NCBI RefSeq assembly: GCF_014164505.1
Contig: NZ_JACJFI010000004.1
Location: 1-59,760 of the forward strand
Length of the DNA stretch: 59,760 nt
Direction: 5' to 3'
Origin: Shewanella sp. SG41-4
GTDB taxonomy: Bacteria; Pseudomonadota; Gammaproteobacteria; Enterobacterales; Shewanellaceae
Shown here: piece after piece, positions 1 to 59,760 of the stretch
How positions within the stretch are numbered: the stretch's first letter is position 1
Layout of the letters: every line of letters begins with the position of its first letter
Position numbers and translations under genes: made by a program
Notes under the pieces: model-generated
What the model was told of the DNA's origin: nothing
What the model saw: only the letters and a program-made list of their open reading frames with translations
Database searches by the model: none

Positions 1-181
1 GCTCACATGCTTGAGAGCCGTCAGAACCATCACGGATTTTGCCAGGCGTTGCGCAAAAGGTATCCCATATACAAGGAAGACGTGATGCAACCGCGCCTTC
101 AATTTGAAAAGAAGCAGTCGCCACACCAAAGGTGAACGCTTTTGAATGCGTTTTGGAATCGGCTGGTAACATAATTTTCAT
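1..181 (-). CDS. GH1 beta-glucosidase, N-terminal 60 residues (cut by window edge)
   Basis: The reverse strand from 181 down to 1 is open and encodes a typical glycoside hydrolase family 1 start: [15 protein letters not shown] near residues 16-30, then [19 protein letters not shown] near 37-55. GH1 enzymes hydrolyse beta-glucosides such as cellobiose or laminari-oligosaccharides, usually in the cytoplasm; no signal peptide is visible. The catalytic glutamates lie beyond the window. ATG at 181 is preceded by a modest AAGTGA; a second ATG three codons in is possible. It diverges from the symporter/GH3/GH16 genes across a shared LacI-type operator, so it probably belongs to the same beta-glucan regulon. 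Confidence 0.85.
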
Positions 182-340
182 ATTTAAATTCACTTAGTAT
201 TAATTAATTGTGTCTATTTTTATGACTAACTTATTACGTTGAAACACCCTGATAAAAGGCCTTGCACTGTGATAGCTGCGCAGTAAAAATCAGCTCTAGC
301 GTTTAAAAATCGTTGACATCAGTTATCGATATGTTAAAAA

Positions 341-354
341 TGAAAGCGCTTACA
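341..354. promoter_or_regulatory. LacI-family operator in the GH1/symporter divergent region
   Basis: TGAAAGCGCTTACA is a near-perfect palindrome around the central CG and matches the general LacI/GalR operator form. It is the one clear site in the 381-bp gap (182-562) between the divergent GH1 and symporter genes. A TTGACA at 313-318 could be a -35 element for the rightward transcript, placing the operator over or just after the promoter. No LacI-type regulator gene is in the window, so the cognate repressor is inferred. Confidence 0.6.
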
Positions 355-562
355 TTGAGATTAGTGATTAATTATCCAAAGGTCAATAATTGATTTGGCT
401 AATTATTAAATCCTCATCTACTTGCACAAGAGTGGAAATGTTCACCGGTTAAATGTCCAGGGTTTATGGGGAATTAACTCTTGGCGTGAGATTTTGGAAT
501 TCCATTTACTGGCGTTATGTACTGCAACCCAAGATAACTATTAACAACAATAAGGGAATGTC

Positions 563-1870
563 ATGGCGACTTCACCGCTTCAACCAGAGTTGGCTAATGC
601 CGATTCGACTCACCAGCAAGGTAACTTTCGTTTTGCCTTGATAGCGTTAACCTCGTTATTTTTTATGTGGGGTTTTTTAACCTGTTTAAATGATATTTTA
701 ATCCCTTACTTAAAAAACATGTTCGACCTAAATTACACCCAAGCAATGCTAGTGCAGTTCTGCTTTTTTGGTGCTTACTTTATCGTGTCAATTCCTGCGG
801 GAGCATTAGTGGGTAAGATTGGTTATCAGAAAGGTATTATTACCGGACTAGTGATTGCCTGTATAGGGTGCTTACTGTTTTATCCGTCGGCCAGTTATGG
901 CTCTTACAATATGTTTTTATTTGCTTTTTTTATTCTTGCTTCTGGTATTACCGTCTTACAAGTATCAGCCAATCCTTATGTGAGCGTGTTGGGCCCAGCC
1001 GAAACCGCATCGTCGCGTTTAACCTTAACTCAAGCATTCAATTCATTAGGCACTACTGTGGCGCCATTTTTTGGTAGCTGGTTAATTTTGTCGACCGTTG
1101 AGCATGACAGTAAAGTGACTGAGGTTGGCGAAGTTATTGGCCAGCTATCGATTCAGCAACAAGCATCAGCAGTACAAACACCTTACCTTATTTTAGCGGG
1201 CGCATTGTTTGTGTTGGCATTCATTTTTATGTTGTTAAAACTGCCTTTACTGGGCAAACGAGACACCCAGTCTAGTGCCGCTGTAAAAGGCAGTGCATGG
1301 CAATACCCGCATTTAGTGCTGGGTGCTGTGGGTATTTTTGTTTATGTGGGTGCAGAAGTGGGTATCGGCAGCTTTTTAATCAGTTTTTTAACTCAAGATG
1401 ATATTGGTGGCGTGTCTGAATCGCAGGCTGCACATTACATTGCTTATTACTTTGGTGGCGCGATGGTTGGGCGCTTTATTGGTGCTGCTGTAATGCAAAA
1501 AATTAACGCTGGCAAAGTACTCGCGTTTAATGCGCTATGTGCGTGTGTTTTAGTGGCCGCAGCCATGTTGAGTTCAGGTACCGTTGCCATGTGGGCATTA
1601 CTGCTGGTGGGCTTATGTAACTCAATTATGTTCCCAACCATTTTCAGCTTAGCGCTACAAGATTTAAAACAGCATACCAGCCAAGGTTCGGGCATTTTAT
1701 GTTTAGCCATTGTCGGTGGTGCAGTATTACCATTATTACAAGGTATGTTAGCTGACAGTTTAGGCATTCAATTAGCCTTTATTTTACCTTTGTTATGTTA
1801 CGTTTTTATTGGTTATTACGGTTTGATTGGATGTGCTGCAAAACGTCCAGTATTCGCAGATAAGGTATAA
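563..1870 (+). CDS. MFS sugar/H+ symporter of the FHS (glucose/galactose/fucose) family
   Basis: 435 residues with about twelve hydrophobic segments. The N-terminal stretch [19 protein letters not shown] (about residues 33-51) and the [14 protein letters not shown] motif (about 130-143) are hallmarks of the FucP/GluP branch of the major facilitator superfamily, which brings neutral hexoses across the inner membrane with protons. The ATG at 563 has a TAAGGGA ribosome site five bases upstream. It sits 9 bp before the GH3 gene and probably shares its transcript. Its likely substrate is glucose or a short beta-glucoside released by the GH3 and GH16 enzymes; the exact sugar cannot be read from sequence. 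Confidence 0.88.
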
Positions 1871-1879
1871 GGAAAGACC

Positions 1880-4522
1880 ATGAAGTCAATTCAATTACAG
1901 TGCATGCATAAAATCAGCACACCGACAAAAACAAGCTTGATAGCTTTAGGCGTATTGCTAGGCTTAAGTGGATGCGGCGAGAACAATAACGCCACTCAAC
2001 AGGATAAACAAACTGCAGTAGCACCAGCTATGGTTGATGATACAGCGGCTAAGTCTTCATTATCCATTTGGCCAGATCTCAAGCCTGCTATCGCCAAAGA
2101 TGCGGCGTTAGAAGCCAAAATCGATACGTTAGTGGCTAAAATGACTATTGAGCAAAAAGTCGCGCAGATGATCCAACCTGAAATTCGCGATATTACCGTT
2201 GAAGACATGCGTAAATATGGTTTTGGCTCGTATCTCAATGGTGGTGGTGCATACCCTAACAATGACAAACACGCGACGCCAGCAGATTGGATTGCACTCG
2301 CAGAATCCCTGTATCAAGCATCGGTCGATGACAGTGTTGATGGCATTAACATTCCAACCATGTGGGGCACCGATGCTGTGCATGGTCATAACAATGTTAT
2401 CGGCGCGACGTTGTTTCCGCATAACATTGGTTTAGGAGCGACGAATAACCCTAAGCTAATCGAAAAAATTGCCGCTATTACAGCCAAAGAAGTGATGGTG
2501 ACCGGGATTGATTGGGTGTTTGCACCCACTGTCGCCGTAGTGAGAGACGATCGCTGGGGCCGGACTTACGAAGGTTATTCAGAAGATCCGCAAATTGTGA
2601 AAGCGTATGCTTACGCCATTGTTGAGGGCCTACAAGGCTCTGTTAACGGTGACTTTTTATCTGATCAACATGTCATTTCAACGGTTAAACACTTTTTAGG
2701 CGATGGCGGCACTGAAAACGGTATTGATCAAGGCGATAATATTGCCAGCGAACAAGATTTATATGACATCCATGCTCAAGGTTATGTGGGTGGATTAAAT
2801 GCCGGTGCACAAAGCGTCATGGCTTCATTTAACAGCTGGGATGGGGTTAAAAACCATGGCAATAAATACCTGTTAACGGATGTGCTTAAAGATAAATTAA
2901 ATTTCGATGGCTTTGTGGTGGGTGATTGGAATGGTCACGGACAAGTTGCTAATTGTACTAATGAGTCGTGTGCGCAAGCCGTCAACGCAGGGTTAGACAT
3001 CTTTATGGTACCAACTGCAGCTTGGAAACCGTTATATGAAAACACCATTGCACAGGTGAATAATGGTGAAATAAGCCAAGCGCGTATTGATGATGCGGTT
3101 AAACGTATTTTACGGGTTAAGTTCCGTGCCGGTTTGTTTGACAAACCTAGCCCTGCCAATCGTCCGTTATCGGGTAAAACAGAATTAATTGGCCAAGCAA
3201 GTCACCGTGAAGTGGCGCGTCAAGCGGTGCGAGAATCATTAGTACTGCTTAAAAACAATCAAGGTTTATTGCCGTTAGCCCCGAATGTAAAAGTATTGGT
3301 CGCAGGTGATGCCGCTGACAATATCGGTAAACAATCGGGTGGCTGGACCATTACGTGGCAGGGCACTGATAACCAAAATAGCGACTTTCCTGGTGCTACA
3401 TCAATTTACGCAGGTATTGATAAATTAGTGACTCAAGCTGGTGGTAAAGCCACATTGAGTGTTGCCGGTGAATTTGACCCGCAGCAAAAACCTGATGTTG
3501 CAATAGTGGTGTTTGGAGAAGAGCCGTATGCAGAAGGTAACGGCGATATTGATAACGTAGAATATCAACGTGGTGATAAGCGCGATTTGGCTTTATTGCA
3601 GAAGTTAAAAGCCCAAGGTATTCCAGTGGTATCAGTGTTTATCAGTGGTCGTCCTATGTGGGTCAATGCGGAATTTAATAGTTCTGATGCATTTGTCGCA
3701 GCCTGGTTGCCAGGTTCTGAAGGTCAAGGTATTGCAGATGTATTGTTCACTCAAACAGATGGCAAGGTTAATCATGATTTTGTTGGTAAATTGTCATTCT
3801 CATGGCCTGCAACCCCCCTGCAAACTAAGGTTAATGTGCCATTAGCGCAACATAACACCAAGCAAGCACAAGCTGATTATCAACCGCTTATACCTTATGG
3901 CTATGGGTTAACTTATCAATCTACTGCCAGTGATGCTGTTGTGTTAGACAACTTGTCAGAAGACAACTTAGCTGCAACTCAAACACTAGAAGACTTAGCT
4001 TTATTTGAACGCGCAGTTAAATCGCCTTGGTCAATGTTCATCGCTAACGTGTCTGAGCGCCAAGGATTAAGCAGTAGCGTTGCGCAAAACAGTGCACTAA
4101 CTATTCGTACTATGGATCGTGTGGTTCAAGAAGATGCGCGCTTAGTCTCTTTTAACGGCAATGAGCAAGGTACCGTTGGCTTAATTAGTAATTTCCCTCG
4201 TGATTTGAGGGCTTACAGTAATAGTGATGCCACGTTATCAGTGAGTATTAATGCAACACAAGCACTGCAAAAGCCGTTATGGATTGGTATGGCATGTGAA
4301 GGTGATTGCCGTAAGCAAATCGATATTGCCAAGCAGGTGAATACTCAATTAGGTGAATGGCAAACCGTGAGCATTTCATTGGCTTGTTTTGCGGCTGAAC
4401 CGATGGACTTTGGTAAAGTTGTTATGCCATTTTATCTTACCACCGACGCGGCAGTTGAAATTCGTTTCAGTGATGTGGTAATTCAAGCTGCATCAACAGA
4501 AAACACCATTCAATGTAACTAA
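1880..4522 (+). CDS. GH3 beta-glucosidase / exo-1,3/1,4-beta-glucanase, lipoprotein
   Basis: 880 residues. The N-terminus has a hydrophobic signal ending in the lipobox LSGC (Cys about residue 32), so the enzyme is probably a lipid-anchored envelope protein. GH3 N-terminal barrel spans about 75-430, with the nucleophile Asp349 in FVVGDWNGHG; the GH3 C-terminal domain spans about 450-690 and includes GGWTITWQG. About 180 further residues (700-880) form an extra C-terminal domain as in the ExoP-type marine exo-beta-glucanases. It would release glucose from laminarin or cello-oligosaccharides. RBS AAGGAAAG precedes ATG 1880. It follows the symporter by 9 bp, consistent with an operon. Confidence 0.93.
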   Translation: MKSIQLQCMHKISTPTKTSLIALGVLLGLSGCGENNNATQQDKQTAVAPAMVDDTAAKSSLSIWPDLKPAIAKDAALEAKIDTLVAKMTIEQKVAQMIQPEIRDITVEDMRKYGFGSYLNGGGAYPNNDKHATPADWIALAESLYQASVDDSVDGINIPTMWGTDAVHGHNNVIGATLFPHNIGLGATNNPKLIEKIAAITAKEVMVTGIDWVFAPTVAVVRDDRWGRTYEGYSEDPQIVKAYAYAIVEGLQGSVNGDFLSDQHVISTVKHFLGDGGTENGIDQGDNIASEQDLYDIHAQGYVGGLNAGAQSVMASFNSWDGVKNHGNKYLLTDVLKDKLNFDGFVVGDWNGHGQVANCTNESCAQAVNAGLDIFMVPTAAWKPLYENTIAQVNNGEISQARIDDAVKRILRVKFRAGLFDKPSPANRPLSGKTELIGQASHREVARQAVRESLVLLKNNQGLLPLAPNVKVLVAGDAADNIGKQSGGWTITWQGTDNQNSDFPGATSIYAGIDKLVTQAGGKATLSVAGEFDPQQKPDVAIVVFGEEPYAEGNGDIDNVEYQRGDKRDLALLQKLKAQGIPVVSVFISGRPMWVNAEFNSSDAFVAAWLPGSEGQGIADVLFTQTDGKVNHDFVGKLSFSWPATPLQTKVNVPLAQHNTKQAQADYQPLIPYGYGLTYQSTASDAVVLDNLSEDNLAATQTLEDLALFERAVKSPWSMFIANVSERQGLSSSVAQNSALTIRTMDRVVQEDARLVSFNGNEQGTVGLISNFPRDLRAYSNSDATLSVSINATQALQKPLWIGMACEGDCRKQIDIAKQVNTQLGEWQTVSISLACFAAEPMDFGKVVMPFYLTTDAAVEIRFSDVVIQAASTENTIQCN

Positions 4523-4530
4523 AAGCGAAT

Positions 4531-4560
4531 TAGCCCTATCTGAGTCATTAGATAGGGCTA
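4531..4560 (+). terminator. Inverted repeat after the GH3 gene, probable terminator
   Basis: A perfect 11-bp stem (TAGCCCTATCT at 4531-4541 with AGATAGGGCTA at 4550-4560) closes an 8-base loop nine bases after the GH3 stop. No clean T-run follows, so it may be a weak terminator or an mRNA-stabilising hairpin that separates the symporter/GH3 message from the laminarinase gene. Confidence 0.55.
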
Positions 4561-4658
4561 GTTAAACTCAATTTTAAAGAGTAATGGTTGGCGACGCTTG
4601 TTATTTTTTTTACTACTGCGTGCGGCAAAGAGAGAACGATAAATGGATAAGGACAAAA

Positions 4659-5750
4659 ATGAACAAGCTCAATAAACATCATTCATTTGTATCCTGCTTA
4701 ACAGCGTTGACTTTGTCGGTCATATTTTTGTCTGGCTGTAATGCTGATGATGTAACAGAACAAGCAACAGATACAGTGGTATCCAATACCGCAGTATCAG
4801 GTTGGCAACTGGTTTGGCAAGATGAGTTTGAGGGTAGCCAAATAAACACTGCTAAGTGGAGCTTTGCCGTTGATTGTTATGGTGGTGGCAATGATGAGGC
4901 TCAGTGCTATACCGCACGGCCTGAAAATACTGCAGTTAGTGATGGTTTGTTAGCGATTACGGCATTAAGAGAAACCTTTTCTGGGCCTGCAGTAAATGAT
5001 TCTGATCCAAGCTATGACGTAAACGATACATCGAAAACATTAGATTACACCTCCGCTCGTTTAGTATCGAAAAACAAAGGGGATTGGAAATACGGCCGTT
5101 TTGAAATTCGCGCAAAATTACCGCAAGGTCAGGGTACTTGGCCCGCTATATGGATGTTACCGACAGATTGGGTATATGGCCCTTGGGCTGGTTCAGGTGA
5201 AATAGACATTATGGAGGCTGTAAACCTCAAGGTTGTTACCGACGGTAAGGCGCCAGAGTCTGCAGTACATGGCACATTACATTACGGCAAACAATGGCCC
5301 AATAATGTTTATACGGGAACCGAATATCGTTTACCTGATGACCTCAATCCTGCAGACGACTTCCATGTGTATGCTGTTGAATGGCAACAAGGTGAAATCC
5401 GTTGGTATGTCGATGATGTTCATTTTGCCACTCAACGAGCATCGGCTTGGTTTAGCCAGTATGTCGATGACAATGGTGATGTGGTCAACGCACCTGATGA
5501 TGCACCGTTTAATCAACCATTTCACATGTTACTTAATCTTGCTGTGGGTGGCGCATGGGCCGCTAACGTGAATCAAACCGGTATCGATGTGTCAATTTTT
5601 CCGCAGTCGATGTTAGTGGATTACGTGCGTGTATATGAATGTGCTAAATCACCTAAAACAGGTGCGGGATGCGAAACAATTGACGGCAGTGTTGACGTTA
5701 CCTTAGGCAAAATAGCACCAGAAATTATGTCATTAGACTTAGCGATTTGA
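4659..5750 (+). CDS. GH16 endo-1,3(4)-beta-glucanase (laminarinase), lipoprotein
   Basis: 363 residues. A signal sequence ends in the lipobox LSGC about 28 residues in. The GH16 catalytic motif is present as GEIDIMEA with Glu181, Asp183 and Glu186, preceded by the family-typical TWPAIWMLP. Endo-cleavage of laminarin by this enzyme would feed the neighbouring GH3 exo-glucosidase. The reading frame is open back to 4584, but ATG 4659 is chosen because TAAGGAC lies just upstream and because the signal peptide then starts normally (MNKLNKHHSF). The C-terminal 30 residues after the jelly-roll fold (VRVYEC) are unassigned. Confidence 0.92.
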   Translation: MNKLNKHHSFVSCLTALTLSVIFLSGCNADDVTEQATDTVVSNTAVSGWQLVWQDEFEGSQINTAKWSFAVDCYGGGNDEAQCYTARPENTAVSDGLLAITALRETFSGPAVNDSDPSYDVNDTSKTLDYTSARLVSKNKGDWKYGRFEIRAKLPQGQGTWPAIWMLPTDWVYGPWAGSGEIDIMEAVNLKVVTDGKAPESAVHGTLHYGKQWPNNVYTGTEYRLPDDLNPADDFHVYAVEWQQGEIRWYVDDVHFATQRASAWFSQYVDDNGDVVNAPDDAPFNQPFHMLLNLAVGGAWAANVNQTGIDVSIFPQSMLVDYVRVYECAKSPKTGAGCETIDGSVDVTLGKIAPEIMSLDLAI

Positions 5751-6094
5751 CTGTGGATTTTGTTTTATGTAGTCAATAATCATCAGCCAGTACTGTGAGT
5801 AACAATGGTTTTTTACTGTGATATCCCAGTGAATAGTGTCATTTTATGATGTTGATTTTTAACTGAATACGAATGCAAAGATGCACTGTTTGCTTTGAGT
5901 GGTGAGTCGTTTAGCTTAGTATCGAGCAAGTTTAGAGGTGTTGTCAGTATGTTGTAATCATGTGATGGCATGATCAGAGTGTTTTGGTTTAAGTGCGATC
6001 AAATGATTATATAAATTTATGATGTCAACAATGGCATAATGGTGCAAATGCACCTTAATGGTATTGAAGCCGTTATAGATTTTAAGGAATTGAT
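5751..6094. other. Gene-free gap between laminarinase and cysQ
   Basis: 344 bp, AT-rich, without a convincing ORF, operator or strong hairpin that I can see. It ends with the AAGGAA ribosome site (6084-6089) of the cysQ-like gene, whose promoter must lie here if the gene is transcribed separately. Confidence 0.5.
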
Positions 6095-6895
6095 TTGTCG
6101 AACATTACATTTTCTCTAGCTGAGCTAGAACAGGTAGTCGCCATTGCTAAAGATGCAGGTACTGCGATTATGCAGGTTTATGCTCAAACTGATTTGCAGA
6201 TTGAGGTTAAACAAGACGATAGCCCTGTCACGGCAGCCGATATTGCCAGCCATAATGTGATTGTTGCTGGCCTTAAACAGCACTTTGCTGATATTGCTGT
6301 GATGAGTGAAGAAGCGGCTGATATTAGCTGGGCAGAACGACAAACTTGGCAAACGTATTGGTTGATCGATCCGCTCGATGGCACCAAAGAGTTTATTAAA
6401 CGCAATGGTGAATTTACCGTCAACATCGCCCTTATTCACCAAGGCAAAGCGATTGCCGGAGTGGTGTATGCACCAGTATTAGGCAAGTGTTATAGCGGTA
6501 TTGTTGGTCAAGGTGCGTGGCTTGAACATAACGGGCAAATATCGGTACTCGATATTCGTGACAGAGCAGTGCAATCGCCACCTATCGTAGTTGGAAGCCG
6601 TTCTCACGTAAGCCCAGATGTTGCCGCTTATTTACAGACGATTGGCGAACACCAAATGTTAAGCGTCGGCAGTTCATTAAAATTTTGTATGGTGGCTGAA
6701 GGTCAAGCCGATGTTTATCCAAGATTAGGCCTAACCAGTGAGTGGGATACTGCTGCAGCGCAAGCAGTATTAGAAAGTGCTGGTGGGCAGGTGGTTGAAT
6801 ACCCAGCGTTAACGCCGCTGCAATACAACCAAAAAGAAAATATTTTAAATCCGTATTTTATTGCCGCATCAACGGCATGGTTTGCACACAAATAG
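6095..6895 (+). CDS. cysQ: 3'(2'),5'-bisphosphate nucleotidase (CysQ family)
   Basis: 266 residues, inositol-monophosphatase superfamily. The metal-binding motif WLIDPLDGTKEF (Asp92, Asp95) and the later SEWDTAAAQAVLE segment are those of CysQ, which removes the 3'-phosphate from PAP/PAPS formed in sulphate assimilation; the upstream EE pair (about 72-73) provides further metal ligands. The start is TTG at 6095: AAGGAA lies five bases upstream and no ATG fits near it. Nothing suggests a role in the beta-glucan pathway; it is probably an independent housekeeping gene between the glucanase and kinase genes. Confidence 0.88.
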   Translation: MSNITFSLAELEQVVAIAKDAGTAIMQVYAQTDLQIEVKQDDSPVTAADIASHNVIVAGLKQHFADIAVMSEEAADISWAERQTWQTYWLIDPLDGTKEFIKRNGEFTVNIALIHQGKAIAGVVYAPVLGKCYSGIVGQGAWLEHNGQISVLDIRDRAVQSPPIVVGSRSHVSPDVAAYLQTIGEHQMLSVGSSLKFCMVAEGQADVYPRLGLTSEWDTAAAQAVLESAGGQVVEYPALTPLQYNQKENILNPYFIAASTAWFAHK

Positions 6896-6968
6896 CGCTA
6901 ATCGTTATCTGTCTTTGCAAACCCAATATGGAACCCCAATTAATAATAAGCAAATGGAGTGACAAGTT

Positions 6969-7874
6969 ATGATGCGCATGGGCGTCGATCTCGGTGGTAC
7001 AAAAATTGAAATAGTGGCTTTAGCCGATGATGGATCTGAAATTTTCAGAAAGCGCATTCCAACGCCAAAAAACTATCCTGGTACCATAGAAGCTATTGTC
7101 AGCTTAGTGGCAGATGCTGAAACCGCAACCGGTCAAACGGGATCTGTGGGTGTCGGCATTCCAGGTGTTGTGTCACCGTTTACTGGCTTGGTAAAAAACT
7201 CAAATTCAACTTGGATTAACGGTCACCCGCTTGATAAAGATTTAAGTGAAGTATTGAGCCGTGAAGTCCGTGTTGCTAATGATGCAAACTGTTTTGCAGT
7301 ATCTGAAGCCGTTGATGGCGCAGCTGCAGGTAAAGGGGTTGTTTTTGGTGGCATTATTGGTACAGGTTGCGGTGCAGGCATTGCGATTAACGGTCGTGTA
7401 CATGGCGGCGGTAATGGTATTGGCGGTGAGTGGGGACATAACCCATTACCGTGGATGACGGCTGATGAATTTAATACTACCACCTGTTTTTGTGGCAATC
7501 GTGACTGTATTGAAACCTTTATTTCTGGTACTGGCTTTGTCCGTGATTTCCGTGAAGCGGGTGGCGATGCCACCAGTGGTATTCAAATTTCTGAGATGAT
7601 GCAACAAGGCGACCCGTTAGCCACAGCCGCGTTTGATCGTTATATCGATCGCTTGGCGCGTTCACTCGCACACGTGATTAATATGATGGACCCAGACATG
7701 ATTGTACTTGGCGGCGGTGTATCTAACATCGAAGCTATTTATACTGAATTGCCTAAAGTGCTACCTAAATATGTTGTCGGCCGCGAGTGTGGTACCCAAG
7801 TGGTTAAAAATAAATTTGGCGCATCATCAGGTGTTCGCGGTGCTGCATGGTTGTGGGGCAAAGACGAAAAGTAG
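6969..7874 (+). CDS. mak: ROK-family sugar kinase, Mak (fructokinase) type
   Basis: 301 residues. The phosphate-binding [12 protein letters not shown] at the N-terminus, the catalytic region [18 protein letters not shown] (about 101-118), the ROK zinc motif [18 protein letters not shown] (about 177-194) and the ending [11 protein letters not shown] are close to E. coli Mak as I recall it. Mak phosphorylates fructose and, more slowly, mannose and glucose with ATP. Next to beta-glucanases and a hexose symporter, glucose or fructose phosphorylation is a reasonable guess, but substrate cannot be settled from sequence. ATG 6969 is preceded by GGAG. A strong terminator follows. Confidence 0.88.
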
Positions 7875-7942
7875 TCTTAATTCAAAACTTGCTAAAAGTC
7901 ATCTCGATTCATATCGTTAATAACTCACTTTGCAAACCCACT

Positions 7943-7975
7943 AAAACGGCACTTAAACAGTGCCGTTTTTGTTTT
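7943..7975 (+). terminator. Rho-independent terminator after mak
   Basis: AAAACGGCAC (7943-7952) pairs perfectly with GTGCCGTTTT (7960-7969) around a 7-base loop, followed by a T-rich run. It ends the kinase transcript. Confidence 0.88.
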
Positions 7976-8040
7976 GATTTTGTTTTAGTGCGCTATAACG
8001 ATAAACTAGCCGCAATAATGATTAACGAAGTGAATGATTC

Positions 8041-8799
8041 ATGTTTTGGCTTAAAAAACTATTGTCGCAATTGGTAATGCCCATTCCGTTGACTGTCATA
8101 CTGTTGCTGGTAGCAGGAATATTGTGGCGTAGTCAAAAAAAAGCCATGGTGTATATAGGTCAAGTGGTCCTAGGATTAGCCATCATGTTATTGGTGTTAT
8201 TAAGCCAGTCGCAAATAAGTTATTGGTTAACTCACTCGTTAGAGTCACGTTTTAACGTTAATCATCAAGCGATTAAAGGTTCTTGTGTTGTGATGGTGCT
8301 CGGCTCATCGAATATGGAAAAACCAGGTTTGACAGCTGTGCAACAGTTATCATCAACTGCGTTAGCACGATTAAGCGAAGGTATTAGGCAGTTTCATTTA
8401 GGTGATGATTGTACTTTAGTCGTCAGCGGTTTTAGTGGTGGTCAACAACCTACGCCTCATGCCACATTAATGGCTCAAGCAGCAATAGAACTGGGTGTTC
8501 CTCAGGCTAATATTATTAAGTTTGATTCCCCTAAAGACACCATTGAAGAGGCCCATGCTTTACAACAACAAATTGGTCAGCAGCCATTCAGATTAGTCAC
8601 TTCAGCGACTCATATGCCTAGGGCGATGATGATATTCACCTCATTAGGAATGCAACCACAGCCTGCTCCGAGTGATTTTATTGCTTATCAAGGTTTTTGG
8701 TGGCGTTTAGATGCCGCTCAACTGTTAGCATCGCAAAAATCTATCCATGAATATGTTGGCATGCTGTGGCTTAATATTAAAAGCATGGCTTCAAATTAA
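8041..8799 (+). CDS. ElyC/SanA-like DUF218 membrane protein
   Basis: 252 residues. Two N-terminal hydrophobic segments (about 12-30 and 36-58) are followed by a DUF218/YdcF-type domain: VVMVLGSS near the start, PKDTIEEAHAL, and LVTSATHMPRAMMIF. The arrangement and length match ElyC (YcbC), which in E. coli affects peptidoglycan and envelope assembly at low temperature. The glycine-rich GGG of ElyC is SSN here. No enzyme activity can be assigned. The ATG at 8041 has a weak AACGAAGTGA upstream; the gene stands alone after the mak terminator. Confidence 0.75.
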   Translation: MFWLKKLLSQLVMPIPLTVILLLVAGILWRSQKKAMVYIGQVVLGLAIMLLVLLSQSQISYWLTHSLESRFNVNHQAIKGSCVVMVLGSSNMEKPGLTAVQQLSSTALARLSEGIRQFHLGDDCTLVVSGFSGGQQPTPHATLMAQAAIELGVPQANIIKFDSPKDTIEEAHALQQQIGQQPFRLVTSATHMPRAMMIFTSLGMQPQPAPSDFIAYQGFWWRLDAAQLLASQKSIHEYVGMLWLNIKSMASN

Positions 8800-8887
8800 C
8801 GTTAGGATTGCAGATTAACTGTAATCGCTAAATGTTTACGTCGATATTAAAAAACTTTATTTATTATATTCAGTTAAAGGATAAATC

Positions 8888-9595
8888 GTGGTCAATGATG
8901 AGTTACTAATTAGCCCTTTTGCCAAACGAAATGGCATAACCTTAACGGTGGTAGGTGCCATGAGTTTAATGGCTAGCTTGATTATTTTTATCGGACTTAA
9001 AGGTTTTTTTGCCGTTGGAATGTTGTGCTTTGCATTAGGCTCCGTGGCACTCATTTTAGGTGTCGCCAAAGTGTATCAGCCTGCGGTTAGTTTTAAGCTA
9101 ACTGCTGCAGGTGTAGCATTTTTTCATCGCCGCGGCCAAGTGTTTATTGAATGGCATAATATTCAACGAGTCGATTGTGCCCGAGTAAATCAAAACTTGG
9201 AGTTAATTGAGCTACCTTATATCGGCGTTAAGCTTAAACAGATCAATCCCATTTTAGACTGTATTTCACCTCGCCTTGCGACCGGCTTATTAACCGAACA
9301 GCGGCCATTACTCATGACGGCGGCCACACAAGATGAAGATTTACAAAGTTTAGAAGGTTATTTGGGGGCTGAATTTACGCCGCTAGTGGTAAACGGTGAG
9401 CGTTACCGTGGGGTATTGGCAATGTTTGGCCATCGCTGTCAAACGTTGAACGAACAGTTGGGTTACCATGTGTATTTATCGATTGATAGTTTAGACCGAG
9501 AACCGAAAGAGTTTGTGGCCTTGTTGCGTCAATGGCAACAGCAAGCCCAACTACAAACTCAGCAGCACACGGTATCTGCGACAGATATCGAATGA
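8888..9595 (+). CDS. Conserved membrane-anchored protein, DUF2982-like
   Basis: 235 residues. Two adjacent transmembrane helices (about 20-40 and 43-62) precede a soluble domain with no catalytic motif that I recognise. It resembles the DUF2982 proteins of Shewanella and related genera; this is recognition by general likeness and not certain. The start is GTG at 8888 with AAAGGA at a good distance. The gene ends 31 bp before the GFA-like gene and may be co-transcribed with it. Function unknown. Confidence 0.65.
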   Translation: MVNDELLISPFAKRNGITLTVVGAMSLMASLIIFIGLKGFFAVGMLCFALGSVALILGVAKVYQPAVSFKLTAAGVAFFHRRGQVFIEWHNIQRVDCARVNQNLELIELPYIGVKLKQINPILDCISPRLATGLLTEQRPLLMTAATQDEDLQSLEGYLGAEFTPLVVNGERYRGVLAMFGHRCQTLNEQLGYHVYLSIDSLDREPKEFVALLRQWQQQAQLQTQQHTVSATDIE

Positions 9596-9626
9596 CACGA
9601 CTCATAATCAATTAGCAGGTGTTCAA

Positions 9627-10040
9627 ATGGTATTACAAGGCGGTTGTTTATGCGGTGCGATACGTTACCAAGTTAACGGTATGCCATTTGATGCCGATCA
9701 TTGCCATTGTAATCAATGTCGTAAAAGCGCTGGTGCGGTAGTCATGAGTTGGATGGATTTTCATACAGACAAAGTGCAGTGGTTACAAGGACAGGTGACT
9801 GAATTTGCCTCTTCAGATAACATTCGACGTGGCTTTTGCCAGCACTGTGGTTGTTCATTGACTTACAGACACTTGGATTATCCACAATACACTACATTGT
9901 CGATAGCCTCTTTAGACCAACCAAACCTAGTGCGGCCGACTTATCATATACACACTGACGATCAGGTTAGTTGGTTAAACATAGATGACTCTTGTCCGCG
10001 CTATCAGGCAGGTAAAACAGCTGTTAAACAGCCAGATTAA
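9627..10040 (+). CDS. GFA-family zinc protein (CENP-V/GFA fold)
   Basis: 137 residues. The zinc ligand sets of the glutathione-dependent formaldehyde-activating (GFA) family are all visible: GGCLCGAIRY at the N-terminus, DHCHCNQCRKSAGA at about 28-41 and GFCQHCGCSLTYR at about 69-81. Family members bind one or two zinc ions; most have no tested substrate, so an enzyme name would be a guess. The frame is open further upstream, but ATG 9627 starts the fold directly. It converges with the bactofilin gene and the two stop codons share the bases TTAA at 10037-10040. Confidence 0.85.
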   Translation: MVLQGGCLCGAIRYQVNGMPFDADHCHCNQCRKSAGAVVMSWMDFHTDKVQWLQGQVTEFASSDNIRRGFCQHCGCSLTYRHLDYPQYTTLSIASLDQPNLVRPTYHIHTDDQVSWLNIDDSCPRYQAGKTAVKQPD

Positions 10041-10396
10041 CTTTCTGAGGGAGTACTCGTAAGAGGCTCTCTGTGACGATAACCTAAAAACTGGCCGCCA
10101 TCTAAAATTTCAATATTTTCACAATAAGCATCGCCTTCAAAAATCCCTTGCTCATGAATGGTGATTTTTTTACAGCGTGCTTTACCTGTCAATTGCCCTG
10201 CAATCATTAACTCGCGACATAAAATATCACCATCGACAGTGCCGCTAGGTTCAATGGTCACATTGCCTTGCGCTTTGATATCACCACTAATATACCCTGC
10301 AATTAGCACATCACCACTGAAAATGAGTTTACCGGTTAAATGGCATTCTTGGGCAATAAAACTGAGTGGGTTAGCTGGCTGTTTTTGACGAAACAT
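10037..10396 (-). CDS. Bactofilin (polymer-forming cytoskeletal protein)
   Basis: 119 residues made almost entirely of a repeated beta-helix pattern (GDVLIAGYISGDIKAQGNVTI and following), flanked by short polar ends. This is the bactofilin fold (formerly DUF583); such proteins self-assemble into non-nucleotide-dependent filaments and act in shape, stalk formation or envelope organisation. The usual partner, an M23 peptidase, is not next to it, so its role here is open. It is transcribed away from napF and convergent with the GFA gene, with overlapping stop codons. Confidence 0.88.
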   Translation of the reverse strand: MFRQKQPANPLSFIAQECHLTGKLIFSGDVLIAGYISGDIKAQGNVTIEPSGTVDGDILCRELMIAGQLTGKARCKKITIHEQGIFEGDAYCENIEILDGGQFLGYRHREPLTSTPSES

Positions 10397-10500
10397 CTTA
10401 GTGCTCTTATGTTTGTATTATGTCGGTAATATAGCGTGATAAACAATATCAAAAGCGCTAATCGTATTTGTGAAAACGGTGACTTTTTTGTAGATGAATC

Positions 10501-10532
10501 AGCTTTTAGTTAAATTAGCTCTTAGTTAAATT
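10501..10532. repeat. 16-bp tandem duplication at the napF 3' end
   Basis: AGCTTTTAGTTAAATT (10501-10516) is followed directly by AGCTCTTAGTTAAATT (10517-10532), 15 of 16 identical. The second copy reaches the napF stop codon (10531-10533). Confidence 0.7.
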
Positions 10533-11016
10533 AGTCCGGATGACCTATAAGTATCGCATCAGCAGGGCACGGAGACACACAAGCACCACATCCAGTACAG
10601 GCATCGCTATCAATCACGGGCTTAGGCACTTGGCCTACAGCCATGATAAAGCTAATTGCGCGAGGATCGCATGCATCTTTACAGCTCTGACACCAAACTC
10701 CTTCATGGGTTAAACAGTTGTCTTTTATCGCAGCCGTAATTGACCAAGGTAAGGATTGATTGAGATCAAAAACTGGCTCTGGGCACACGTCAACGCATTG
10801 CTTACAGAAGGTGCATTCATCTTTAGTGAAATCTATTTCAGGAAAACCACCTTCACCGCGTTTAATTATTTGGGTTTCGCAGGCGGTAATACACTTGTCA
10901 CAGCGTGTGCAATTGTCAGTAAACTCTTGATCCGTTTTGCTCCAAGGCGGGCGGGTGACATTGGATTTTCTGCGACTAAATAGATTACGACGACTTTGAT
11001 TAATACCTTGGTTCAT
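10531..11016 (-). CDS. napF: Ferredoxin-type protein NapF
   Basis: 161 residues with four cysteine clusters: CTRCDKCITAC, CTFCKQCVDVC, CQSCKDAC and CTGCGACVSPC. The N-terminal SRRNLFSRR followed by RPPWS is the NapF signature. NapF is a cytoplasmic iron-sulphur protein linked to maturation or electron supply of the periplasmic nitrate reductase NapA. The rest of a nap operon is not adjacent: the neighbours are a bactofilin gene and galE, so this is an orphan copy. ATG 11016 has the shortest plausible start before the conserved RR segment. Confidence 0.88.
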   Translation of the reverse strand: MNQGINQSRRNLFSRRKSNVTRPPWSKTDQEFTDNCTRCDKCITACETQIIKRGEGGFPEIDFTKDECTFCKQCVDVCPEPVFDLNQSLPWSITAAIKDNCLTHEGVWCQSCKDACDPRAISFIMAVGQVPKPVIDSDACTGCGACVSPCPADAILIGHPD

Positions 11017-11102
11017 TTCGGTTCCAATTGAGCTTAAATATATTTGCTGCAGCCAATATTAGCATTAACTGCAGCACAAAATTGTTAAGCGCTTGGCAAT
11101 AA

Positions 11103-11396
11103 ATACCAATACCAATAATTAACTGGTCATTCAGCGAGAATTTTGCACCTTATAGGCAAGTAATAGGATTGTAGGCATAGTTGTTCTCGGCAACAGCTCC
11201 TGCATCCATGCAGTCCTCCGTCAAAATACTATTAAGTAGCATATAAGGCGCATAAAATCGCCCTTCGGGAGCCACTCAAGCTTTCCATTTTTATGTTGCA
11301 TTATTTCATAAGGGAATAACCATTCTTTCAACAATGCGCCTTAAACTGAAAAACCTGAGTGGCTCTGATTGGTCACTTAATTATTGGAGTTGGTAT
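11103..11396. mobile_element. MITE-like element with 32-bp imperfect terminal inverted repeats
   Basis: A 294-bp non-coding element. Its left end 11103-11134 begins ATACCAATACCAATAATTAA and its right end, read in reverse from 11396 to 11365, begins ATACCAACTCCAATAATTAA; 26 of 32 positions agree. A second, inner inverted repeat (GAGCCACTCA near 11270 with TGAGTGGCTC near 11355, and AAGGCGCAT near 11240 with ATGCGCCTT near 11336) lets most of the right half fold back. There is no transposase. The right repeat overlaps the last codons and stop of galE. A target-site duplication could not be identified with certainty. Confidence 0.75.
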
Positions 11397-12402
11397 TATA
11401 CCCATCAGGATTATTTGATTGCCATTTCCAACTGCTATTTGCCATGTCTTCAACGGTATGGGTCGCACGCCATTCCAATTCTGTAGCGGCAAAACTTGGG
11501 TCTGCATAACAGGCTGCAATGTCACCAGGGCGGCGTGGACTAATTTGATAAGCAATGGTTTTACCACAAGCTTTCTCAAACGCTTTGACCATGTCTAACA
11601 CGCTGTAGCCTATGCCTGTACCAAGATTATAAGTCACCAAACCAGGTTTAGTTTGCAGTTTTTTAAGTGCTTGTAAGTGACCCATGGCTAAATCAACAAC
11701 GTGGATATAGTCACGTACACCAGTACCATCTGGAGTATTATAGTCATCGCCAAAAACGCTTAATTGTTGACGTTTACCAACAGCAACTTGGGCAATAAAT
11801 GGCATCAAGTTATTAGGGATATCGTTAGGATCTTCGCCAATCAAGCCACTTTCGTGAGCGCCAACAGGATTAAAGTAACGTAAACGAGCAATATTCCAAC
11901 TATTATCCGAATTATGTAAGTCAGCTAAAATATTCTCAACCATCAATTTTGACTGGCCATAAGGGTTGGTTGCACCCGTAGGAAAATCTTCTTTAATTGG
12001 CAAGCTAGCAGGATCGCCATAAACGGTGGCAGATGAACTAAAAACTAAGTTTTTGACGTTATTTTCAGCCATGACTTGGCATAAGATGATGGTGCCAGTG
12101 ACGTTGTTTTCGTAATATTTTAATGGTTTTTCGACCGATTCACCGACCGCTTTTAATCCCGCAAAATGAATGACGGATTCGATGCTGTGATCTGCAAATA
12201 CTTTTTGCAGTAAGGCTTTGTTTAGAATGTCGCCTTGATAAAACGTGACATCTTTACCTGTAATGGTTTTAACTCGCGCCAACGCTTCAACACTTGAGTT
12301 TGATAGATTGTCTACGATGACCACTTCCTGTCCGGCCTTTAATAGCTCTACTACGGTATGTGTACCAATATAGCCAGCGCCACCGGTTACCAAAATTGTC
12401 AT
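11377..12402 (-). CDS. galE: UDP-glucose 4-epimerase
   Basis: 341 residues. It has the NAD-binding [11 protein letters not shown] at 6-16, the catalytic Ser region [10 protein letters not shown] and YGQSK (Tyr-x3-Lys), and the UDP-sugar segment typical of GalE. It interconverts UDP-glucose and UDP-galactose for galactose use and for lipopolysaccharide or capsule precursors. The usual C-terminus (about NPDGY) is followed here by NTNSNN and a stop that are encoded by the terminal repeat of the MITE-like element at 11103-11396. The gene stands alone and diverges from phhA. Confidence 0.95.
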
Positions 12403-12634
12403 AGTTTAATCTTCCTGTGAATTAATGAGTCAAGTTATAGGGCGGGTTGATTTTTGGCGATCAACATTTATCTGCTTAGTGAGATAAATAGCCTCTCATG
12501 TATTGTAAATTATCATAGTTCAATCGTCAGTTAAATTATTGATAGAGCGTTTAAATTAATAGCGGTTAGCTTGCCTACAAATAGATTCAAAAGGGACTCG
12601 GAAACCCCTTGATTGTGACTGCTAAATTGGTAGT

Positions 12635-12652
12635 TGTATTTATTTGTTTACG
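12635..12652. promoter_or_regulatory. Putative TyrR box upstream of phhA
   Basis: TGTATT, six bases, TTTACG: an imperfect copy of the TyrR consensus TGTAAA-N6-TTTACA that keeps the key G and C. It lies about 100 bp before phhA in the 352-bp galE/phhA gap, which otherwise shows only promoter-like AT-rich sequence. tyrR itself is 1.5 kb downstream. Confidence 0.45.
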
Positions 12653-12754
12653 ATTAGCACTACATTACGGCAGGACAATAAACTGTGAAGGAGTTAACAA
12701 AACGCCAACCTTAGCACACTATGTAGGGAGTGAAGTTGACGTAAAGTGGAACCT

Positions 12755-13552
12755 ATGAGTACAGCAACAAAGTATATTGCACACCAACCTGATGCCCAAG
12801 GTTACATTGATTACTCAGAACATGAGAATCAATTATGGCAACAATTGTATCAGCGCCAAGTGACTAATATGCCGGGCCGTGCATGCCAAGCCTATTTACA
12901 AGGTTTAGATGCATTAGGCATGTCAGTTGATCGCATTCCACAATTGCCTGAAATCGATAAAGTGTTACTTGATGCCACGGGCTGGAAAACCGCTGCAGTG
13001 CCTGCACTGATTTCATTTGGCCGTTTCTTTGAGTTACTGGCCAATAAAGAGTTTCCAGTCGCGACGTTTATTCGTAGTAAAGAAGAGTTTGATTACCTAC
13101 AAGAGCCTGACATTTTCCATGAAATATTTGGTCATTGTCCATTATTAACCAATCCATCATTTGCCAATTTTTCGCATATGTATGGTCAGTTAGGGCTAGC
13201 GGCTTCAAAAGAAGAACGAGTATTTCTGGCACGATTGTATTGGTTCACTATTGAGTTCGGTTTGGTGCAAGCTAAAAATGAATCACTGCAAATTTATGGC
13301 GGCGGCATTTTAAGCTCACCAGGTGAAACCATGTATGCATTGAGTGACAGTCCTGAGCGTAAGCCGTTTGATTTACTCGAGGTACTGCGCACGCCGTATC
13401 GTATTGATATCATGCAGCCTATTTACTATGTTATAGAGCATATTGATTATTTAGATGAAATTGCTCGTATGGACATTATGAGCATGGTGACTAAAGCGCG
13501 TCAGTTAGGCATGTTTGAGCCTAAATTTGCTCCAAAAGTCAAAGCCAGTTAA
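12755..13552 (+). CDS. phhA: Phenylalanine 4-monooxygenase
   Basis: 265 residues, bacterial aromatic amino acid hydroxylase. The iron ligands are in [13 protein letters not shown] (His about 118 and 123) and FTIEFGL (Glu). It converts phenylalanine to tyrosine with tetrahydropterin and O2, the first step of catabolism through homogentisate. A GTG at 12746 is in frame, but ATG 12755 is preferred because AGTGGA sits just upstream and the protein then begins like other PhhA ([12 protein letters not shown]). phhB, which recycles the pterin, follows after 73 bp. Confidence 0.94.
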
Positions 13553-13625
13553 CGATTTATTGCAGGAGGGCTGTGGCTCAACAATCTGCAAGTTAGACAC
13601 TATTTTATTTAGCCAAGGAGTACAA

Positions 13626-13964
13626 ATGAACGCATTAACCGAGATGAAATGTGAAGCATGCCAAGCAGATGCACCAAAAGTAACGGATGCAGAGTTAGCA
13701 GAGCTTGTCGGTATGATCCCAGATTGGGGCGTTGAAGTTCGTGACGGCATTATGCAGTTAGAGCGGGTATATAAATTTAAAAACTTTAAGTTAGCGATGG
13801 CTTTTACTAATAAGTTGGCCGATTTAGCTGAAGCTGAGTTTCATCACCCAGGTATCTTAACCGAGTGGGGCAAAGTCACTGTGACATGGTGGTCACATTC
13901 AATTAAAGGTTTACACAAAAACGATTTCATTATGGCTGCCAAGACAGACCAGTTGTTAGACTAG
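13626..13964 (+). CDS. phhB: Pterin-4a-carbinolamine dehydratase
   Basis: 112 residues. The active-site block [20 protein letters not shown] (about 74-93) and the second histidine in [14 protein letters not shown] identify the PCD/DCoH family. It dehydrates the 4a-hydroxy-tetrahydropterin released by PhhA. The frame extends into the 3' end of phhA, but ATG 13626 has a full AAGGAG five bases upstream and gives the normal family length. It forms an operon with phhA. Confidence 0.93.
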
Positions 13965-13979
13965 TGACTATCGCCATCC

Positions 13980-14015
13980 ATTTCAGTATGTTACGTTAAC
14001 GTAATATGCTGAAAT
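13980..14015. terminator. 36-bp near-perfect palindrome between phhB and tyrR
   Basis: The two 18-base arms agree at 16 positions around a central GTTAAC. As RNA it would be a long hairpin 16 bases after the phhB stop, fitting a phhAB terminator, but there is no T-run, so a protein-binding site for tyrR control is also possible. Confidence 0.5.
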
Positions 14016-14127
14016 AGTTCTCTGTTACAATTCTACTGTAAACTTCACTTGCCACCGAAGCCATATCCCTCTAACGTAATGCCAAATTTCCGTAATAAAA
14101 CATTAATAAATAGGGAATCGTTACATT

Positions 14128-15666
14128 ATGCGTTTGGAAGTCAGCTGTATCGATCGCGTGGGTTTAGCGAAAGACATCCTCGTCGTGCTTGAAAAACATG
14201 GTATTAACTTAATTGCCATTGATGCCAGTAATAAAGGTTTCCTGTTTTTGCAGTTTGCAGAAATCAGTTTCGAAACCCTGCGTGAGCTTATGCCACAAAT
14301 TCGTAAAGTCGAAAGTGTGCATGATGTCCGTACCGTATCTTTTATGCCGTCAGAACAAGAACATTACGCCTTAAAAACCTTACTTAAAACGTTACCCGAT
14401 TCGGTGTTTTCAACGGACGCGAAAGGGCGGATCCGCATAGCCAATGAGTCGGCTTTATTGACGCTTGGTATGGCTGAACATGAAGTGGTGGGTGAGTCAC
14501 TTAATCATTGGGTGCAAGGATTTAACTTTGCTCGTTGGATGAGTGAAATACCGGTGTTGGCGCAAGCCACACGAGTACAAATTAACTCGAGCGAGTATTT
14601 GGCTGAAATGCTGCCAATTTACTTACCCGATGATGATGACAAGACCATTTTAGCGGGTGCGGTTATTTCGCTAAAATCACCTGCTAGAGTGGGTAAACAG
14701 TTTAATGCCCTGCAAAATCAAACTACTGGTTTTGATAATGTATTGGCTATCAGCGACAAAATGAAAGACATACTCAAGCAAGCCAAACGTATGGCGCAAC
14801 TTGATGCACCGTTACTTATCACCGGTGAAACGGGAACGGGTAAAGAGTTGATGGCTCGTGCGAGTCATGACGCCAGTATGCGCCGTGAACATCCTTTTAT
14901 TGCGATTAACTGCGCTGCTTTGCCTGATAGTGTTGCAGAAGAAGAGCTGTTTGGCTTTGTCAGTAATGGCACCGTCGTTAAACGCGGTCTATTTGAAGAA
15001 GCAAAAGGCGGTACGGTGTTTCTAGATGAAATTGCCGAGATGTCTAAAACCGCACAAGTTAAATTACTGCGTTTATTACAAGACGGGACTTTTAGACGGA
15101 TTGGTGGCGATGAAGAAGTGCGCGCCGATGTACGAATTATTTGTTCAACCCAAAAACACTTAGCTGAACTTTGCCAATCCGGTGAGTTTAGAGAAGATTT
15201 GTATTATCGAATCCATGTTTTAAGTTACCACATGCCATCACTGCGTGAGCGTCGTGTGGATGTGATTCCATTAACTGAGATGTTTTTAGAGCATTATAGT
15301 CAGCAGTTATCGAGCCCCTTAAGACGTATATCAGCAAGTTGTCGCGATTACCTATTTACCTACGCATGGCCGGGTAATGTGCGCCAATTGAAAAATGCCA
15401 TTTTTAGAGCGGTATCAATGTGGGATGGCTCAACAGAATTGACCGTTGAACAACTTAAACTACCTTCATATGCTGAAGGTTTTGGTTATTTTGATGAAGA
15501 GTTTGAGGGCACGTTAGACGAGGCGATGAAAGAGTATGAAGCCAGTTTATTACGCCGGTTATATCCCGCGTACCCAAGTACACGCCAATTAGCCAAAAAG
15601 TTAGGTGTGTCTCACACTGCTATTGCTAACAAGTTGCGTGATTACAGTATTAGTAAGAAAAAGTAA
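14128..15666 (+). CDS. tyrR: TyrR/PhhR aromatic amino acid regulator
   Basis: 512 residues: ACT domain (1-70), PAS domain (about 80-150), AAA+ domain with Walker A GETGTGKE at 233-240 and FLDEIAEM as Walker B, and a C-terminal Fis-type HTH (about 475-510, TRQLAKKLGVSHTAIANKLR). The GAFTGA loop needed to touch sigma-54 is absent: the region reads ELFGFVSNGTVVKRGLFEEA. That is the TyrR state, acting on sigma-70 promoters, with aromatic amino acids as effectors. It sits between phhAB and fahA-maiA, the genes it is expected to control. Confidence 0.93.
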   Translation: MRLEVSCIDRVGLAKDILVVLEKHGINLIAIDASNKGFLFLQFAEISFETLRELMPQIRKVESVHDVRTVSFMPSEQEHYALKTLLKTLPDSVFSTDAKGRIRIANESALLTLGMAEHEVVGESLNHWVQGFNFARWMSEIPVLAQATRVQINSSEYLAEMLPIYLPDDDDKTILAGAVISLKSPARVGKQFNALQNQTTGFDNVLAISDKMKDILKQAKRMAQLDAPLLITGETGTGKELMARASHDASMRREHPFIAINCAALPDSVAEEELFGFVSNGTVVKRGLFEEAKGGTVFLDEIAEMSKTAQVKLLRLLQDGTFRRIGGDEEVRADVRIICSTQKHLAELCQSGEFREDLYYRIHVLSYHMPSLRERRVDVIPLTEMFLEHYSQQLSSPLRRISASCRDYLFTYAWPGNVRQLKNAIFRAVSMWDGSTELTVEQLKLPSYAEGFGYFDEEFEGTLDEAMKEYEASLLRRLYPAYPSTRQLAKKLGVSHTAIANKLRDYSISKKK

Positions 15667-15677
15667 TGTAACGATTT

Positions 15678-15703
15678 AATGCCAGCCAAGTGCTGGCATT
15701 TTG
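15678..15703 (+). terminator. Terminator after tyrR
   Basis: AATGCCAGC (15678-15686) pairs with GCTGGCATT (15692-15700) around CAAGT, followed by a short T-rich stretch, 12 bases after the tyrR stop. Confidence 0.75.
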
Positions 15704-15749
15704 GTCATTTTAACGCTGACAATCAGTGCTGACGTGGCCTTTTATGTTT

Positions 15750-15767
15750 TGTAACGAATAATTTACA
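15750..15767. promoter_or_regulatory. TyrR box upstream of fahA
   Basis: TGTAACGAATAATTTACA fits TGTAAA-N6-TTTACA at all but one defined position. It lies about 140 bp before fahA, so fahA-maiA are probably under TyrR control. Confidence 0.7.
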
Positions 15768-15903
15768 AATCACGATTAGCACCGCTAAAATGTGATTTAG
15801 TACCTACTATAGGATTTTCCATCTCGATCGGTTATTTCTATGGTTAGATTGAGAGTCTTGTCTCTAGCAGAACGCAGATCTCACCCAGAATTTAGGAGCA
15901 GTA

Positions 15904-16890
15904 ATGAAACTTGCAAGTTATCACAACGGACGTCGCGACGGCCAATTGATGTTAGTCAGTAAAGATTTGACCAAAACAGTCGCGGTACCCGCTATTGCCC
16001 ATACTATGCAGCAATTATTAGATGCTTGGGATTTGTTATACCCACAACTTAATGAGTTGTATGAAGCACTAAACGCAGGCCAGATGGACAATGCAGTAGA
16101 TTTTGATGAAGCACGTTGTTTATCACCTTTACCACGAGCCTACCAATGGGCCGATGGCAGTGCGTATGTTAACCATGTTGAGTTAGTACGCAAAGCACGT
16201 GGTGCTGAAATGCCAGCATCGTTTTGGACAGATCCTTTAGTGTATCAAGGTGGTTCTGACAGCTTTATCGCCCCTAAAGCGGATATTCAAATGGCCAGCG
16301 AAGAATACGGTATCGATTTCGAATCAGAAATCGCTATTGTTACTGATGATGTTGCCATGGGTGTTAACAGCGAAGATGCGACTAAGCACATCAAATTATT
16401 GATGTTGGTTAACGACGTATCACTGCGTAACTTAATCCCAGGTGAATTAGGCAAAGGCTTTGGCTTTTTCCAATCTAAGCCATCTAGTGCCTTTTCACCC
16501 ATTGCGATTACCCCAGACGAGTTAGGTGACAAATGGCAAGACAGCAAAGTACATTTGCCGTTAGTGACTCATTTAAACAGTGAGTTGTTTGGCCGCCCGA
16601 ATGCTGGCGTTGACATGACGTTTAACTTTAGCCAGTTAGTCGAACATGTGGCTAAAACACGTCCATTAGGCGCAGGTGCAATTATTGGTTCTGGTACTAT
16701 TTCTAACTACGATCGCAGTGCTGGTTCAAGTTGTTTAGCTGAAAAACGCATGCTTGAAATCATTGCCGACGGTAAAGCATCAACACCCTTTATGCATTTT
16801 GGCGACACTGTTCGCATTGAAATGTTTGATGATAACGGTGTGAGTATCTTTGGTTCTATCGATCAAAAAGTGGTTGAATACAAAGCTTAA
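15904..16890 (+). CDS. fahA: Fumarylacetoacetate hydrolase family protein
   Basis: 328 residues. The C-terminal FAH fold shows the acidic metal-binding segment EYGIDFESEIAIVTDD (about 136-151) and later GAGAIIGSGTISN (about 257-269). With maiA directly after it, the likely reaction is cleavage of fumarylacetoacetate to fumarate and acetoacetate, the last step of tyrosine breakdown. TTAGGAG precedes ATG 15904 at a good distance. The dioxygenases that make the substrate (hpd, hmgA) are not in this window. Confidence 0.88.
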   Translation: MKLASYHNGRRDGQLMLVSKDLTKTVAVPAIAHTMQQLLDAWDLLYPQLNELYEALNAGQMDNAVDFDEARCLSPLPRAYQWADGSAYVNHVELVRKARGAEMPASFWTDPLVYQGGSDSFIAPKADIQMASEEYGIDFESEIAIVTDDVAMGVNSEDATKHIKLLMLVNDVSLRNLIPGELGKGFGFFQSKPSSAFSPIAITPDELGDKWQDSKVHLPLVTHLNSELFGRPNAGVDMTFNFSQLVEHVAKTRPLGAGAIIGSGTISNYDRSAGSSCLAEKRMLEIIADGKASTPFMHFGDTVRIEMFDDNGVSIFGSIDQKVVEYKA

Positions 16891-16920
16891 GATTATGAAA
16901 GCGATATAAATCGAAATATA

Positions 16921-16955
16921 AAGGCAATAGCGATTAATCGTTATTGCCTTTTTGT
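16921..16955 (+). terminator. Hairpin with T-run between fahA and maiA
   Basis: A 15-bp stem, one G-T pair, formed by 16921-16935 and 16936-16950, followed by TTTTTG. It looks like a terminator or attenuator 30 bases after fahA; partial read-through into maiA is plausible because maiA has no obvious promoter of its own. Confidence 0.65.
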
Positions 16956-16988
16956 TAGGCAGATTAAAATAAAAATAAGGGAATTGAC

Positions 16989-17639
16989 ATGAAACTCTAT
17001 GGCTACTGGCGTTCAAGTGCGGCATATCGCGTACGTATTGCGTTAAATTTAAAGCAGTTAACGGCTGAACATATTTCAGTTCATTTGGTTAATAATGGTG
17101 GTGAGCAACACTCAGAGGCTTATCATCAACTTAACCCCTCAGGTCTCGTGCCGACCTTTGTCGACAATAATGAGTCAGGCGAGATTAACTTATCGCAATC
17201 GTTAGCGATTATAGAATACCTCGACGAAAAACACCCTCAGCAACCGTTACTTCCCAGCAATATTGAGCAGCGAGCTATTGTTCGCAGCATGGCTCAAGCC
17301 ATAGCATGTGAAATTCATCCTTTAGATAATCTACGAGTATTACAATATTTAGTTAACGAAATGGGCGTATCAGAAGCAGATAAAATGCGTTGGTATCACC
17401 ATTGGATACACCTTGGCTTTGCTGCTTTAGAACAGCAGTTAAGCCAATATTCCGGACGTTTCTGCTTTGGTGATACTCCTTCGCTGGCCGATATTTGTCT
17501 GATCCCGCAAGTGTATAATGCCAAACGCTTTAATTTAGAGCTTGCGGCGTATCCTAATATTGTCAGAATTTGGGATGAGTGCCATAAGTTACCTGCATTT
17601 GCTGATGCAGCTCCAGAACAACAGCATGACGCGACGTAA
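16989..17639 (+). CDS. maiA: Maleylacetoacetate isomerase (zeta-class GST)
   Basis: 216 residues. The zeta-class glutathione transferase motif SSAAYRVRIALNLK is at 9-22, and DNLRVLQYL plus the C-terminal helical domain follow. It isomerises maleylacetoacetate to fumarylacetoacetate for FahA using glutathione as cofactor. ATG 16989 is preceded by AAGGGA. Its last 14 bases overlap the start of the next gene. Confidence 0.93.
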   Translation: MKLYGYWRSSAAYRVRIALNLKQLTAEHISVHLVNNGGEQHSEAYHQLNPSGLVPTFVDNNESGEINLSQSLAIIEYLDEKHPQQPLLPSNIEQRAIVRSMAQAIACEIHPLDNLRVLQYLVNEMGVSEADKMRWYHHWIHLGFAALEQQLSQYSGRFCFGDTPSLADICLIPQVYNAKRFNLELAAYPNIVRIWDECHKLPAFADAAPEQQHDAT

Positions 17640-18306
17640 TCAAACTTTGTTTAATCTGCCCTTGTTTAATCAGCACCAGTTTAATCCGCCCCAGTTAAAT
17701 CAAGTGGCCATTGATCAGTTACAACAAGGACAGGCTAAACGATTGTCCTTGTTGTGGCAGTGGTTGCAACAAGATGAAACCAGACTAGCTGCGTTAATGG
17801 TGTGCCAGAAAGTGATGCAACAACAAGGGATCACAGATTGGTTAATTAGTGCGGGTTTTATACGCAATTTAATTTGGGATAATTTGCACTGCATGACCTC
17901 AAAATCCTTAAACGACATTGATGTGATTTACTGGCGTGATAATAACCCATCTTCCGCAGAAGACCAGGCGATTGAAGCTTTACTCGTTAAGCAAATAGGT
18001 CTGCCATGGTCTGTAAAAAATCAAGCTAGAATGCACCTTAACAATGGCGATGTGCCATACACTTCCTGTGCCGATGCCATGTCATTTTGGCCAGAAAAAC
18101 AGACGGCTATTGGAGTGAAATTAGCTTCAATTGATGACTTAACATCCGCTGAGTTTCAATTACAGGTGACGAGTGTGTTTGGATTATCCTGTTTGTTTGA
18201 TTTGTCGTTAAGTCCAAATCCAAAGCGTGACAAGGCTATTTTTAATCATCGCGTTTCCCAAAAGGGATGGTTAATGCAATACGCCAAACTATTGGTAACA
18301 GAATAA
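17626..18306 (+). CDS. Nucleotidyltransferase-like protein (DUF925 / NTP_transf_6)
   Basis: 226 residues. LISAGFIRNLIWD (about 71-83) followed by LNDIDVIYW (about 92-100) resembles the G-x-x-R-N and D-x-D elements of the nucleotidyltransferase-fold family formerly DUF925. No substrate is known. ATG 17626 lies inside maiA, giving a 14-bp overlap and probable translational coupling; an earlier in-frame ATG at 17542 would overlap far more. Residues 9-23 are encoded by three 15-bp tandem units (17650-17694), giving FNLPL, FNQHQ and FNPPQ, an unusual low-complexity N-terminus. Confidence 0.75.
   Translation: MTRRNQTLFNLPLFNQHQFNPPQLNQVAIDQLQQGQAKRLSLLWQWLQQDETRLAALMVCQKVMQQQGITDWLISAGFIRNLIWDNLHCMTSKSLNDIDVIYWRDNNPSSAEDQAIEALLVKQIGLPWSVKNQARMHLNNGDVPYTSCADAMSFWPEKQTAIGVKLASIDDLTSAEFQLQVTSVFGLSCLFDLSLSPNPKRDKAIFNHRVSQKGWLMQYAKLLVTE
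17650..17694 (+). repeat. 15-bp tandem repeat, three units, inside the nucleotidyltransferase gene
   Basis: TTTAATCTGCCCTTG, TTTAATCAGCACCAG and TTTAATCCGCCCCAG follow each other without gaps; a decayed fourth start (TTAAATCAAG) follows. Because the unit is a multiple of three, copy changes keep the frame. Confidence 0.75.
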
Positions 18307-18386
18307 TCATCAGCAAAAATTCGCTTGATCAACCTCACAAAACCTAACTGTAAGATACTTCTTTTGTCTCTATACGCTCTCGTTTT

Positions 18387-18400
18387 GTGATCCAAATCAA
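18387..18400. promoter_or_regulatory. FNR/CRP-like site, distal, upstream of ompW
   Basis: GTGATCCAAATCAA has one CRP-like half (TGTGA when extended left by one base) and one perfect FNR half (ATCAA), with the 4-base spacing of FNR sites. It is 61 bp before the stronger site at 18448. Confidence 0.5.
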
Positions 18401-18447
18401 CAGTCTGGGATCTAATTGGGTACCTCTATAGTGGTACTGCTGTTTTG

Positions 18448-18461
18448 TTGATCTGAATCAA
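18448..18461. promoter_or_regulatory. FNR/EtrA box upstream of ompW
   Basis: TTGATCTGAATCAA is a perfect match to TTGAT-N4-ATCAA. It lies about 90 bp before the ompW start, consistent with activation near -41 of a promoter further down. E. coli ompW is known to respond to FNR. Confidence 0.75.
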
Positions 18462-18552
18462 TAATCTTAGCGATTAACTTCAGTAGGTTAACGGCAAATG
18501 TTGAGGGTGCACAGAATTGCATCTAGTTGTCATTGCCAAGGAGTGTTAAAAA

Positions 18553-19200
18553 ATGAATAAGAAAATTACCCTAAGTTTAGTTGCTGCTTCTTTATTAACT
18601 GCTGGTTTTTCATTTGGTGCTGCGGCCCATCAAGCAGGAGATATTATTGTTCGTGCCGGTGTGGCGATGGTTGATCCAAATGAGTCAAGCCCAGTAGTCG
18701 CAAATATTGCTGAATTTAGCGTAGATAACGATGTCCAATTAGGGCTAAATTTTGGTTATATGCTAACTGATAATATCGGTATTGAATTATTAGCCGCATC
18801 GCCTTTTAGTCACGATGTGTCACTGGGTGAGCTAGGTAAAATTGCTGACTCAAAGCAATTACCTCCAACGCTGGTAGCACAATATTACTTTGGTGATTCA
18901 CAATCTGCTTTACGCCCATATATTGGTTTAGGGGTTAACTTTACTAACTTCTATGACAGTGAATTTACTCAAGAAGCGAAAGATCTTGGCCTAGATAATT
19001 TGAGCTTATCGAACTCTTGGGGCGTGGCGGCTCAAGTTGGGCTTGATTATCAAATTGACAAGAAATGGTTGGTTAACGCGTCAGTTTGGTATGCACAAAT
19101 TGCTACGGATGTGAGCTTTGATATGGGGGCAGATCATGTTGTGGTTGATACAGACATTGACCCTTGGGTTTACATGATCAGCGTCGGTTATACTTATTAA
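18553..19200 (+). CDS. ompW: OmpW-family outer membrane protein
   Basis: 215 residues. A signal peptide (MNKKITLSLVAASLLTAGFS, cleaved after about AAA) is followed by AGDIIVRAGVAMVDP, FGYMLTDNIGIELLAA, ALRPYIGLGVNFTNF and a C-terminal YMISVGYTY ending in an aromatic residue. This is the eight-stranded OmpW barrel, thought to pass small hydrophobic molecules. CAAGGAG precedes the start. Two FNR-type sites upstream suggest induction without oxygen. A terminator separates it from the convergent SDR gene. Confidence 0.93.
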   Translation: MNKKITLSLVAASLLTAGFSFGAAAHQAGDIIVRAGVAMVDPNESSPVVANIAEFSVDNDVQLGLNFGYMLTDNIGIELLAASPFSHDVSLGELGKIADSKQLPPTLVAQYYFGDSQSALRPYIGLGVNFTNFYDSEFTQEAKDLGLDNLSLSNSWGVAAQVGLDYQIDKKWLVNASVWYAQIATDVSFDMGADHVVVDTDIDPWVYMISVGYTY

Positions 19201-19237
19201 GCTAGGGTAGAATACGTTAGCGAAAAACGAACATATG

Positions 19238-19266
19238 AAACAGGAACCTACCGGTTCCTGTTTTTG
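19238..19266. terminator. Terminator between ompW and the convergent SDR gene
   Basis: AAACAGGAACC (19238-19248) pairs perfectly with GGTTCCTGTTT (19253-19263) around TACC, followed by further Ts; the A-rich left side means it can also serve the minus-strand gene. Confidence 0.85.
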
Positions 19267-19276
19267 TTGATGGCAC

Positions 19277-20020
19277 TTATGGAGATTTTTTACGCGGTTT
19301 CCAATGGCGAGTATTGTAAATGTACTCTGGTAATAAACGATTTATCCACGCGACAATGCGCCAGCGTTTAGTGACATATACTCGGCGTTTACCTTTTTGT
19401 AACGCTGAGATAATTTGTGTAGCCACTTTATCGATAGGCGACAGCAGCAGTTGTGTATTCAAATGAACGGCTTTATCAAATAACCCTAATTGAATATCAC
19501 TAATGGTAATAGGCAGCTTTAATCGTTGCGCATGCATACTCAAGCCCTGCAGGTAATTTTCAGCAAAGGCTTTGGAGGCATGATAAGCCACATTAGGTCC
19601 TCCACGCTGACCAGCTATAGAGTTAATGGCGGCGAGTTGCCCATAACCTTGTTCGCACATTAATTTAAAAATACAGTTATTGGCAGCAGCAAATCCCATA
19701 ACGTTAATATCGATGGCGAGCTTATCAATTGCCCAAGGCAGGGAAGGGTCGTAGTCATTGATACCAGTATTAACAATCACCAAATGGGCGCCATTATGTT
19801 TGGTCCAAGCAGTATTAAGCTGTGTAATTAGCGTATCAGGTTGATCAATCGCTAACGGGTAAACACTCACTTCACCTGGCAGACTTTGACTAAACTCGTT
19901 AAGTGATTCAGGGTCGTTAACAAAAAGCACCAGCGAAACTTGCTGTGCAGATAGCTGTCTGGCTAAGGCTTGGCTCAGTTGCGAGCTGGCACCAATAATC
20001 ATCGCTGTCGCTGTAGACAT
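19277..20020 (-). CDS. Short-chain dehydrogenase/reductase family protein
   Basis: 247 residues. Rossmann start MIIGASSQLSQALA, then NTGIND (in place of NAG), INSIAGQRGG with the catalytic Ser, and YHASK as Tyr-x3-Lys. The dinucleotide motif is GASSQLSQ and not the usual GASSGIG, so cofactor binding may differ. The C-terminal 40 residues are basic (KRRVYVTKRWRIVAWINRLL), like membrane-associated SDRs. Substrate unknown. It converges on ompW and has its own promoter in the metA gap. Confidence 0.82.
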   Translation of the reverse strand: MSTATAMIIGASSQLSQALARQLSAQQVSLVLFVNDPESLNEFSQSLPGEVSVYPLAIDQPDTLITQLNTAWTKHNGAHLVIVNTGINDYDPSLPWAIDKLAIDINVMGFAAANNCIFKLMCEQGYGQLAAINSIAGQRGGPNVAYHASKAFAENYLQGLSMHAQRLKLPITISDIQLGLFDKAVHLNTQLLLSPIDKVATQIISALQKGKRRVYVTKRWRIVAWINRLLPEYIYNTRHWKPRKKSP

Positions 20021-20097
20021 GATTCATCTCATCAAAAATAATGACTCATCATAGAAATAACATCAGTTGATAACAAGTGAGAAAAAAATTCAACTTA

Positions 20098-20121
20098 AGA
20101 CGTGTAGACTTCTAGCCATCC
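20098..20121. promoter_or_regulatory. MetJ met-box array upstream of metA
   Basis: Three contiguous 8-bp units, AGACGTGT, AGACTTCT and AGCCATCC, match the met box AGACGTCT at 7, 7 and 5 positions. Tandem met boxes are the MetJ target. They lie about 260 bp before metA in the 361-bp SDR/metA gap, which holds no other clear element. Repression by S-adenosylmethionine through MetJ is expected. Confidence 0.65.
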
Positions 20122-20381
20122 GAGTGTATGATGGTTATCTAACAGATTGACCGCTATTAACGTTAACAATAAGCCATTCTGCCGCGGTGTAGACCGGTTG
20201 AGTATGCTAGTAATGTTTGCAAACGACATTCGACAATCGATGATGACCACGGTTTTTAGCGATTAACTGAATGTTAAAACTGTGACATAACAGACATTAA
20301 CGTTATTGTGAAAAGGTTGGTTGGTTAACCGAGCGTTGGTTAATCAGGTACATGTGTTTAATTAATCTAAAGGTAACAAGT

Positions 20382-21326
20382 ATGCCGGTTCGAATTCCAG
20401 ATAACCTGCCTGCAGCAGGTATTTTAGAGTCAGAAAATATCTTTGTGATGTCTGAAACCCGAGCTGCTAATCAGGACATTCGTCCAATGCGGGTATTAAT
20501 CTTGAATTTAATGCCTAATAAAATCGAAACAGAAACCCAGTTATTGCGATTACTGGGCAATACGCCCTTGCAAGTTGGGGTCGATTTATTACGTATTCAT
20601 GACAAAGAATCAAAGCATACATCAGTGGATCACATGAACACCTTTTATCGTGATTTTGAAGACATCAGAAATAATAATTACGATGGTTTGATTATTACTG
20701 GTGCGCCGTTAGGGCAAATTGACTTTAAAGATGTTGTGTATTGGGACCACATTCGCGAAATTATTGACTGGTCACAACAACATGTCACTTCGGTGCTGTT
20801 TCTATGTTGGGCAGCTCATGCTGGTTTGTATCATCTTTATGATTTACATCGTCAGTTATTAGCGAATAAACGTTCAGGTGTATTTAATCATCGTAGAACT
20901 AGCGACCCACACCCACTATTGCGCGGTTTTGATGATGAGTTTTTTGCACCGCACTCACGATTTGCAGAAATGGATATTGAACAAATTCGTCAACATCCAG
21001 ATTTAGAAGTGCTGGCTGAATCAGACGAGGCTGGTGCGTATATTGTGCTGAGTCGTGATAATCATAATGTGTTTGTTATGGGTCACCCAGAATACCAAAA
21101 AGACACCTTAAATGAAGAGTATGTGCGCGATGTTGGCGAAGGCCTCAACCCAGATATTCCACAAAATTATTACCGTCAAGATGACCCCACTCAAGATACT
21201 ATTGTTCGTTGGCATAGCCATGGCAGCTTATTAGTCAGTAATTGGCTCAATTATTATGTTTATCAGCTAACGCCATATGACTTGTCTGACATGAATGCTA
21301 AAACACCATGGGAAAGTAAGAAGTAA
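20382..21326 (+). CDS. metA: Homoserine O-succinyltransferase
   Basis: 314 residues with near-complete likeness to Met[12 protein letters not shown] start, [19 protein letters not shown], and the acyl-enzyme Cys142 in [22 protein letters not shown] and WLNYYVYQ near the end. It activates homoserine with succinyl-CoA for methionine synthesis. The frame opens at 20352, but ATG 20382 gives the family start and has AAAGGT upstream. MetJ boxes precede it. Confidence 0.95.
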
Positions 21327-21421
21327 ATTTGAATATAGTTTCACCAGCGTTTTAACGTTGACTTCGTTTCGATAAAAGCTATTGTTAAACTTAGATGTTT
21401 TTATTGTAAGGTCGAGGTTAA

Positions 21422-23404
21422 ATGGTTAAAACCAAGTTGATGATATTATTGGTGTGTGCAATGAGCTGGCCGCTAACGTCTTGGGGGGCCAGTGATGTTT
21501 TTAGTGACGCTAATGCAAATGACACTAAAATGAATGGCGCCAATGTTAGTGACAATACCGTTAGCAACAATACTGTTAGCGACAATATCGTAGGCAACAA
21601 TACCGTTAGCGCAACAATTACTGATATCAAACAAAAGTTAGCCACATTAAGCTCACCACAACAACGAATTGACTTTTTAAAACAACAGCTACAACAAAGT
21701 GCTCAATGGCCGATTGAACAGCAAGGCCAGTTGTTGCATTTGCTAGCAATAGAGCAAGAAGTTAACAGTGATCTTGTTGCTGCAATTGACAGCTATACTC
21801 AGGCAATTAAATTACTTACACCACATCCTCTTAGTCAAGAACTCGTCAAAAGCTATCTTGAACGCTCATTCATACTTTACCTTCAAACTAACGACACCCA
21901 AGTTTATTGCCCAGATCGTGAAGTGGCGATTACATTAGCCCGTCAGCTTGGAAACGTTGATATCTTGGCCGAAGTGTTAGCTCAAAGCGCGTATTGTTAT
22001 AATAAACCAAGTGATTTTGGCGAAGGTCTGAAAAGGTTAAATGAAGCATTAGCATTAGCACAACAGCATCAATTAGGACTGAGCCGCCAAGCGATGATAT
22101 TTAATGCCACCGCAGCTATCTATCGTGACAATGGTTTAAACCGTAAAGCCTATGAATATTTTAACAAAGCTTATGGCTTTTGGGAGCAAGCCCAAGATAA
22201 ACAAGACATGTTTAATATGTTGCATAACATGGTGGGCGAATCGATTAAATTGGCCATGTGGGTGGAAAATAAAGCCCATTTAGCGCAAATGCAGCAGTTG
22301 GTTGAACAATCGCCAGAGTTTGCTGACTTTGATTTTTTCTATCAATTTAATACTGGTATTAGCTGTTGGGCTCAAGGTTTATTTCAAGAAGGTATTGATC
22401 ATTTTTTACGAGCATTAGCGGTGCAAGATACTACCCAAGAAAAATACTTTGTTGACGCTACGCATGCATGGTTGGCATTGAGTTATTTTCGCCAACAACA
22501 ACCAGATAAAGCTTTTAAGTATGCTGAAATATTTTCTGGTTCGGCAACTTATGACGGCCATTCCAATGAATTGAAGTTGATGATTGCTGCCATTATTGAT
22601 TACGTCAATGGGTCGAGTAATCTTGGTATGAATAAGCTTTTGGATACCATCGATTTACAAAAAAAGCACTTTGCTAATATTATTAATAATGATGTGGTTA
22701 ATTCATCATTAGACCATAATCTTACCGTGGCTGAGTTCAATAATCGTCTGCTCGAAAAGCAATTGGCAATCAATAAGCTGAATTTAGAGGCCGAAATTGA
22801 TTCTCAAAAAATTACTAACTTATCAATGGCAATCGCAGTGCTAATTGCATTGGTGTTATTGGTGGTGGTCATTTTCTTGTGGCAATCTCGCCGGCAATTT
22901 AAACGCCGCTCTCAAACTGATTATTTGACGGGTATTGCTAATAGACGTCATACCTTTGAACAGGGTAACAAGCGCTTTTATCAGGCGAAAAAACATAATC
23001 GGTCACTAGCCGTTATTATGTTCGATATAGATAATTTTAAAGCCATTAATGACCATTATGGCCATGATATTGGCGATTTAGCCATAAAAGCGTGTGGTAG
23101 ACGAGCACGTAATTGGCTCAAGAAAAACGATATTTTAGGTCGCATCGGTGGCGAAGAGTTTTTAATTATTTTACCTGATACAGAGCAAGCACAAGCCGTT
23201 GAAATAGCCGAGCGATTGCGAACCAGTATTGAGTCAAACCAGTTTGTGTTTAACGATGTTAAAATGAATTTCACTATCAGTGTGGCTGTCGCTATGTTAA
23301 CCCAGCAAACTCATGAGCTTGTCGACATTATTAAGCAAGCCGATTTAGGCTTATATCAAGCAAAAGACAACGGTCGCAATCAAGTCGTGGTTGTCGATCA
23401 TTAA
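21422..23404 (+). CDS. TPR-containing membrane diguanylate cyclase (GGDEF)
   Basis: 660 residues. Signal peptide (1-22), a low-complexity Asn/Ser/Val stretch (about 35-66), a helical TPR-like periplasmic region (about 80-440), one membrane helix (about 469-488) and a GGDEF domain. The active site reads GGEEF at 576-580, preceded by DIDNFKAIND, so it should make cyclic di-GMP. The I-site position that is RxxD in PleD is KKND here, so product inhibition may be lost. No EAL domain. It follows metA by 95 bp with its own RBS (AAGGTCGAGG). Confidence 0.9.
   Translation: MVKTKLMILLVCAMSWPLTSWGASDVFSDANANDTKMNGANVSDNTVSNNTVSDNIVGNNTVSATITDIKQKLATLSSPQQRIDFLKQQLQQSAQWPIEQQGQLLHLLAIEQEVNSDLVAAIDSYTQAIKLLTPHPLSQELVKSYLERSFILYLQTNDTQVYCPDREVAITLARQLGNVDILAEVLAQSAYCYNKPSDFGEGLKRLNEALALAQQHQLGLSRQAMIFNATAAIYRDNGLNRKAYEYFNKAYGFWEQAQDKQDMFNMLHNMVGESIKLAMWVENKAHLAQMQQLVEQSPEFADFDFFYQFNTGISCWAQGLFQEGIDHFLRALAVQDTTQEKYFVDATHAWLALSYFRQQQPDKAFKYAEIFSGSATYDGHSNELKLMIAAIIDYVNGSSNLGMNKLLDTIDLQKKHFANIINNDVVNSSLDHNLTVAEFNNRLLEKQLAINKLNLEAEIDSQKITNLSMAIAVLIALVLLVVVIFLWQSRRQFKRRSQTDYLTGIANRRHTFEQGNKRFYQAKKHNRSLAVIMFDIDNFKAINDHYGHDIGDLAIKACGRRARNWLKKNDILGRIGGEEFLIILPDTEQAQAVEIAERLRTSIESNQFVFNDVKMNFTISVAVAMLTQQTHELVDIIKQADLGLYQAKDNGRNQVVVVDH
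21545..21619 (+). repeat. 15-bp tandem repeat, five units, inside the diguanylate cyclase gene
   Basis: Units start at 21545, 21560, 21575, 21590 and 21605; the first is GTTAGTGACAATACC and the others differ by one to several bases. They encode VSDNT-like pentapeptides at residues 42-66, just after the signal peptide, in frame. Confidence 0.8.
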
Positions 23405-23640
23405 CCCTCCCTAAGTGCCGATGCAGTTGTTTGGTCGCTGCGGCTACTTTTTACTTAGACTAAAGTTTTACGCTCAATAAATCACTCAACAGTAATCATG
23501 TTACTGATAAATAGATATTGATATATATCATAAAAACAATATCTTATATCAAATTTAAACGTGACATTCTTAAACTGTAAATCTTCACTGACAATTCCAA
23601 TCAATTAACATCAGCATTTAGACCATTTTTTACTTGCTTT

Positions 23641-23656
23641 ACGTTCGCGTCAACGT
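23641..23656. promoter_or_regulatory. Candidate operator of the ivd operon
   Basis: ACGTT, six bases, AACGT: a perfect inverted repeat about 60 bp before ivdA, in a 310-bp gap with no other clear element. The ivd operon in Shewanella is reported to be under the MerR-type regulator LiuR, and the site form is compatible with that, but I cannot match a consensus with certainty. Confidence 0.4.
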
Positions 23657-23714
23657 CAAAGTGATATCCATATTGTTGATGTTAATTTTTTAAGCGCAGT
23701 AAATTGGAGTGGTT

Positions 23715-24905
23715 ATGAGTACAGAGCAAACAGGTCAAGATATCGTTATTGTTGCCGCGAAACGTACACCAATGGGTGGGTTTCAAGGAGCATTGTCTGA
23801 GGTAGCTTCTCCAGTATTAGCAGCCACCGCTATCAAAGGTCTTATCGCCCAAACGGGGATCAGTGTAGATGCTGTTGACGAAGTATTGATGGGTTGTGTA
23901 TTGCCTGCCGGTTTAGGCCAAGCGCCTGCTCGCCAAGCCACCTTAGGTGCAGGTTTACCGTTGAGCGTTGGCGCAACAACAGTCAATAAAGTTTGTGGTT
24001 CTGGTATGAAAACCGTCATGTTAGCCCACGATTTAATTAAAGCGGGTAGCAGTCAAGTTGTGGTTGCGGGTGGCATGGAAAGCATGAGCCAAGCACCATA
24101 CTTACTCGATAAAGCACGTAGCGGTATGCGCATGGGCCACGGCAAAGTCATGGACCACATGTTTTTAGACGGCCTTGAAGATGCTTACACTGGTGGTGCA
24201 ATGGGTTCATTTGCCCAGAAAACCGCTGATGACTTTGGCTTAACTCGTGAGCAAATGGATGCATTTGCATTAGGTTCGCTCGAAAAAGCCAATGTAGCGA
24301 TTAACTCTGGCGCATTTAAAGATGAAGTAGTGCCTGTAACCATCAGCACACGTCGTGGTGATGTGACTGTTGAGATAGACGAGCAGCCTGGTAACGCCCG
24401 CCCTGAAAAAATCCCGACATTACGTCCTGCATTTACCAAAGACGGCACAATTACAGCTGCCAACTCAAGTTCAATATCAGACGGCGCAGCAGCGTTAATG
24501 CTAATGACACGCGAAAAAGCACAGCAATTGGGCTTAAGCGTATTAGCGACCATTAAAGGTCATACTACCCATTCACAAGAACCGTCAATGTTCACCACCG
24601 CACCTGTTGGCGCGATGCAAAAACTGTTCGATAAAGTGCAGTGGAACAAAGATGACGTCGATTTATACGAAATCAACGAAGCGTTTGCCATGGTCACTAT
24701 GTTAGCTATTTCTGAGTTGAACTTAGATGCCAGCAAGGTCAACGTTAATGGCGGCGCATGTGCAATGGGACACCCAATTGGTTGTTCTGGAGCGCGTTTG
24801 TTAGTCACATTGATTTATGCCCTAAAAGCACGCGGCCTTAAGCGCGGCGTGGCATCGTTATGTATTGGTGGCGGCGAAGCCACAGCAATGGCGATTGAAG
24901 TGTAA
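23715..24905 (+). CDS. ivdA: Acetyl-CoA C-acyltransferase (thiolase)
   Basis: 396 residues. Acyl-accepting Cys94 is in NKVCGSGMKT, followed by NVNGGACAMGHPIGCSGAR with the catalytic His and the second Cys in CIGGGEATA. In this operon it would cleave 2-methylacetoacetyl-CoA to acetyl-CoA and propionyl-CoA at the end of isoleucine breakdown. A GTG six bases earlier is in frame, but ATG 23715 has TTGGAG directly upstream. First gene of the seven-gene cluster that ends at the terminator at 31681. Confidence 0.9.
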   Translation: MSTEQTGQDIVIVAAKRTPMGGFQGALSEVASPVLAATAIKGLIAQTGISVDAVDEVLMGCVLPAGLGQAPARQATLGAGLPLSVGATTVNKVCGSGMKTVMLAHDLIKAGSSQVVVAGGMESMSQAPYLLDKARSGMRMGHGKVMDHMFLDGLEDAYTGGAMGSFAQKTADDFGLTREQMDAFALGSLEKANVAINSGAFKDEVVPVTISTRRGDVTVEIDEQPGNARPEKIPTLRPAFTKDGTITAANSSSISDGAAALMLMTREKAQQLGLSVLATIKGHTTHSQEPSMFTTAPVGAMQKLFDKVQWNKDDVDLYEINEAFAMVTMLAISELNLDASKVNVNGGACAMGHPIGCSGARLLVTLIYALKARGLKRGVASLCIGGGEATAMAIEV

Positions 24906-25068
24906 ATAGACAATACAAGTTAAGTTCGACAAGACCACCGCACAGGTAGATGTACACGCAGCCACTTTAGTGAGACTGACAAACACAACAAATCGCGTCA
25001 CCTGTGCAGTAACTCAATACGAGTGATGTTATTCACTCATAAGATATTCAAGGATCGAGGAAAACAAC

Positions 25069-26562
25069 ATGATCACACAAGTTAAACATTATATTGATGG
25101 CGAATTCACTTATGGCAGCGGCGATCGCAATATTGATGTGACTAACCCAGCTAATAATAGCGTTATTGCCAAAATTAACTGTGCTACTACTGCCGAAGTA
25201 GAGCAGGCCATTCACAGTGCCAAAGAAGCGTTTAAAACCTGGAAAGAAGTCCCAGTGTCTGAACGTGCGCGCGTCATGTTGCGTTACCAACATTTGCTCA
25301 AAGAGCATCACGATGAACTGGCAACTATTTTAGCTCACGAGACGGGTAAAACTTTTGAAGATGCTAAAGGTGATGTATGGCGCGGCATTGAAGTTGCTGA
25401 ACATGCTTGTGGTGTTGCCTCGTTAATGATGGGCGAAACCGTTGAAAACGTCGCTCGTAATATTGATACCTATAGCTACACTCAACCATTAGGTGTGTGT
25501 GCCGGTATTACTCCATTCAACTTCCCAGCAATGATCCCGCTATGGATGTTCCCGTTATCGATTGCTTGCGGTAACACGTTTATTTTAAAGCCGTCAGAAC
25601 AAGATCCTATGACGCCACAGCGTTTAGTGGAGTTATTTGTTGAAGCAGGCGCGCCAAAAGGCGTGTTGCAACTTATTCATGGCGACAAAACAGCAGTAGA
25701 CATTTTGCTAAGAGACCCAGCCATTAAAGCGATTTCGTTTGTAGGCTCTGTGGGTGTTGGCCAATACATTTATAAAACCGGTACCGACAACCTAAAACGT
25801 GTGCAAGCGTTTGCAGGTGCTAAAAACCATTGCGTTATCATGCCTGATGCGAACAAGCAGCAAGTGATCAATAACATGGTTGGTGCCTCTGTTGGAGCCG
25901 CTGGTCAACGTTGTATGGCGATTTCAGTCGCGATTTTTGTCGGTAAAGCCAAAGAGTGGATCCCTGAACTAAAAGACGCGTTAGCTAAAGTTCGTCCTGG
26001 TTTATGGGATGACAAAGAAGCTGCTTACGGTCCAGTTATCAGTCCAGCAGCAAAAGAGCGTGTACTAAAACTGATTGCTCAAGGTAAAGCTGAAGGTGCT
26101 GATTGCTTACTCGATGGAACCGATTTTACCGTTGCAGGTTACGAGTCGGGTAACTGGGTTGGCCCAACCATGTTTACCAATGTCACCACCGACATGAGCA
26201 TTTACAAAGAAGAGATTTTTGGTCCGGTACTGTGTTGTATGGAAGCGGATAACTTAGATGATGCTATCGAATTAGTGAACAACAGCCCATACGGCAACGG
26301 CACTTCAATCTTTACTGCATCAGGCGGCGCAGCGCGTAAATATCAACATGAAATTGAAGTAGGCCAAGTGGGTATTAACGTGCCAATTCCTGTGCCATTA
26401 CCTTTCTTCTCATTCACTGGTTGGAAAGGCAGTTTTTATGGCGACCAACATGCCTATGGTAAGCAAGCTGTGCGTTTCTGCACCGAGACTAAAACCATCA
26501 CCACCCGTTGGTTTGACTCTGAAGCGGTAAGCGGCCCTAACATGAGCATTGATCTTAAATAA
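25069..26562 (+). CDS. mmsA: Methylmalonate-semialdehyde dehydrogenase (CoA-acylating)
   Basis: 497 residues, aldehyde dehydrogenase fold. Catalytic Cys282 lies in [14 protein letters not shown], the MMSDH form of the motif; [21 protein letters not shown] is equally typical. It converts methylmalonate semialdehyde to propionyl-CoA in valine breakdown. Also called ivdB in Shewanella. AGGAAAAC precedes ATG 25069. It begins 163 bp after the thiolase, a loose spacing that may hold an internal promoter. Confidence 0.93.
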
Positions 26563-26587
26563 GCTCAGTACAAGTTAGTCTCCATAC

Positions 26588-26616
26588 GCCGTGATAGTTT
26601 ATTGATTTATCACGGC
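26588..26616 (+). other. Hairpin between mmsA and ivdC
   Basis: GCCGTGATA (26588-26596) pairs with TATCACGGC (26608-26616) in the 210-bp mmsA/ivdC gap. No T-run follows, so it may mark an mRNA processing or stability site more than a full terminator. Confidence 0.5.
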
Positions 26617-26772
26617 AATATTTATCTGCTTACACAACAACACAAATTTGACCCGCACCATTGGATGTCGCAACGCCGGACATAATAATCTAATGGCTAA
26701 GCAACTTAAGCTGCAGGCGGGCAAAACATCAAATGACCCAAGAGTCATCCAAGACAATAAAAGGACTCCAGC

Positions 26773-27930
26773 ATGGATTTTAATTTAAACGAAGATCAGC
26801 GTCAGTTTGCTGATTTAGCCCGTCAATTCGCCACCGAAGAATTAGCGCCATTCGCCGCCAAGTGGGACGAAGAACATCATTTTCCTAAAGACGTTATTCA
26901 AAAAGCCGGTGAACTGGGTTTCTGTTCTTTGTACTCGCCAGAATCAGAAGGCGGCATGGGCTTGTCTCGGTTAGATTCCTCGATTATTTTTGAAGAATTA
27001 GCCCATGGTTGTACAGCCACCACAGCAATGTTAACGATTCATAATATGGCAACCTGGATGGTGACTACGTGGGGGACAGAAACCTTACGTAAACAGTGGT
27101 CAGAAGGCCTAACCACCGGACAGTTATTGGCATCTTATTGCTTAACTGAGCCTGGTGCAGGCAGTGATGCTGCGTCACTGCAAACTAAAGCCGTGCGTGA
27201 TGGTGATGATTACCTGATCACAGGTTCAAAAATGTTTATCTCTGGTGCGGGTGAAACCGAGCTTTTAGTGGTGATGTGCCGCACAGGTGAAGCTGGCCCT
27301 AAAGGGATTTCAGCGATTGCCGTACCAGCAGATGCAGTAGGCGTAACTTACGGTAAAGCTGAAGATAAAATGGGCTGGAACGCACAGCCAACAAGAATGA
27401 TAAGTTTTGAAAACGTGCGCGTACCAGCTACCAATTTACTCGGCGAAGAAGGCCAAGGTTTTACCTTTGCCATGAAAGGCCTAGACGGCGGACGTATTAA
27501 TATTGCTACCTGTTCAATAGGTACGGCGCAAGCTGCACTCACTCGTGCAACTCAATACATGAATGAGCGTAAGCAATTTGGTAAACCGCTAGCGGCATTC
27601 CAAGCATTGCAGTTCAAATTGGCCGACATGGCAACTGAACTAGTTGCAGCCCGTCAAATGGTGCGTTTAGCAGCCTTTAAATTAGACACTCAAGACCCAG
27701 AAGCCAGTGCTTATTGTGCCATGGCGAAACGCTTTGCTACCGATGTGGGTTTCCAAGTGTGTGACGGTGCGCTGCAAATTCACGGTGGATACGGTTATAT
27801 CCGTGAATATCCGTTAGAACGTCATTTCAGAGATGTGCGCGTGCACCAGATTTTAGAAGGCACTAATGAAATTATGCGCCTGATTATTGCTCGTCGTTTG
27901 CTTGCTAGCGATGCTCATCCGATCCTGTAA
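26773..27930 (+). CDS. ivdC: Acyl-CoA dehydrogenase (isobutyryl/2-methylbutyryl-CoA type)
   Basis: 385 residues. FAD-binding CLTEPGAGSDAASL (about 119-132) and the C-terminal block GYGYIREYPLERHFRDVRVH followed by ILEGTNEIMRLIIARRLL are classic. The Asp/Glu pattern and neighbours place it with branched short-chain enzymes that oxidise isobutyryl-CoA to methacrylyl-CoA and its isoleucine counterpart. AAGGACT lies upstream of ATG 26773. The following enoyl-CoA hydratase begins 50 bp later. Confidence 0.9.
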   Translation: MDFNLNEDQRQFADLARQFATEELAPFAAKWDEEHHFPKDVIQKAGELGFCSLYSPESEGGMGLSRLDSSIIFEELAHGCTATTAMLTIHNMATWMVTTWGTETLRKQWSEGLTTGQLLASYCLTEPGAGSDAASLQTKAVRDGDDYLITGSKMFISGAGETELLVVMCRTGEAGPKGISAIAVPADAVGVTYGKAEDKMGWNAQPTRMISFENVRVPATNLLGEEGQGFTFAMKGLDGGRINIATCSIGTAQAALTRATQYMNERKQFGKPLAAFQALQFKLADMATELVAARQMVRLAAFKLDTQDPEASAYCAMAKRFATDVGFQVCDGALQIHGGYGYIREYPLERHFRDVRVHQILEGTNEIMRLIIARRLLASDAHPIL

Positions 27931-27980
27931 TTAGCAGATCCACTCGTGACTCACTAGCTCTAGCATAAGGACATAACATT

Positions 27981-28760
27981 ATGACAGCACCTGCGATTCT
28001 TAAACATATAGTCGGCCACACGGCCATTTTGACCTTGAACAATCCGCCAGCAAACACTTGGACAGCAGACAGTTTACAAGTACTAAAACACACTGTGCTT
28101 GAACTGAATCAAAACAAAGAAGTTTATGCGCTTGTTATCACCGGTCAAGGTGACAAGTTTTTCTCAGCAGGTGCCGATTTGAATTTGTTTGCCGACGGCG
28201 ATAAAGACAATGCAGCCTCCATGGCAAAACATTTCGGTGAAGCGTTCGAAGCCTTAAGTGCATTTAGAGGTGTATCGATTGCAGCCATTAATGGTTATGC
28301 CATGGGCGGCGGATTAGAAGTGGCATTAGCTTGTGATTTACGTATTGCAGAAACGCAAGCCCAATTGGCATTGCCAGAAGCCTCTGTGGGTTTATTGCCT
28401 TGTGCTGGTGGCACTCAAAACTTAACTGCATTAGTGGGTGAGGGGTGGGCTAAACGAATGATCTTATGTGGCGAGCGTATTGATGCCGCCAAGGCTGAAA
28501 AAATTGGCTTGGTTGAAGAAGTCGTTGAGGAAGGTAAAGCGCTGGATGCTGCAGTTGCATTGGCTGCTAAAGTGGGTAAACAATCTCCTAGCAGTGTTAG
28601 CGTTTGCAAAACCCTTATTCAAGCAGGACGAACTATGCCACGATCTCAAGCATTACCGCTTGAGCGCGAATTGTTTGTTGGCTTATTTGATACCGAAGAT
28701 CAGGCTGAAGGTGTGAATGCCTTTTTACAAAAACGCGCCCCAAACTGGAAGAACTGCTAA
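27981..28760 (+). CDS. ivdD: Enoyl-CoA hydratase
   Basis: 259 residues, crotonase fold. The oxyanion-hole segments DKFFSAGADLNLF (about 56-68) and AINGYAMGGGLEVALACDLR (about 100-119), with EASVGLLPCAGGTQ next, are all present. It hydrates methacrylyl-CoA or tiglyl-CoA. The stop TAA and the ATG of ivdE share one base (TAATG at 28758-28762), so the two are translationally coupled. Confidence 0.9.
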   Translation: MTAPAILKHIVGHTAILTLNNPPANTWTADSLQVLKHTVLELNQNKEVYALVITGQGDKFFSAGADLNLFADGDKDNAASMAKHFGEAFEALSAFRGVSIAAINGYAMGGGLEVALACDLRIAETQAQLALPEASVGLLPCAGGTQNLTALVGEGWAKRMILCGERIDAAKAEKIGLVEEVVEEGKALDAAVALAAKVGKQSPSSVSVCKTLIQAGRTMPRSQALPLERELFVGLFDTEDQAEGVNAFLQKRAPNWKNC

Positions 28761-29878
28761 TGACTCAAGATGTAATATTTCAAACATTAGGCACGCTATC
28801 AGGTCAATCTATTGGCGTGGTAACCCTGAATATTGAAAAAGCGCTTAATGCATTAACTCTCGACATGGTTGCAGCAATGCAGGCACAACTCACCAAGTGG
28901 CAACAAGACGACAGTATTGCTTGTGTGATGCTTGATGGCGCCGGCGACAAAGCGTTTTGTGCTGGTGGTGATGTACGCGCCATTTACCATGCATCTGTTG
29001 CTAATCCTAACAACATGACTGCCGAAGCGTGTGAATTTTTTACCCAAGAATACCAACTCGATTACTTACTGCATAAATTCGGTAAACCCGTTTTGGTGTG
29101 GGGTGATGGTATTGTTATGGGCGGTGGACTCGGGCTAATGGCAGGTGGTAGCCATCGTGTTGTTACCGAGCGTAGCCGTATTGCAATGCCAGAGGTAACT
29201 ATTGGTTTATACCCAGATGTTGGTGGTAGCTACTTTTTAAACCGTATGCCAGGTAAGACAGGATTGTTTTTAGGCTTAACCGCTTACAACATGAACTGCG
29301 CTGATGCACTGTATGTTGGTTTAGGAAATCACATTCTCAATAGCGATGAAAAAGAGCCACTATTCGATGCCATGGCTGAACTCGCTTGGAGTCGAGATAG
29401 TGAGCAAAATCATCAACTGCTGAGCGGATTGCTGAACAATATGAGTCAGCCACACTTAGATGAATTATCAATTAGCCCACTACAACAATTTCAAGCTCAA
29501 ATCGATTTGTTGATGACGGGGGACATCCTTGATGTGCAGCATCAATTATCGACACTAAACACTGAGCTTGATTGGTTAAAACGAGCCCAAAAAACAGCAT
29601 TAGCTGGCAGCCCTATTAGCTGGCATTTAATTTTTGCACAAGCTGCACTGGGTACTGAACTGACTTTAGCTGACTGCTTTAAGTGGGAGTTAGGTGTCAG
29701 CGTGAACTGTTGCTCTATGGGCGACTTTTGCGAAGGTGTGCGTGCATTACTGATTGATAAAGATCGCCAACCTAAATGGTTATTTGCAGATGTAGATGCA
29801 GTGGATGCAAATAAAGTGACCCAACTGCTTACCTCGCCTTGGGCTGAAGATAAACACCCATTAGCAGACTTTACTTAA
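28760..29878 (+). CDS. ivdE: 3-hydroxyisobutyryl-CoA hydrolase
   Basis: 372 residues, a long crotonase-fold protein. GDKAFCAGGDVRAIYHAS, GIVMGGGLGLMAGGSHRV and MPEVTIGLYPDVGGSYFLNR are the HIBYL-CoA hydrolase signature; the family is about 100 residues longer than enoyl-CoA hydratases, as here. It releases free 3-hydroxyisobutyrate for MmsB. Start overlaps the ivdD stop; mmsB begins 14 bp after its end. Confidence 0.92.
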   Translation: MTQDVIFQTLGTLSGQSIGVVTLNIEKALNALTLDMVAAMQAQLTKWQQDDSIACVMLDGAGDKAFCAGGDVRAIYHASVANPNNMTAEACEFFTQEYQLDYLLHKFGKPVLVWGDGIVMGGGLGLMAGGSHRVVTERSRIAMPEVTIGLYPDVGGSYFLNRMPGKTGLFLGLTAYNMNCADALYVGLGNHILNSDEKEPLFDAMAELAWSRDSEQNHQLLSGLLNNMSQPHLDELSISPLQQFQAQIDLLMTGDILDVQHQLSTLNTELDWLKRAQKTALAGSPISWHLIFAQAALGTELTLADCFKWELGVSVNCCSMGDFCEGVRALLIDKDRQPKWLFADVDAVDANKVTQLLTSPWAEDKHPLADFT

Positions 29879-29892
29879 AAAGGATTAACGAC

Positions 29893-30792
29893 ATGGCAAC
29901 AGTAGCATTTATTGGTTTAGGGAATATGGGCGGCCCAATGGCGGCTAATTTAGTTAAAGCGGGTATGACCGTCACCGTGTTTGACTTAAATCCTGCCGCG
30001 GTCGAAGCGTTAACTGCACAAGGCGCGCTCAGCGCTAAAACCGCATGCGGCGCCGCGGCTGCAGCCGATTTTGTAATTACCATGCTGCCAGCAGGCAAGC
30101 ATGTGCGCAGCTTATATTTAGGTGATGATAATAATAAAGGTTTGTTGGATGTCGTGTCTAAACAGGCATTATTGATAGATTGCTCAACCATAGATGCTGA
30201 CAGTGCGCGTTTAGTGGGTGCAAAAGCCGCCGAAAAGGGCATTGAGTTTATGGACGCGCCAGTGTCTGGCGGTACAGCAGGCGCAGCAGCCGGTACCTTA
30301 ACCTTTATTTGTGGTGGTAGTGATGCAGCCTATCAACAAGCTCAAACGGTATTAACCGTTATGGGCGGCAATATTTTTCACGCTGGTGCTGTAGGTGCGG
30401 GCCAAATTGCTAAAATTTGTAATAACATGCTGTTATCTGTGTTAATGGTCGGCACTAGCGAGTCATTACAATTAGGCTTAGATAATGGCTTAGATCCTAA
30501 AGTGTTGTCTGATATCATGAAAGTTAGCAGCGGTGGTAACTGGACGTTAGAGAAGTACAATCCATGCCCAGATGTGATGGAGAATGTGCCGTCGTCAAAA
30601 GATTACCAAGGCGGCTTTATGGTTGACTTGATGGTTAAAGATTTAGGCTTGTCGCAAGAAGCGGCAGTGGCCTCAAATTCAAGCACACCTATGGGTTCTC
30701 TGGCTCGCAGTTTATATGTTAATCATGCTCGCCAAGGCCATGGTCGTCGCGATTTTTCGAGTATTTTTGAACAATTTTCAAAGAAAAAATAA
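29893..30792 (+). CDS. mmsB: 3-hydroxyisobutyrate dehydrogenase
   Basis: 299 residues. NAD-binding GLGNMGGPMAANLVKAG at 7-23, the substrate motif FMDAPVSGGTAGAAAGTL (about 118-135) and catalytic Lys in AKICNNML are those of the beta-hydroxyacid dehydrogenases of valine catabolism. It oxidises 3-hydroxyisobutyrate to methylmalonate semialdehyde, the substrate of MmsA in the same operon. Called ivdF in Shewanella. AAAAGGATT precedes ATG. Confidence 0.94.
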   Translation: MATVAFIGLGNMGGPMAANLVKAGMTVTVFDLNPAAVEALTAQGALSAKTACGAAAAADFVITMLPAGKHVRSLYLGDDNNKGLLDVVSKQALLIDCSTIDADSARLVGAKAAEKGIEFMDAPVSGGTAGAAAGTLTFICGGSDAAYQQAQTVLTVMGGNIFHAGAVGAGQIAKICNNMLLSVLMVGTSESLQLGLDNGLDPKVLSDIMKVSSGGNWTLEKYNPCPDVMENVPSSKDYQGGFMVDLMVKDLGLSQEAAVASNSSTPMGSLARSLYVNHARQGHGRRDFSSIFEQFSKKK

Positions 30793-30804
30793 AGGATTCA
30801 GTTG

Positions 30805-31563
30805 ATGGAATTAAAAGATAAGGTTGTCGTCATTACTGGCGGAGCAGGTGGGTTAGGTCTCGCTATGGCGCATGATTTGGCTGCCCAAGGTGCTAAATTG
30901 GCGCTTATCGATGTTGATCAGGCTAAACTTGAGCAAGCTTGTGCTGATTTAGGTTCTGTAACTGAAGTTCAAGGTTATGCCTTAGACATTACCAATGAAG
31001 AAGATGTGGTTTCTGGCTTTAAGTTTATCGTTGAAGATTTTGGTCAAGTGAATGTGTTAATTAACAATGCCGGCATTCTACGTGATGGGCTAATGATTAA
31101 AGCAAAAGATGGCGTCGTCACCGACCGCATGTCTTATCAGCAGTTTCAATCAGTCATCAACGTTAACTTAACCGGCACTTTTTTATGTGGCCGTGAAGCC
31201 GCCGCAGCGATGATTGAAACCAAGCAAGCAGGGGTGATTATCAATATCTCTAGCGTTGCTAAAGCCGGTAACATGGGACAATCTAATTACTCTGCGTCTA
31301 AAGCGGGCGTTGCTGCTATGTCGGTGGGTTGGGCAAAAGAGTTAGCGCGTCATAATATTCGCAGTGCCGCAGTTGCTCCTGGTGTTATTGCGACTGAAAT
31401 GACAGCAGCGATGAAACCTGAAGCATTAGAGCGTTTAGAGAAAATGGTCCCAGTAGGGCGCTTAGGTCAACCTGAAGAAGTGGCTGCAACAGTGCGTTTT
31501 ATTATTGAAAACGACTACGTTAATGGCCGTGTATTTGAAATTGATGGTGGTATTCGCTTATAA
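30805..31563 (+). CDS. ivdG: SDR: 3-hydroxy-2-methylbutyryl-CoA dehydrogenase-like
   Basis: 252 residues. Canonical SDR elements: TGGAGGLG at 10-17, NNAG, the catalytic Ser in NISSVAKAG and Tyr-x3-Lys in YSASK. As the last gene of the ivd operon it most likely oxidises 3-hydroxy-2-methylbutyryl-CoA in isoleucine breakdown, giving the substrate of IvdA. A TTG codon is in frame one codon earlier; ATG 30805 is preferred, 8 bases after AAAGGA. Confidence 0.88.
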   Translation: MELKDKVVVITGGAGGLGLAMAHDLAAQGAKLALIDVDQAKLEQACADLGSVTEVQGYALDITNEEDVVSGFKFIVEDFGQVNVLINNAGILRDGLMIKAKDGVVTDRMSYQQFQSVINVNLTGTFLCGREAAAAMIETKQAGVIINISSVAKAGNMGQSNYSASKAGVAAMSVGWAKELARHNIRSAAVAPGVIATEMTAAMKPEALERLEKMVPVGRLGQPEEVAATVRFIIENDYVNGRVFEIDGGIRL

Positions 31564-31680
31564 GCGAATGTATATCAATCGTACTTATTATTTGGATGTT
31601 CAGCGCAATATAACGCGTTGAGCACTTTCATATAATGAATGTGATTGGTATTCCCTGCATTCAGTTTGTTATGATGTTGT

Positions 31681-31712
31681 CACGCCGAGCTTATGCTCGG
31701 CGTGGCTTTTTT
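31681..31712 (+). terminator. Terminator of the ivd operon
   Basis: CACGCCGAGC (31681-31690) pairs perfectly with GCTCGGCGTG (31695-31704) around TTAT, followed by GCTTTTTT. Confidence 0.92.
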
Positions 31713-31731
31713 ACTTTTAAGGATTAATGAC

Positions 31732-31971
31732 GTGACGAAGTTAGAATACCTGCTTAAAAAAATCATGCTAATCGTAGGCATTCTGGGCGTGATTATTATC
31801 TATGGCGGTTTTTTGTATTTATTGTTTTCAGGTCGCTCGACTGCGGCGCTCCCGTGGTTTTTACTCATTTCACCGTGGATTTGTGTTTACTTTGGCTTAA
31901 CCCACGTACAGCAAGTGGCTGTAATACAGTGGTTTACTCATAAATTTAGTTTCAAAAAATCGACTAAGTAG
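31732..31971 (+). CDS. Small two-helix membrane protein, function unknown
   Basis: 79 residues. Two hydrophobic segments (about residues 10-32 and 40-60) and a basic C-terminus (THKFSFKKSTK) suggest a small inner-membrane protein. No family is recognised. GTG 31732 is chosen as start: AAGGA lies about ten bases upstream and an earlier in-frame ATG falls inside the ivd terminator hairpin. It ends 7 bp before the EamA transporter gene and is probably co-transcribed with it. Confidence 0.65.
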   Translation: MTKLEYLLKKIMLIVGILGVIIIYGGFLYLLFSGRSTAALPWFLLISPWICVYFGLTHVQQVAVIQWFTHKFSFKKSTK

Positions 31972-31978
31972 CTCTGTT

Positions 31979-32935
31979 ATGTCTAGCTTATCCGCATTTT
32001 TATCAAGGTTTTCTATCGCTTTGTATACCTTAATTGCCTTGGTCGCCTTTGCTGCCAATTCAGTTTTGTGTCGTATGGCATTATCGACCCAACAAACTCC
32101 GGCACTCATTGATCCCAGTAGTTTTACTGCTATTCGTTTAGTCGCTGGTGCGTTGGTATTGTGGTTGTTAATGCTTTTGCGAAGTACTAAAACCACAGTG
32201 AGTAACTCTGCTAGCCGTGGCAGCATGTTTGCGGGTGGATTACTGTTTATCTACGCGGTGACTTTTTCATACGCCTATGTGCTACTTGATACCGCCACTG
32301 GTGCGTTGATTTTGTTTGCAGCGGTGCAAATTAGCATGATGTTAATCAGCTATTTTCAAGGCCAACGCTTAACCCTACTTGAATGGATTGGCGCATTATT
32401 GGCTTTTAGTGGTTTTGCTTATTTAGTGTTGCCCGGCGTGAGTGCGCCTTCGATGACCGGCTTAGTATTAATGGCGATTAGCGGCTGTGCTTGGGGTGGA
32501 TATACTTTGCTTGGCAAAAAGTCAGTTAACCCATTATTTGATACAGGTTATAACTTTATTCGCAGTTTACCTCTGGTCGCGGTGATGATATTGGTGGTGT
32601 GGCTCTTACCTCAATTAACATCAGCGTCGCAATTAGTCTCAATACCACAAGCAACGGTATTGTCTGCCAAAGGAGTGTTGTTAGCCGTCTTATCAGGTGC
32701 AATTGCTTCGGGTATTGGTTATGCGTTGTGGTATCAAGCATTGCGTGGACTCACATCAACCCATGCCGCGGTTTTACAATTAACGGTACCTGTGATTGCC
32801 GCAGTGGGCGGTATTCTCTTTTTAGATGAAGTGATCAGTTTTCATCTTAGTGTATCAGCGGGCATTATTTTTGTTGGGATTGCATTGGTTATCTTTGCTA
32901 AATCCCATCCAGTTAGCCAGCGAAATGGTCAGTAA
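31979..32935 (+). CDS. EamA/DMT-family transporter
   Basis: 318 residues with about ten hydrophobic helices in two homologous halves, the drug/metabolite transporter layout. FAANSVLCRMAL near the N-terminus and LQLTVPVIAAVGGILFLDE (about 263-281) in the second half are EamA-typical. Such proteins usually export metabolites or amino acids; the substrate is not readable. The start ATG 31979 lacks a good RBS, which fits coupling to the small membrane-protein gene ending 7 bp upstream. Confidence 0.85.
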   Translation: MSSLSAFLSRFSIALYTLIALVAFAANSVLCRMALSTQQTPALIDPSSFTAIRLVAGALVLWLLMLLRSTKTTVSNSASRGSMFAGGLLFIYAVTFSYAYVLLDTATGALILFAAVQISMMLISYFQGQRLTLLEWIGALLAFSGFAYLVLPGVSAPSMTGLVLMAISGCAWGGYTLLGKKSVNPLFDTGYNFIRSLPLVAVMILVVWLLPQLTSASQLVSIPQATVLSAKGVLLAVLSGAIASGIGYALWYQALRGLTSTHAAVLQLTVPVIAAVGGILFLDEVISFHLSVSAGIIFVGIALVIFAKSHPVSQRNGQ

Positions 32936-33036
32936 AACGGTATATAAGTAAACAAATAGTTGAGCAATAAACATCAGTTAAAATCAAGTGACTTACACAT
33001 ACATAACTCAATAAAATAAACGATTAACGAGGTTAT

Positions 33037-33957
33037 ATGAGCAATTCAACACCGTATCCAATTGGTACACCAGGTCAAAAATGGACCGACGCAGAAAAAG
33101 CACAATGGTTGGCACAAGTTGCCATAAAGCGCTCATATCAAGATGAAGTGGTGAGTAAACTGGCTCAGATTACTGGTCCGTTTGAACAAGTACAATACGG
33201 CGCATTATCTTATGATGCTGATAAGTATCCACTGTTTGCGTTCAAATCTCAGCAATGGGATAACAATAAAAAAACCATCCTCGTGACTGGTGGGGTACAC
33301 GGTTATGAAACGAGCGGCGTACATGGCGCGATTCAGTTTTTAGCCACTAAAGCACAGGATTATACTCAGTATTTTAATGTGGCCATCGCGCCGTGTGTTA
33401 GCCCGTGGGGTTACGAGACCATTAACCGTTGGAACCCTAAAGCTATCGACCCTAATCGCTCTTTTTATGCTAATAGTCCTGCAGAAGAGTCTGCCGCGCT
33501 GATGGCTTTTGTGGCAAGTTTGGGAGATGTATATGCCCATTTTGATTTGCATTAAACGACTTAAACTGATGCGTTAGCGTTTAGACCTTTGCTATCTGCG
33601 CGTGATGGCGTTGAATACGATAAAGGTATTATTCCAGACGGTTTCTATTTAGTCGGCGACAGTGATAACCCAACGCCAGCCTTCCAAAAAGCAGTGATTG
33701 ACTCTGTGGCTAAAGTGACTCATATCGCGCCTGACGATAATGGACAATTAATTGAAGTGCCGATAGAGCAATTTGGCGTCATTAATTACCCGGTTAAAAA
33801 ACTCAGTTTATGTGCAGGTATTACTGACAATCACTTCAATACCACTACTGAGGTTTATCCAGACAGTCCACACGTGACCGCACAAGAATGTAACGATGCT
33901 CAAGTCGCTGCCATTACTGGTGGATTGGATTATATTATTGGTTATTTGAAGCTTTAA
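33037..33957 (+). pseudogene. M14-family zinc peptidase / AstE-AspA-like gene with two in-frame stop codons
   Basis: One frame runs from ATG 33037 to TAA 33955-33957 but is interrupted by TAA at 33553 and TAA at 33562. The first part has the zinc motif GGVHGYETSG (His-x2-Glu) and ends FDLH, the third zinc ligand; after the stops the same frame resumes with TDALAFRPLLSARDG and has the catalytic-Glu region NTTTEVYP. Relatives, as I recall them, read about DLHETTDTD at this point, so the stops replace acidic codons. No frameshift is needed. The product would be about 306 residues. As written, only a 172-residue fragment lacking the catalytic half can be made, so it is most likely a recent nonsense pseudogene, unless the sequence is wrong there. 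Confidence 0.8.
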
Positions 33958-34415
33958 ATAAGATGGGGGCAGATCGAGTGATGACAAGCCTAGGTATGGG
34001 TGAGGATTTCATCCAGCTAGATCGCTGCTTAGTGATAAAAGCGAATACAGTGGAGTAAGTGATATCAAGTACTTATCTAATATCACTACTTCAAAGATGA
34101 ATTAAACGAAGATGATTGGCTATTTGATATTTCACCGTTCTCAGAGCATGAAGTATTCTAGTCTCTATGCTGTCGATGATTTTACTGTCATCGCAGAGTC
34201 GTTGTTGGCTTTTTTGTCGTCATCGATATAGGGCTAGTTTAGGTTGATAAATAGGCCAAAAATCCTTACACTATTGCGCTTCGTATTTACCTCGGCTCTG
34301 CCGTATCCAGTTTCAATATCATTTTTGCTTGCTTGAGTCATACAGACGTTAACTCGAACCAGTAGACTATAATTTGATATGAGCTTTAACACACAACACG
34401 ATTTGGAATTTCATT
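33958..34415. other. Gap with possible gene remnants between the M14 gene and ybiT
   Basis: 458 bp. A 31-codon ORF at 33963-34058 (MGADRVMTSLGMGEDFIQL start) and an open stretch ending at TAG 34159-34161 (KDELNEDDWLFDISPF near its end) look protein-like in composition but belong to no family that I know; they may be pieces of a decayed gene. The second half is AT-rich and must hold the ybiT promoter. Confidence 0.35.
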
Positions 34416-36008
34416 TTGATTACAACAGCTAACATCACGATGCAGTTTGGCGCAAAGCCACTGTTTGAAAATCTTTCAGTCAAATTTGGTGGCGGAAATC
34501 GCTACGGTTTAATTGGCGCGAATGGTTGTGGTAAATCCACCTTTATGAAAATCCTTGCCGGTGATTTAGAGCCATCAAGCGGTAACGTCTCTATAGATGT
34601 TAACGAACGCATGGGTAAATTAAACCAAGACCAGTTTGCATACGAAGCCTTTTCTGTCGTAGACACTGTGATCATGGGCCACAGAGAGTTGTGGAAAGTA
34701 AAGCAAGAACGCGACCGTATTTATTCTTTACCTGAAATGAGTGAAGCAGACGGGATCAAAGTATCTGAGCTTGAGATGGCATTTGCTGAGATGGATGGAT
34801 ATACCTCTGAATCTCGTGCAGGCGATTTATTGTTAGGTGTTGGTATTGATATTGAACAACATTTTGGCTTAATGAGCGAAATTGCTCCTGGCTTTAAGCT
34901 ACGTGTGTTATTGGCACAGGCATTATTCTCAGATCCAGATTTATTGTTACTTGACGAACCAACCAACAACTTGGACATCGATACTATTCGTTGGTTACAA
35001 GACATGTTGAACCAACGTAACAGCACCATGATCATTATTTCGCACGACCGTTACTTCTTGAACTCAGTGTGTACTCACATGGCTGACTTAGATTACGGTG
35101 AGTTACGTGTGTTCCCTGGTAACTACGACGAATACATGATGGCTGCACAGCAATCACGTGAACGTTTAATGAGTGATAACGCCAAGAAAAAAGCGCAAAT
35201 TGCTGAGTTACAAACCTTCGTAGCACGTTTCTCGGCTAACGCATCTAAAGCAAAGCAAGCCACATCACGTGCTAAGCAAATTGATAAAATTAAGTTAGAT
35301 GACATTAAAGCATCTAGCCGTGTGAATCCGTTTATCCGTTTTGAACAAGAAAAGAAATTGTTCCGTAATGCATTAGTGGTTGAAAACTTAGCTAAAGGCT
35401 ACGACACACCATTATTCAGTAAACTTAACCTCATGGTCGAAGTGGGTGAACGTATAGCTATTTTGGGACAAAATGGTGTAGGTAAAACCACATTATTACG
35501 TACTTTAGTGCATGATATCCCGCAAGACGAAGGGACAATTAATTGGTCTGAAAATGCTAATATTGGTTATTATGCACAGGATCACGAAGCAGATTTTGCC
35601 AATGACATGACCTTGTTCGAATGGATGAGCCAATGGCGCAAAGAAAATGATGACGACCAGTCAGTTCGCGGTATTTTAGGCCGTATGTTGTTTGGAGCCG
35701 ATGACATTAAAAAATCGGTTAAAGTGTTGTCTGGTGGTGAGAAAGGCCGTATGTATTTCGGTAAACTCATCATGCAAAAGCCGAACATTTTATTACTCGA
35801 TGAGCCAACCAACCACATGGACATGGAATCAATTGAGTCATTAAACAATGCGCTTGAAAAATACGAAGGTACCTTAATGTTCGTATCGCACGACCGTGCA
35901 TTCGTATCATCATTAGCTACGCGTATTCTTGAAGTTACCCCAACTGGAATTAATGATTTCAAAGGGTCTTACGACGAATTTTTAGCCAGTAAAGGTATCG
36001 AAGCTTAG
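34416..36008 (+). CDS. ybiT: ABC-F family ATPase YbiT
   Basis: 530 residues, two ABC cassettes without membrane segments. First Walker [10 protein letters not shown], signature region then [18 protein letters not shown]; second Walker [10 protein letters not shown], signature LSGGEKGRM and [18 protein letters not shown]. Length and sequence follow E. coli YbiT along the whole protein. ABC-F proteins act on the ribosome, relieving stalls or gating translation. The start is TTG 34416, as no ATG fits; this gives [11 protein letters not shown], aligned with the YbiT start. A terminator follows. Confidence 0.94.
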
Positions 36009-36061
36009 TTTTCATTTATTGCAAATAGCTTTTATAGCCAAAATAACTGATTAACACCATT

Positions 36062-36090
36062 AGCCCTGAACAAATGTTCGGGGCTTTTTG
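36062..36090 (+). terminator. Terminator after ybiT
   Basis: AGCCCTGAAC (36062-36071) pairs with GTTCGGGGCT (36076-36085), one T-G pair, loop AAAT, then TTTTG. Confidence 0.88.
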
Positions 36091-36169
36091 TTTTTATTTA
36101 TTTATTCGGCTAGGCCATATACTCTAGTGATATAAATCAATGACATTCTCCAGCACAGGCATCTACTTT

Positions 36170-36535
36170 ATGAGCATAACCCTTGAGCAAGTCGCATCAA
36201 CCTTGAATGATTTGAAATGTCGTACTAATTTTAATATTAAGAATGTCACCGAATACATGCTGCCAGAGTTAAAAGAGCCTGTTTATTTGCATGTAGAAGG
36301 CAAAACGCCATTACTGATCATCCGCCCTGCATTTGAAGTGTTTTCGACTGAACTGGCTACCATTGACGGCGTTCACGCTAAATATGATTACTATCATAAT
36401 GCTCAAATGACCCGATTTCCAACTCGTCGCAACAAAGGCTTAAGTGAAATTCATTACGGTTTAGCATTCAGATTCGATTCCACAGATGCCATTAAATTAT
36501 TTATAAATAGATTAATTGAAATAGTAAAAGGGTAA
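36170..36535 (+). CDS. Conserved protein of unknown function
   Basis: 121 residues, soluble, no signal or membrane segment. It has well-ordered mixed alpha/beta composition (SITLEQVASTLNDLKCR start, YMLPELKEPVYLHVEG, LLIIRPAFEVFS) that looks like a conserved domain, but I cannot name the family. The frame opens at 36140; ATG 36170 gives the natural start. It ends 27 bp before the alpha/beta hydrolase gene and probably shares a transcript. Confidence 0.65.
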   Translation: MSITLEQVASTLNDLKCRTNFNIKNVTEYMLPELKEPVYLHVEGKTPLLIIRPAFEVFSTELATIDGVHAKYDYYHNAQMTRFPTRRNKGLSEIHYGLAFRFDSTDAIKLFINRLIEIVKG

Positions 36536-36562
36536 GAGACTTATTAGGGGGAGTTCAACATC

Positions 36563-37369
36563 ATGACTGAGCAATTTAATATCAATCAGTTTAATTGTTC
36601 CATCAGCGGTAAAGGGCAAACTCTTATCTGGGCTCATGGCTCAACTGGCAGCATTCAAAGTGAAGATGCGATTGGTTTATATGCTTGGCATCGATTCCCT
36701 AAAAAATTACAGCTTATTCGCTATGATGCCGTCGGCCATGGCTTATCTTCTGCCGGTAAGTGCGTAGAAGACTATTTATGGCCAGAACTAGCCAATGACA
36801 TGATCAATATAGCGACACATTTTAACGCCACGTCAGAGATTATTTTAGGCGGTCAATCAATGGGCAGTGCCACAAGCTTATATGCTGCGTTGAAGTATCC
36901 AGAAAAGGTAAAAGGATTGATCCTAATGAATCCACCAACCGCATGGCATACTCGTGCGGCGCAAGTGGATGATTATCATAAAATTGCTAAAGCAGCGCGC
37001 ATTTTGGGTGGTAAAGGTTTAGCTAAAATAAACGCTAAACATTGGGATAAATTACTTCCAAGTTGGCTGATTAGTGGTCATGAACACAGCGTGTTAGGAA
37101 TGCTCGATGGATTAAAGCTAATGACTCGTCAGACTCTTGACCGGTTGTTCCGCGCCGCCGCAATGAATGATTTACCAAACAAGCAGCAGCTTGCCGGATT
37201 GACAATACCAACCCTTATTTTAGCCTGGCACGGTGATAAAGCCCATCCCGTCGAAACGGCCATTGAATTGCATAAAGCATTACCCAATTCGATATTACAT
37301 ATTGCAGACTCCGTAGATGAGGTCAATGAATGGCCTGAATTGATCAGCGAGTTTTGCCTGCATTTATAA
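36563..37369 (+). CDS. Alpha/beta hydrolase
   Basis: 268 residues. Oxyanion segment WAHGSTGS (about 24-31), nucleophile elbow GGQSMGSATS (about 94-103) and the acidic-residue strand LILAWHGDKAHPVETA (about 214-229) mark the fold. The usual GH near the C-terminus is not seen (it reads ADSVDEVNEWPEL); the histidine in KAHP may serve, or the protein may not be a classic hydrolase. Substrate unknown. GGGGGAG lies upstream of ATG 36563. Confidence 0.8.
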   Translation: MTEQFNINQFNCSISGKGQTLIWAHGSTGSIQSEDAIGLYAWHRFPKKLQLIRYDAVGHGLSSAGKCVEDYLWPELANDMINIATHFNATSEIILGGQSMGSATSLYAALKYPEKVKGLILMNPPTAWHTRAAQVDDYHKIAKAARILGGKGLAKINAKHWDKLLPSWLISGHEHSVLGMLDGLKLMTRQTLDRLFRAAAMNDLPNKQQLAGLTIPTLILAWHGDKAHPVETAIELHKALPNSILHIADSVDEVNEWPELISEFCLHL

Positions 37370-37668
37370 GTTGTTATTGATAGCACTAAAAAATAGTGTT
37401 TAGTTGGTTTATCACAGCAACCGTGCACGATAAATTTATTCACTGATTCTATGGTTCGACAATCTTGCAGGCGTTGCGTTAGCGCATCAGGAACAGGTAT
37501 TAACTACTCAATTATATGTATTTAAAACGTTATTAAATTAAACAAAACTAAATTAGCTGTGAGCAAGATCAGAATTTGTTTTAAATAACTTACCCAAATC
37601 TATCAATGTAGTTTATTGTTTGGTATCGAAAAAATTCGTTTACCCAAAGAACTTTCAAAGGATGATGT
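37370..37668. other. Gap upstream of the chemoreceptor gene
   Basis: 299 bp, AT-rich. I see no ORF, operator or convincing terminator. AAAGGATGATGT just before ATG 37669 supplies the ribosome site. Confidence 0.45.
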
Positions 37669-39675
37669 ATGAATTGGCAATGGATTGGCAGCCTCAATAT
37701 TTCGCGTAAACTGGCTTTACTTGTAGTTCCTCCTTTACTAACCAGTATTTTATTCGGTGGTATGTATCTTAATAATGAGTACAAAACTCAGCATCAATTA
37801 GCACTGGTTATTGATTTAACCCAGGTTGCTATTATCAACAGTTCATTAGTGCATGAACTGCAAAAAGAACGTGGCATGAGTGCCGGTTTTCTCGGCTCTA
37901 AAGGACAAGCCTTTAAAGACAATTTATCAACTCAACGTGCTGAAACCGACATACAAATCCAACGTTTTAATCTTGCTGCTCAGCAAGACGATTTTCCGCA
38001 ACAATTACAATCCACATATAATGAAGTTGCTTCAGCATTTAATCAGCTAAGCCAAATGCGTAATAATGTCACGGCTCTTAACATCAGTGTCGCGGAGCAA
38101 GTCAGTTATTACACCCGCATTAACACCCTATTATTATCTATGGTGGATAATGCAGCTAGTCAGAGTGTAGATAACCAAATAGGTATAACACTCAAAGCAT
38201 TTGCGGCATTTTTACAATTAAAAGAACGCGCAGGAATAGAGCGAGCAGTACTCAGCACAACTTTTGGTCGCAGTGAATTCCCCCCTGGGTTATATCGAAA
38301 GTTTGTCACTCTGGTGGCGGAACAACAAACTTATGCCGAACGGTTTGTTGCCGCAGCCAGCCCAGACAATATTCGTATTTTTAAACAAGCCCAACAAGAC
38401 AGTGCTATGGCAAATGTTAGTCAACTTCGTGAAATTGCTTTTGCACAAGACAGCGCTGCAATGGCGCAGCAAAGCCCTGAAGATTGGTTTAAAATCGCAA
38501 CGGTACGTATTGAGCTATTAACTAAGCTTGAAAAACAATTCAGCCAAGATTTGTCGCAATTAAGCCAAGACAAATTGTCACAAGCAACTGAGCATATGTA
38601 TCTCACAGGCGCGGTGTTATTGCTGGCTCTGATTTTTGTTATTGTGATGAGCATGGTTGTTTCTCGCTACTTACATCGTAGCTTGAGTGTGCTACACAAA
38701 CAGGTGCTACATGCAGGTACTCAATTTGATTTAACTACTCGCTTAAGCCATCAGTCAGATGATGAGTTTGGTCAAATTTCGATAGCATTTAATCAGATGA
38801 TGGCAGAATTTGAACACGTTATTACCCACGTACGTCGAAATGCATTGAGTTTGGTTCATGCAGTTGAACAAATGAATGGCTTTACTCGTTCAATGCAAGC
38901 CGATGTCGAACAAGGTTCGTCAGAAGCCGAACAAGTTGCATCTGCTATGACAGAAATGAGCGCAACCGTCCATGAAATTGCTGCCAATGCGGTACAGGTT
39001 TCAGAAGCATCAGCCAATGCAAACATCGAAGTACAGAGTGGTAACAATGACGTCAGTAAAACCAGCGATGCGATTCAATTGTTGGCCAAAGAAATAGCCA
39101 ATGCCGCTGAAAGTATCGAACGTTTAGATAAAGATGTACAAGATATTGTGACCATTTTAGCGGTCATCAGCTCTATTGCTGACCAAACTAACTTACTCGC
39201 ATTAAATGCGGCAATTGAAGCCGCTAGAGCGGGCGAGCAAGGAAGAGGTTTTGCTGTTGTTGCTGACGAAGTTCGTACCTTAGCTCAGCGCTCACAACGT
39301 TCAACAGAAGACATTAAAGCGATGACCGAGCGTCTTAAAGCGGGTGCGGCTATTGCGGTAAGCGCGATGCAACGAGGCCAAGTGCAAGCTCAGCAAAGTG
39401 TTGCAGAATCACAGCATGCAGGCAATGAGCTTAAATTGATTGCTCAACACGTTAGTGTGATTGACAGTATGAACCAACAAATAGCCGCCTCAACACATGA
39501 ACAATCAGCGGTAGCAGAGGAAGTGAATCGTAATGCGATGAAAATAACCGATATCTATCATCACACGCAGGAGATATCACAACAGATTGCTTTGCTCAAT
39601 GACAATCTATTAAGTGATGCCAGTGATATGTCACAACAAGTCAGTAAGTTCACCTTATCTACAACTACAAGCTAA
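37669..39675 (+). CDS. Methyl-accepting chemotaxis protein with NIT sensor domain
   Basis: 668 residues. First membrane helix about 15-35; periplasmic helical sensor (about 45-300) starts with [17 protein letters not shown], the signature of NIT (nitrate/nitrite-sensing) domains; second membrane helix about 305-327; HAMP about 328-380; signalling domain with the conserved tip [20 protein letters not shown] (about 502-521). No CheR-docking pentapeptide at the C-terminus. It probably reports nitrate, nitrite or a like ligand to the flagellar Che system. The gene stands alone. Confidence 0.9.
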
Positions 39676-39782
39676 AACGCTAAAACGGTAAAGCGATAAC
39701 GAGCGAGAAAAGCGGTAACGGCGATGACAATCTACGCGAAGATGACAAGCGAAAACACAGCGAACGAGCCTAGATGCTAGAA

Positions 39783-40027
39783 CGCTTGTCAACGCTCGTT
39801 ATCGTTTTCATCACTTACTCGCTTAATCTGCTTTTATAGCCGCGCAGCGCCTAGCAGGACGAAGTCCGCTCTAGTCTCTAGGCTTGATATCGCTTGTCAT
39901 CGCTCTTTATCGTTTTCATTACTTGCTCGCTTAATCTGCTCTTATAGCAGCGCAGCGTCTAGCAGGACGAAGTCCGCCCTAGTCTCTAGGCTGTTAATCG
40001 CTAGTCACCGCTCTTTATCGCCTGTGA
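39783..40027. repeat. 108-bp tandem repeat, two full copies and a partial third
   Basis: Copies begin at 39783, 39891 and 39999, exactly 108 bp apart; the third stops after about 29 bp. Each full copy contains the small hairpin GGACGAAGTCC. The block fills most of the 363-bp gap between the chemoreceptor and DUF1415 genes. A 12-bp segment at 39694-39705 (CGATAACGAGCG) is repeated inverted at 39793-39804, so the unit may once have existed in both orientations. Confidence 0.85.
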
Positions 40028-40038
40028 CCTTTCTCAAC

Positions 40039-40581
40039 TCATTTAGTGCAATGTTGCAGTAATTGGACAAAAAACTCGCTTCCTTTACGTTCTGCAAAAG
40101 CAATATTTCGCTCAGGAATGGATTCTGGATCAGTATAGTTGGCTAATGCCATTTCCATGCTGGCTTCGCGGATAATATGCAGGCAAGGATAGGGGGAACG
40201 ATTAGTAAAATTGGCCGCACTATCTTGTGGTTCACCTTCAAAACAATAGTCCGGATGAAAGGTCGCTAATTGATAAACACCCTCGTAGCCTTGCTCAATT
40301 AATTCATCGGTAGCGTAATCAACTAAATCTAAATAAGGGTAAAAACCTTCAAAACCTCGAGGCAAAATAAACAGCGTTGTTTCAGTGTCGGGATGACTAT
40401 CTAAGTATTGGCACTCTTCAATTAACGCCTTTAACACAGACTTTGTTTTAGTTTCTTCAATGGCAACATAGCGAATACTCGCGCGTTCGACTTCTCGGCG
40501 TGCAAATGGGCAAATGTTGTATTTCATAATGACATCTTTTACCCAATTTTCGGTATGAGTAAGACATTCATGTTGTTCCAT
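40039..40581 (-). CDS. DUF1415 family protein
   Basis: 180 residues, soluble. ENWVKDVIMKYNICPFARRE near the N-terminus, TLFILPRGFEGFYPYLDLVD and LATFHPDYCFEG with HIIREASMEMAL later are the recurring blocks of DUF1415. No activity is established for the family. It lies 30 bp after the LysE-type gene, on the same strand, so the two probably share a transcript. The 108-bp repeat block begins right after its stop. Confidence 0.85.
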   Translation of the reverse strand: MEQHECLTHTENWVKDVIMKYNICPFARREVERASIRYVAIEETKTKSVLKALIEECQYLDSHPDTETTLFILPRGFEGFYPYLDLVDYATDELIEQGYEGVYQLATFHPDYCFEGEPQDSAANFTNRSPYPCLHIIREASMEMALANYTDPESIPERNIAFAERKGSEFFVQLLQHCTK

Positions 40582-40611
40582 TGCTTAACCTTTTTAACGT
40601 TATTAAATTGA

Positions 40612-41217
40612 TTATTGTGCTGTCGGCGGTAACATCATAGGAATGATCGAGGCGACTAATAATAACGCCATCGTGATATTAAAAATACGTTGCTGACGCT
40701 CATTTTTAAGCAAACGTTTTAGTGCCACGCCAAATCCTAGCCACACAATCGCACACGGAAATGCCACGCATAAAAATACGCTGGCAATGGTCACTACTTG
40801 GCTATTGATCTCTTGCTGTACCGAGGTAAATGTGGCGATAGCACCAACAGCCATAATCCAACCTTTCGGATTTACCCATTGAAATGCTGCCGCTTGTAAA
40901 AAGCTAAACGGTTTGCTTACTTTTTTACCTTCCATTTTACTGCTGCTATTGGCAATTAACCATGACAGGTAAAGTAGGTAACTGATACCAATAACTTTAA
41001 TCACAATATGAATAAAAGGATAAGCTTGAAATATTGCGCTTAACCCAAGCCCGACCGCTAATATCATGGTCGGAAAACCCAAGCTAATGCCCATTAAGTG
41101 AGGAATGCTGCGCTTAATGCCAAAATTCACACCAGAAGTCATTAACATAATGTTATTAGGGCCTGGGGTAATTCCGGCGGAAAAAGCAAATAAAGCAATG
41201 GCGAATACTAACTCCAT
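40612..41217 (-). CDS. LysE/RhtB-family amino acid exporter
   Basis: 201 residues, about six membrane helices. The N-terminal AGITPGPNNIMLMTSGVNFG motif and FQWVNPKGWIMAVGAI in the middle are those of the LysE/RhtB family, which exports amino acids such as homoserine, threonine or leucine. A TTG two codons earlier is in frame; ATG 41217 is preferred with AAGAGA about ten bases upstream. Leads into DUF1415. Confidence 0.88.
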   Translation of the reverse strand: MELVFAIALFAFSAGITPGPNNIMLMTSGVNFGIKRSIPHLMGISLGFPTMILAVGLGLSAIFQAYPFIHIVIKVIGISYLLYLSWLIANSSSKMEGKKVSKPFSFLQAAAFQWVNPKGWIMAVGAIATFTSVQQEINSQVVTIASVFLCVAFPCAIVWLGFGVALKRLLKNERQQRIFNITMALLLVASIIPMMLPPTAQ

Positions 41218-41400
41218 GAACAAATCTCTTTGGGTTATATTTTCTAGAAGCAGGATTTTAGGGGATTTTAGTCATTCACCATAATGATTTTTTTAGCGGT
41301 TGCTTAAATTATTCGTTTTATAGGTCAATACCTCACTCACTGTTGAGTTTCAATGCACTAGCTTCAGCAAATATATACACAACAGTGAATGAGTTGGCGG

Positions 41401-42219
41401 TTAATAACTAACGTCGACTTCGTAAGATGAGAATTTACGAATATTAATCACCCCAGTATCAAAAATAAGGTATTGACCTTTTATGCCTTGCAAAATACCA
41501 GTGACTTCAGCAATTTTATCAAAGTTGTGTGATTTAACTTTCACCGGAAACTGCGTAATTGGGTAGCTAATCGCTTGAATATTGGCATCAAGGCGTTCAA
41601 TAACAATGTCTTGGTATTCGGCTGCAAGAGCTAGTAGTTTATCTTCAATTAACGGGATCAGTAGGGCTGCTTGTTCAACTAAATCGACATCATCGTTATG
41701 GCCTTTTAACATAGCTTGCCAATGAGTTTTGTCGTTAATGAATTTAGCTAATTCAATTTCGATTAAGCCTGACATTTTACGTGTCGATACTTTGAAAATA
41801 GGTAAGCCCTGAGTCGCACCCTGATCTATCCAACGGGTTGGAATTTGAGTATGGCGGGTAATGCCGACTTTAATGCCTGACGTATTCGATAAATAAACAT
41901 AGTGGGGCACAAAGCAATTTGACATAGCCCATTCTGCTTCGCGGCAGGTACCTTTATCAAAATGGCATGTTTCTGGTTTCATTATACATAAGTCACAACT
42001 GGCCAGTTTAGACATGCAAACATAACAATGACCTTGAGAATAACTTTTCTTAGTCTTTTTACCGCAGTTGCTGCAAAAAATATTACCAGTGTGAGTCATG
42101 GTTAATGACTTACCAATAAGCGGGTTTAGTGCTAAACGCGCGTCACCAAGAGGTAAATGGTACTCCACCTCATGATTTTCATTAAGGTGGGTTTTGAGTT
42201 TTGAGAGCGTTCCAAACAT
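41401..42219 (-). CDS. DUF2797 family zinc-ribbon protein
   Basis: 272 residues. Cysteine pairs CSNCGKK (about 48-54), CYVCMSKLASCDLC (about 65-78) and CHFDKGTCRE (about 85-94) form zinc knuckles, followed by YVYLSNTSGIKVGITRHTQI, which resembles a degenerate GIY-YIG core. This is the DUF2797 layout; nucleic acid binding is a reasonable inference but not shown. It lies between the LysE-type gene and gcvR on the same strand, with gaps of 183 and 92 bp. Confidence 0.82.
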   Translation of the reverse strand: MFGTLSKLKTHLNENHEVEYHLPLGDARLALNPLIGKSLTMTHTGNIFCSNCGKKTKKSYSQGHCYVCMSKLASCDLCIMKPETCHFDKGTCREAEWAMSNCFVPHYVYLSNTSGIKVGITRHTQIPTRWIDQGATQGLPIFKVSTRKMSGLIEIELAKFINDKTHWQAMLKGHNDDVDLVEQAALLIPLIEDKLLALAAEYQDIVIERLDANIQAISYPITQFPVKVKSHNFDKIAEVTGILQGIKGQYLIFDTGVINIRKFSSYEVDVSY

Positions 42220-42311
42220 GGTTAATCCATTTTATCATCATTATTTATGGCAGTTTAACAGATGATCAAAATGGATTTTAGGCTTAATTGGTTCTAAACG
42301 TTCAAACCAAC

Positions 42312-42818
42312 TTATGCTGATTTGCTGAGTTTATCTAACACAACATCATCACCCATTTCATAAAGTGATGCAGTAATCAGATCTTCTTGGCTTGGGTCGC
42401 TTAAGCCTAATGTCATAGTCGCTTTAAATAATGCAATACCGGTGTGACTTGCTGTTTCGTATTGGCTACTAAATTGTTCGATATTTACACCGAGAACATT
42501 CATTTTATTAGAAATATGCAACACAATTCCGGGGCGGTCGTATGCAACTAAGTTGTAATGAAGGTGTTTAATGGGTTGAGCGCTTAAGGTGGTTTTAGCA
42601 AAGGTTAAAGTTAAGCCATCAATGCATTCTAAGGCATCAATTAACTCGTCCCATTTTTGTGCAGGCACTTCTAACTGTAATATTGCAGCGAAAACGCCGT
42701 CTATATGACGCATTTCCGAATCTAGCCAGTTGCCACCATGGCGACTTACAACATTGGCAATTTGTTCTACTAAGCCTTTTCTATCAGGTGCTTGAAGAGT
42801 AATAAGATAACGCATCAT
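42312..42818 (-). CDS. gcvR: Glycine cleavage system regulator GcvR-like ACT protein
   Basis: 168 residues, two ACT domains: YLITLQAPDRKGLVEQIANVV starts the first and LVAYDRPGIVLHISNKMNVLG the second. GcvR represses the glycine cleavage operon by binding GcvA in a glycine-sensitive way; no DNA-binding domain is present, as expected. The frame opens at 42854, but the ATG at 42818 has GGAGA eight bases upstream. It diverges from pstC, so the 196-bp gap holds both promoters. Confidence 0.85.
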   Translation of the reverse strand: MMRYLITLQAPDRKGLVEQIANVVSRHGGNWLDSEMRHIDGVFAAILQLEVPAQKWDELIDALECIDGLTLTFAKTTLSAQPIKHLHYNLVAYDRPGIVLHISNKMNVLGVNIEQFSSQYETASHTGIALFKATMTLGLSDPSQEDLITASLYEMGDDVVLDKLSKSA

Positions 42819-42854
42819 TCGATATTTCTCCGATAAATAATGTTTGTAACACAA

Positions 42855-42872
42855 CTGTCATATTTACGTCAT
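42855..42872 (+). promoter_or_regulatory. Pho box upstream of pstC
   Basis: CTGTCAT, four bases (ATTT), then ACGTCAT: two direct repeats with the 11-base period of PhoB sites, 143 bp before pstC. A weaker pair (CTGTGAT at 42910, CTTTCAT at 42920, 10-base period) follows downstream and may be a second box. Phosphate-starvation induction through PhoB is expected. Confidence 0.7.
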
Positions 42873-43014
42873 ATAATCGCAGCCACTTAAGATTGTGTTA
42901 TTATTTTACTGTGATTTACTTTCATATATTTAGTCATAAATATTTATTGTTAGCATAGTAGACTACACATTCAAAGCGCTAATTATGGCATCGATTAATT
43001 ATTAGAGGTTCTTA

Positions 43015-45270
43015 ATGGAAAGTCAGGTCAATCAACCTGGTTCTGCTGAAAAAAGTCTACTTGTTGATAGACATGCAACCCGCAGAGCATTTAAGGATAA
43101 AGCAGCAGAGATTGGTGTAACAGTTGGCGGCACATTGGTGTTTGTCACGCTGTTATTAATATTTTTCTACTTGCTATATGTCATCAAGCCAATTTTTGAT
43201 GGGGCACATATAGAACCGGTTACCAGTGTCAGCTATCAGCATACTGATGCTAAAACCTTAACTGTTGGCAGTGATGAGCAAAACGAAGTGCTCTATCGAG
43301 TGACAGAATCGGGTGTGGTTGATTTTTATTCAGCCGTTAGCGGTCAATTAATTTCGTCTTTCAAACCAAAAATCCCTGAAGGTACAACGGTAACCAGCAG
43401 TGCTAAATCGAGCCCAAGCGAGCAACGTTTTGCATTAGGCCTGAGCAACGGTCAAGTGATTGTTGTCGGCATTGAGTTTGGATTAACCTACCCAGAAAAT
43501 AAACGTGTCATTACACCGATGTTACGTTATCCGATGGGTGAAACGCCATTGACGATTAATCGCGATGGTGCTGTTTATAATTTGGTGTTTGATTTTAGCG
43601 ACAGCCGCATGAGCTTTGCATACCAAGACGCCAATGGTGCTTGGAAGCTTAATCGCCAAGAAGGCGAAGAAAACATGATGACTGAAGAGGTTGAATGGTC
43701 ATCAGTTGAAGTGTTTATTGAAGATGCGCCTAGTAATGTTATATCAGCGATAATGACCCCTGATCACCGTCAGCTAATTTTGAGTGCGAATAATAAACTG
43801 TTTATTTATAACACTCGCGATGCCGACTCTATTGAGTTACTTCAAGTTGTCGATGTTCAAAAGGTAAATGCTGAAGTTAAGCAAGTGAATTTACTTGCTG
43901 GTGCCAGCTCTATTTTGGTGAGTTATGACAGCGGTATTGTGAGTCAGTACTTCCAAGTGAATAGCGAAAAAGGTCGTTTATACCAGCAAATTCGTGAGTT
44001 TGAAGATCTTGCTCCTGTCAGTGTAATGGCAACAGAGTTTTATCGTAAAAGCTTTGCCGTGTTGAGTGAAGAAGGTGAGTTAACACTGCTTTATACAACC
44101 AGTGAACGTCAGTTATTCGACGAAAAGTTTCAGTTAACCAATCCGGGTAAAATGGGCTTTAGCCCGCGCTCAAATGCCTTGGTGATTGAAGCCGATAACA
44201 AACTTAACCTTTTCTCTGTTGAAAATGATCATCCAGAAATATCGTGGAGCGCGTTGTGGGAAAAAGTGTGGTACGAAGGTTACCCTGAACCACAATATGT
44301 GTGGCAGTCCACTTCTGGTTCTGACGACTTTGAAGCTAAATTGAGCTTAATGCCACTGGCATTTGGTACCATGAAAGCGGCATTTTACGCCATGCTATTT
44401 GCTGCGCCATTAGCAATTGCAGGGGCGATTTATACTGCTTACTTCATGACACCTAAAGTGCGCAATGTAGTAAAGCCTACCATTGAAATCATGGAAGCAT
44501 TACCGACGGTTATTTTGGGTTTCTTGGCTGGTTTATGGTTAGCGCCACTGATTGAAGATCATTTGCCCGGCATTGTGGTGTTGTTGATGTTATTGCCCAC
44601 ATCAATACTTGCTACTGCATTTGCCTGGAGTAAATTGCCAGAAAAATGGAAGCAACGCTTACCAGAAACTTATCAAGAACTAATGCTATTGCCAGTGATT
44701 ATATTTATAGGTTGGTTCTCCTTTGAGATAAGCCCAATAATTGAAGTGGCGTTATTTGACGGTAATACTCGTCAATTTATTACCAATGATTTAGGTATCA
44801 CATTCGACCAACGTAATGCGCTGGTTGTGGGTATTGCCATGGGATTTGCGGTAATTCCAACGATATTTTCGATTGCTGAAGATGCCATTTTCTCTGTGCC
44901 ACGTCATTTATCAAACGGCAGTTTGGCACTGGGTGCAACAAACTGGCAAACCCTGACCAAGGTGGTATTACTTACCGCCAGTCCGGGTATATTCTCGGCC
45001 ATCATGATGGGCTTAGGCCGTGCAGTGGGTGAAACCATGATTGTGTTAATGGCAACCGGTAATACTGCAATCCTTGAGTGGAGTGTATTTGAAGGTATGC
45101 GTACCTTAGCGGCAAACATTGCTGTAGAAATGCCTGAGTCGGCCATTGGCAGTACGCATTATCGCGTATTGTTCTTAGCTGCCTTTGTATTGTTCGTATT
45201 CACCTTCTTCTTTAATACCATTGCTGAAGTTGTTCGCCAACGTTTACGCGAACGTTATAGCTCACTGTAA
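43015..45270 (+). CDS. pstC: Phosphate ABC transporter permease PstC, enlarged form
   Basis: 751 residues against roughly 320 for classical PstC. A first membrane helix (about 36-62) is followed by about 390 periplasmic residues of beta-rich, propeller-like sequence (repeated blocks such as YRVTESGVVDFYSAVSGQLI), then the permease core with AIAGAIYTAYFMTP, EIMEALPTVILGFLAGLWLAP and the ATPase-contact loop [15 protein letters not shown] (EAA-type). It forms the Pi channel with PstA. First gene of pstC-pstA-pstB-phoU; no pstS is present, so the binding protein must come from elsewhere. Confidence 0.9.
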   Translation: MESQVNQPGSAEKSLLVDRHATRRAFKDKAAEIGVTVGGTLVFVTLLLIFFYLLYVIKPIFDGAHIEPVTSVSYQHTDAKTLTVGSDEQNEVLYRVTESGVVDFYSAVSGQLISSFKPKIPEGTTVTSSAKSSPSEQRFALGLSNGQVIVVGIEFGLTYPENKRVITPMLRYPMGETPLTINRDGAVYNLVFDFSDSRMSFAYQDANGAWKLNRQEGEENMMTEEVEWSSVEVFIEDAPSNVISAIMTPDHRQLILSANNKLFIYNTRDADSIELLQVVDVQKVNAEVKQVNLLAGASSILVSYDSGIVSQYFQVNSEKGRLYQQIREFEDLAPVSVMATEFYRKSFAVLSEEGELTLLYTTSERQLFDEKFQLTNPGKMGFSPRSNALVIEADNKLNLFSVENDHPEISWSALWEKVWYEGYPEPQYVWQSTSGSDDFEAKLSLMPLAFGTMKAAFYAMLFAAPLAIAGAIYTAYFMTPKVRNVVKPTIEIMEALPTVILGFLAGLWLAPLIEDHLPGIVVLLMLLPTSILATAFAWSKLPEKWKQRLPETYQELMLLPVIIFIGWFSFEISPIIEVALFDGNTRQFITNDLGITFDQRNALVVGIAMGFAVIPTIFSIAEDAIFSVPRHLSNGSLALGATNWQTLTKVVLLTASPGIFSAIMMGLGRAVGETMIVLMATGNTAILEWSVFEGMRTLAANIAVEMPESAIGSTHYRVLFLAAFVLFVFTFFFNTIAEVVRQRLRERYSSL

Positions 45271-45276
45271 GGAAAG

Positions 45277-45336
45277 ATGATGACTCAATTAATGATTAAT
45301 TCGCCAATCGCCTTGAGAGGTTTGTGCAATGGGTAA
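45277..45336 (+). CDS. Possible 19-residue leader ORF overlapping the pstA start
   Basis: Six bases after the pstC stop, GGAAAG precedes ATG ATG and a 19-codon frame ([19 protein letters not shown]) that ends at TAA 45334-45336, five bases inside pstA, which starts at 45329 in another frame. The RBS of this ORF is better than that of pstA. It could couple pstA translation to that of the leader. It may also be chance; no homologue can be checked here. Confidence 0.35.
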   Translation: MMTQLMINSPIALRGLCNG

Positions 45337-46990
45337 GTGGTTTAAATCAGGTTCACCGTGGATTTGGATGACCGGTGGTGCCGTTAGTATCAGTTTGATT
45401 GCCGTATTAGGCTTATTACTGTTAATCGCTTGGCGTGGCTTGAGTTACTTTTGGCCAGCTGATGTTTATGAATGGCAACTCGAAGACAACAATGGTGTTA
45501 AAAGCACCTTAATTGGTGAGATTTACGACCGTGAAGAGGTGCCTACTGAGCGCTTAATTTCAGCGGGTCATAAATTTAGCAAACACCCTGGTGAGTTTGT
45601 AACACGTTACTTGGTCAAAACCGGTAACCGTGAGTTTGTTGGTTTAGATTTTCGTTGGATTTTAGGTACAGACATCGTTAGCCGTTCTTTGCCTGCTGAT
45701 GTTGCTAAACTTGAACGAACTAAAAACGGTAATTTTTACGGTTATCCTGTTGCGGTAATCGAAGACGGCAAACGTTTAGAGTTAACCAATGAAGCAGACA
45801 TAGAATCGTCTTTGTTCGACCACATCGACCGCGCTGTGGCGATTTCTGACGAAGCCTTGGCGTTACAAAAAAGCGATATTGGTTCGATAAATCATCAAAT
45901 GGAGCGACTACGTTTAAAAGAACGTGGTTATGAGCTTGATGGTAAATTAACCACTGAACTAAAAGCAGACTTCAAGGCGCAAATCGAACAGCTCAACAAA
46001 GACTACTTAGTGCTTGAAAAAGACTTGTTTGCCCTGCGAGATAAAGCGGCTCGTGATTCTGTGGTAATTAAAGACATGCGTGGCGTTGAGGTCACTTTGC
46101 CACTGGACTCAATTTTAGACGTAAGTTACGTCAATCATATGAGTTTACTGGGTAAAGTGGGTCATTGGTTTGTGGGCATTGGTCGCTTTGTGAGTGATGA
46201 CCCGCGTGAAGCAAACACTGAAGGTGGTGTATTCCCAGCGATATTTGGTACGGTATTTATGGTGATGCTCATGGCCGTGATCGTGACGCCATTTGGAGTT
46301 ATTGCTGCCATTTACTTACACGAATACGCCAAGAAAGGCCCTATCACTAAGATGATCCGTATTGCGGTGATTAACTTAGCCGGTGTGCCGTCAATCGTTT
46401 ATGGTGTGTTTGGGTTAGGTTTCTTTGTATACATGATGGGCGGTTCAATTGACCAATTGTTCTTCCCTGAAGCGCTACCAGCACCGACATTTGGCTCTCC
46501 TGGAGTTATTTGGTCAGCCCTAACATTAGCTATCTTAACCTTGCCGGTGGTGATTGTATCGACCGAAGAGGGCTTAAGCCGTATTCCTAGTGCAGTACGC
46601 CAAGGCAGCTTGGCATTAGGTGCGACTAAAGCAGAGACCTTATGGCGCATTGTGATACCAATGGCAAGCCCAGCAATTATGACTGGTTTGATTTTAGCCG
46701 TGGCACGTGCAGCTGGTGAAGTGGCTCCGTTGATGTTAGTGGGTGTAGTAAAGCTAGCCCCAACATTACCGATTGATATGAACTTCCCGTTTGTGCATTT
46801 AGAACGTAAGTTCATGCACTTAGGTTTCCATATTTACGATGTTGGCTTCCAAAGCCCTAACGTAGAGGCTGCACGCCCATTGGTGTACGCAACTTCGTTC
46901 TTATTAGTATCTGTAATTGTTGCTCTTAATTTAACCGCTATCAGCGTGCGCAACCATTTACGTGAAAAATTCCGTTCGCTAGAACATTAA
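45329..46990 (+). CDS. pstA: Phosphate ABC transporter permease PstA, enlarged form
   Basis: 553 residues against roughly 290 for classical PstA. First helix about 14-36; about 240 periplasmic residues with a charged coiled coil (about 175-240, rich in Lys/Glu/Leu, e.g. [18 protein letters not shown]); then the permease core with [26 protein letters not shown] and the loop [18 protein letters not shown]. The extra domain parallels that of PstC, so the two probably meet in the periplasm. ATG 45329 has only a weak RBS and overlaps a small upstream ORF. Confidence 0.9.
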
Positions 46991-47016
46991 TTAGCGATAT
47001 CCTGAGGAAAGATAAA

Positions 47017-47835
47017 ATGATTTCTATTGATAGTTCAGCAATGCAAACAGAAGCCGTTGATTTAGTTAATTTACCGGCACAGGATACCGCACTTGAAATC
47101 CGTAACCTTGATTTACGTTATGGTGACAAACAAGCGCTATTTGATGTGTCGATGAAGATCCCTAAAAGACAAGTTACAGCATTTATCGGCCCAAGTGGTT
47201 GTGGTAAATCAACACTGTTACGTTGTATTAACCGCATGAATGATTTGGTTGATAGTTGTAAAATTGAAGGTGAAATATTACTTCATGGGCAGAACATTTA
47301 TGACAAGAAAGTCGATGTAGCTGCGCTACGTCGTAATGTCGGCATGGTGTTTCAGCGTCCTAATCCGTTTCCTAAGTCAATTTACGAAAACGTAGTCTAT
47401 GGTTTACGTTTGCAAGGGTTAAGCAACCGTCGTGATTTAGACGAAGCGGCAGAGCGTTCATTACGTGGCGCAGCGATTTGGGACGAAGTGAAAGACCGTC
47501 TACATGACAATGCATTTGGTTTATCCGGTGGTCAGCAACAACGTTTAGTGATTGCCCGCGCTATTGCCATTGAGCCTGAAGTATTATTACTCGATGAGCC
47601 AACGTCAGCACTTGACCCAATCTCAACCTTAACAATTGAAGAATTGATTACTGAGTTAAAGCAGAAATATACCGTGGTGATTGTGACGCACAACATGCAA
47701 CAAGCGGCACGAGTGTCCGATCAAACGGCCTTTATGTACATGGGTGAGTTGGTTGAGTACGCTGATACCAACACCATTTTCACGACCCCTAAAAAGCGTA
47801 AAACAGAAGATTATATTACCGGTCGTTACGGTTAA
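47017..47835 (+). CDS. pstB: Phosphate ABC transporter ATP-binding protein
   Basis: 272 residues. Walker [10 protein letters not shown] (about 56-64), PstB-specific [16 protein letters not shown], signature LSGGQQQR and Walker [15 protein letters not shown] are complete. It powers the PstC-PstA channel and takes part in PhoR signalling. GAGGAAAG precedes ATG; 26 bp separate it from pstA, and phoU follows after 48 bp. Confidence 0.96.
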
Positions 47836-47883
47836 TCTTGCTCAAAACGCTTTTAATTAACATACAGAATTTAGGTGGGTATC

Positions 47884-48588
47884 ATGGAAAAAATGAATTT
47901 AAGTAAACACATATCTGGCCAATTTAATGCCGAGCTTGATGATATTCGTAATCGAGTATTAGCCATGGGCGGTCTAGTTGAGCGCCAGCTTGAGCAAGCA
48001 TTAGATGCACTAGCAACACTTGACTCAGAATTAGCTCAACAAGTGATTGAAGGCGATCATAAAGTCAATGGCATGGAAGTGGCTATTGATGAAGAGTGCA
48101 CTCGTATTATTGCTAAGCGTCAACCTGCTGCTAGCGATTTGCGCTTAATTTTGGCTATTTCTAAAACTATTACCGATCTTGAACGTATTGGTGACGCTTG
48201 TGTCCGTATAGCTAAAGCTGCGGTAGAAAAACGCGCTAACAGTCAACAGCCTTTATTGGTGAGTATTGAAAACATGGGGCGTCACGCCACACGTATGTTG
48301 CACTCAACGTTAGATGCGTTAGCACGTATGGATGCCGACCAGGCATTTGAGCTACATAAAGAAGATGCAAAATTAGACAAAGAATATGAAGGTATTATCC
48401 GTCAATTAATGACTCATATGATGGAAGACCCTCGCTCAATCCCTGGTGTGCTAGACGTACTATGGGCTGCACGTGCTGTTGAGCGTGTTGGAGACCGTTG
48501 TAAGAATATTTGTGAATATGTGATTTACTATGTGAAAGGTAAAGACGTTCGACATATTTCTTATGAAGAAATGGAAAAAGAGCTGTAA
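47884..48588 (+). CDS. phoU: Phosphate signalling regulator PhoU
   Basis: 234 residues, all-helical, two PhoU repeats. [20 protein letters not shown] (about 82-101) and [20 protein letters not shown] near the C-terminus are the metal-binding helices of the family. It restrains the Pst transporter and PhoR when phosphate is plentiful. A GTG three codons earlier is in frame, but ATG 47884 sits right after AGGTGGG. Last gene of the operon; a 12-bp stem terminator follows. Confidence 0.95.
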
Positions 48589-48607
48589 AAGGTCTTCGCG
48601 ACTTTAG

Positions 48608-48663
48608 AAACGCCCTATGTTGTACTGTTTATCCATCAAACAGCCCAGCATAGGGCGTTTTTG
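48608..48663 (+). terminator. Terminator of the pst-phoU operon
   Basis: AAACGCCCTATG (48608-48619) pairs with CATAGGGCGTTT (48649-48660); inner CTGTTT/AAACAG adds a second stem; TTTTTG closes it. Confidence 0.85.
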
Positions 48664-48727
48664 TTTAGCGGTTTTGATGGATATTTGTTATCTTTGGCGC
48701 CTAAATCTGATGTAGAAGAAATCGTTC

Positions 48728-49318
48728 ATGAAAAATACCCTTGCTCGTGGTTTAACCAATTTATTACCTATGGTGTTATCTATTTGGCTATTTTGGTCAT
48801 TGTTCATCTCATTGGATGGCTTAGGTAAGTTATTGCTTGATATTGTGGGCATAAAAACTGTCTTTGTTGGCGCTGGTTTTTGTTTGGTGGCGAGTTTAGT
48901 GTTTGTAGCGGGATTATTGTTTTCCGTTAGTCCGATTGCATGGGTGTACGGTTGGATTGAAAACCAACTGATGAAGTTTCCTTTGTTTAAATCTGTCTAT
49001 GGCAGTATTCGTGATATCGCCAGTTTAATGAATCGCGATGGCCAACCTAAAACCCAAAAAACCGTATTAGTTAAACAAGCCAATGGCAGTTTTGTCGTTG
49101 GTTTTATCATGAGTGACTCTGCACCACAGCCCCTCGTTGATGCATTGCCAGAAGGTGATTGGTTGCCAGTACTATTTCAACTGAGTTACCAAATCGCAGG
49201 GGTGACCAGTTTGGTTAAACGCGACGACCTTATTTTTGTTGATTGGTCATTTGAAGATGCAATGCGCTTTAATTTAACCGCCGGAATATCAAACAGTAAA
49301 GAAGCTAAAACCGACTAA
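48728..49318 (+). CDS. DUF502 family membrane protein
   Basis: 196 residues. Two N-terminal helices (about 10-32 and 45-70), then the DUF502 blocks IPLVKSVY-like FPLFKSVYGSIRDI (about 84-97), VLVKQANGSFVVGFIMSD and LPEGDWLPVL. The family is widespread and membrane-bound with no agreed function. It has its own start region after the pst terminator and no partner gene. Confidence 0.85.
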   Translation: MKNTLARGLTNLLPMVLSIWLFWSLFISLDGLGKLLLDIVGIKTVFVGAGFCLVASLVFVAGLLFSVSPIAWVYGWIENQLMKFPLFKSVYGSIRDIASLMNRDGQPKTQKTVLVKQANGSFVVGFIMSDSAPQPLVDALPEGDWLPVLFQLSYQIAGVTSLVKRDDLIFVDWSFEDAMRFNLTAGISNSKEAKTD

Positions 49319-49366
49319 TCGTTATTTGGAGTGGTAATAAGCGATATAAAGCGCAAACAGAGATAT

Positions 49367-49424
49367 CAATCTGTAATGATGATATCAAGCGATAGCAATC
49401 TGTAATGATGTTATCAAGCGATAG
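49367..49424. repeat. 29-bp tandem direct repeat, two copies
   Basis: Copies 49367-49395 and 49396-49424 differ at one base. They lie in the 423-bp gap between the DUF502 and yajD genes, in sequence rich in AGCGATA words like those near 39.7 and 50.1 kb. No ORF of note is in the gap. Confidence 0.8.
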
Positions 49425-49741
49425 TAGCGACAGCTCGGAAACTTAGAGCCGACTAACTCCAGCTTGTAGGTTTCGCGGCGGCAAGAGCCGGTTGACACGA
49501 TTAAATCGACCACACTGATATGAATCAGCGCTGCATTCGTCATCTCATTTTATCGCGATTCATCGTGTTATATTTTGCAGGTATAGCATCTAGGCTTTAG
49601 GTGATTAGAAGAAGCTAAGTGATGTTTCATCATTGCTTTGTCATTGTTAATCAGTGCTAATCACACAATAATCTTAAAATAAGATCTAGCAAATAATTGC
49701 CCCAAGCGAAAACAGTGATTATCCTTGGGGTAATTTCATTT

Positions 49742-50113
49742 ATGAGTGATAAATCAATGTCAGCCAACGAAAGTAAATTAGATAAAGTATTAGCTGAAGC
49801 CAGAGACTACAAAGCCTCTCGTGAAAAAGGATATCGCGAGCAAGCACTTAAGCTATATCCTTGGGTGTGTGGGCGTTGTACTAGAGAATTTATACATAAA
49901 AACTTATCTGAATTAACTGTGCATCATCGTGATCATAATCATGACAATAATCCCTCAGATGGCACTAATTGGGAATTACTATGCCTGTATTGTCACGACA
50001 ATGAACATTCACGCTTTGAAGAGTTGATTCGTTACGGTAGCACTAAAGAAGCCAAACAAGATGCCGCCACTTTTAATCCGTTCGCAGACTTAAAAGCGAT
50101 GATGAAGAAGTAA
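49742..50113 (+). CDS. yajD: HNH nuclease-like protein YajD
   Basis: 123 residues. Zinc pairs CGRC (about 42-45) and CLYC with the HNH core LTVHHRDHNHDNNPSDGTNW and the ending NPFADLKAMMKK follow E. coli YajD nearly throughout. YajD-type proteins are small HNH nucleases of unknown biological target. The frame opens at a TTG 45 bases earlier; ATG 49742, after GGGG, is preferred, though ATG 49757 is also possible. Confidence 0.9.
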   Translation: MSDKSMSANESKLDKVLAEARDYKASREKGYREQALKLYPWVCGRCTREFIHKNLSELTVHHRDHNHDNNPSDGTNWELLCLYCHDNEHSRFEELIRYGSTKEAKQDAATFNPFADLKAMMKK

Positions 50114-50296
50114 AGCTAAGACGATAGAAGCGGTTAAGAGCGATAAAAATCGATGACAAGCGATAAAAGCCTAGGAGCTAGGTCGCTTCGCGGCGTGCTT
50201 CAGGATGCAAGGCAAAGGACGAGTAAAGCAGATACCAGTTCACTATGCCGTCCATATCACTTGCAGCGCAGCATTTTAGATACTTAAAAGCTAAGA

Positions 50297-50336
50297 ATGG
50301 ATCCCCGATAAGAGATCTCGAGGATGACGGGCTAGG
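50297..50336. repeat. Right-half fragment of the cloverleaf repeat
   Basis: From about 50297 the sequence GGATCC then CGAGGATGACG matches the right end of the units at 59.2 and 59.4 kb. The 180 bp before it (50114-50296) hold AGCGATA-rich sequence and no gene. Confidence 0.55.
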
Positions 50337-50356
50337 GCGAAGTAATGCACACTCAC

Positions 50357-50578
50357 ACGTCATTCAAGGAATGCGCGCTATTTCGTCACACCGGCAATCC
50401 ACCCTAACGTCATTCAAGTAATGCGCGCAATTTCGTCACACCGCTAATCCACCCACACGTTACAACGGCAATCCACCCTAACGTCATTCAATTAATGTTC
50501 ACTATTACGTCACACCGCTAATCCACCCACACGTTACAACGGTAATCCACCCACACGTTACAACGGTAATCCACCCGC
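50357..50578. repeat. Modular array of 50-bp and 24-bp units
   Basis: Units each starting ACGT begin at 50357, 50407, 50457, 50481, 50531 and 50555, with spacings 50, 50, 24, 50, 24 and 24. The 24-bp unit (ACGTTACAACGGTAATCCAC and four more bases) equals the right part of the 50-bp unit, which adds a 26-bp left module containing TCATTCAAG and ATGCGCGC. In order the array reads AB, AB, B, AB, B, B and then the long palindromic unit at 50579. Confidence 0.85.
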
Positions 50579-50579
50579 A

Positions 50580-50700
50580 CGTCATTCCGGTAATGCTTTT
50601 AAGCCGGAATCCAGGTGTTAATGATTTAAAGCCACAACAATCAGTGACAACACCTAGGTCCGTCTCGGCAGCGTTTCTGAGCTGTAATAAAAGTATTTAA
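50580..50700. repeat. Decayed copy of the cloverleaf palindromic repeat
   Basis: It starts CGTCATTCCGGTAATGC and has the left arm (ATTCCGG/CCGGAAT) and the central pair CCAGGTGTT / AACACCTAGG; the right arm is degraded and the closing ATGACG is missing. Confidence 0.7.
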
Positions 50701-50726
50701 AGGGATGGCGATTAAAGTATTGGTTT

Positions 50727-50957
50727 TTAATATTTTTTTATACGCTTTTCAGCTTCCAACCACTTTTCCCGTGACAACGTTTGGTTGTTGCTGTCACCTA
50801 AAAACTGCTGTTTTCTACTTTCTAAACTATTCCAAATTTGTTTTTTTCGCTCATCACTTGCTTGCGACCAAGATACAATCTCATCGATGTGGCGAAAACA
50901 GCCCATACAATAATCGTCAGCATTTAAGCCACAACGGGCGACACAAGGTGAGTGCAT
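50727..50957 (-). CDS. DUF1289 family small protein
   Basis: 76 residues. The start SPCVARCGLNADDYCMGCFR followed by EIVSWS is the DUF1289 cysteine motif (four Cys, probable metal site). The rest is a charged helix (ERKKQIWNSLESRKQ). Family function unknown. It diverges from the methyltransferase gene. Confidence 0.88.
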   Translation of the reverse strand: MHSPCVARCGLNADDYCMGCFRHIDEIVSWSQASDERKKQIWNSLESRKQQFLGDSNNQTLSREKWLEAEKRIKKY

Positions 50958-51036
50958 AGTTTACAATTCCAGTTCTGCGATTTAATGACTCGCATCCTAT
51001 CATTTCAATCGGCTAAGGTTAACTACAAGTCTTAAT

Positions 51037-52353
51037 ATGTCAGTAATCAATTATCAACAGACTTTTAATGCCATTGATTCGCTTCTTGGTGCCCTAAAAC
51101 CCTTGTGGCAGCTAGTCGCATTTGAGTGTGACCACTTACCCTGGCAGCAGGAGTTTCCACATTTAGCCCAAACCGTGTGGCAACTAGATGACGCTGAAAT
51201 AGATAACCTCGATGCAGATCAACAACATCTTGTTGGTGCATTATTACCAAGTTTGATAGTAGACATACAGCAAGGTCAGTTTCTAGACAAAGATCAACTG
51301 ATTAACCAATTAAGCTTGTTAGCCATCACTTTGCCTACAAGTGCGATTAACCGTGACGATACTCAAGCGATGCAAGACACTGAACAGCTGAGTAATGAAC
51401 ATCCAACTAGCGATTTAGCCCATTTTAGTGCACATATTAAAGGTCGCAAGTGGCAACAAATCAGCGCATTTACGGAGCAAGTTAATCCGCAATATCACCC
51501 TCAATTACCTCGATTACCTATCTTAGAGTGGTGTGCAGGCAAAGGCCATTTAGGCCGTTTGGTGGCTAAGCAGCAAAACATTGAGGTAACCAGTATTGAA
51601 TGGCAAGCGGGCTTATGCACACAAGGCCAGATTTTTGCTAAGCAATGGCAATTACCACAAACTTTTATTTGTGCCGATGCGTTTGCGCCAATCGACCCGA
51701 ATCAACCGCTTTTGTTAGAACAACAACATGCAATCGCATTGCATGCTTGTGGTGACTTACACATTCGTTTACTCAAACTTGCTGTATCGGCAGGCACCCG
51801 AGTGATGTCTATTTCACCTTGCTGTTATCATTTGATTGAGCATACCCATTATCAACCACTATCGTCCTTAGCCAAAGTGAGTGCGATTAAACTTTCAAAG
51901 CATGACTTACAGCTGCCATTGCAACAAAGTGTTATTGCAGGCACCAAAAAACAAACATTACGTAATCAAGAAATATCATGGCGCTTAGGTTTTGACAGTT
52001 TGCAGCGAAAAACACGCGGCATAGAGGCTTATCTACCGGTGCCAACCATTAAAAAAAGCCAGCTTAGTGGTAGTTTTAACGATTTTTGCCAATGGGCAGC
52101 AAATGAAAAGCATTTAGCTATATCCAGTAAGATTAATTTGAGCCATTATTTGCACCTTGGAATCGAGCGACAAAGACTGACTAAGCGAATCGATTTAGTG
52201 GCACATTTATTTCGACGCACATTAGAGCATTGGCTGTTGCTCGATCGAGTGTGTTTTTTACAAGAGCAGGGCTATCAAGTTACATTGACTGAATTTTGTG
52301 CAAACAGTGTTACGCCACGAAATGCGATGATCCAAGCAATTAAAACAAACTAA
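51037..52353 (+). CDS. SAM-dependent methyltransferase (Methyltransf_32 type)
   Basis: 438 residues. The C-terminal half has the SAM site LEWCAGKGHLGRLVAKQ (about 166-182), ALHACGDLHIRLL (about 236-248) and SISPCCYHL (about 263-271), a set shared with GSTCD/METTL25-like proteins of the Methyltransf_32 family. The N-terminal 130 residues are unassigned. Substrate unknown, possibly RNA or protein. It precedes oleA by 254 bp; nothing indicates a part in olefin synthesis. Confidence 0.82.
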   Translation: MSVINYQQTFNAIDSLLGALKPLWQLVAFECDHLPWQQEFPHLAQTVWQLDDAEIDNLDADQQHLVGALLPSLIVDIQQGQFLDKDQLINQLSLLAITLPTSAINRDDTQAMQDTEQLSNEHPTSDLAHFSAHIKGRKWQQISAFTEQVNPQYHPQLPRLPILEWCAGKGHLGRLVAKQQNIEVTSIEWQAGLCTQGQIFAKQWQLPQTFICADAFAPIDPNQPLLLEQQHAIALHACGDLHIRLLKLAVSAGTRVMSISPCCYHLIEHTHYQPLSSLAKVSAIKLSKHDLQLPLQQSVIAGTKKQTLRNQEISWRLGFDSLQRKTRGIEAYLPVPTIKKSQLSGSFNDFCQWAANEKHLAISSKINLSHYLHLGIERQRLTKRIDLVAHLFRRTLEHWLLLDRVCFLQEQGYQVTLTEFCANSVTPRNAMIQAIKTN

Positions 52354-52607
52354 TGGTAGCCTTTGTCACAAAATTGTAAATTAAACCTTTGTTTATACTG
52401 GTCTAATTTCCTTAAAACTGTAAAAATCAACAAGCTAGTTAATCACACAATAAAATTTAGCCACAAATAATCTTCCCAATTACTGCATTGGATTGCTGTT
52501 TTTGATTGAATAATTAGGCCATTCTTGTTCAAATGGCGGGTTAATAACGAATAACAATTATTCTAGTGGCTTTGGGCTTGCTAGAGCGAAGCGAATTATA
52601 CGGTTTA

Positions 52608-53657
52608 ATGAAATATTCACGCGTCTTTATCAATAGTCTGGCTTATGAGCTAGCACCACAAATAGTGTCGAGTAGCGATTTAGAATCTCGCTTAGCGCCG
52701 CTATATCAAAAGTTTCGTATTCCAATGGGGCAACTTGCCGCATTAACGGGTATTACTGAGCGCCGTTGGTGGCCTAAAGGTTATCGTCTATCAGACGGTG
52801 CTATTGCTGCTGCACGTAAAGCCGTGAATGAAACCGGTATTAATGTCAGCGATTTAGGTGCAGTGGTTTACACCGGTGTATGCCGTGACCAACACGAACC
52901 CGCAACCGCTTGCCGAATTGCAGCTGAACTCGGCGTGTCTAAAGACACTGCAATATACGACATTAGTAATGCCTGTTTAGGTGTGTTGTCGGGTATTTTA
53001 GATATTGCCAACCGAATTGAGTTAGGCCAAATCAAAGCCGGTATGGTTGTGTCGTGTGAATCTGCACGAGACATTGTGGATGCGACTATTGACCACATGC
53101 TAGCAGAACCGACAATGCAAAATTTTGCTCAGTCATTGGCTACCTTAACCGGTGGTTCAGGTGCGGTAGCGGTTATTTTAACCGACGGTACTTTGCCACT
53201 TACCACCACACGTCATCATCAATTACTAGGTGCGAGCCATTTGTCTGCACCAGAGCATCATCAATTGTGTCAGTGGGGCTTACAAGAAGCAGGGCACTTA
53301 TTGTATCGCGAGTTTATGCGTACCGATGCTGTTACCTTACTAAAAGAAGGCGTAGAGCTTGCTAAGCACACTTGGGAGCACTTTTTAGAACAACGCGACT
53401 GGGTCGTGGAGCAAGTTGATAAAGTGATTTGTCATCAAGTGGGTGCATCAAACCGCAGGCAAGTGCTAAACGCATTAAACATTCCACATGAAAAAGAATA
53501 TCCCACCTATCAAACCTTAGGCAACATGGGCACAGTATCATTACCTGTTACTGCTGCAATTGCCCACGATGAAGGTTTTTTACGTGTTGGCGACCAAGTC
53601 AGCTTTTTAGGGATAGGCAGTGGTTTGAACTGCATGATGTTAGGAATTAAGTGGTAA
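52608..53657 (+). CDS. oleA: OleA, acyl-CoA head-to-head condensing enzyme (thiolase superfamily)
   Basis: 349 residues. It starts MKYSRVFINSLAYELAP and has catalytic Cys123 in SNACLGVLSG, His in VICHQVGASNRRQ and Asn in LGNMGTVSLP, the FabH/OleA triad. OleA joins two acyl-CoAs into a 2-alkyl-3-ketoacid, the first step to very long olefins; in Shewanella the final product is a polyunsaturated C31 hydrocarbon. The frame extends to 52566, but ATG 52608 matches known OleA starts. First of four ole genes in a row. Confidence 0.96.
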   Translation: MKYSRVFINSLAYELAPQIVSSSDLESRLAPLYQKFRIPMGQLAALTGITERRWWPKGYRLSDGAIAAARKAVNETGINVSDLGAVVYTGVCRDQHEPATACRIAAELGVSKDTAIYDISNACLGVLSGILDIANRIELGQIKAGMVVSCESARDIVDATIDHMLAEPTMQNFAQSLATLTGGSGAVAVILTDGTLPLTTTRHHQLLGASHLSAPEHHQLCQWGLQEAGHLLYREFMRTDAVTLLKEGVELAKHTWEHFLEQRDWVVEQVDKVICHQVGASNRRQVLNALNIPHEKEYPTYQTLGNMGTVSLPVTAAIAHDEGFLRVGDQVSFLGIGSGLNCMMLGIKW

Positions 53658-53717
53658 GCCTTGGGCTGCACTGAATTTTTTTGCATATCATTATAAAAAT
53701 AGTTAACAGGATGCATC

Positions 53718-54593
53718 ATGCTTGACAACTTACTGCCATTTAAAAGTCATTATTTAGACCGTAACGGCAATAAACTCCATTACATAAACGAAGGCCAAGG
53801 CGAGCCTGTCGTTATGGTGCACGGTAATCCTAGCTGGAGTTACTACTATCGTAATTTAGTGAGCGCGTTGAGCGATCAGCATCAGTGTATTGTGCCAGAC
53901 CATATTGGTTGCGGCTTATCAGACAAACCCGATGATCCACAATACGATTACACCCTAAAAAACCGTATTGATGACTTAGAAGCGTTACTTGAAAGCTTAG
54001 ATGTAAAACAAAACATTACTCTAGTGGTACACGACTGGGGCGGTATGATTGGTATGGGCTTTGCGGCTCGTCACCCTGAGCGTATTAAACGCATTGTGTG
54101 TTTAAACACTGCCGCGTTTCATCTTCCTAAAACTAAGCCGTTCCCATGGGCATTATGGATTTGCCGCGAAACCGTATTAGGTACCTTGCTAGTACGTGGT
54201 TTAAATGCATTTTCGTCAGCGGCATCTTACGTAGGTGTTAAACGCAAACCTATGTCTAAAGAAGTGCGCGAAGCGTATGTAGCCCCATTTAACTCGTGGA
54301 AAAACCGTATTTCAACATTACGCTTTGTTCAAGACATTCCACTTAAGCCTGGTGATAGAAACTACGACTTAGTGACTAACATTGGCGATAGCTTAAGCGA
54401 GTTTGCTGACGTACCGACGTTGATTTGTTTTGGTTTACAAGATTTTGTGTTTGATAAGTATTTCTTAGAAGAATGGCGACAGCGAATGCCTCACGCCACG
54501 GTGCATGAGTTTGCTGACTGCGGTCATTACATTCTTGAAGATGCCAGCGACGAAGTGATTGGCTTAATTAAAGACTTTATCGCAAAAAATTAA
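53718..54593 (+). CDS. oleB: OleB, beta-lactone decarboxylase (alpha/beta hydrolase)
   Basis: 291 residues, haloalkane-dehalogenase-like. Oxyanion motif HGNPSWSYYYRN (about 34-45), nucleophile Asp106 in VVHDWGGMIGMG, and catalytic His in DCGHYILED near the end. OleB removes CO2 from the beta-lactone made by OleC and gives the cis-olefin. ACAGGATG precedes ATG 53718. A long hairpin lies between it and oleC. Confidence 0.94.
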   Translation: MLDNLLPFKSHYLDRNGNKLHYINEGQGEPVVMVHGNPSWSYYYRNLVSALSDQHQCIVPDHIGCGLSDKPDDPQYDYTLKNRIDDLEALLESLDVKQNITLVVHDWGGMIGMGFAARHPERIKRIVCLNTAAFHLPKTKPFPWALWICRETVLGTLLVRGLNAFSSAASYVGVKRKPMSKEVREAYVAPFNSWKNRISTLRFVQDIPLKPGDRNYDLVTNIGDSLSEFADVPTLICFGLQDFVFDKYFLEEWRQRMPHATVHEFADCGHYILEDASDEVIGLIKDFIAKN

Positions 54594-54600
54594 TTACACC

Positions 54601-54626
54601 CTAAAAGGCTCATTTGAGCCTTTTAG
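54601..54626 (+). terminator. Perfect 12-bp hairpin between oleB and oleC
   Basis: CTAAAAGGCTCA (54601-54612) pairs with TGAGCCTTTTAG (54615-54626) seven bases after the oleB stop. The only U-run is within the stem, so it may end part of the message or act in both directions, lowering oleCD relative to oleAB. Confidence 0.6.
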
Positions 54627-54712
54627 CTATTTAACCGTCTAAAATTATCTATATATTGGCGTTATTGTTAGCCAGCATATGCGTTCTTCACATTAGCCCA
54701 AAATGAAGCCAC

Positions 54713-56407
54713 ATGACTCAAACCTCTATACTTGCTAATGCCAATATCTGTCAGCACCTTAAAACGGCTGCACAAACAATGCCTGCCGATCTTGCAGTTG
54801 CTGTGCAGCACGCTAAACAAGGTAAATTCAGTTATCAGGAAATAGACTTTGTTACCTTACACCGTCAATCGGACATGATTGCCAAAGGGTTAATTCAGTA
54901 TGGTATTATGCGCGGCATGAAAGCCGTATTGATGGTCACACCCAGCATTGAGTTTTTCGCGTTAACGTTTGGCTTATTCAAAGCCGGTATTATCCCTATT
55001 TTAGTTGACCCAGGCATGGGTATCAAAAACCTTAAACAGTGTTTTGCAGAGTCGCAGCCGGATGCATTTATCGGCATTCCAAAAGCGCATATTGCTAGGC
55101 GTGTTCTGGGGTGGGGCAAAGGCAGTGTTAAGCAAGTGATTAATGTGGGTGGCTCGGGCATTCAACGCTGGTTAGCTAACGCAACAAGTTTAGAAACCAT
55201 TATCGAAATTGGCCGTAATGTTGCTCAACCTTGCGATATGGCACTACTAAAGCCAGACGACATGGCGGCTATTTTGTTTACAAGTGGTAGCACAGGTACC
55301 CCTAAAGGCGTGGTGTACAGCCATGGTATGTTTGAGGCACAAATAAGCGCACTTAAACACGATTATGGCATCACCCCTGGCGAGCGTGACTTAGCGACTT
55401 TCCCGCTGTTTTCATTATTTGGCCCAGCATTAGGCATGGCGTCAATTGTGCCAGACATGGATGCCAGCAAACCGATTACCGCGAATCCTGACAATTTGTT
55501 TGCCGCCATCGACAAATATCAATGCAGCAACATGTTTGTTAACCCAGCTTTATTAGAGCGACTAGGCCAAGCTGGTGAGCAAAGCCAGCATAAACTCACA
55601 AGTGTTAAGCGAGTGATATCAGCAGGTGCTCCGGCAACCATTAGCTCAATCAAGCGCTTTAGCAACATGCTCAATCCACAGGTTGAAGTACTTAATTCTT
55701 ATGGTGCGACAGAGTCGTTGCCTATCAGTATGATTGGCAGTCATGCTTTATTTAATACCAGTGACCTAACCGATCAAGGCAAAGGCATTTGTGTCGGTAA
55801 ACCGATATCGTCGGTGAGTGTAAACATTATTGCCATTACAGATTCAGCACAGCCTAATTGGTCTGATGTCAAAAAACTTTCCACCAACGAAATTGGCGAA
55901 ATTGTGGTGAGTGGCCCTATGGTCAGCCAAGCTTATTATCAACGTCAACATGCCACTGATGTAGCTAAAATTAATCACGGTGAACGTGTCATGCACCGCA
56001 TGGGAGACGTGGGTTATCTTGATGATGACGGCTTGTTGTGGATGTGTGGTCGTAAAGGACATATTGTAGATGCCACGCGCGGTAAGCAAAGATTAAAACG
56101 TTTTTATACGCTGCCCTGTGAGCGAGTGTTTAATACTCACACTCAAGTTAAACGTTCAGCCATTGTTGGTGTCAATGTGCACGGGGATATTGTGCCCGTT
56201 TTGTGTATCGAATTGCATAAAGATATTGTCTGCTCAACGGCTAAAGCGCTATTTCAAGAATTAACTCAATTGGCTGAGCTGCATCCACATACTCAAGGTA
56301 TCGGCCGTTTTTTAATTCATCCCGATTTCCCGGTCGATGTACGTCATAACGCAAAAATATTCAGAGAAAAGCTCGCCGTTTGGGCTCAAAAGCAATGGAA
56401 AGAATAA
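54713..56407 (+). CDS. oleC: OleC, beta-lactone synthetase (AMP-forming superfamily)
   Basis: 564 residues. The adenylate P-loop [10 protein letters not shown] is at 190-199, [10 protein letters not shown] and the later [20 protein letters not shown] complete the superfamily core. OleC uses ATP to close the 2-alkyl-3-hydroxyacid from OleD to a beta-lactone, which OleB decarboxylates. OleB, OleC and OleD are known to assemble together in other bacteria. It is separated from oleB by 119 bp with a hairpin and from oleD by 125 bp with a direct repeat. Confidence 0.94.
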
Positions 56408-56409
56408 GG

Positions 56410-56459
56410 CTGTACTTAGATTGTAGTAAGGCCGCTGTACTAAGACTGTAGTAAGGCCG
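56410..56459 (+). repeat. 25-bp tandem repeat between oleC and oleD
   Basis: CTGTACTTAGATTGTAGTAA plus GGCCG (56410-56434) is repeated at 56435-56459 with 23 of 25 bases the same. It begins three bases after the oleC stop. Confidence 0.8.
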
Positions 56460-56532
56460 TCATTCAGTAATGATAAGGCTCAGCATAACGTAATAATACG
56501 GCCGGCCCTAAAGTAACAACAAGGTATTAATA

Positions 56533-57582
56533 ATGAAGCTGACAGATTTACATCCCCTAGAGCAAACAGCGCTTACGCAATTAGCATTATCGGTCAACAA
56601 AGTGTTTGTTACCGGTGCTGGCGGCTTTTTAGGGTTTGCTATTTGTCAGCGTCTATTGTCTGCAGGTATTGAAGTCGTGGGGTTTGCCAGAGGCTATTAT
56701 CCTAAACTGGTCGAACTGGGTGTTGATATGCGTCAAGGTGATATCAGCGACTATGATTGTGTCAAACAAGCCATGCAAGGTTGTGACTTGGTGTTCCATG
56801 TGGCATCAAAGGCAGGCGTGTGGGGCAGTAAGCAAAGTTATTATTCGCCTAATGTCGACGGTGCAGCTAATATTGTTAATGCTTGTAAAGCGCTTAATAT
56901 TCAAAATCTTATTTATACCAGCACCCCAAGCGTAACCTTTGCTGGGCATGACGAAAACGGCATTAACGAGTCAGCACCTTACGCTGCTGAATACCTCAAT
57001 TATTATGGCGAATCGAAAGCCATTGCTGAACAAAACGTCCTTGCAGCGAATACTCCTCAACTTCGAACCACAGCCTTACGGCCGCATCTAATCTGGGGGC
57101 CAAACGATCCTCACCTTGTACCCCGAGTGATTGAACGTGCTAAAGCAGGGCGACTTAAGCTAGTTGGAAGTGAAGATAAACTGGTCGATACCATCTATGT
57201 TGATAACGCCGCCTACGCCCATATTTTGGCTGCCGTTGATTTAGTGGCAAACGCCAAGTGTGCCGGGAAAGCCTATTTTTTAAGCAACGATCAACCTATC
57301 ACCATGGCTGCCATGCTCAATAAAATTCTAGCCTGTGTAGATTTACCGCCAGTAACTAAGCGTGTGCCAGCAGGTGTCGCCTATGCCGCAGGCGTGGTGC
57401 TAGAAACGGTTTATGGCTTATTGAATAAGCAACAAGAACCCATCATGACCCGCTTTGTCGCAAGACAACTGTCGACCAGTCATTACTTTGATATCAGCGC
57501 AGCAAAACAAGACTTAGGCTACCAGCCGCTGGTGAGTATCGACCAAGGTATGCTAAAACTGAAGCAATCTTTGTCGAGTTAA
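56533..57582 (+). CDS. oleD: OleD, NAD(P)H-dependent 2-alkyl-3-ketoacid reductase
   Basis: 349 residues, extended SDR. VFVTGAGGFLGFAICQRLL (about 24-42), HVASKAGVWG and YYGESK (Tyr-x3-Lys, about 156-161) mark the 3-beta-HSD-like branch to which OleD belongs. It reduces the OleA product to the hydroxyacid used by OleC. Start ATG 56533 follows AACAAGGT. Last ole gene. Confidence 0.94.
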   Translation: MKLTDLHPLEQTALTQLALSVNKVFVTGAGGFLGFAICQRLLSAGIEVVGFARGYYPKLVELGVDMRQGDISDYDCVKQAMQGCDLVFHVASKAGVWGSKQSYYSPNVDGAANIVNACKALNIQNLIYTSTPSVTFAGHDENGINESAPYAAEYLNYYGESKAIAEQNVLAANTPQLRTTALRPHLIWGPNDPHLVPRVIERAKAGRLKLVGSEDKLVDTIYVDNAAYAHILAAVDLVANAKCAGKAYFLSNDQPITMAAMLNKILACVDLPPVTKRVPAGVAYAAGVVLETVYGLLNKQQEPIMTRFVARQLSTSHYFDISAAKQDLGYQPLVSIDQGMLKLKQSLSS

Positions 57583-57804
57583 TTGCTTACTATCACTTAT
57601 ATTCACCCTTGCTAACAATGCTCAAATAGATGATTTAAACGATGCAAACACCTGTTTGTAAAATTGTTTTTACATCACACTCATTGGTTATTTTTTAGCA
57701 ATCATTTGGTTATATCTTATTCCGCTGTATCTTAAATTCCGACCACCATAACAATAACCCCAAAGAGGGTAACAACTCATAACAAGGTGGCGCAGGGAGA
57801 CGCA

Positions 57805-58989
57805 ATGCAAGATAACAAGCACAGCACATGGAATTTAGCCACATTAGCCATTCATGGCGGCCATCAGCGCGAAGCCTTTGGCTCACTCACTACACCACTT
57901 TACCAAACAGCCACATTTGTGTTTGATACCGCAGAGCAGGGCGGTGCACGTTTTGCTGGTGAAGAGCCTGGCTATATTTATACTCGTTTGGGTAACCCAA
58001 CCACCGCAGAACTTGAGCGTAAAATGGCGCTACTAGAAGGCGCTGAAGATGCCGCAGCAACAGCATCTGGCATGGCAGCTGTGTCCAGTGCATTATTAAC
58101 GCACCTGCATGCAGGCGATCACTTAGTCGCATCTAAAGCTGTTTATGGTTGTACTTTTGCACTAATGACGACTCAGCTAACGCGTTTAGGCATTACATCA
58201 ACCCTGGTCGACTTTACCGATATCGCTGCAATTGAAGCTGCCATCAAGCCAAATACCAAAGTGTTGTTTTGTGAAACACCGGTAAACCCGCATTTACAAG
58301 TATTCGATCTTGCCGCCATGGCCAAAGTTGCCAAAGCACATAACTTAGTGTCAATCGTCGACAACACCTTTATGACACCACTATTGCAGCAGCCGCTAGC
58401 GATGGGCATCGACATGGTGATCCATAGTGCCACTAAGTACTTAAACGGTCACGGTGATGTAATTGCGGGTATTGTGTGTGGCAACGCCGAGCACATGCAC
58501 AGATTAAAATATGAAATCTTAAAAGACTTTGGTGGCGTGATTTCACCGCACGATGCATGGTTAATTTTACGCGGTTTAAAAACCCTAGACGTACGGTTAG
58601 CTCGTCACTGTGACAACGCCGAAGTGTTAGCTACATATTTAGATAAACACCCTAAATTTAGCCAAGTGTTTTACCCTGGTTTAGAACACCACCAAGGCCA
58701 TCGTTTCATCGGCAATCAAATGAAACGGGCAGGCGGTGTTATTGCTTTTGAACTAAAAGGCGATAAGCAAGACGCAATCAACTTTGTAAATCGTCTTAAG
58801 CTATTTACCATTGCAGTAAGCCTAGGTGACGCAGAATCATTGATCCAACACCCTGCATCAATGACCCATTCTCCTTACACACCAGAAGCGCGACTAGCCG
58901 CAGGCATTACCGACAACTTACTGCGTATCTCAGTAGGATTAGAGAATGTAGAAGATCTTATCGCAGATATAGAACAAGCGTTAAAATAG
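57805..58989 (+). CDS. mdeA: Methionine gamma-lyase (Cys/Met metabolism PLP enzyme)
   Basis: 394 residues. The PLP lysine is Lys211 in SATKYLNGHGD; Tyr114 and Cys116 in VYGCTFALM match the active-site Tyr and the diagnostic Cys116 of Pseudomonas methionine gamma-lyase, which favours that over cystathionine enzymes. It splits methionine to methanethiol, 2-oxobutyrate and ammonia; 2-oxobutyrate leads to propionyl-CoA. A GTG at 57787 is in frame, but ATG 57805 has AGGGAG upstream. No regulator gene is adjacent. Confidence 0.9.
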   Translation: MQDNKHSTWNLATLAIHGGHQREAFGSLTTPLYQTATFVFDTAEQGGARFAGEEPGYIYTRLGNPTTAELERKMALLEGAEDAAATASGMAAVSSALLTHLHAGDHLVASKAVYGCTFALMTTQLTRLGITSTLVDFTDIAAIEAAIKPNTKVLFCETPVNPHLQVFDLAAMAKVAKAHNLVSIVDNTFMTPLLQQPLAMGIDMVIHSATKYLNGHGDVIAGIVCGNAEHMHRLKYEILKDFGGVISPHDAWLILRGLKTLDVRLARHCDNAEVLATYLDKHPKFSQVFYPGLEHHQGHRFIGNQMKRAGGVIAFELKGDKQDAINFVNRLKLFTIAVSLGDAESLIQHPASMTHSPYTPEARLAAGITDNLLRISVGLENVEDLIADIEQALK

Positions 58990-59040
58990 ATGAAAAGCGT
59001 TGAGCTAAAGGTTAAAAACTTAATCAACGCTGTCAGCTCT

Positions 59041-59196
59041 AAATCGTTATTCCGGTAATGCGCGCTATTTCGCCATAACGGCAATCCACCCACTCGTCAT
59101 ATATGGACCCACCCTCTAGTCATATAAGTAATGCACACCCAAATTACGTCATTCCGGTAATGCGCGCTATTTCGCCATAATGGCAATCCACCCTTT
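59041..59196. repeat. Short-module repeats of the AB type after mdeA
   Basis: Modules with TTCCGGTAATGCGCGCTATT, then a GCCATAACGGCAATCCACCC-type part, occur at about 59049 and 59150; a CATATATGGACCCACCC segment lies between. They are variants of the 26- and 24-bp modules at 50.4 kb. Confidence 0.75.
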
Positions 59197-59340
59197 CGTC
59201 ATTCCGGTAACGCTTTTGAGCCGGAATCCAGGTGTTAATGTTTAAAGCCACAACAATCCAAGACAACACCTGGATCCGTCCCGGTAGTGTTTCTGAGCCG
59301 GGATTAAAGCATTCGAGGATGACGTGCGGGGGGAAGTAAT
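59197..59340. repeat. Cloverleaf-type palindromic repeat, copy 1
   Basis: 144 bp. Outer pair CGTCAT (59197) / ATGACG (59319-59324); left arm ATTCCGG (59201-59207) / CCGGAAT (59221-59227); central arm CCAGGTGTT (59228-59236) / AACACCTGG (59265-59273); right arm TCCCGG (59279-59284) / CCGGGA (59298-59303). The tail GTGCGGGGGGAAGTAAT is shared with copy 2. Confidence 0.88.
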
Positions 59341-59404
59341 ACTCGCTATTTCGCCACACCGGCAATCCACCCTCTCGTCATATAAGTAATGCACACCCAA
59401 ACTA

Positions 59405-59549
59405 CGTCATTCCGGTAACGCTTTTGAGCCGGAATCCAGGTGTTAATGCTTTAAAGTCACAGCAATCCAAGGCAACACCTGGATCCGTCCCGGTAGTGTT
59501 TCTGAGCCGGGATTAAAGCATTCGAGGATGACGTGCGGGGGGAAGTAAT
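59405..59549. repeat. Cloverleaf-type palindromic repeat, copy 2
   Basis: 145 bp, nearly identical to copy 1 (one extra base and a few changes). All four paired segments are kept. AB-type modules lie between the copies (59341-59404) and after this one (59550-59636). Confidence 0.88.
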
Positions 59550-59636
59550 GCGCACTCACACTTCATTCCGGTAATGCGCGCTATTTCGCCATAACGGCAA
59601 TCCACCCTCTCGTCATATAAGTAATGCACACCCAAA

Positions 59637-59760
59637 TTACGTCATATATGGACCCACCCGTTTTGCAAGTGATTTCGAAGCGTTGATAAACAAATTCATT
59701 GCCTTCATATATCCGGCTTGTGAACCGGGTGTTTTATATACCCGCAGCCCTAATGCAATT
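59637..59760 (-). CDS. Unidentified ORF, C-terminal 40 residues (cut by window edge)
   Basis: On the minus strand the frame from the window end to TAA at 59637-59639 is open and reads like protein: GLRVYKTPGSQAGYMKAMN then LFINASKSLAKRVGPYMT. I do not recognise a family. The last few codons (GPYMT) lie in a CATATATGGACCCACCC segment that also occurs at about 59099 in the repeat array, so the ORF's end is built from repeat sequence. It could be a gene whose tail was replaced, or part of a repeat-borne element. Confidence 0.35.
   Translation of the reverse strand, partial: IALGLRVYKTPGSQAGYMKAMNLFINASKSLAKRVGPYMT

Follow-up and report, generated by a model that had tools for sequence, protein, structure and literature searches.

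Results

A Repeat Array at the End of the Contig

The analyzed stretch of 59,760 nucleotides from Shewanella sp. SG41-4, here called the window, ends within an array of palindromic repeats. Upstream of the array a gene encoding 400 amino acids is located on the plus strand (57787..58989), which we take to be methionine gamma-lyase-like (mgl-like), and the preceding genes at 53718-57582, for a hydrolase, an AMP-ligase and a dehydrogenase/epimerase, look to us like part of an oleBCD cluster for long-chain olefins. The array itself (59042..59760) is a mosaic of two dimers and of linkers with truncated REP-like pieces, and it is cut off by the contig end. The first-pass annotation had described two near-identical copies of a cloverleaf-shaped palindrome of 144-145 bp in this region. 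Both copies were found, with 97% identity, at 59197-59324 (128 bp) and 59405-59533 (129 bp) on the plus strand; the larger size had included linker sequence shared by the two.

The two copies are inverted dimers of CGTC-tagged REPs whose right partner contains a third REP hairpin, and their tags point outward at both ends. Copy 1 begins with the left (L-type) REP on the plus strand (59197..59227), which is composed of the CGTC tag, the arm ATTCCGG, 13 nt and the arm CCGGAAT. It is followed by the central stem CCAGGTGTT / AACACCTGG with the enclosed spacer (59228..59273, plus strand) and by the extra hairpin (59278..59304, plus strand), a tagless L-type REP stem-loop of the form GTCCCGG-loop-CCGGGAT that lies inside the right REP. 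The remnant of the right (R-type) REP occupies 59305..59324 on the minus strand and ends in the outward tag, read as ATGACG on the plus strand. In copy 2 the left REP (59405..59435, plus), the extra hairpin (59487..59513, plus) and the right REP remnant (59514..59533, minus) are arranged likewise. A third, decayed copy of the same form is located at 50580..50697 (plus strand) and a single R-type CGTC REP at 50300..50329 (minus strand). Within the whole draft genome (808 contigs) 26 blast matches to the unit were detected, seven of which cover most of it.

Truncated REPs, consisting of the tag and the 5' arm and ending in the loop, occur in tandem in the linkers of the window (59049-59078, 59151-59180 and 59565-59594) as well as at two further loci (L109 and L350). 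Half-REP tandems like these also adjoin the nuclease unit of an unrelated genome (G211, see below). For the tandem half-REPs the count was 11 half versus 89 full REPs, and these truncated forms could be scars of cutting at the loop.

Anatomy and Distribution of the Element

The simple element, termed form A, measures 84-124 bp in 40 aligned sequences and is an inverted heterodimer, in which a left REP is joined to a different right REP with the tags facing outward and the inner ends complementary. The left REP reads CGTC, ATTCCGG, 12 to 14 nt, CCGGAAT and CCAGGTGTT; after the spacer the right REP reads AACACCTGG, ATCCCTGA, 5 to 9 nt, TCAGGGAT and GACG. Form B, which is the form in the window, is form A plus the GTCCCGG-loop-CCGGGAT hairpin within the right REP. 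Because the loop of the extra hairpin in the window genome, TAGTGTTTCTGAG, is similar to that of the left REP, TAACGCTTTTGAG, we interpret the extra arm as a left-type REP hairpin that lacks its tag and has the direct orientation. The left and right arms of the supposed cloverleaf are thus indeed related, as had been noticed from the sequence, in that they are the same REP stem-loop; the two stand in direct and not in inverted orientation.

Exact form B was found in five of 129 genomes of the genus with 28 sites in total, and named holders are S. saliphila, S. algicola, S. metallivivens and S. inventionis; the genome G085 carries a variant of it. A search of named genomes with the form-B pattern returned 26 stretches, 15 of them in Shewanella, and the other 11, with one match each outside the genus, are probably chance matches. 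In two genomes (G068 and G103) form A and form B units have the type of left REP and spacer in common by eye, which points to gain or loss of the extra hairpin in situ.

The element is likewise repeated in other Shewanella species, as had been expected of it: the sequence search matched the unit in named records and in 27 of 117 genus genomes. The exact left-hairpin pattern, GTCATTCCGG and CCGGAATC separated by 5-16 nt, was also present in 27 of the 117, the two richest genomes having 112 and 48 sites, and the union of both sets comprises 30 repeat-bearing genomes. No exact site was detected in 90 of the 117, and the copy number varies strongly among species.

Folding and Covariation

The dimers could be parsed into 55 haplotypes, ten of which are form B. 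For the covariation analysis 40 of the other 45 were used (up to 126 bp, the five longer ones being left out), derived from 13 genomes. Compensatory double changes were observed at 13 of the 24 pairs of the two REP hairpins and the inner stem (64 cells), a value reached in 0 of 500 shuffles; related sequences without structure can surpass such shuffles, and slid controls were also far lower for the hairpins and the inner stem. In these helices 92.2% of the cells are paired. The covarying cells are distributed over the right hairpin (32), the inner, central stem (29, with double changes in seven of its nine pairs) and the left hairpin (3), which varies little and is paired in 98.2% over the 40 dimers. 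Neither of the two outcomes named beforehand as speaking against the structure, namely arms without compensatory changes or a unit confined to the window, occurred.

The outer closing stem, which had been proposed together with a left, a central and a right arm, gave a different result. Double changes were found at one of its nine pairs in the 40 form-A dimers, which was matched by 434 of 500 shuffles, and the outer stem was rejected as a maintained helix on these grounds. It is a by-product of the two tags standing in inverted orientation.

Folding of copy 1 with nine linker bases (59197-59333) surpassed 199 of 200 shuffles for RNA (z -2.6) and 200 of 200 for DNA (z -3.2). All of the proposed pairings exist; in the predicted optimum of a single copy, which differs from the four-way shape, the outer, central and right helices form and the left arm has a probability of 0.02 or less. 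The RNA optima of the two copies amount to -46.8 and -49.6 kcal/mol versus -41.5 and -44.3 kcal/mol with the cloverleaf helices enforced, a gap of 5.3 kcal/mol. From 13 form-B copies RNAalifold derives the cloverleaf as consensus, with double changes in 0 of its 26 pairs. Since covariation is found in the hairpins and the inner stem and none supports the outer stem, the cloverleaf is a possible fold without evident selection, and it is the separate hairpins that are evidently selected. A search of 58900-59760 against Rfam gave no family at the gathering score and two sub-threshold matches only.

Assignment to the CGTC-Tagged REPs

The CGTC-tagged REP superfamily was described by Di Nocera, De Gregorio and Rocco (2013; PMC3733652). 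According to the consulted part of this survey these REPs occur mainly in Alphaproteobacteria, have loops of 4-5 nt (other lengths in three cases), are mostly arranged as inverted dimers and rarely form clusters; Neisseria dRS3 and Rickettsia RPE-4 and RPE-6 are classed among them. None was flanked by a tyrosine transposase gene, a dedicated transposase seems to be lacking and the question of their mobilizer was left open there, while Shewanella is mentioned in that part for GTAG repeats only.

The class is marked by an unpaired CGTC tag at one end, with TGTC and CCTC as variants. The GTC of the tag is present in 40 of 40 dimers, GTC being also part of the search pattern. Its preceding base is C or T at the left end of 37 of the 40 dimers; at the right end 39 of the 40 have G or A, which corresponds to C or T on the other strand. 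Stems of 8-9 bp with an AT start are characteristic of the class; here the left stem has 7 bp with an eighth C-G or T-G pair in 39 of 40 dimers, the right stem has 8 bp, and the stems start with A (or G) followed by T. The left stem is followed on its 3' side by CCA in 28 of 40 dimers, by CTA in six and by other triplets in six. The loops exceed the 4-5 nt of the class, with 12-14 nt between the 7-bp left arms and 5-9 nt between the right arms. Inverted heterodimers are common, and so are large clusters, at loci that were picked for clusters. Assignment to the GTAG REPs of the REPIN/RAYT kind fails, for the tag is CGTC and no RAYT flanked by the window repeat was found among the 20 Y1 loci sampled.

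The window repeat is therefore a long-loop, three-hairpin variant of the CGTC REP class, a new variant outside the four published families. It has in common with the CGTC REPs, as far as the consulted part of the survey describes them, a CGTC or TGTC tag, AT-first stems, a CCA-type tail, inverted heterodimers with complementary spacer ends and no adjoining RAYT. It differs from them in its longer loops and the third embedded hairpin of form B and, at the loci picked for clusters, in the large size of these. Compared with the window repeat, dRS3 and RPE-4 / RPE-6 have shorter loops and different arm sequences. The suggestion that the four-way fold goes beyond REP elements was consequently dropped in favor of a CGTC-tagged REP dimer with one extra REP hairpin.

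A Small GIY-YIG Gene within the Orthologous Arrays

The site downstream of the mgl-like gene was compared in the best 30 of 118 genomes having it. CGTC REPs were detected there in ten of the 30, all among the 13 genomes with at least 90% identity of the mgl-like protein. In the remaining three of this group (G044, G492 and G025) the detector reported no CGTC REPs, although one decayed piece can be seen in G492; just two were counted in G098. In seven of the 30 genomes (G491, G496, G085, G095, G049, G056 and G105) the orthologous array contains a gene for a GIY-YIG protein of about 93-95 amino acids, which matches Pfam PF01541 with 54.4 and 64.4 bits in the two that were scanned (cut-off 22.6). 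In S. metallivivens (L211) this gene is located between a REP on the plus strand (585-616) and one on the minus strand (1049-1077). The corresponding part of the window genome is interrupted, as the assembly breaks between the window contig (C444) and the contig C109; these look like two sides of one array because C109 carries the neighbor gene lying beyond the array in relatives. A REP-type GIY-YIG gene was not found in this draft assembly, whose contigs break inside the array, with the profile match at 1e-12, which counts against the nuclease as the agent that moves the repeats; the genome has only a distant GIY-YIG gene with 38% identity.

Within the genus the close nuclease group (above 90 bits) is present in 21 of 129 genomes, and one locus per genome was inspected. 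In 20 of these 21 loci a CGTC REP lies within 250 bp on at least one side, and an inward-facing pair flanks the gene in 14 loci within 250 bp and in 15 within 300 bp. The pair is missing in G035, G020, G081, G058, G106 and G010, of which G058 has no REP at all. None of nine more distant Shewanella GIY-YIG loci, whose genes we presume to be YhbQ-like, has an inward pair, and in this they differ from the REP-type nuclease. Nuclease and repeat occur together in 15 genomes of the genus, the repeat alone in 15, the nuclease alone in four and neither in 83 (p = 1e-7). The four nuclease-only genomes (G089, G082, G081 and G115) carry other types of CGTC REPs at the gene. That the nuclease is absent from 15 of the 30 repeat-bearing Shewanella genomes is a further point against a nuclease that mobilizes the repeats.

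GIY-YIG Loci across the Class and the Phylum

A profile built from 20 Shewanella proteins (E 1e-12) detected the nuclease group in 76 of 369 genomes of the class and in 102 of 398 genomes of the phylum. The loci inspected were the best-scoring 30 and 29, respectively, and not a random draw; one of the 29 is Shewanella G020, counted above as lacking the pair. In 20 of the 30 class and 22 of the 29 phylum loci (42 of 59) the gene is flanked within 250 bp by CGTC REPs forming an inward pair. With five permuted tags and the same detector, 0 of 30 class loci and 0 or 1 of 29 phylum loci were found for each. Among control ORFs of at least 150 amino acids in twenty 20-kb windows of such genomes, 0 of 260 had the inward pair and 22 had a REP on one side, and random gene-sized placements gave 20 inward pairs in 10,000.

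The REPs on the two sides of one gene are similar to one another. Over the 42 loci the upstream and downstream arms match at 0.872 versus 0.738 when shuffled, and with the commonest arm removed at 0.832 versus 0.651 (23 loci), in both cases with 0 of 10,000 shuffles reaching the observed value. From the genome G869 five of six genes were fetched, four with an inward pair and one with none. Four arm types are represented among these pairs, each identical or nearly so on both sides of the gene. Co-occurrence was also observed at the level of the class for the Shewanella-type pattern and the nuclease (36/33/40/260 genomes, p = 4e-11).

Of 33 plasmid-collection records with a nuclease match ten named ones were opened. 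Six have an inward pair within 400 bp, namely those of A. lipoferum 4B, N. aromaticivorans, N. gonorrhoeae, A. caviae, Rhizobium sp. CIAT894 and Shinella sp.; within this distance no inward pair was found in the records of S. meliloti, Photobacterium, Planktothrix and R. tumorigenes. In N. gonorrhoeae the repeats flanking the GIY-YIG frame are CGTC repeats of the CGTCATTCCCGCG type, a likeness to dRS3. On plasmid AZO_p3 of A. lipoferum 4B (L370) the gene is located between sufB and sufC of the suf cluster, with CGTC REP dimers on both sides. On plasmid p1 of Planktothrix agardhii (L376) a member of the group lies between a MmeI-type restriction gene and drmA of DISARM, and CGTC REPs are absent from the stretch examined there. 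The loci in which the inward pair is missing within the limits used, 17 of 59 in class and phylum, four of ten named and six of 21 in Shewanella, count against a nuclease that depends on such pairs for moving the repeats.

The Nuclease Protein

The encoded protein is a bare nuclease domain and looks conserved by selection, judged from its sequences: at each of the residues Y8, Y19, G21, R29, H33, E66 and N85 at most one of the 79 aligned proteins deviates, and an internal stop is found in one of the 59 class and phylum frames. The catalytic roles of these motif positions are known from other GIY-YIG enzymes. A search of the nuclease profile against PDB sequences gave no match at 1e-3. The predicted fold (pLDDT 92.9) is most similar among solved structures to UPF0213 BH0048 (1zg2, E 2.8e-4, TM 0.58), with a weaker match to Slx1 (6seh, E 0.025, TM 0.61), which is a branched-DNA nuclease; at the level of the model, then, the nuclease would resemble the UPF0213 / YhbQ-like proteins and Slx1. 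The only annotation given to the group in the records examined is 'GIY-YIG nuclease family protein'.

Gene-Bearing Units and Gene-Less Dimers

Gene-less dimers of G049 and G103 share an identical inner right end, CAAGGTCAACAGAAACACCTGG, with the gene unit of G491. When the 13 bases inside the stem were compared with the G491 unit, 14 of 35 dimers reached an identity of 77% or more, versus three of 5000 random words from the same arrays. The five other units gave between 0 and 13 of 35 dimers, with 0 for G085. Right ends were closer to the dimers of their own genome in G095 (0.77 versus 0.63) and not in G105 (0.68 versus 0.70), and the ends of the G049 and G035 units match neither own-genome dimers nor those of other genomes, which counts against a spread of the dimers by the gene-bearing unit.

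In G211 the homology of three of the four fetched copies stops 6-10 bases past the outer end of the downstream REP, and the fourth has diverged. A usable REP pair is lacking in one of the five G869 paralogs and in one of the four G211 copies, and this again argues against the nuclease as mobilizer. So does G143, where a partial GIY-YIG gene with a CGTC REP occurs in three dispersed and nearly identical copies (L354, L355 and L356); these are bounded by long imperfect inverted repeats starting near TAGGGCG and not by the REP. Because the G143 copies end in these longer inverted repeats, not every copy is delimited by REPs. Compared with classical MITEs of DDE transposons, some ends are common to the dimers and a GIY-YIG unit; inspection of G143 and G211 for target-site duplications gave no clear case.

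Y1 Transposases

A RAYT transposase had been proposed as a possible partner of the repeat, and 20 Y1 transposase loci were sampled, 17 of them from repeat-bearing genomes. The exact repeat head was present in 0 of 20 loci, and an inward CGTC REP pair, searched with a looser detector, likewise in 0 of 20, in agreement with the lack of tyrosine transposases at CGTC REPs. In six of the 20 a loose detector found a CGTC REP-like site of some kind no farther than 700 bp from the Y1 domain. Full-length Y1 loci carry mostly GGGGTCAGAGT-type or GTAG-type repeats. The Shewanella loci L086-L105 thus represent two additional systems resembling REPs, in which Y1 proteins of about 230 amino acids are flanked by GGGGTCAGAGT-type repeats and those of about 155 amino acids by GTAGGAGCGCG-type REPs. 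Repeat-bearing genomes have Y1 genes more often than the others (22 of 27 versus 46 of 90, p = 0.007), and a Y1 match is absent from five repeat-bearing genomes, including the two richest. The sole Y1 match of the window genome (L027) is a truncated gene, by score of the IS200 kind. A RAYT partner was rejected on the basis of the 20 loci and the five genomes without Y1, and the GIY-YIG nuclease is the associated gene instead.

Discussion

The small GIY-YIG gene is a good candidate for what spreads the CGTC REPs. We consider it rather probable that the window copies are non-autonomous elements of a mobile type, passive hairpin substrates of a GIY-YIG nuclease that would spread REPs and dimers, a reading in which cutting and movement are inferred; the earlier idea of a transposable element is in this respect plausible. 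A broader proposal, which we put forward tentatively, is that CGTC REPs may be the ends of a widespread minimal mobile element of the order [CGTC-REP] gene [REP-CGTC] with a GIY-YIG protein of about 93 residues, the REP dimers being its gene-less derivatives. The nuclease would recognize the REP hairpin or cruciform as a branched structure; recognition of hairpin or cruciform together with the CGTC tag is the simplest idea because the nuclease has no separate DNA-binding domain. It might then cut at or near the tag or the loop, and repair of such cuts from other REP copies would carry REPs and dimers to new places and expand the arrays. Through such repair one REP could also acquire an internal hairpin of the kind seen in form B. 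The window copies would accordingly relate to the gene-bearing unit as REPINs do to RAYTs.

As the main rival we consider a homing endonuclease: the GIY-YIG gene would have inserted into existing REP dimers as its landing site, the dimers being old or spread by other means; both this explanation and a nuclease that mobilizes the dimers make the REPs the substrate. GIY-YIG is a classical homing nuclease domain, half of the repeat-bearing genomes of the genus are without the gene, and the gene occupies the position of the dimer spacer together with the inner ends of the dimer, as insertion into a dimer would also produce. Yet the two REPs at one gene are alike and the four paralogs of one genome have four REP types, both of which fit a unit moving with its own ends, and gene presence tracks REP presence. 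These points leave room for homing into dimers of several types, and on balance we regard homing as unlikely. The idea that a RAYT or other Y1 tyrosine transposase mobilizes the repeat, as for GTAG REPs, draws on the higher frequency of Y1 genes in repeat-bearing genomes and on the six loci with a loosely defined CGTC site; with neither the exact head nor an inward pair at any sampled locus, flanks of mostly GGGGTCAGAGT or GTAG type and the two richest genomes among those devoid of Y1, it is extremely improbable.

Two further explanations place the function in the structure itself. At the 3' ends of genes the unit could serve as a transcription attenuator or a structured RNA, that is as an mRNA stabilizer or terminator, with spread being secondary, which would agree with the covarying hairpins, the stable RNA fold and the array downstream of what we take to be an mgl-like gene. 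Hairpins of single-strand DNA predict the covariation equally, however, no Rfam family was found at threshold in the region, and the strongly differing copy number among species with 90 of 117 genomes free of exact sites speaks against it, so that such a role appears very improbable. That the whole cloverleaf with outer stem and three arms is the functional fold of form B is, in our view, very improbable: the RNAalifold consensus and the high probability of the outer stem in single copies are set against the lack of double changes in the 26 consensus pairs, an outer stem without covariation in the 40 simple dimers, an optimum without the left arm and the restriction of form B to five of 129 genomes.

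The arrangement resembles the REPIN/RAYT system of the GTAG REPs in its short inverted REP pairs, in the existence of gene-bearing and gene-less forms and in a nuclease gene with its own matching repeats. The comparison is drawn in part from the 2013 survey. The systems differ in that REPINs and RAYTs have a GTAG tag and an HUH tyrosine transposase, whereas here a CGTC tag is combined with a GIY-YIG nuclease. Among the open-access matches listed, no literature was found that links GIY-YIG with REP, RAYT, REPIN, MITE or palindromic repeats. The consulted part of the CGTC REP survey (PMC3733652) makes no mention of a GIY-YIG gene partner such as the one found here, and a term search of a further article (PMC12306157) gave no occurrence of GIY, RAYT or Shewanella.

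A nuclease located between resembling CGTC REPs in many proteobacteria is a concrete and testable answer to the question of the mobilizer raised by the 2013 survey. The link to the nuclease would explain some of the common unexplained palindromes of bacteria and would give a role to the large group of proteins annotated 'GIY-YIG nuclease family protein'. If true, it would represent a counterpart to REPIN-RAYT, in which a structure-selective GIY-YIG nuclease takes the place of the HUH transposase and acts on REP hairpins.
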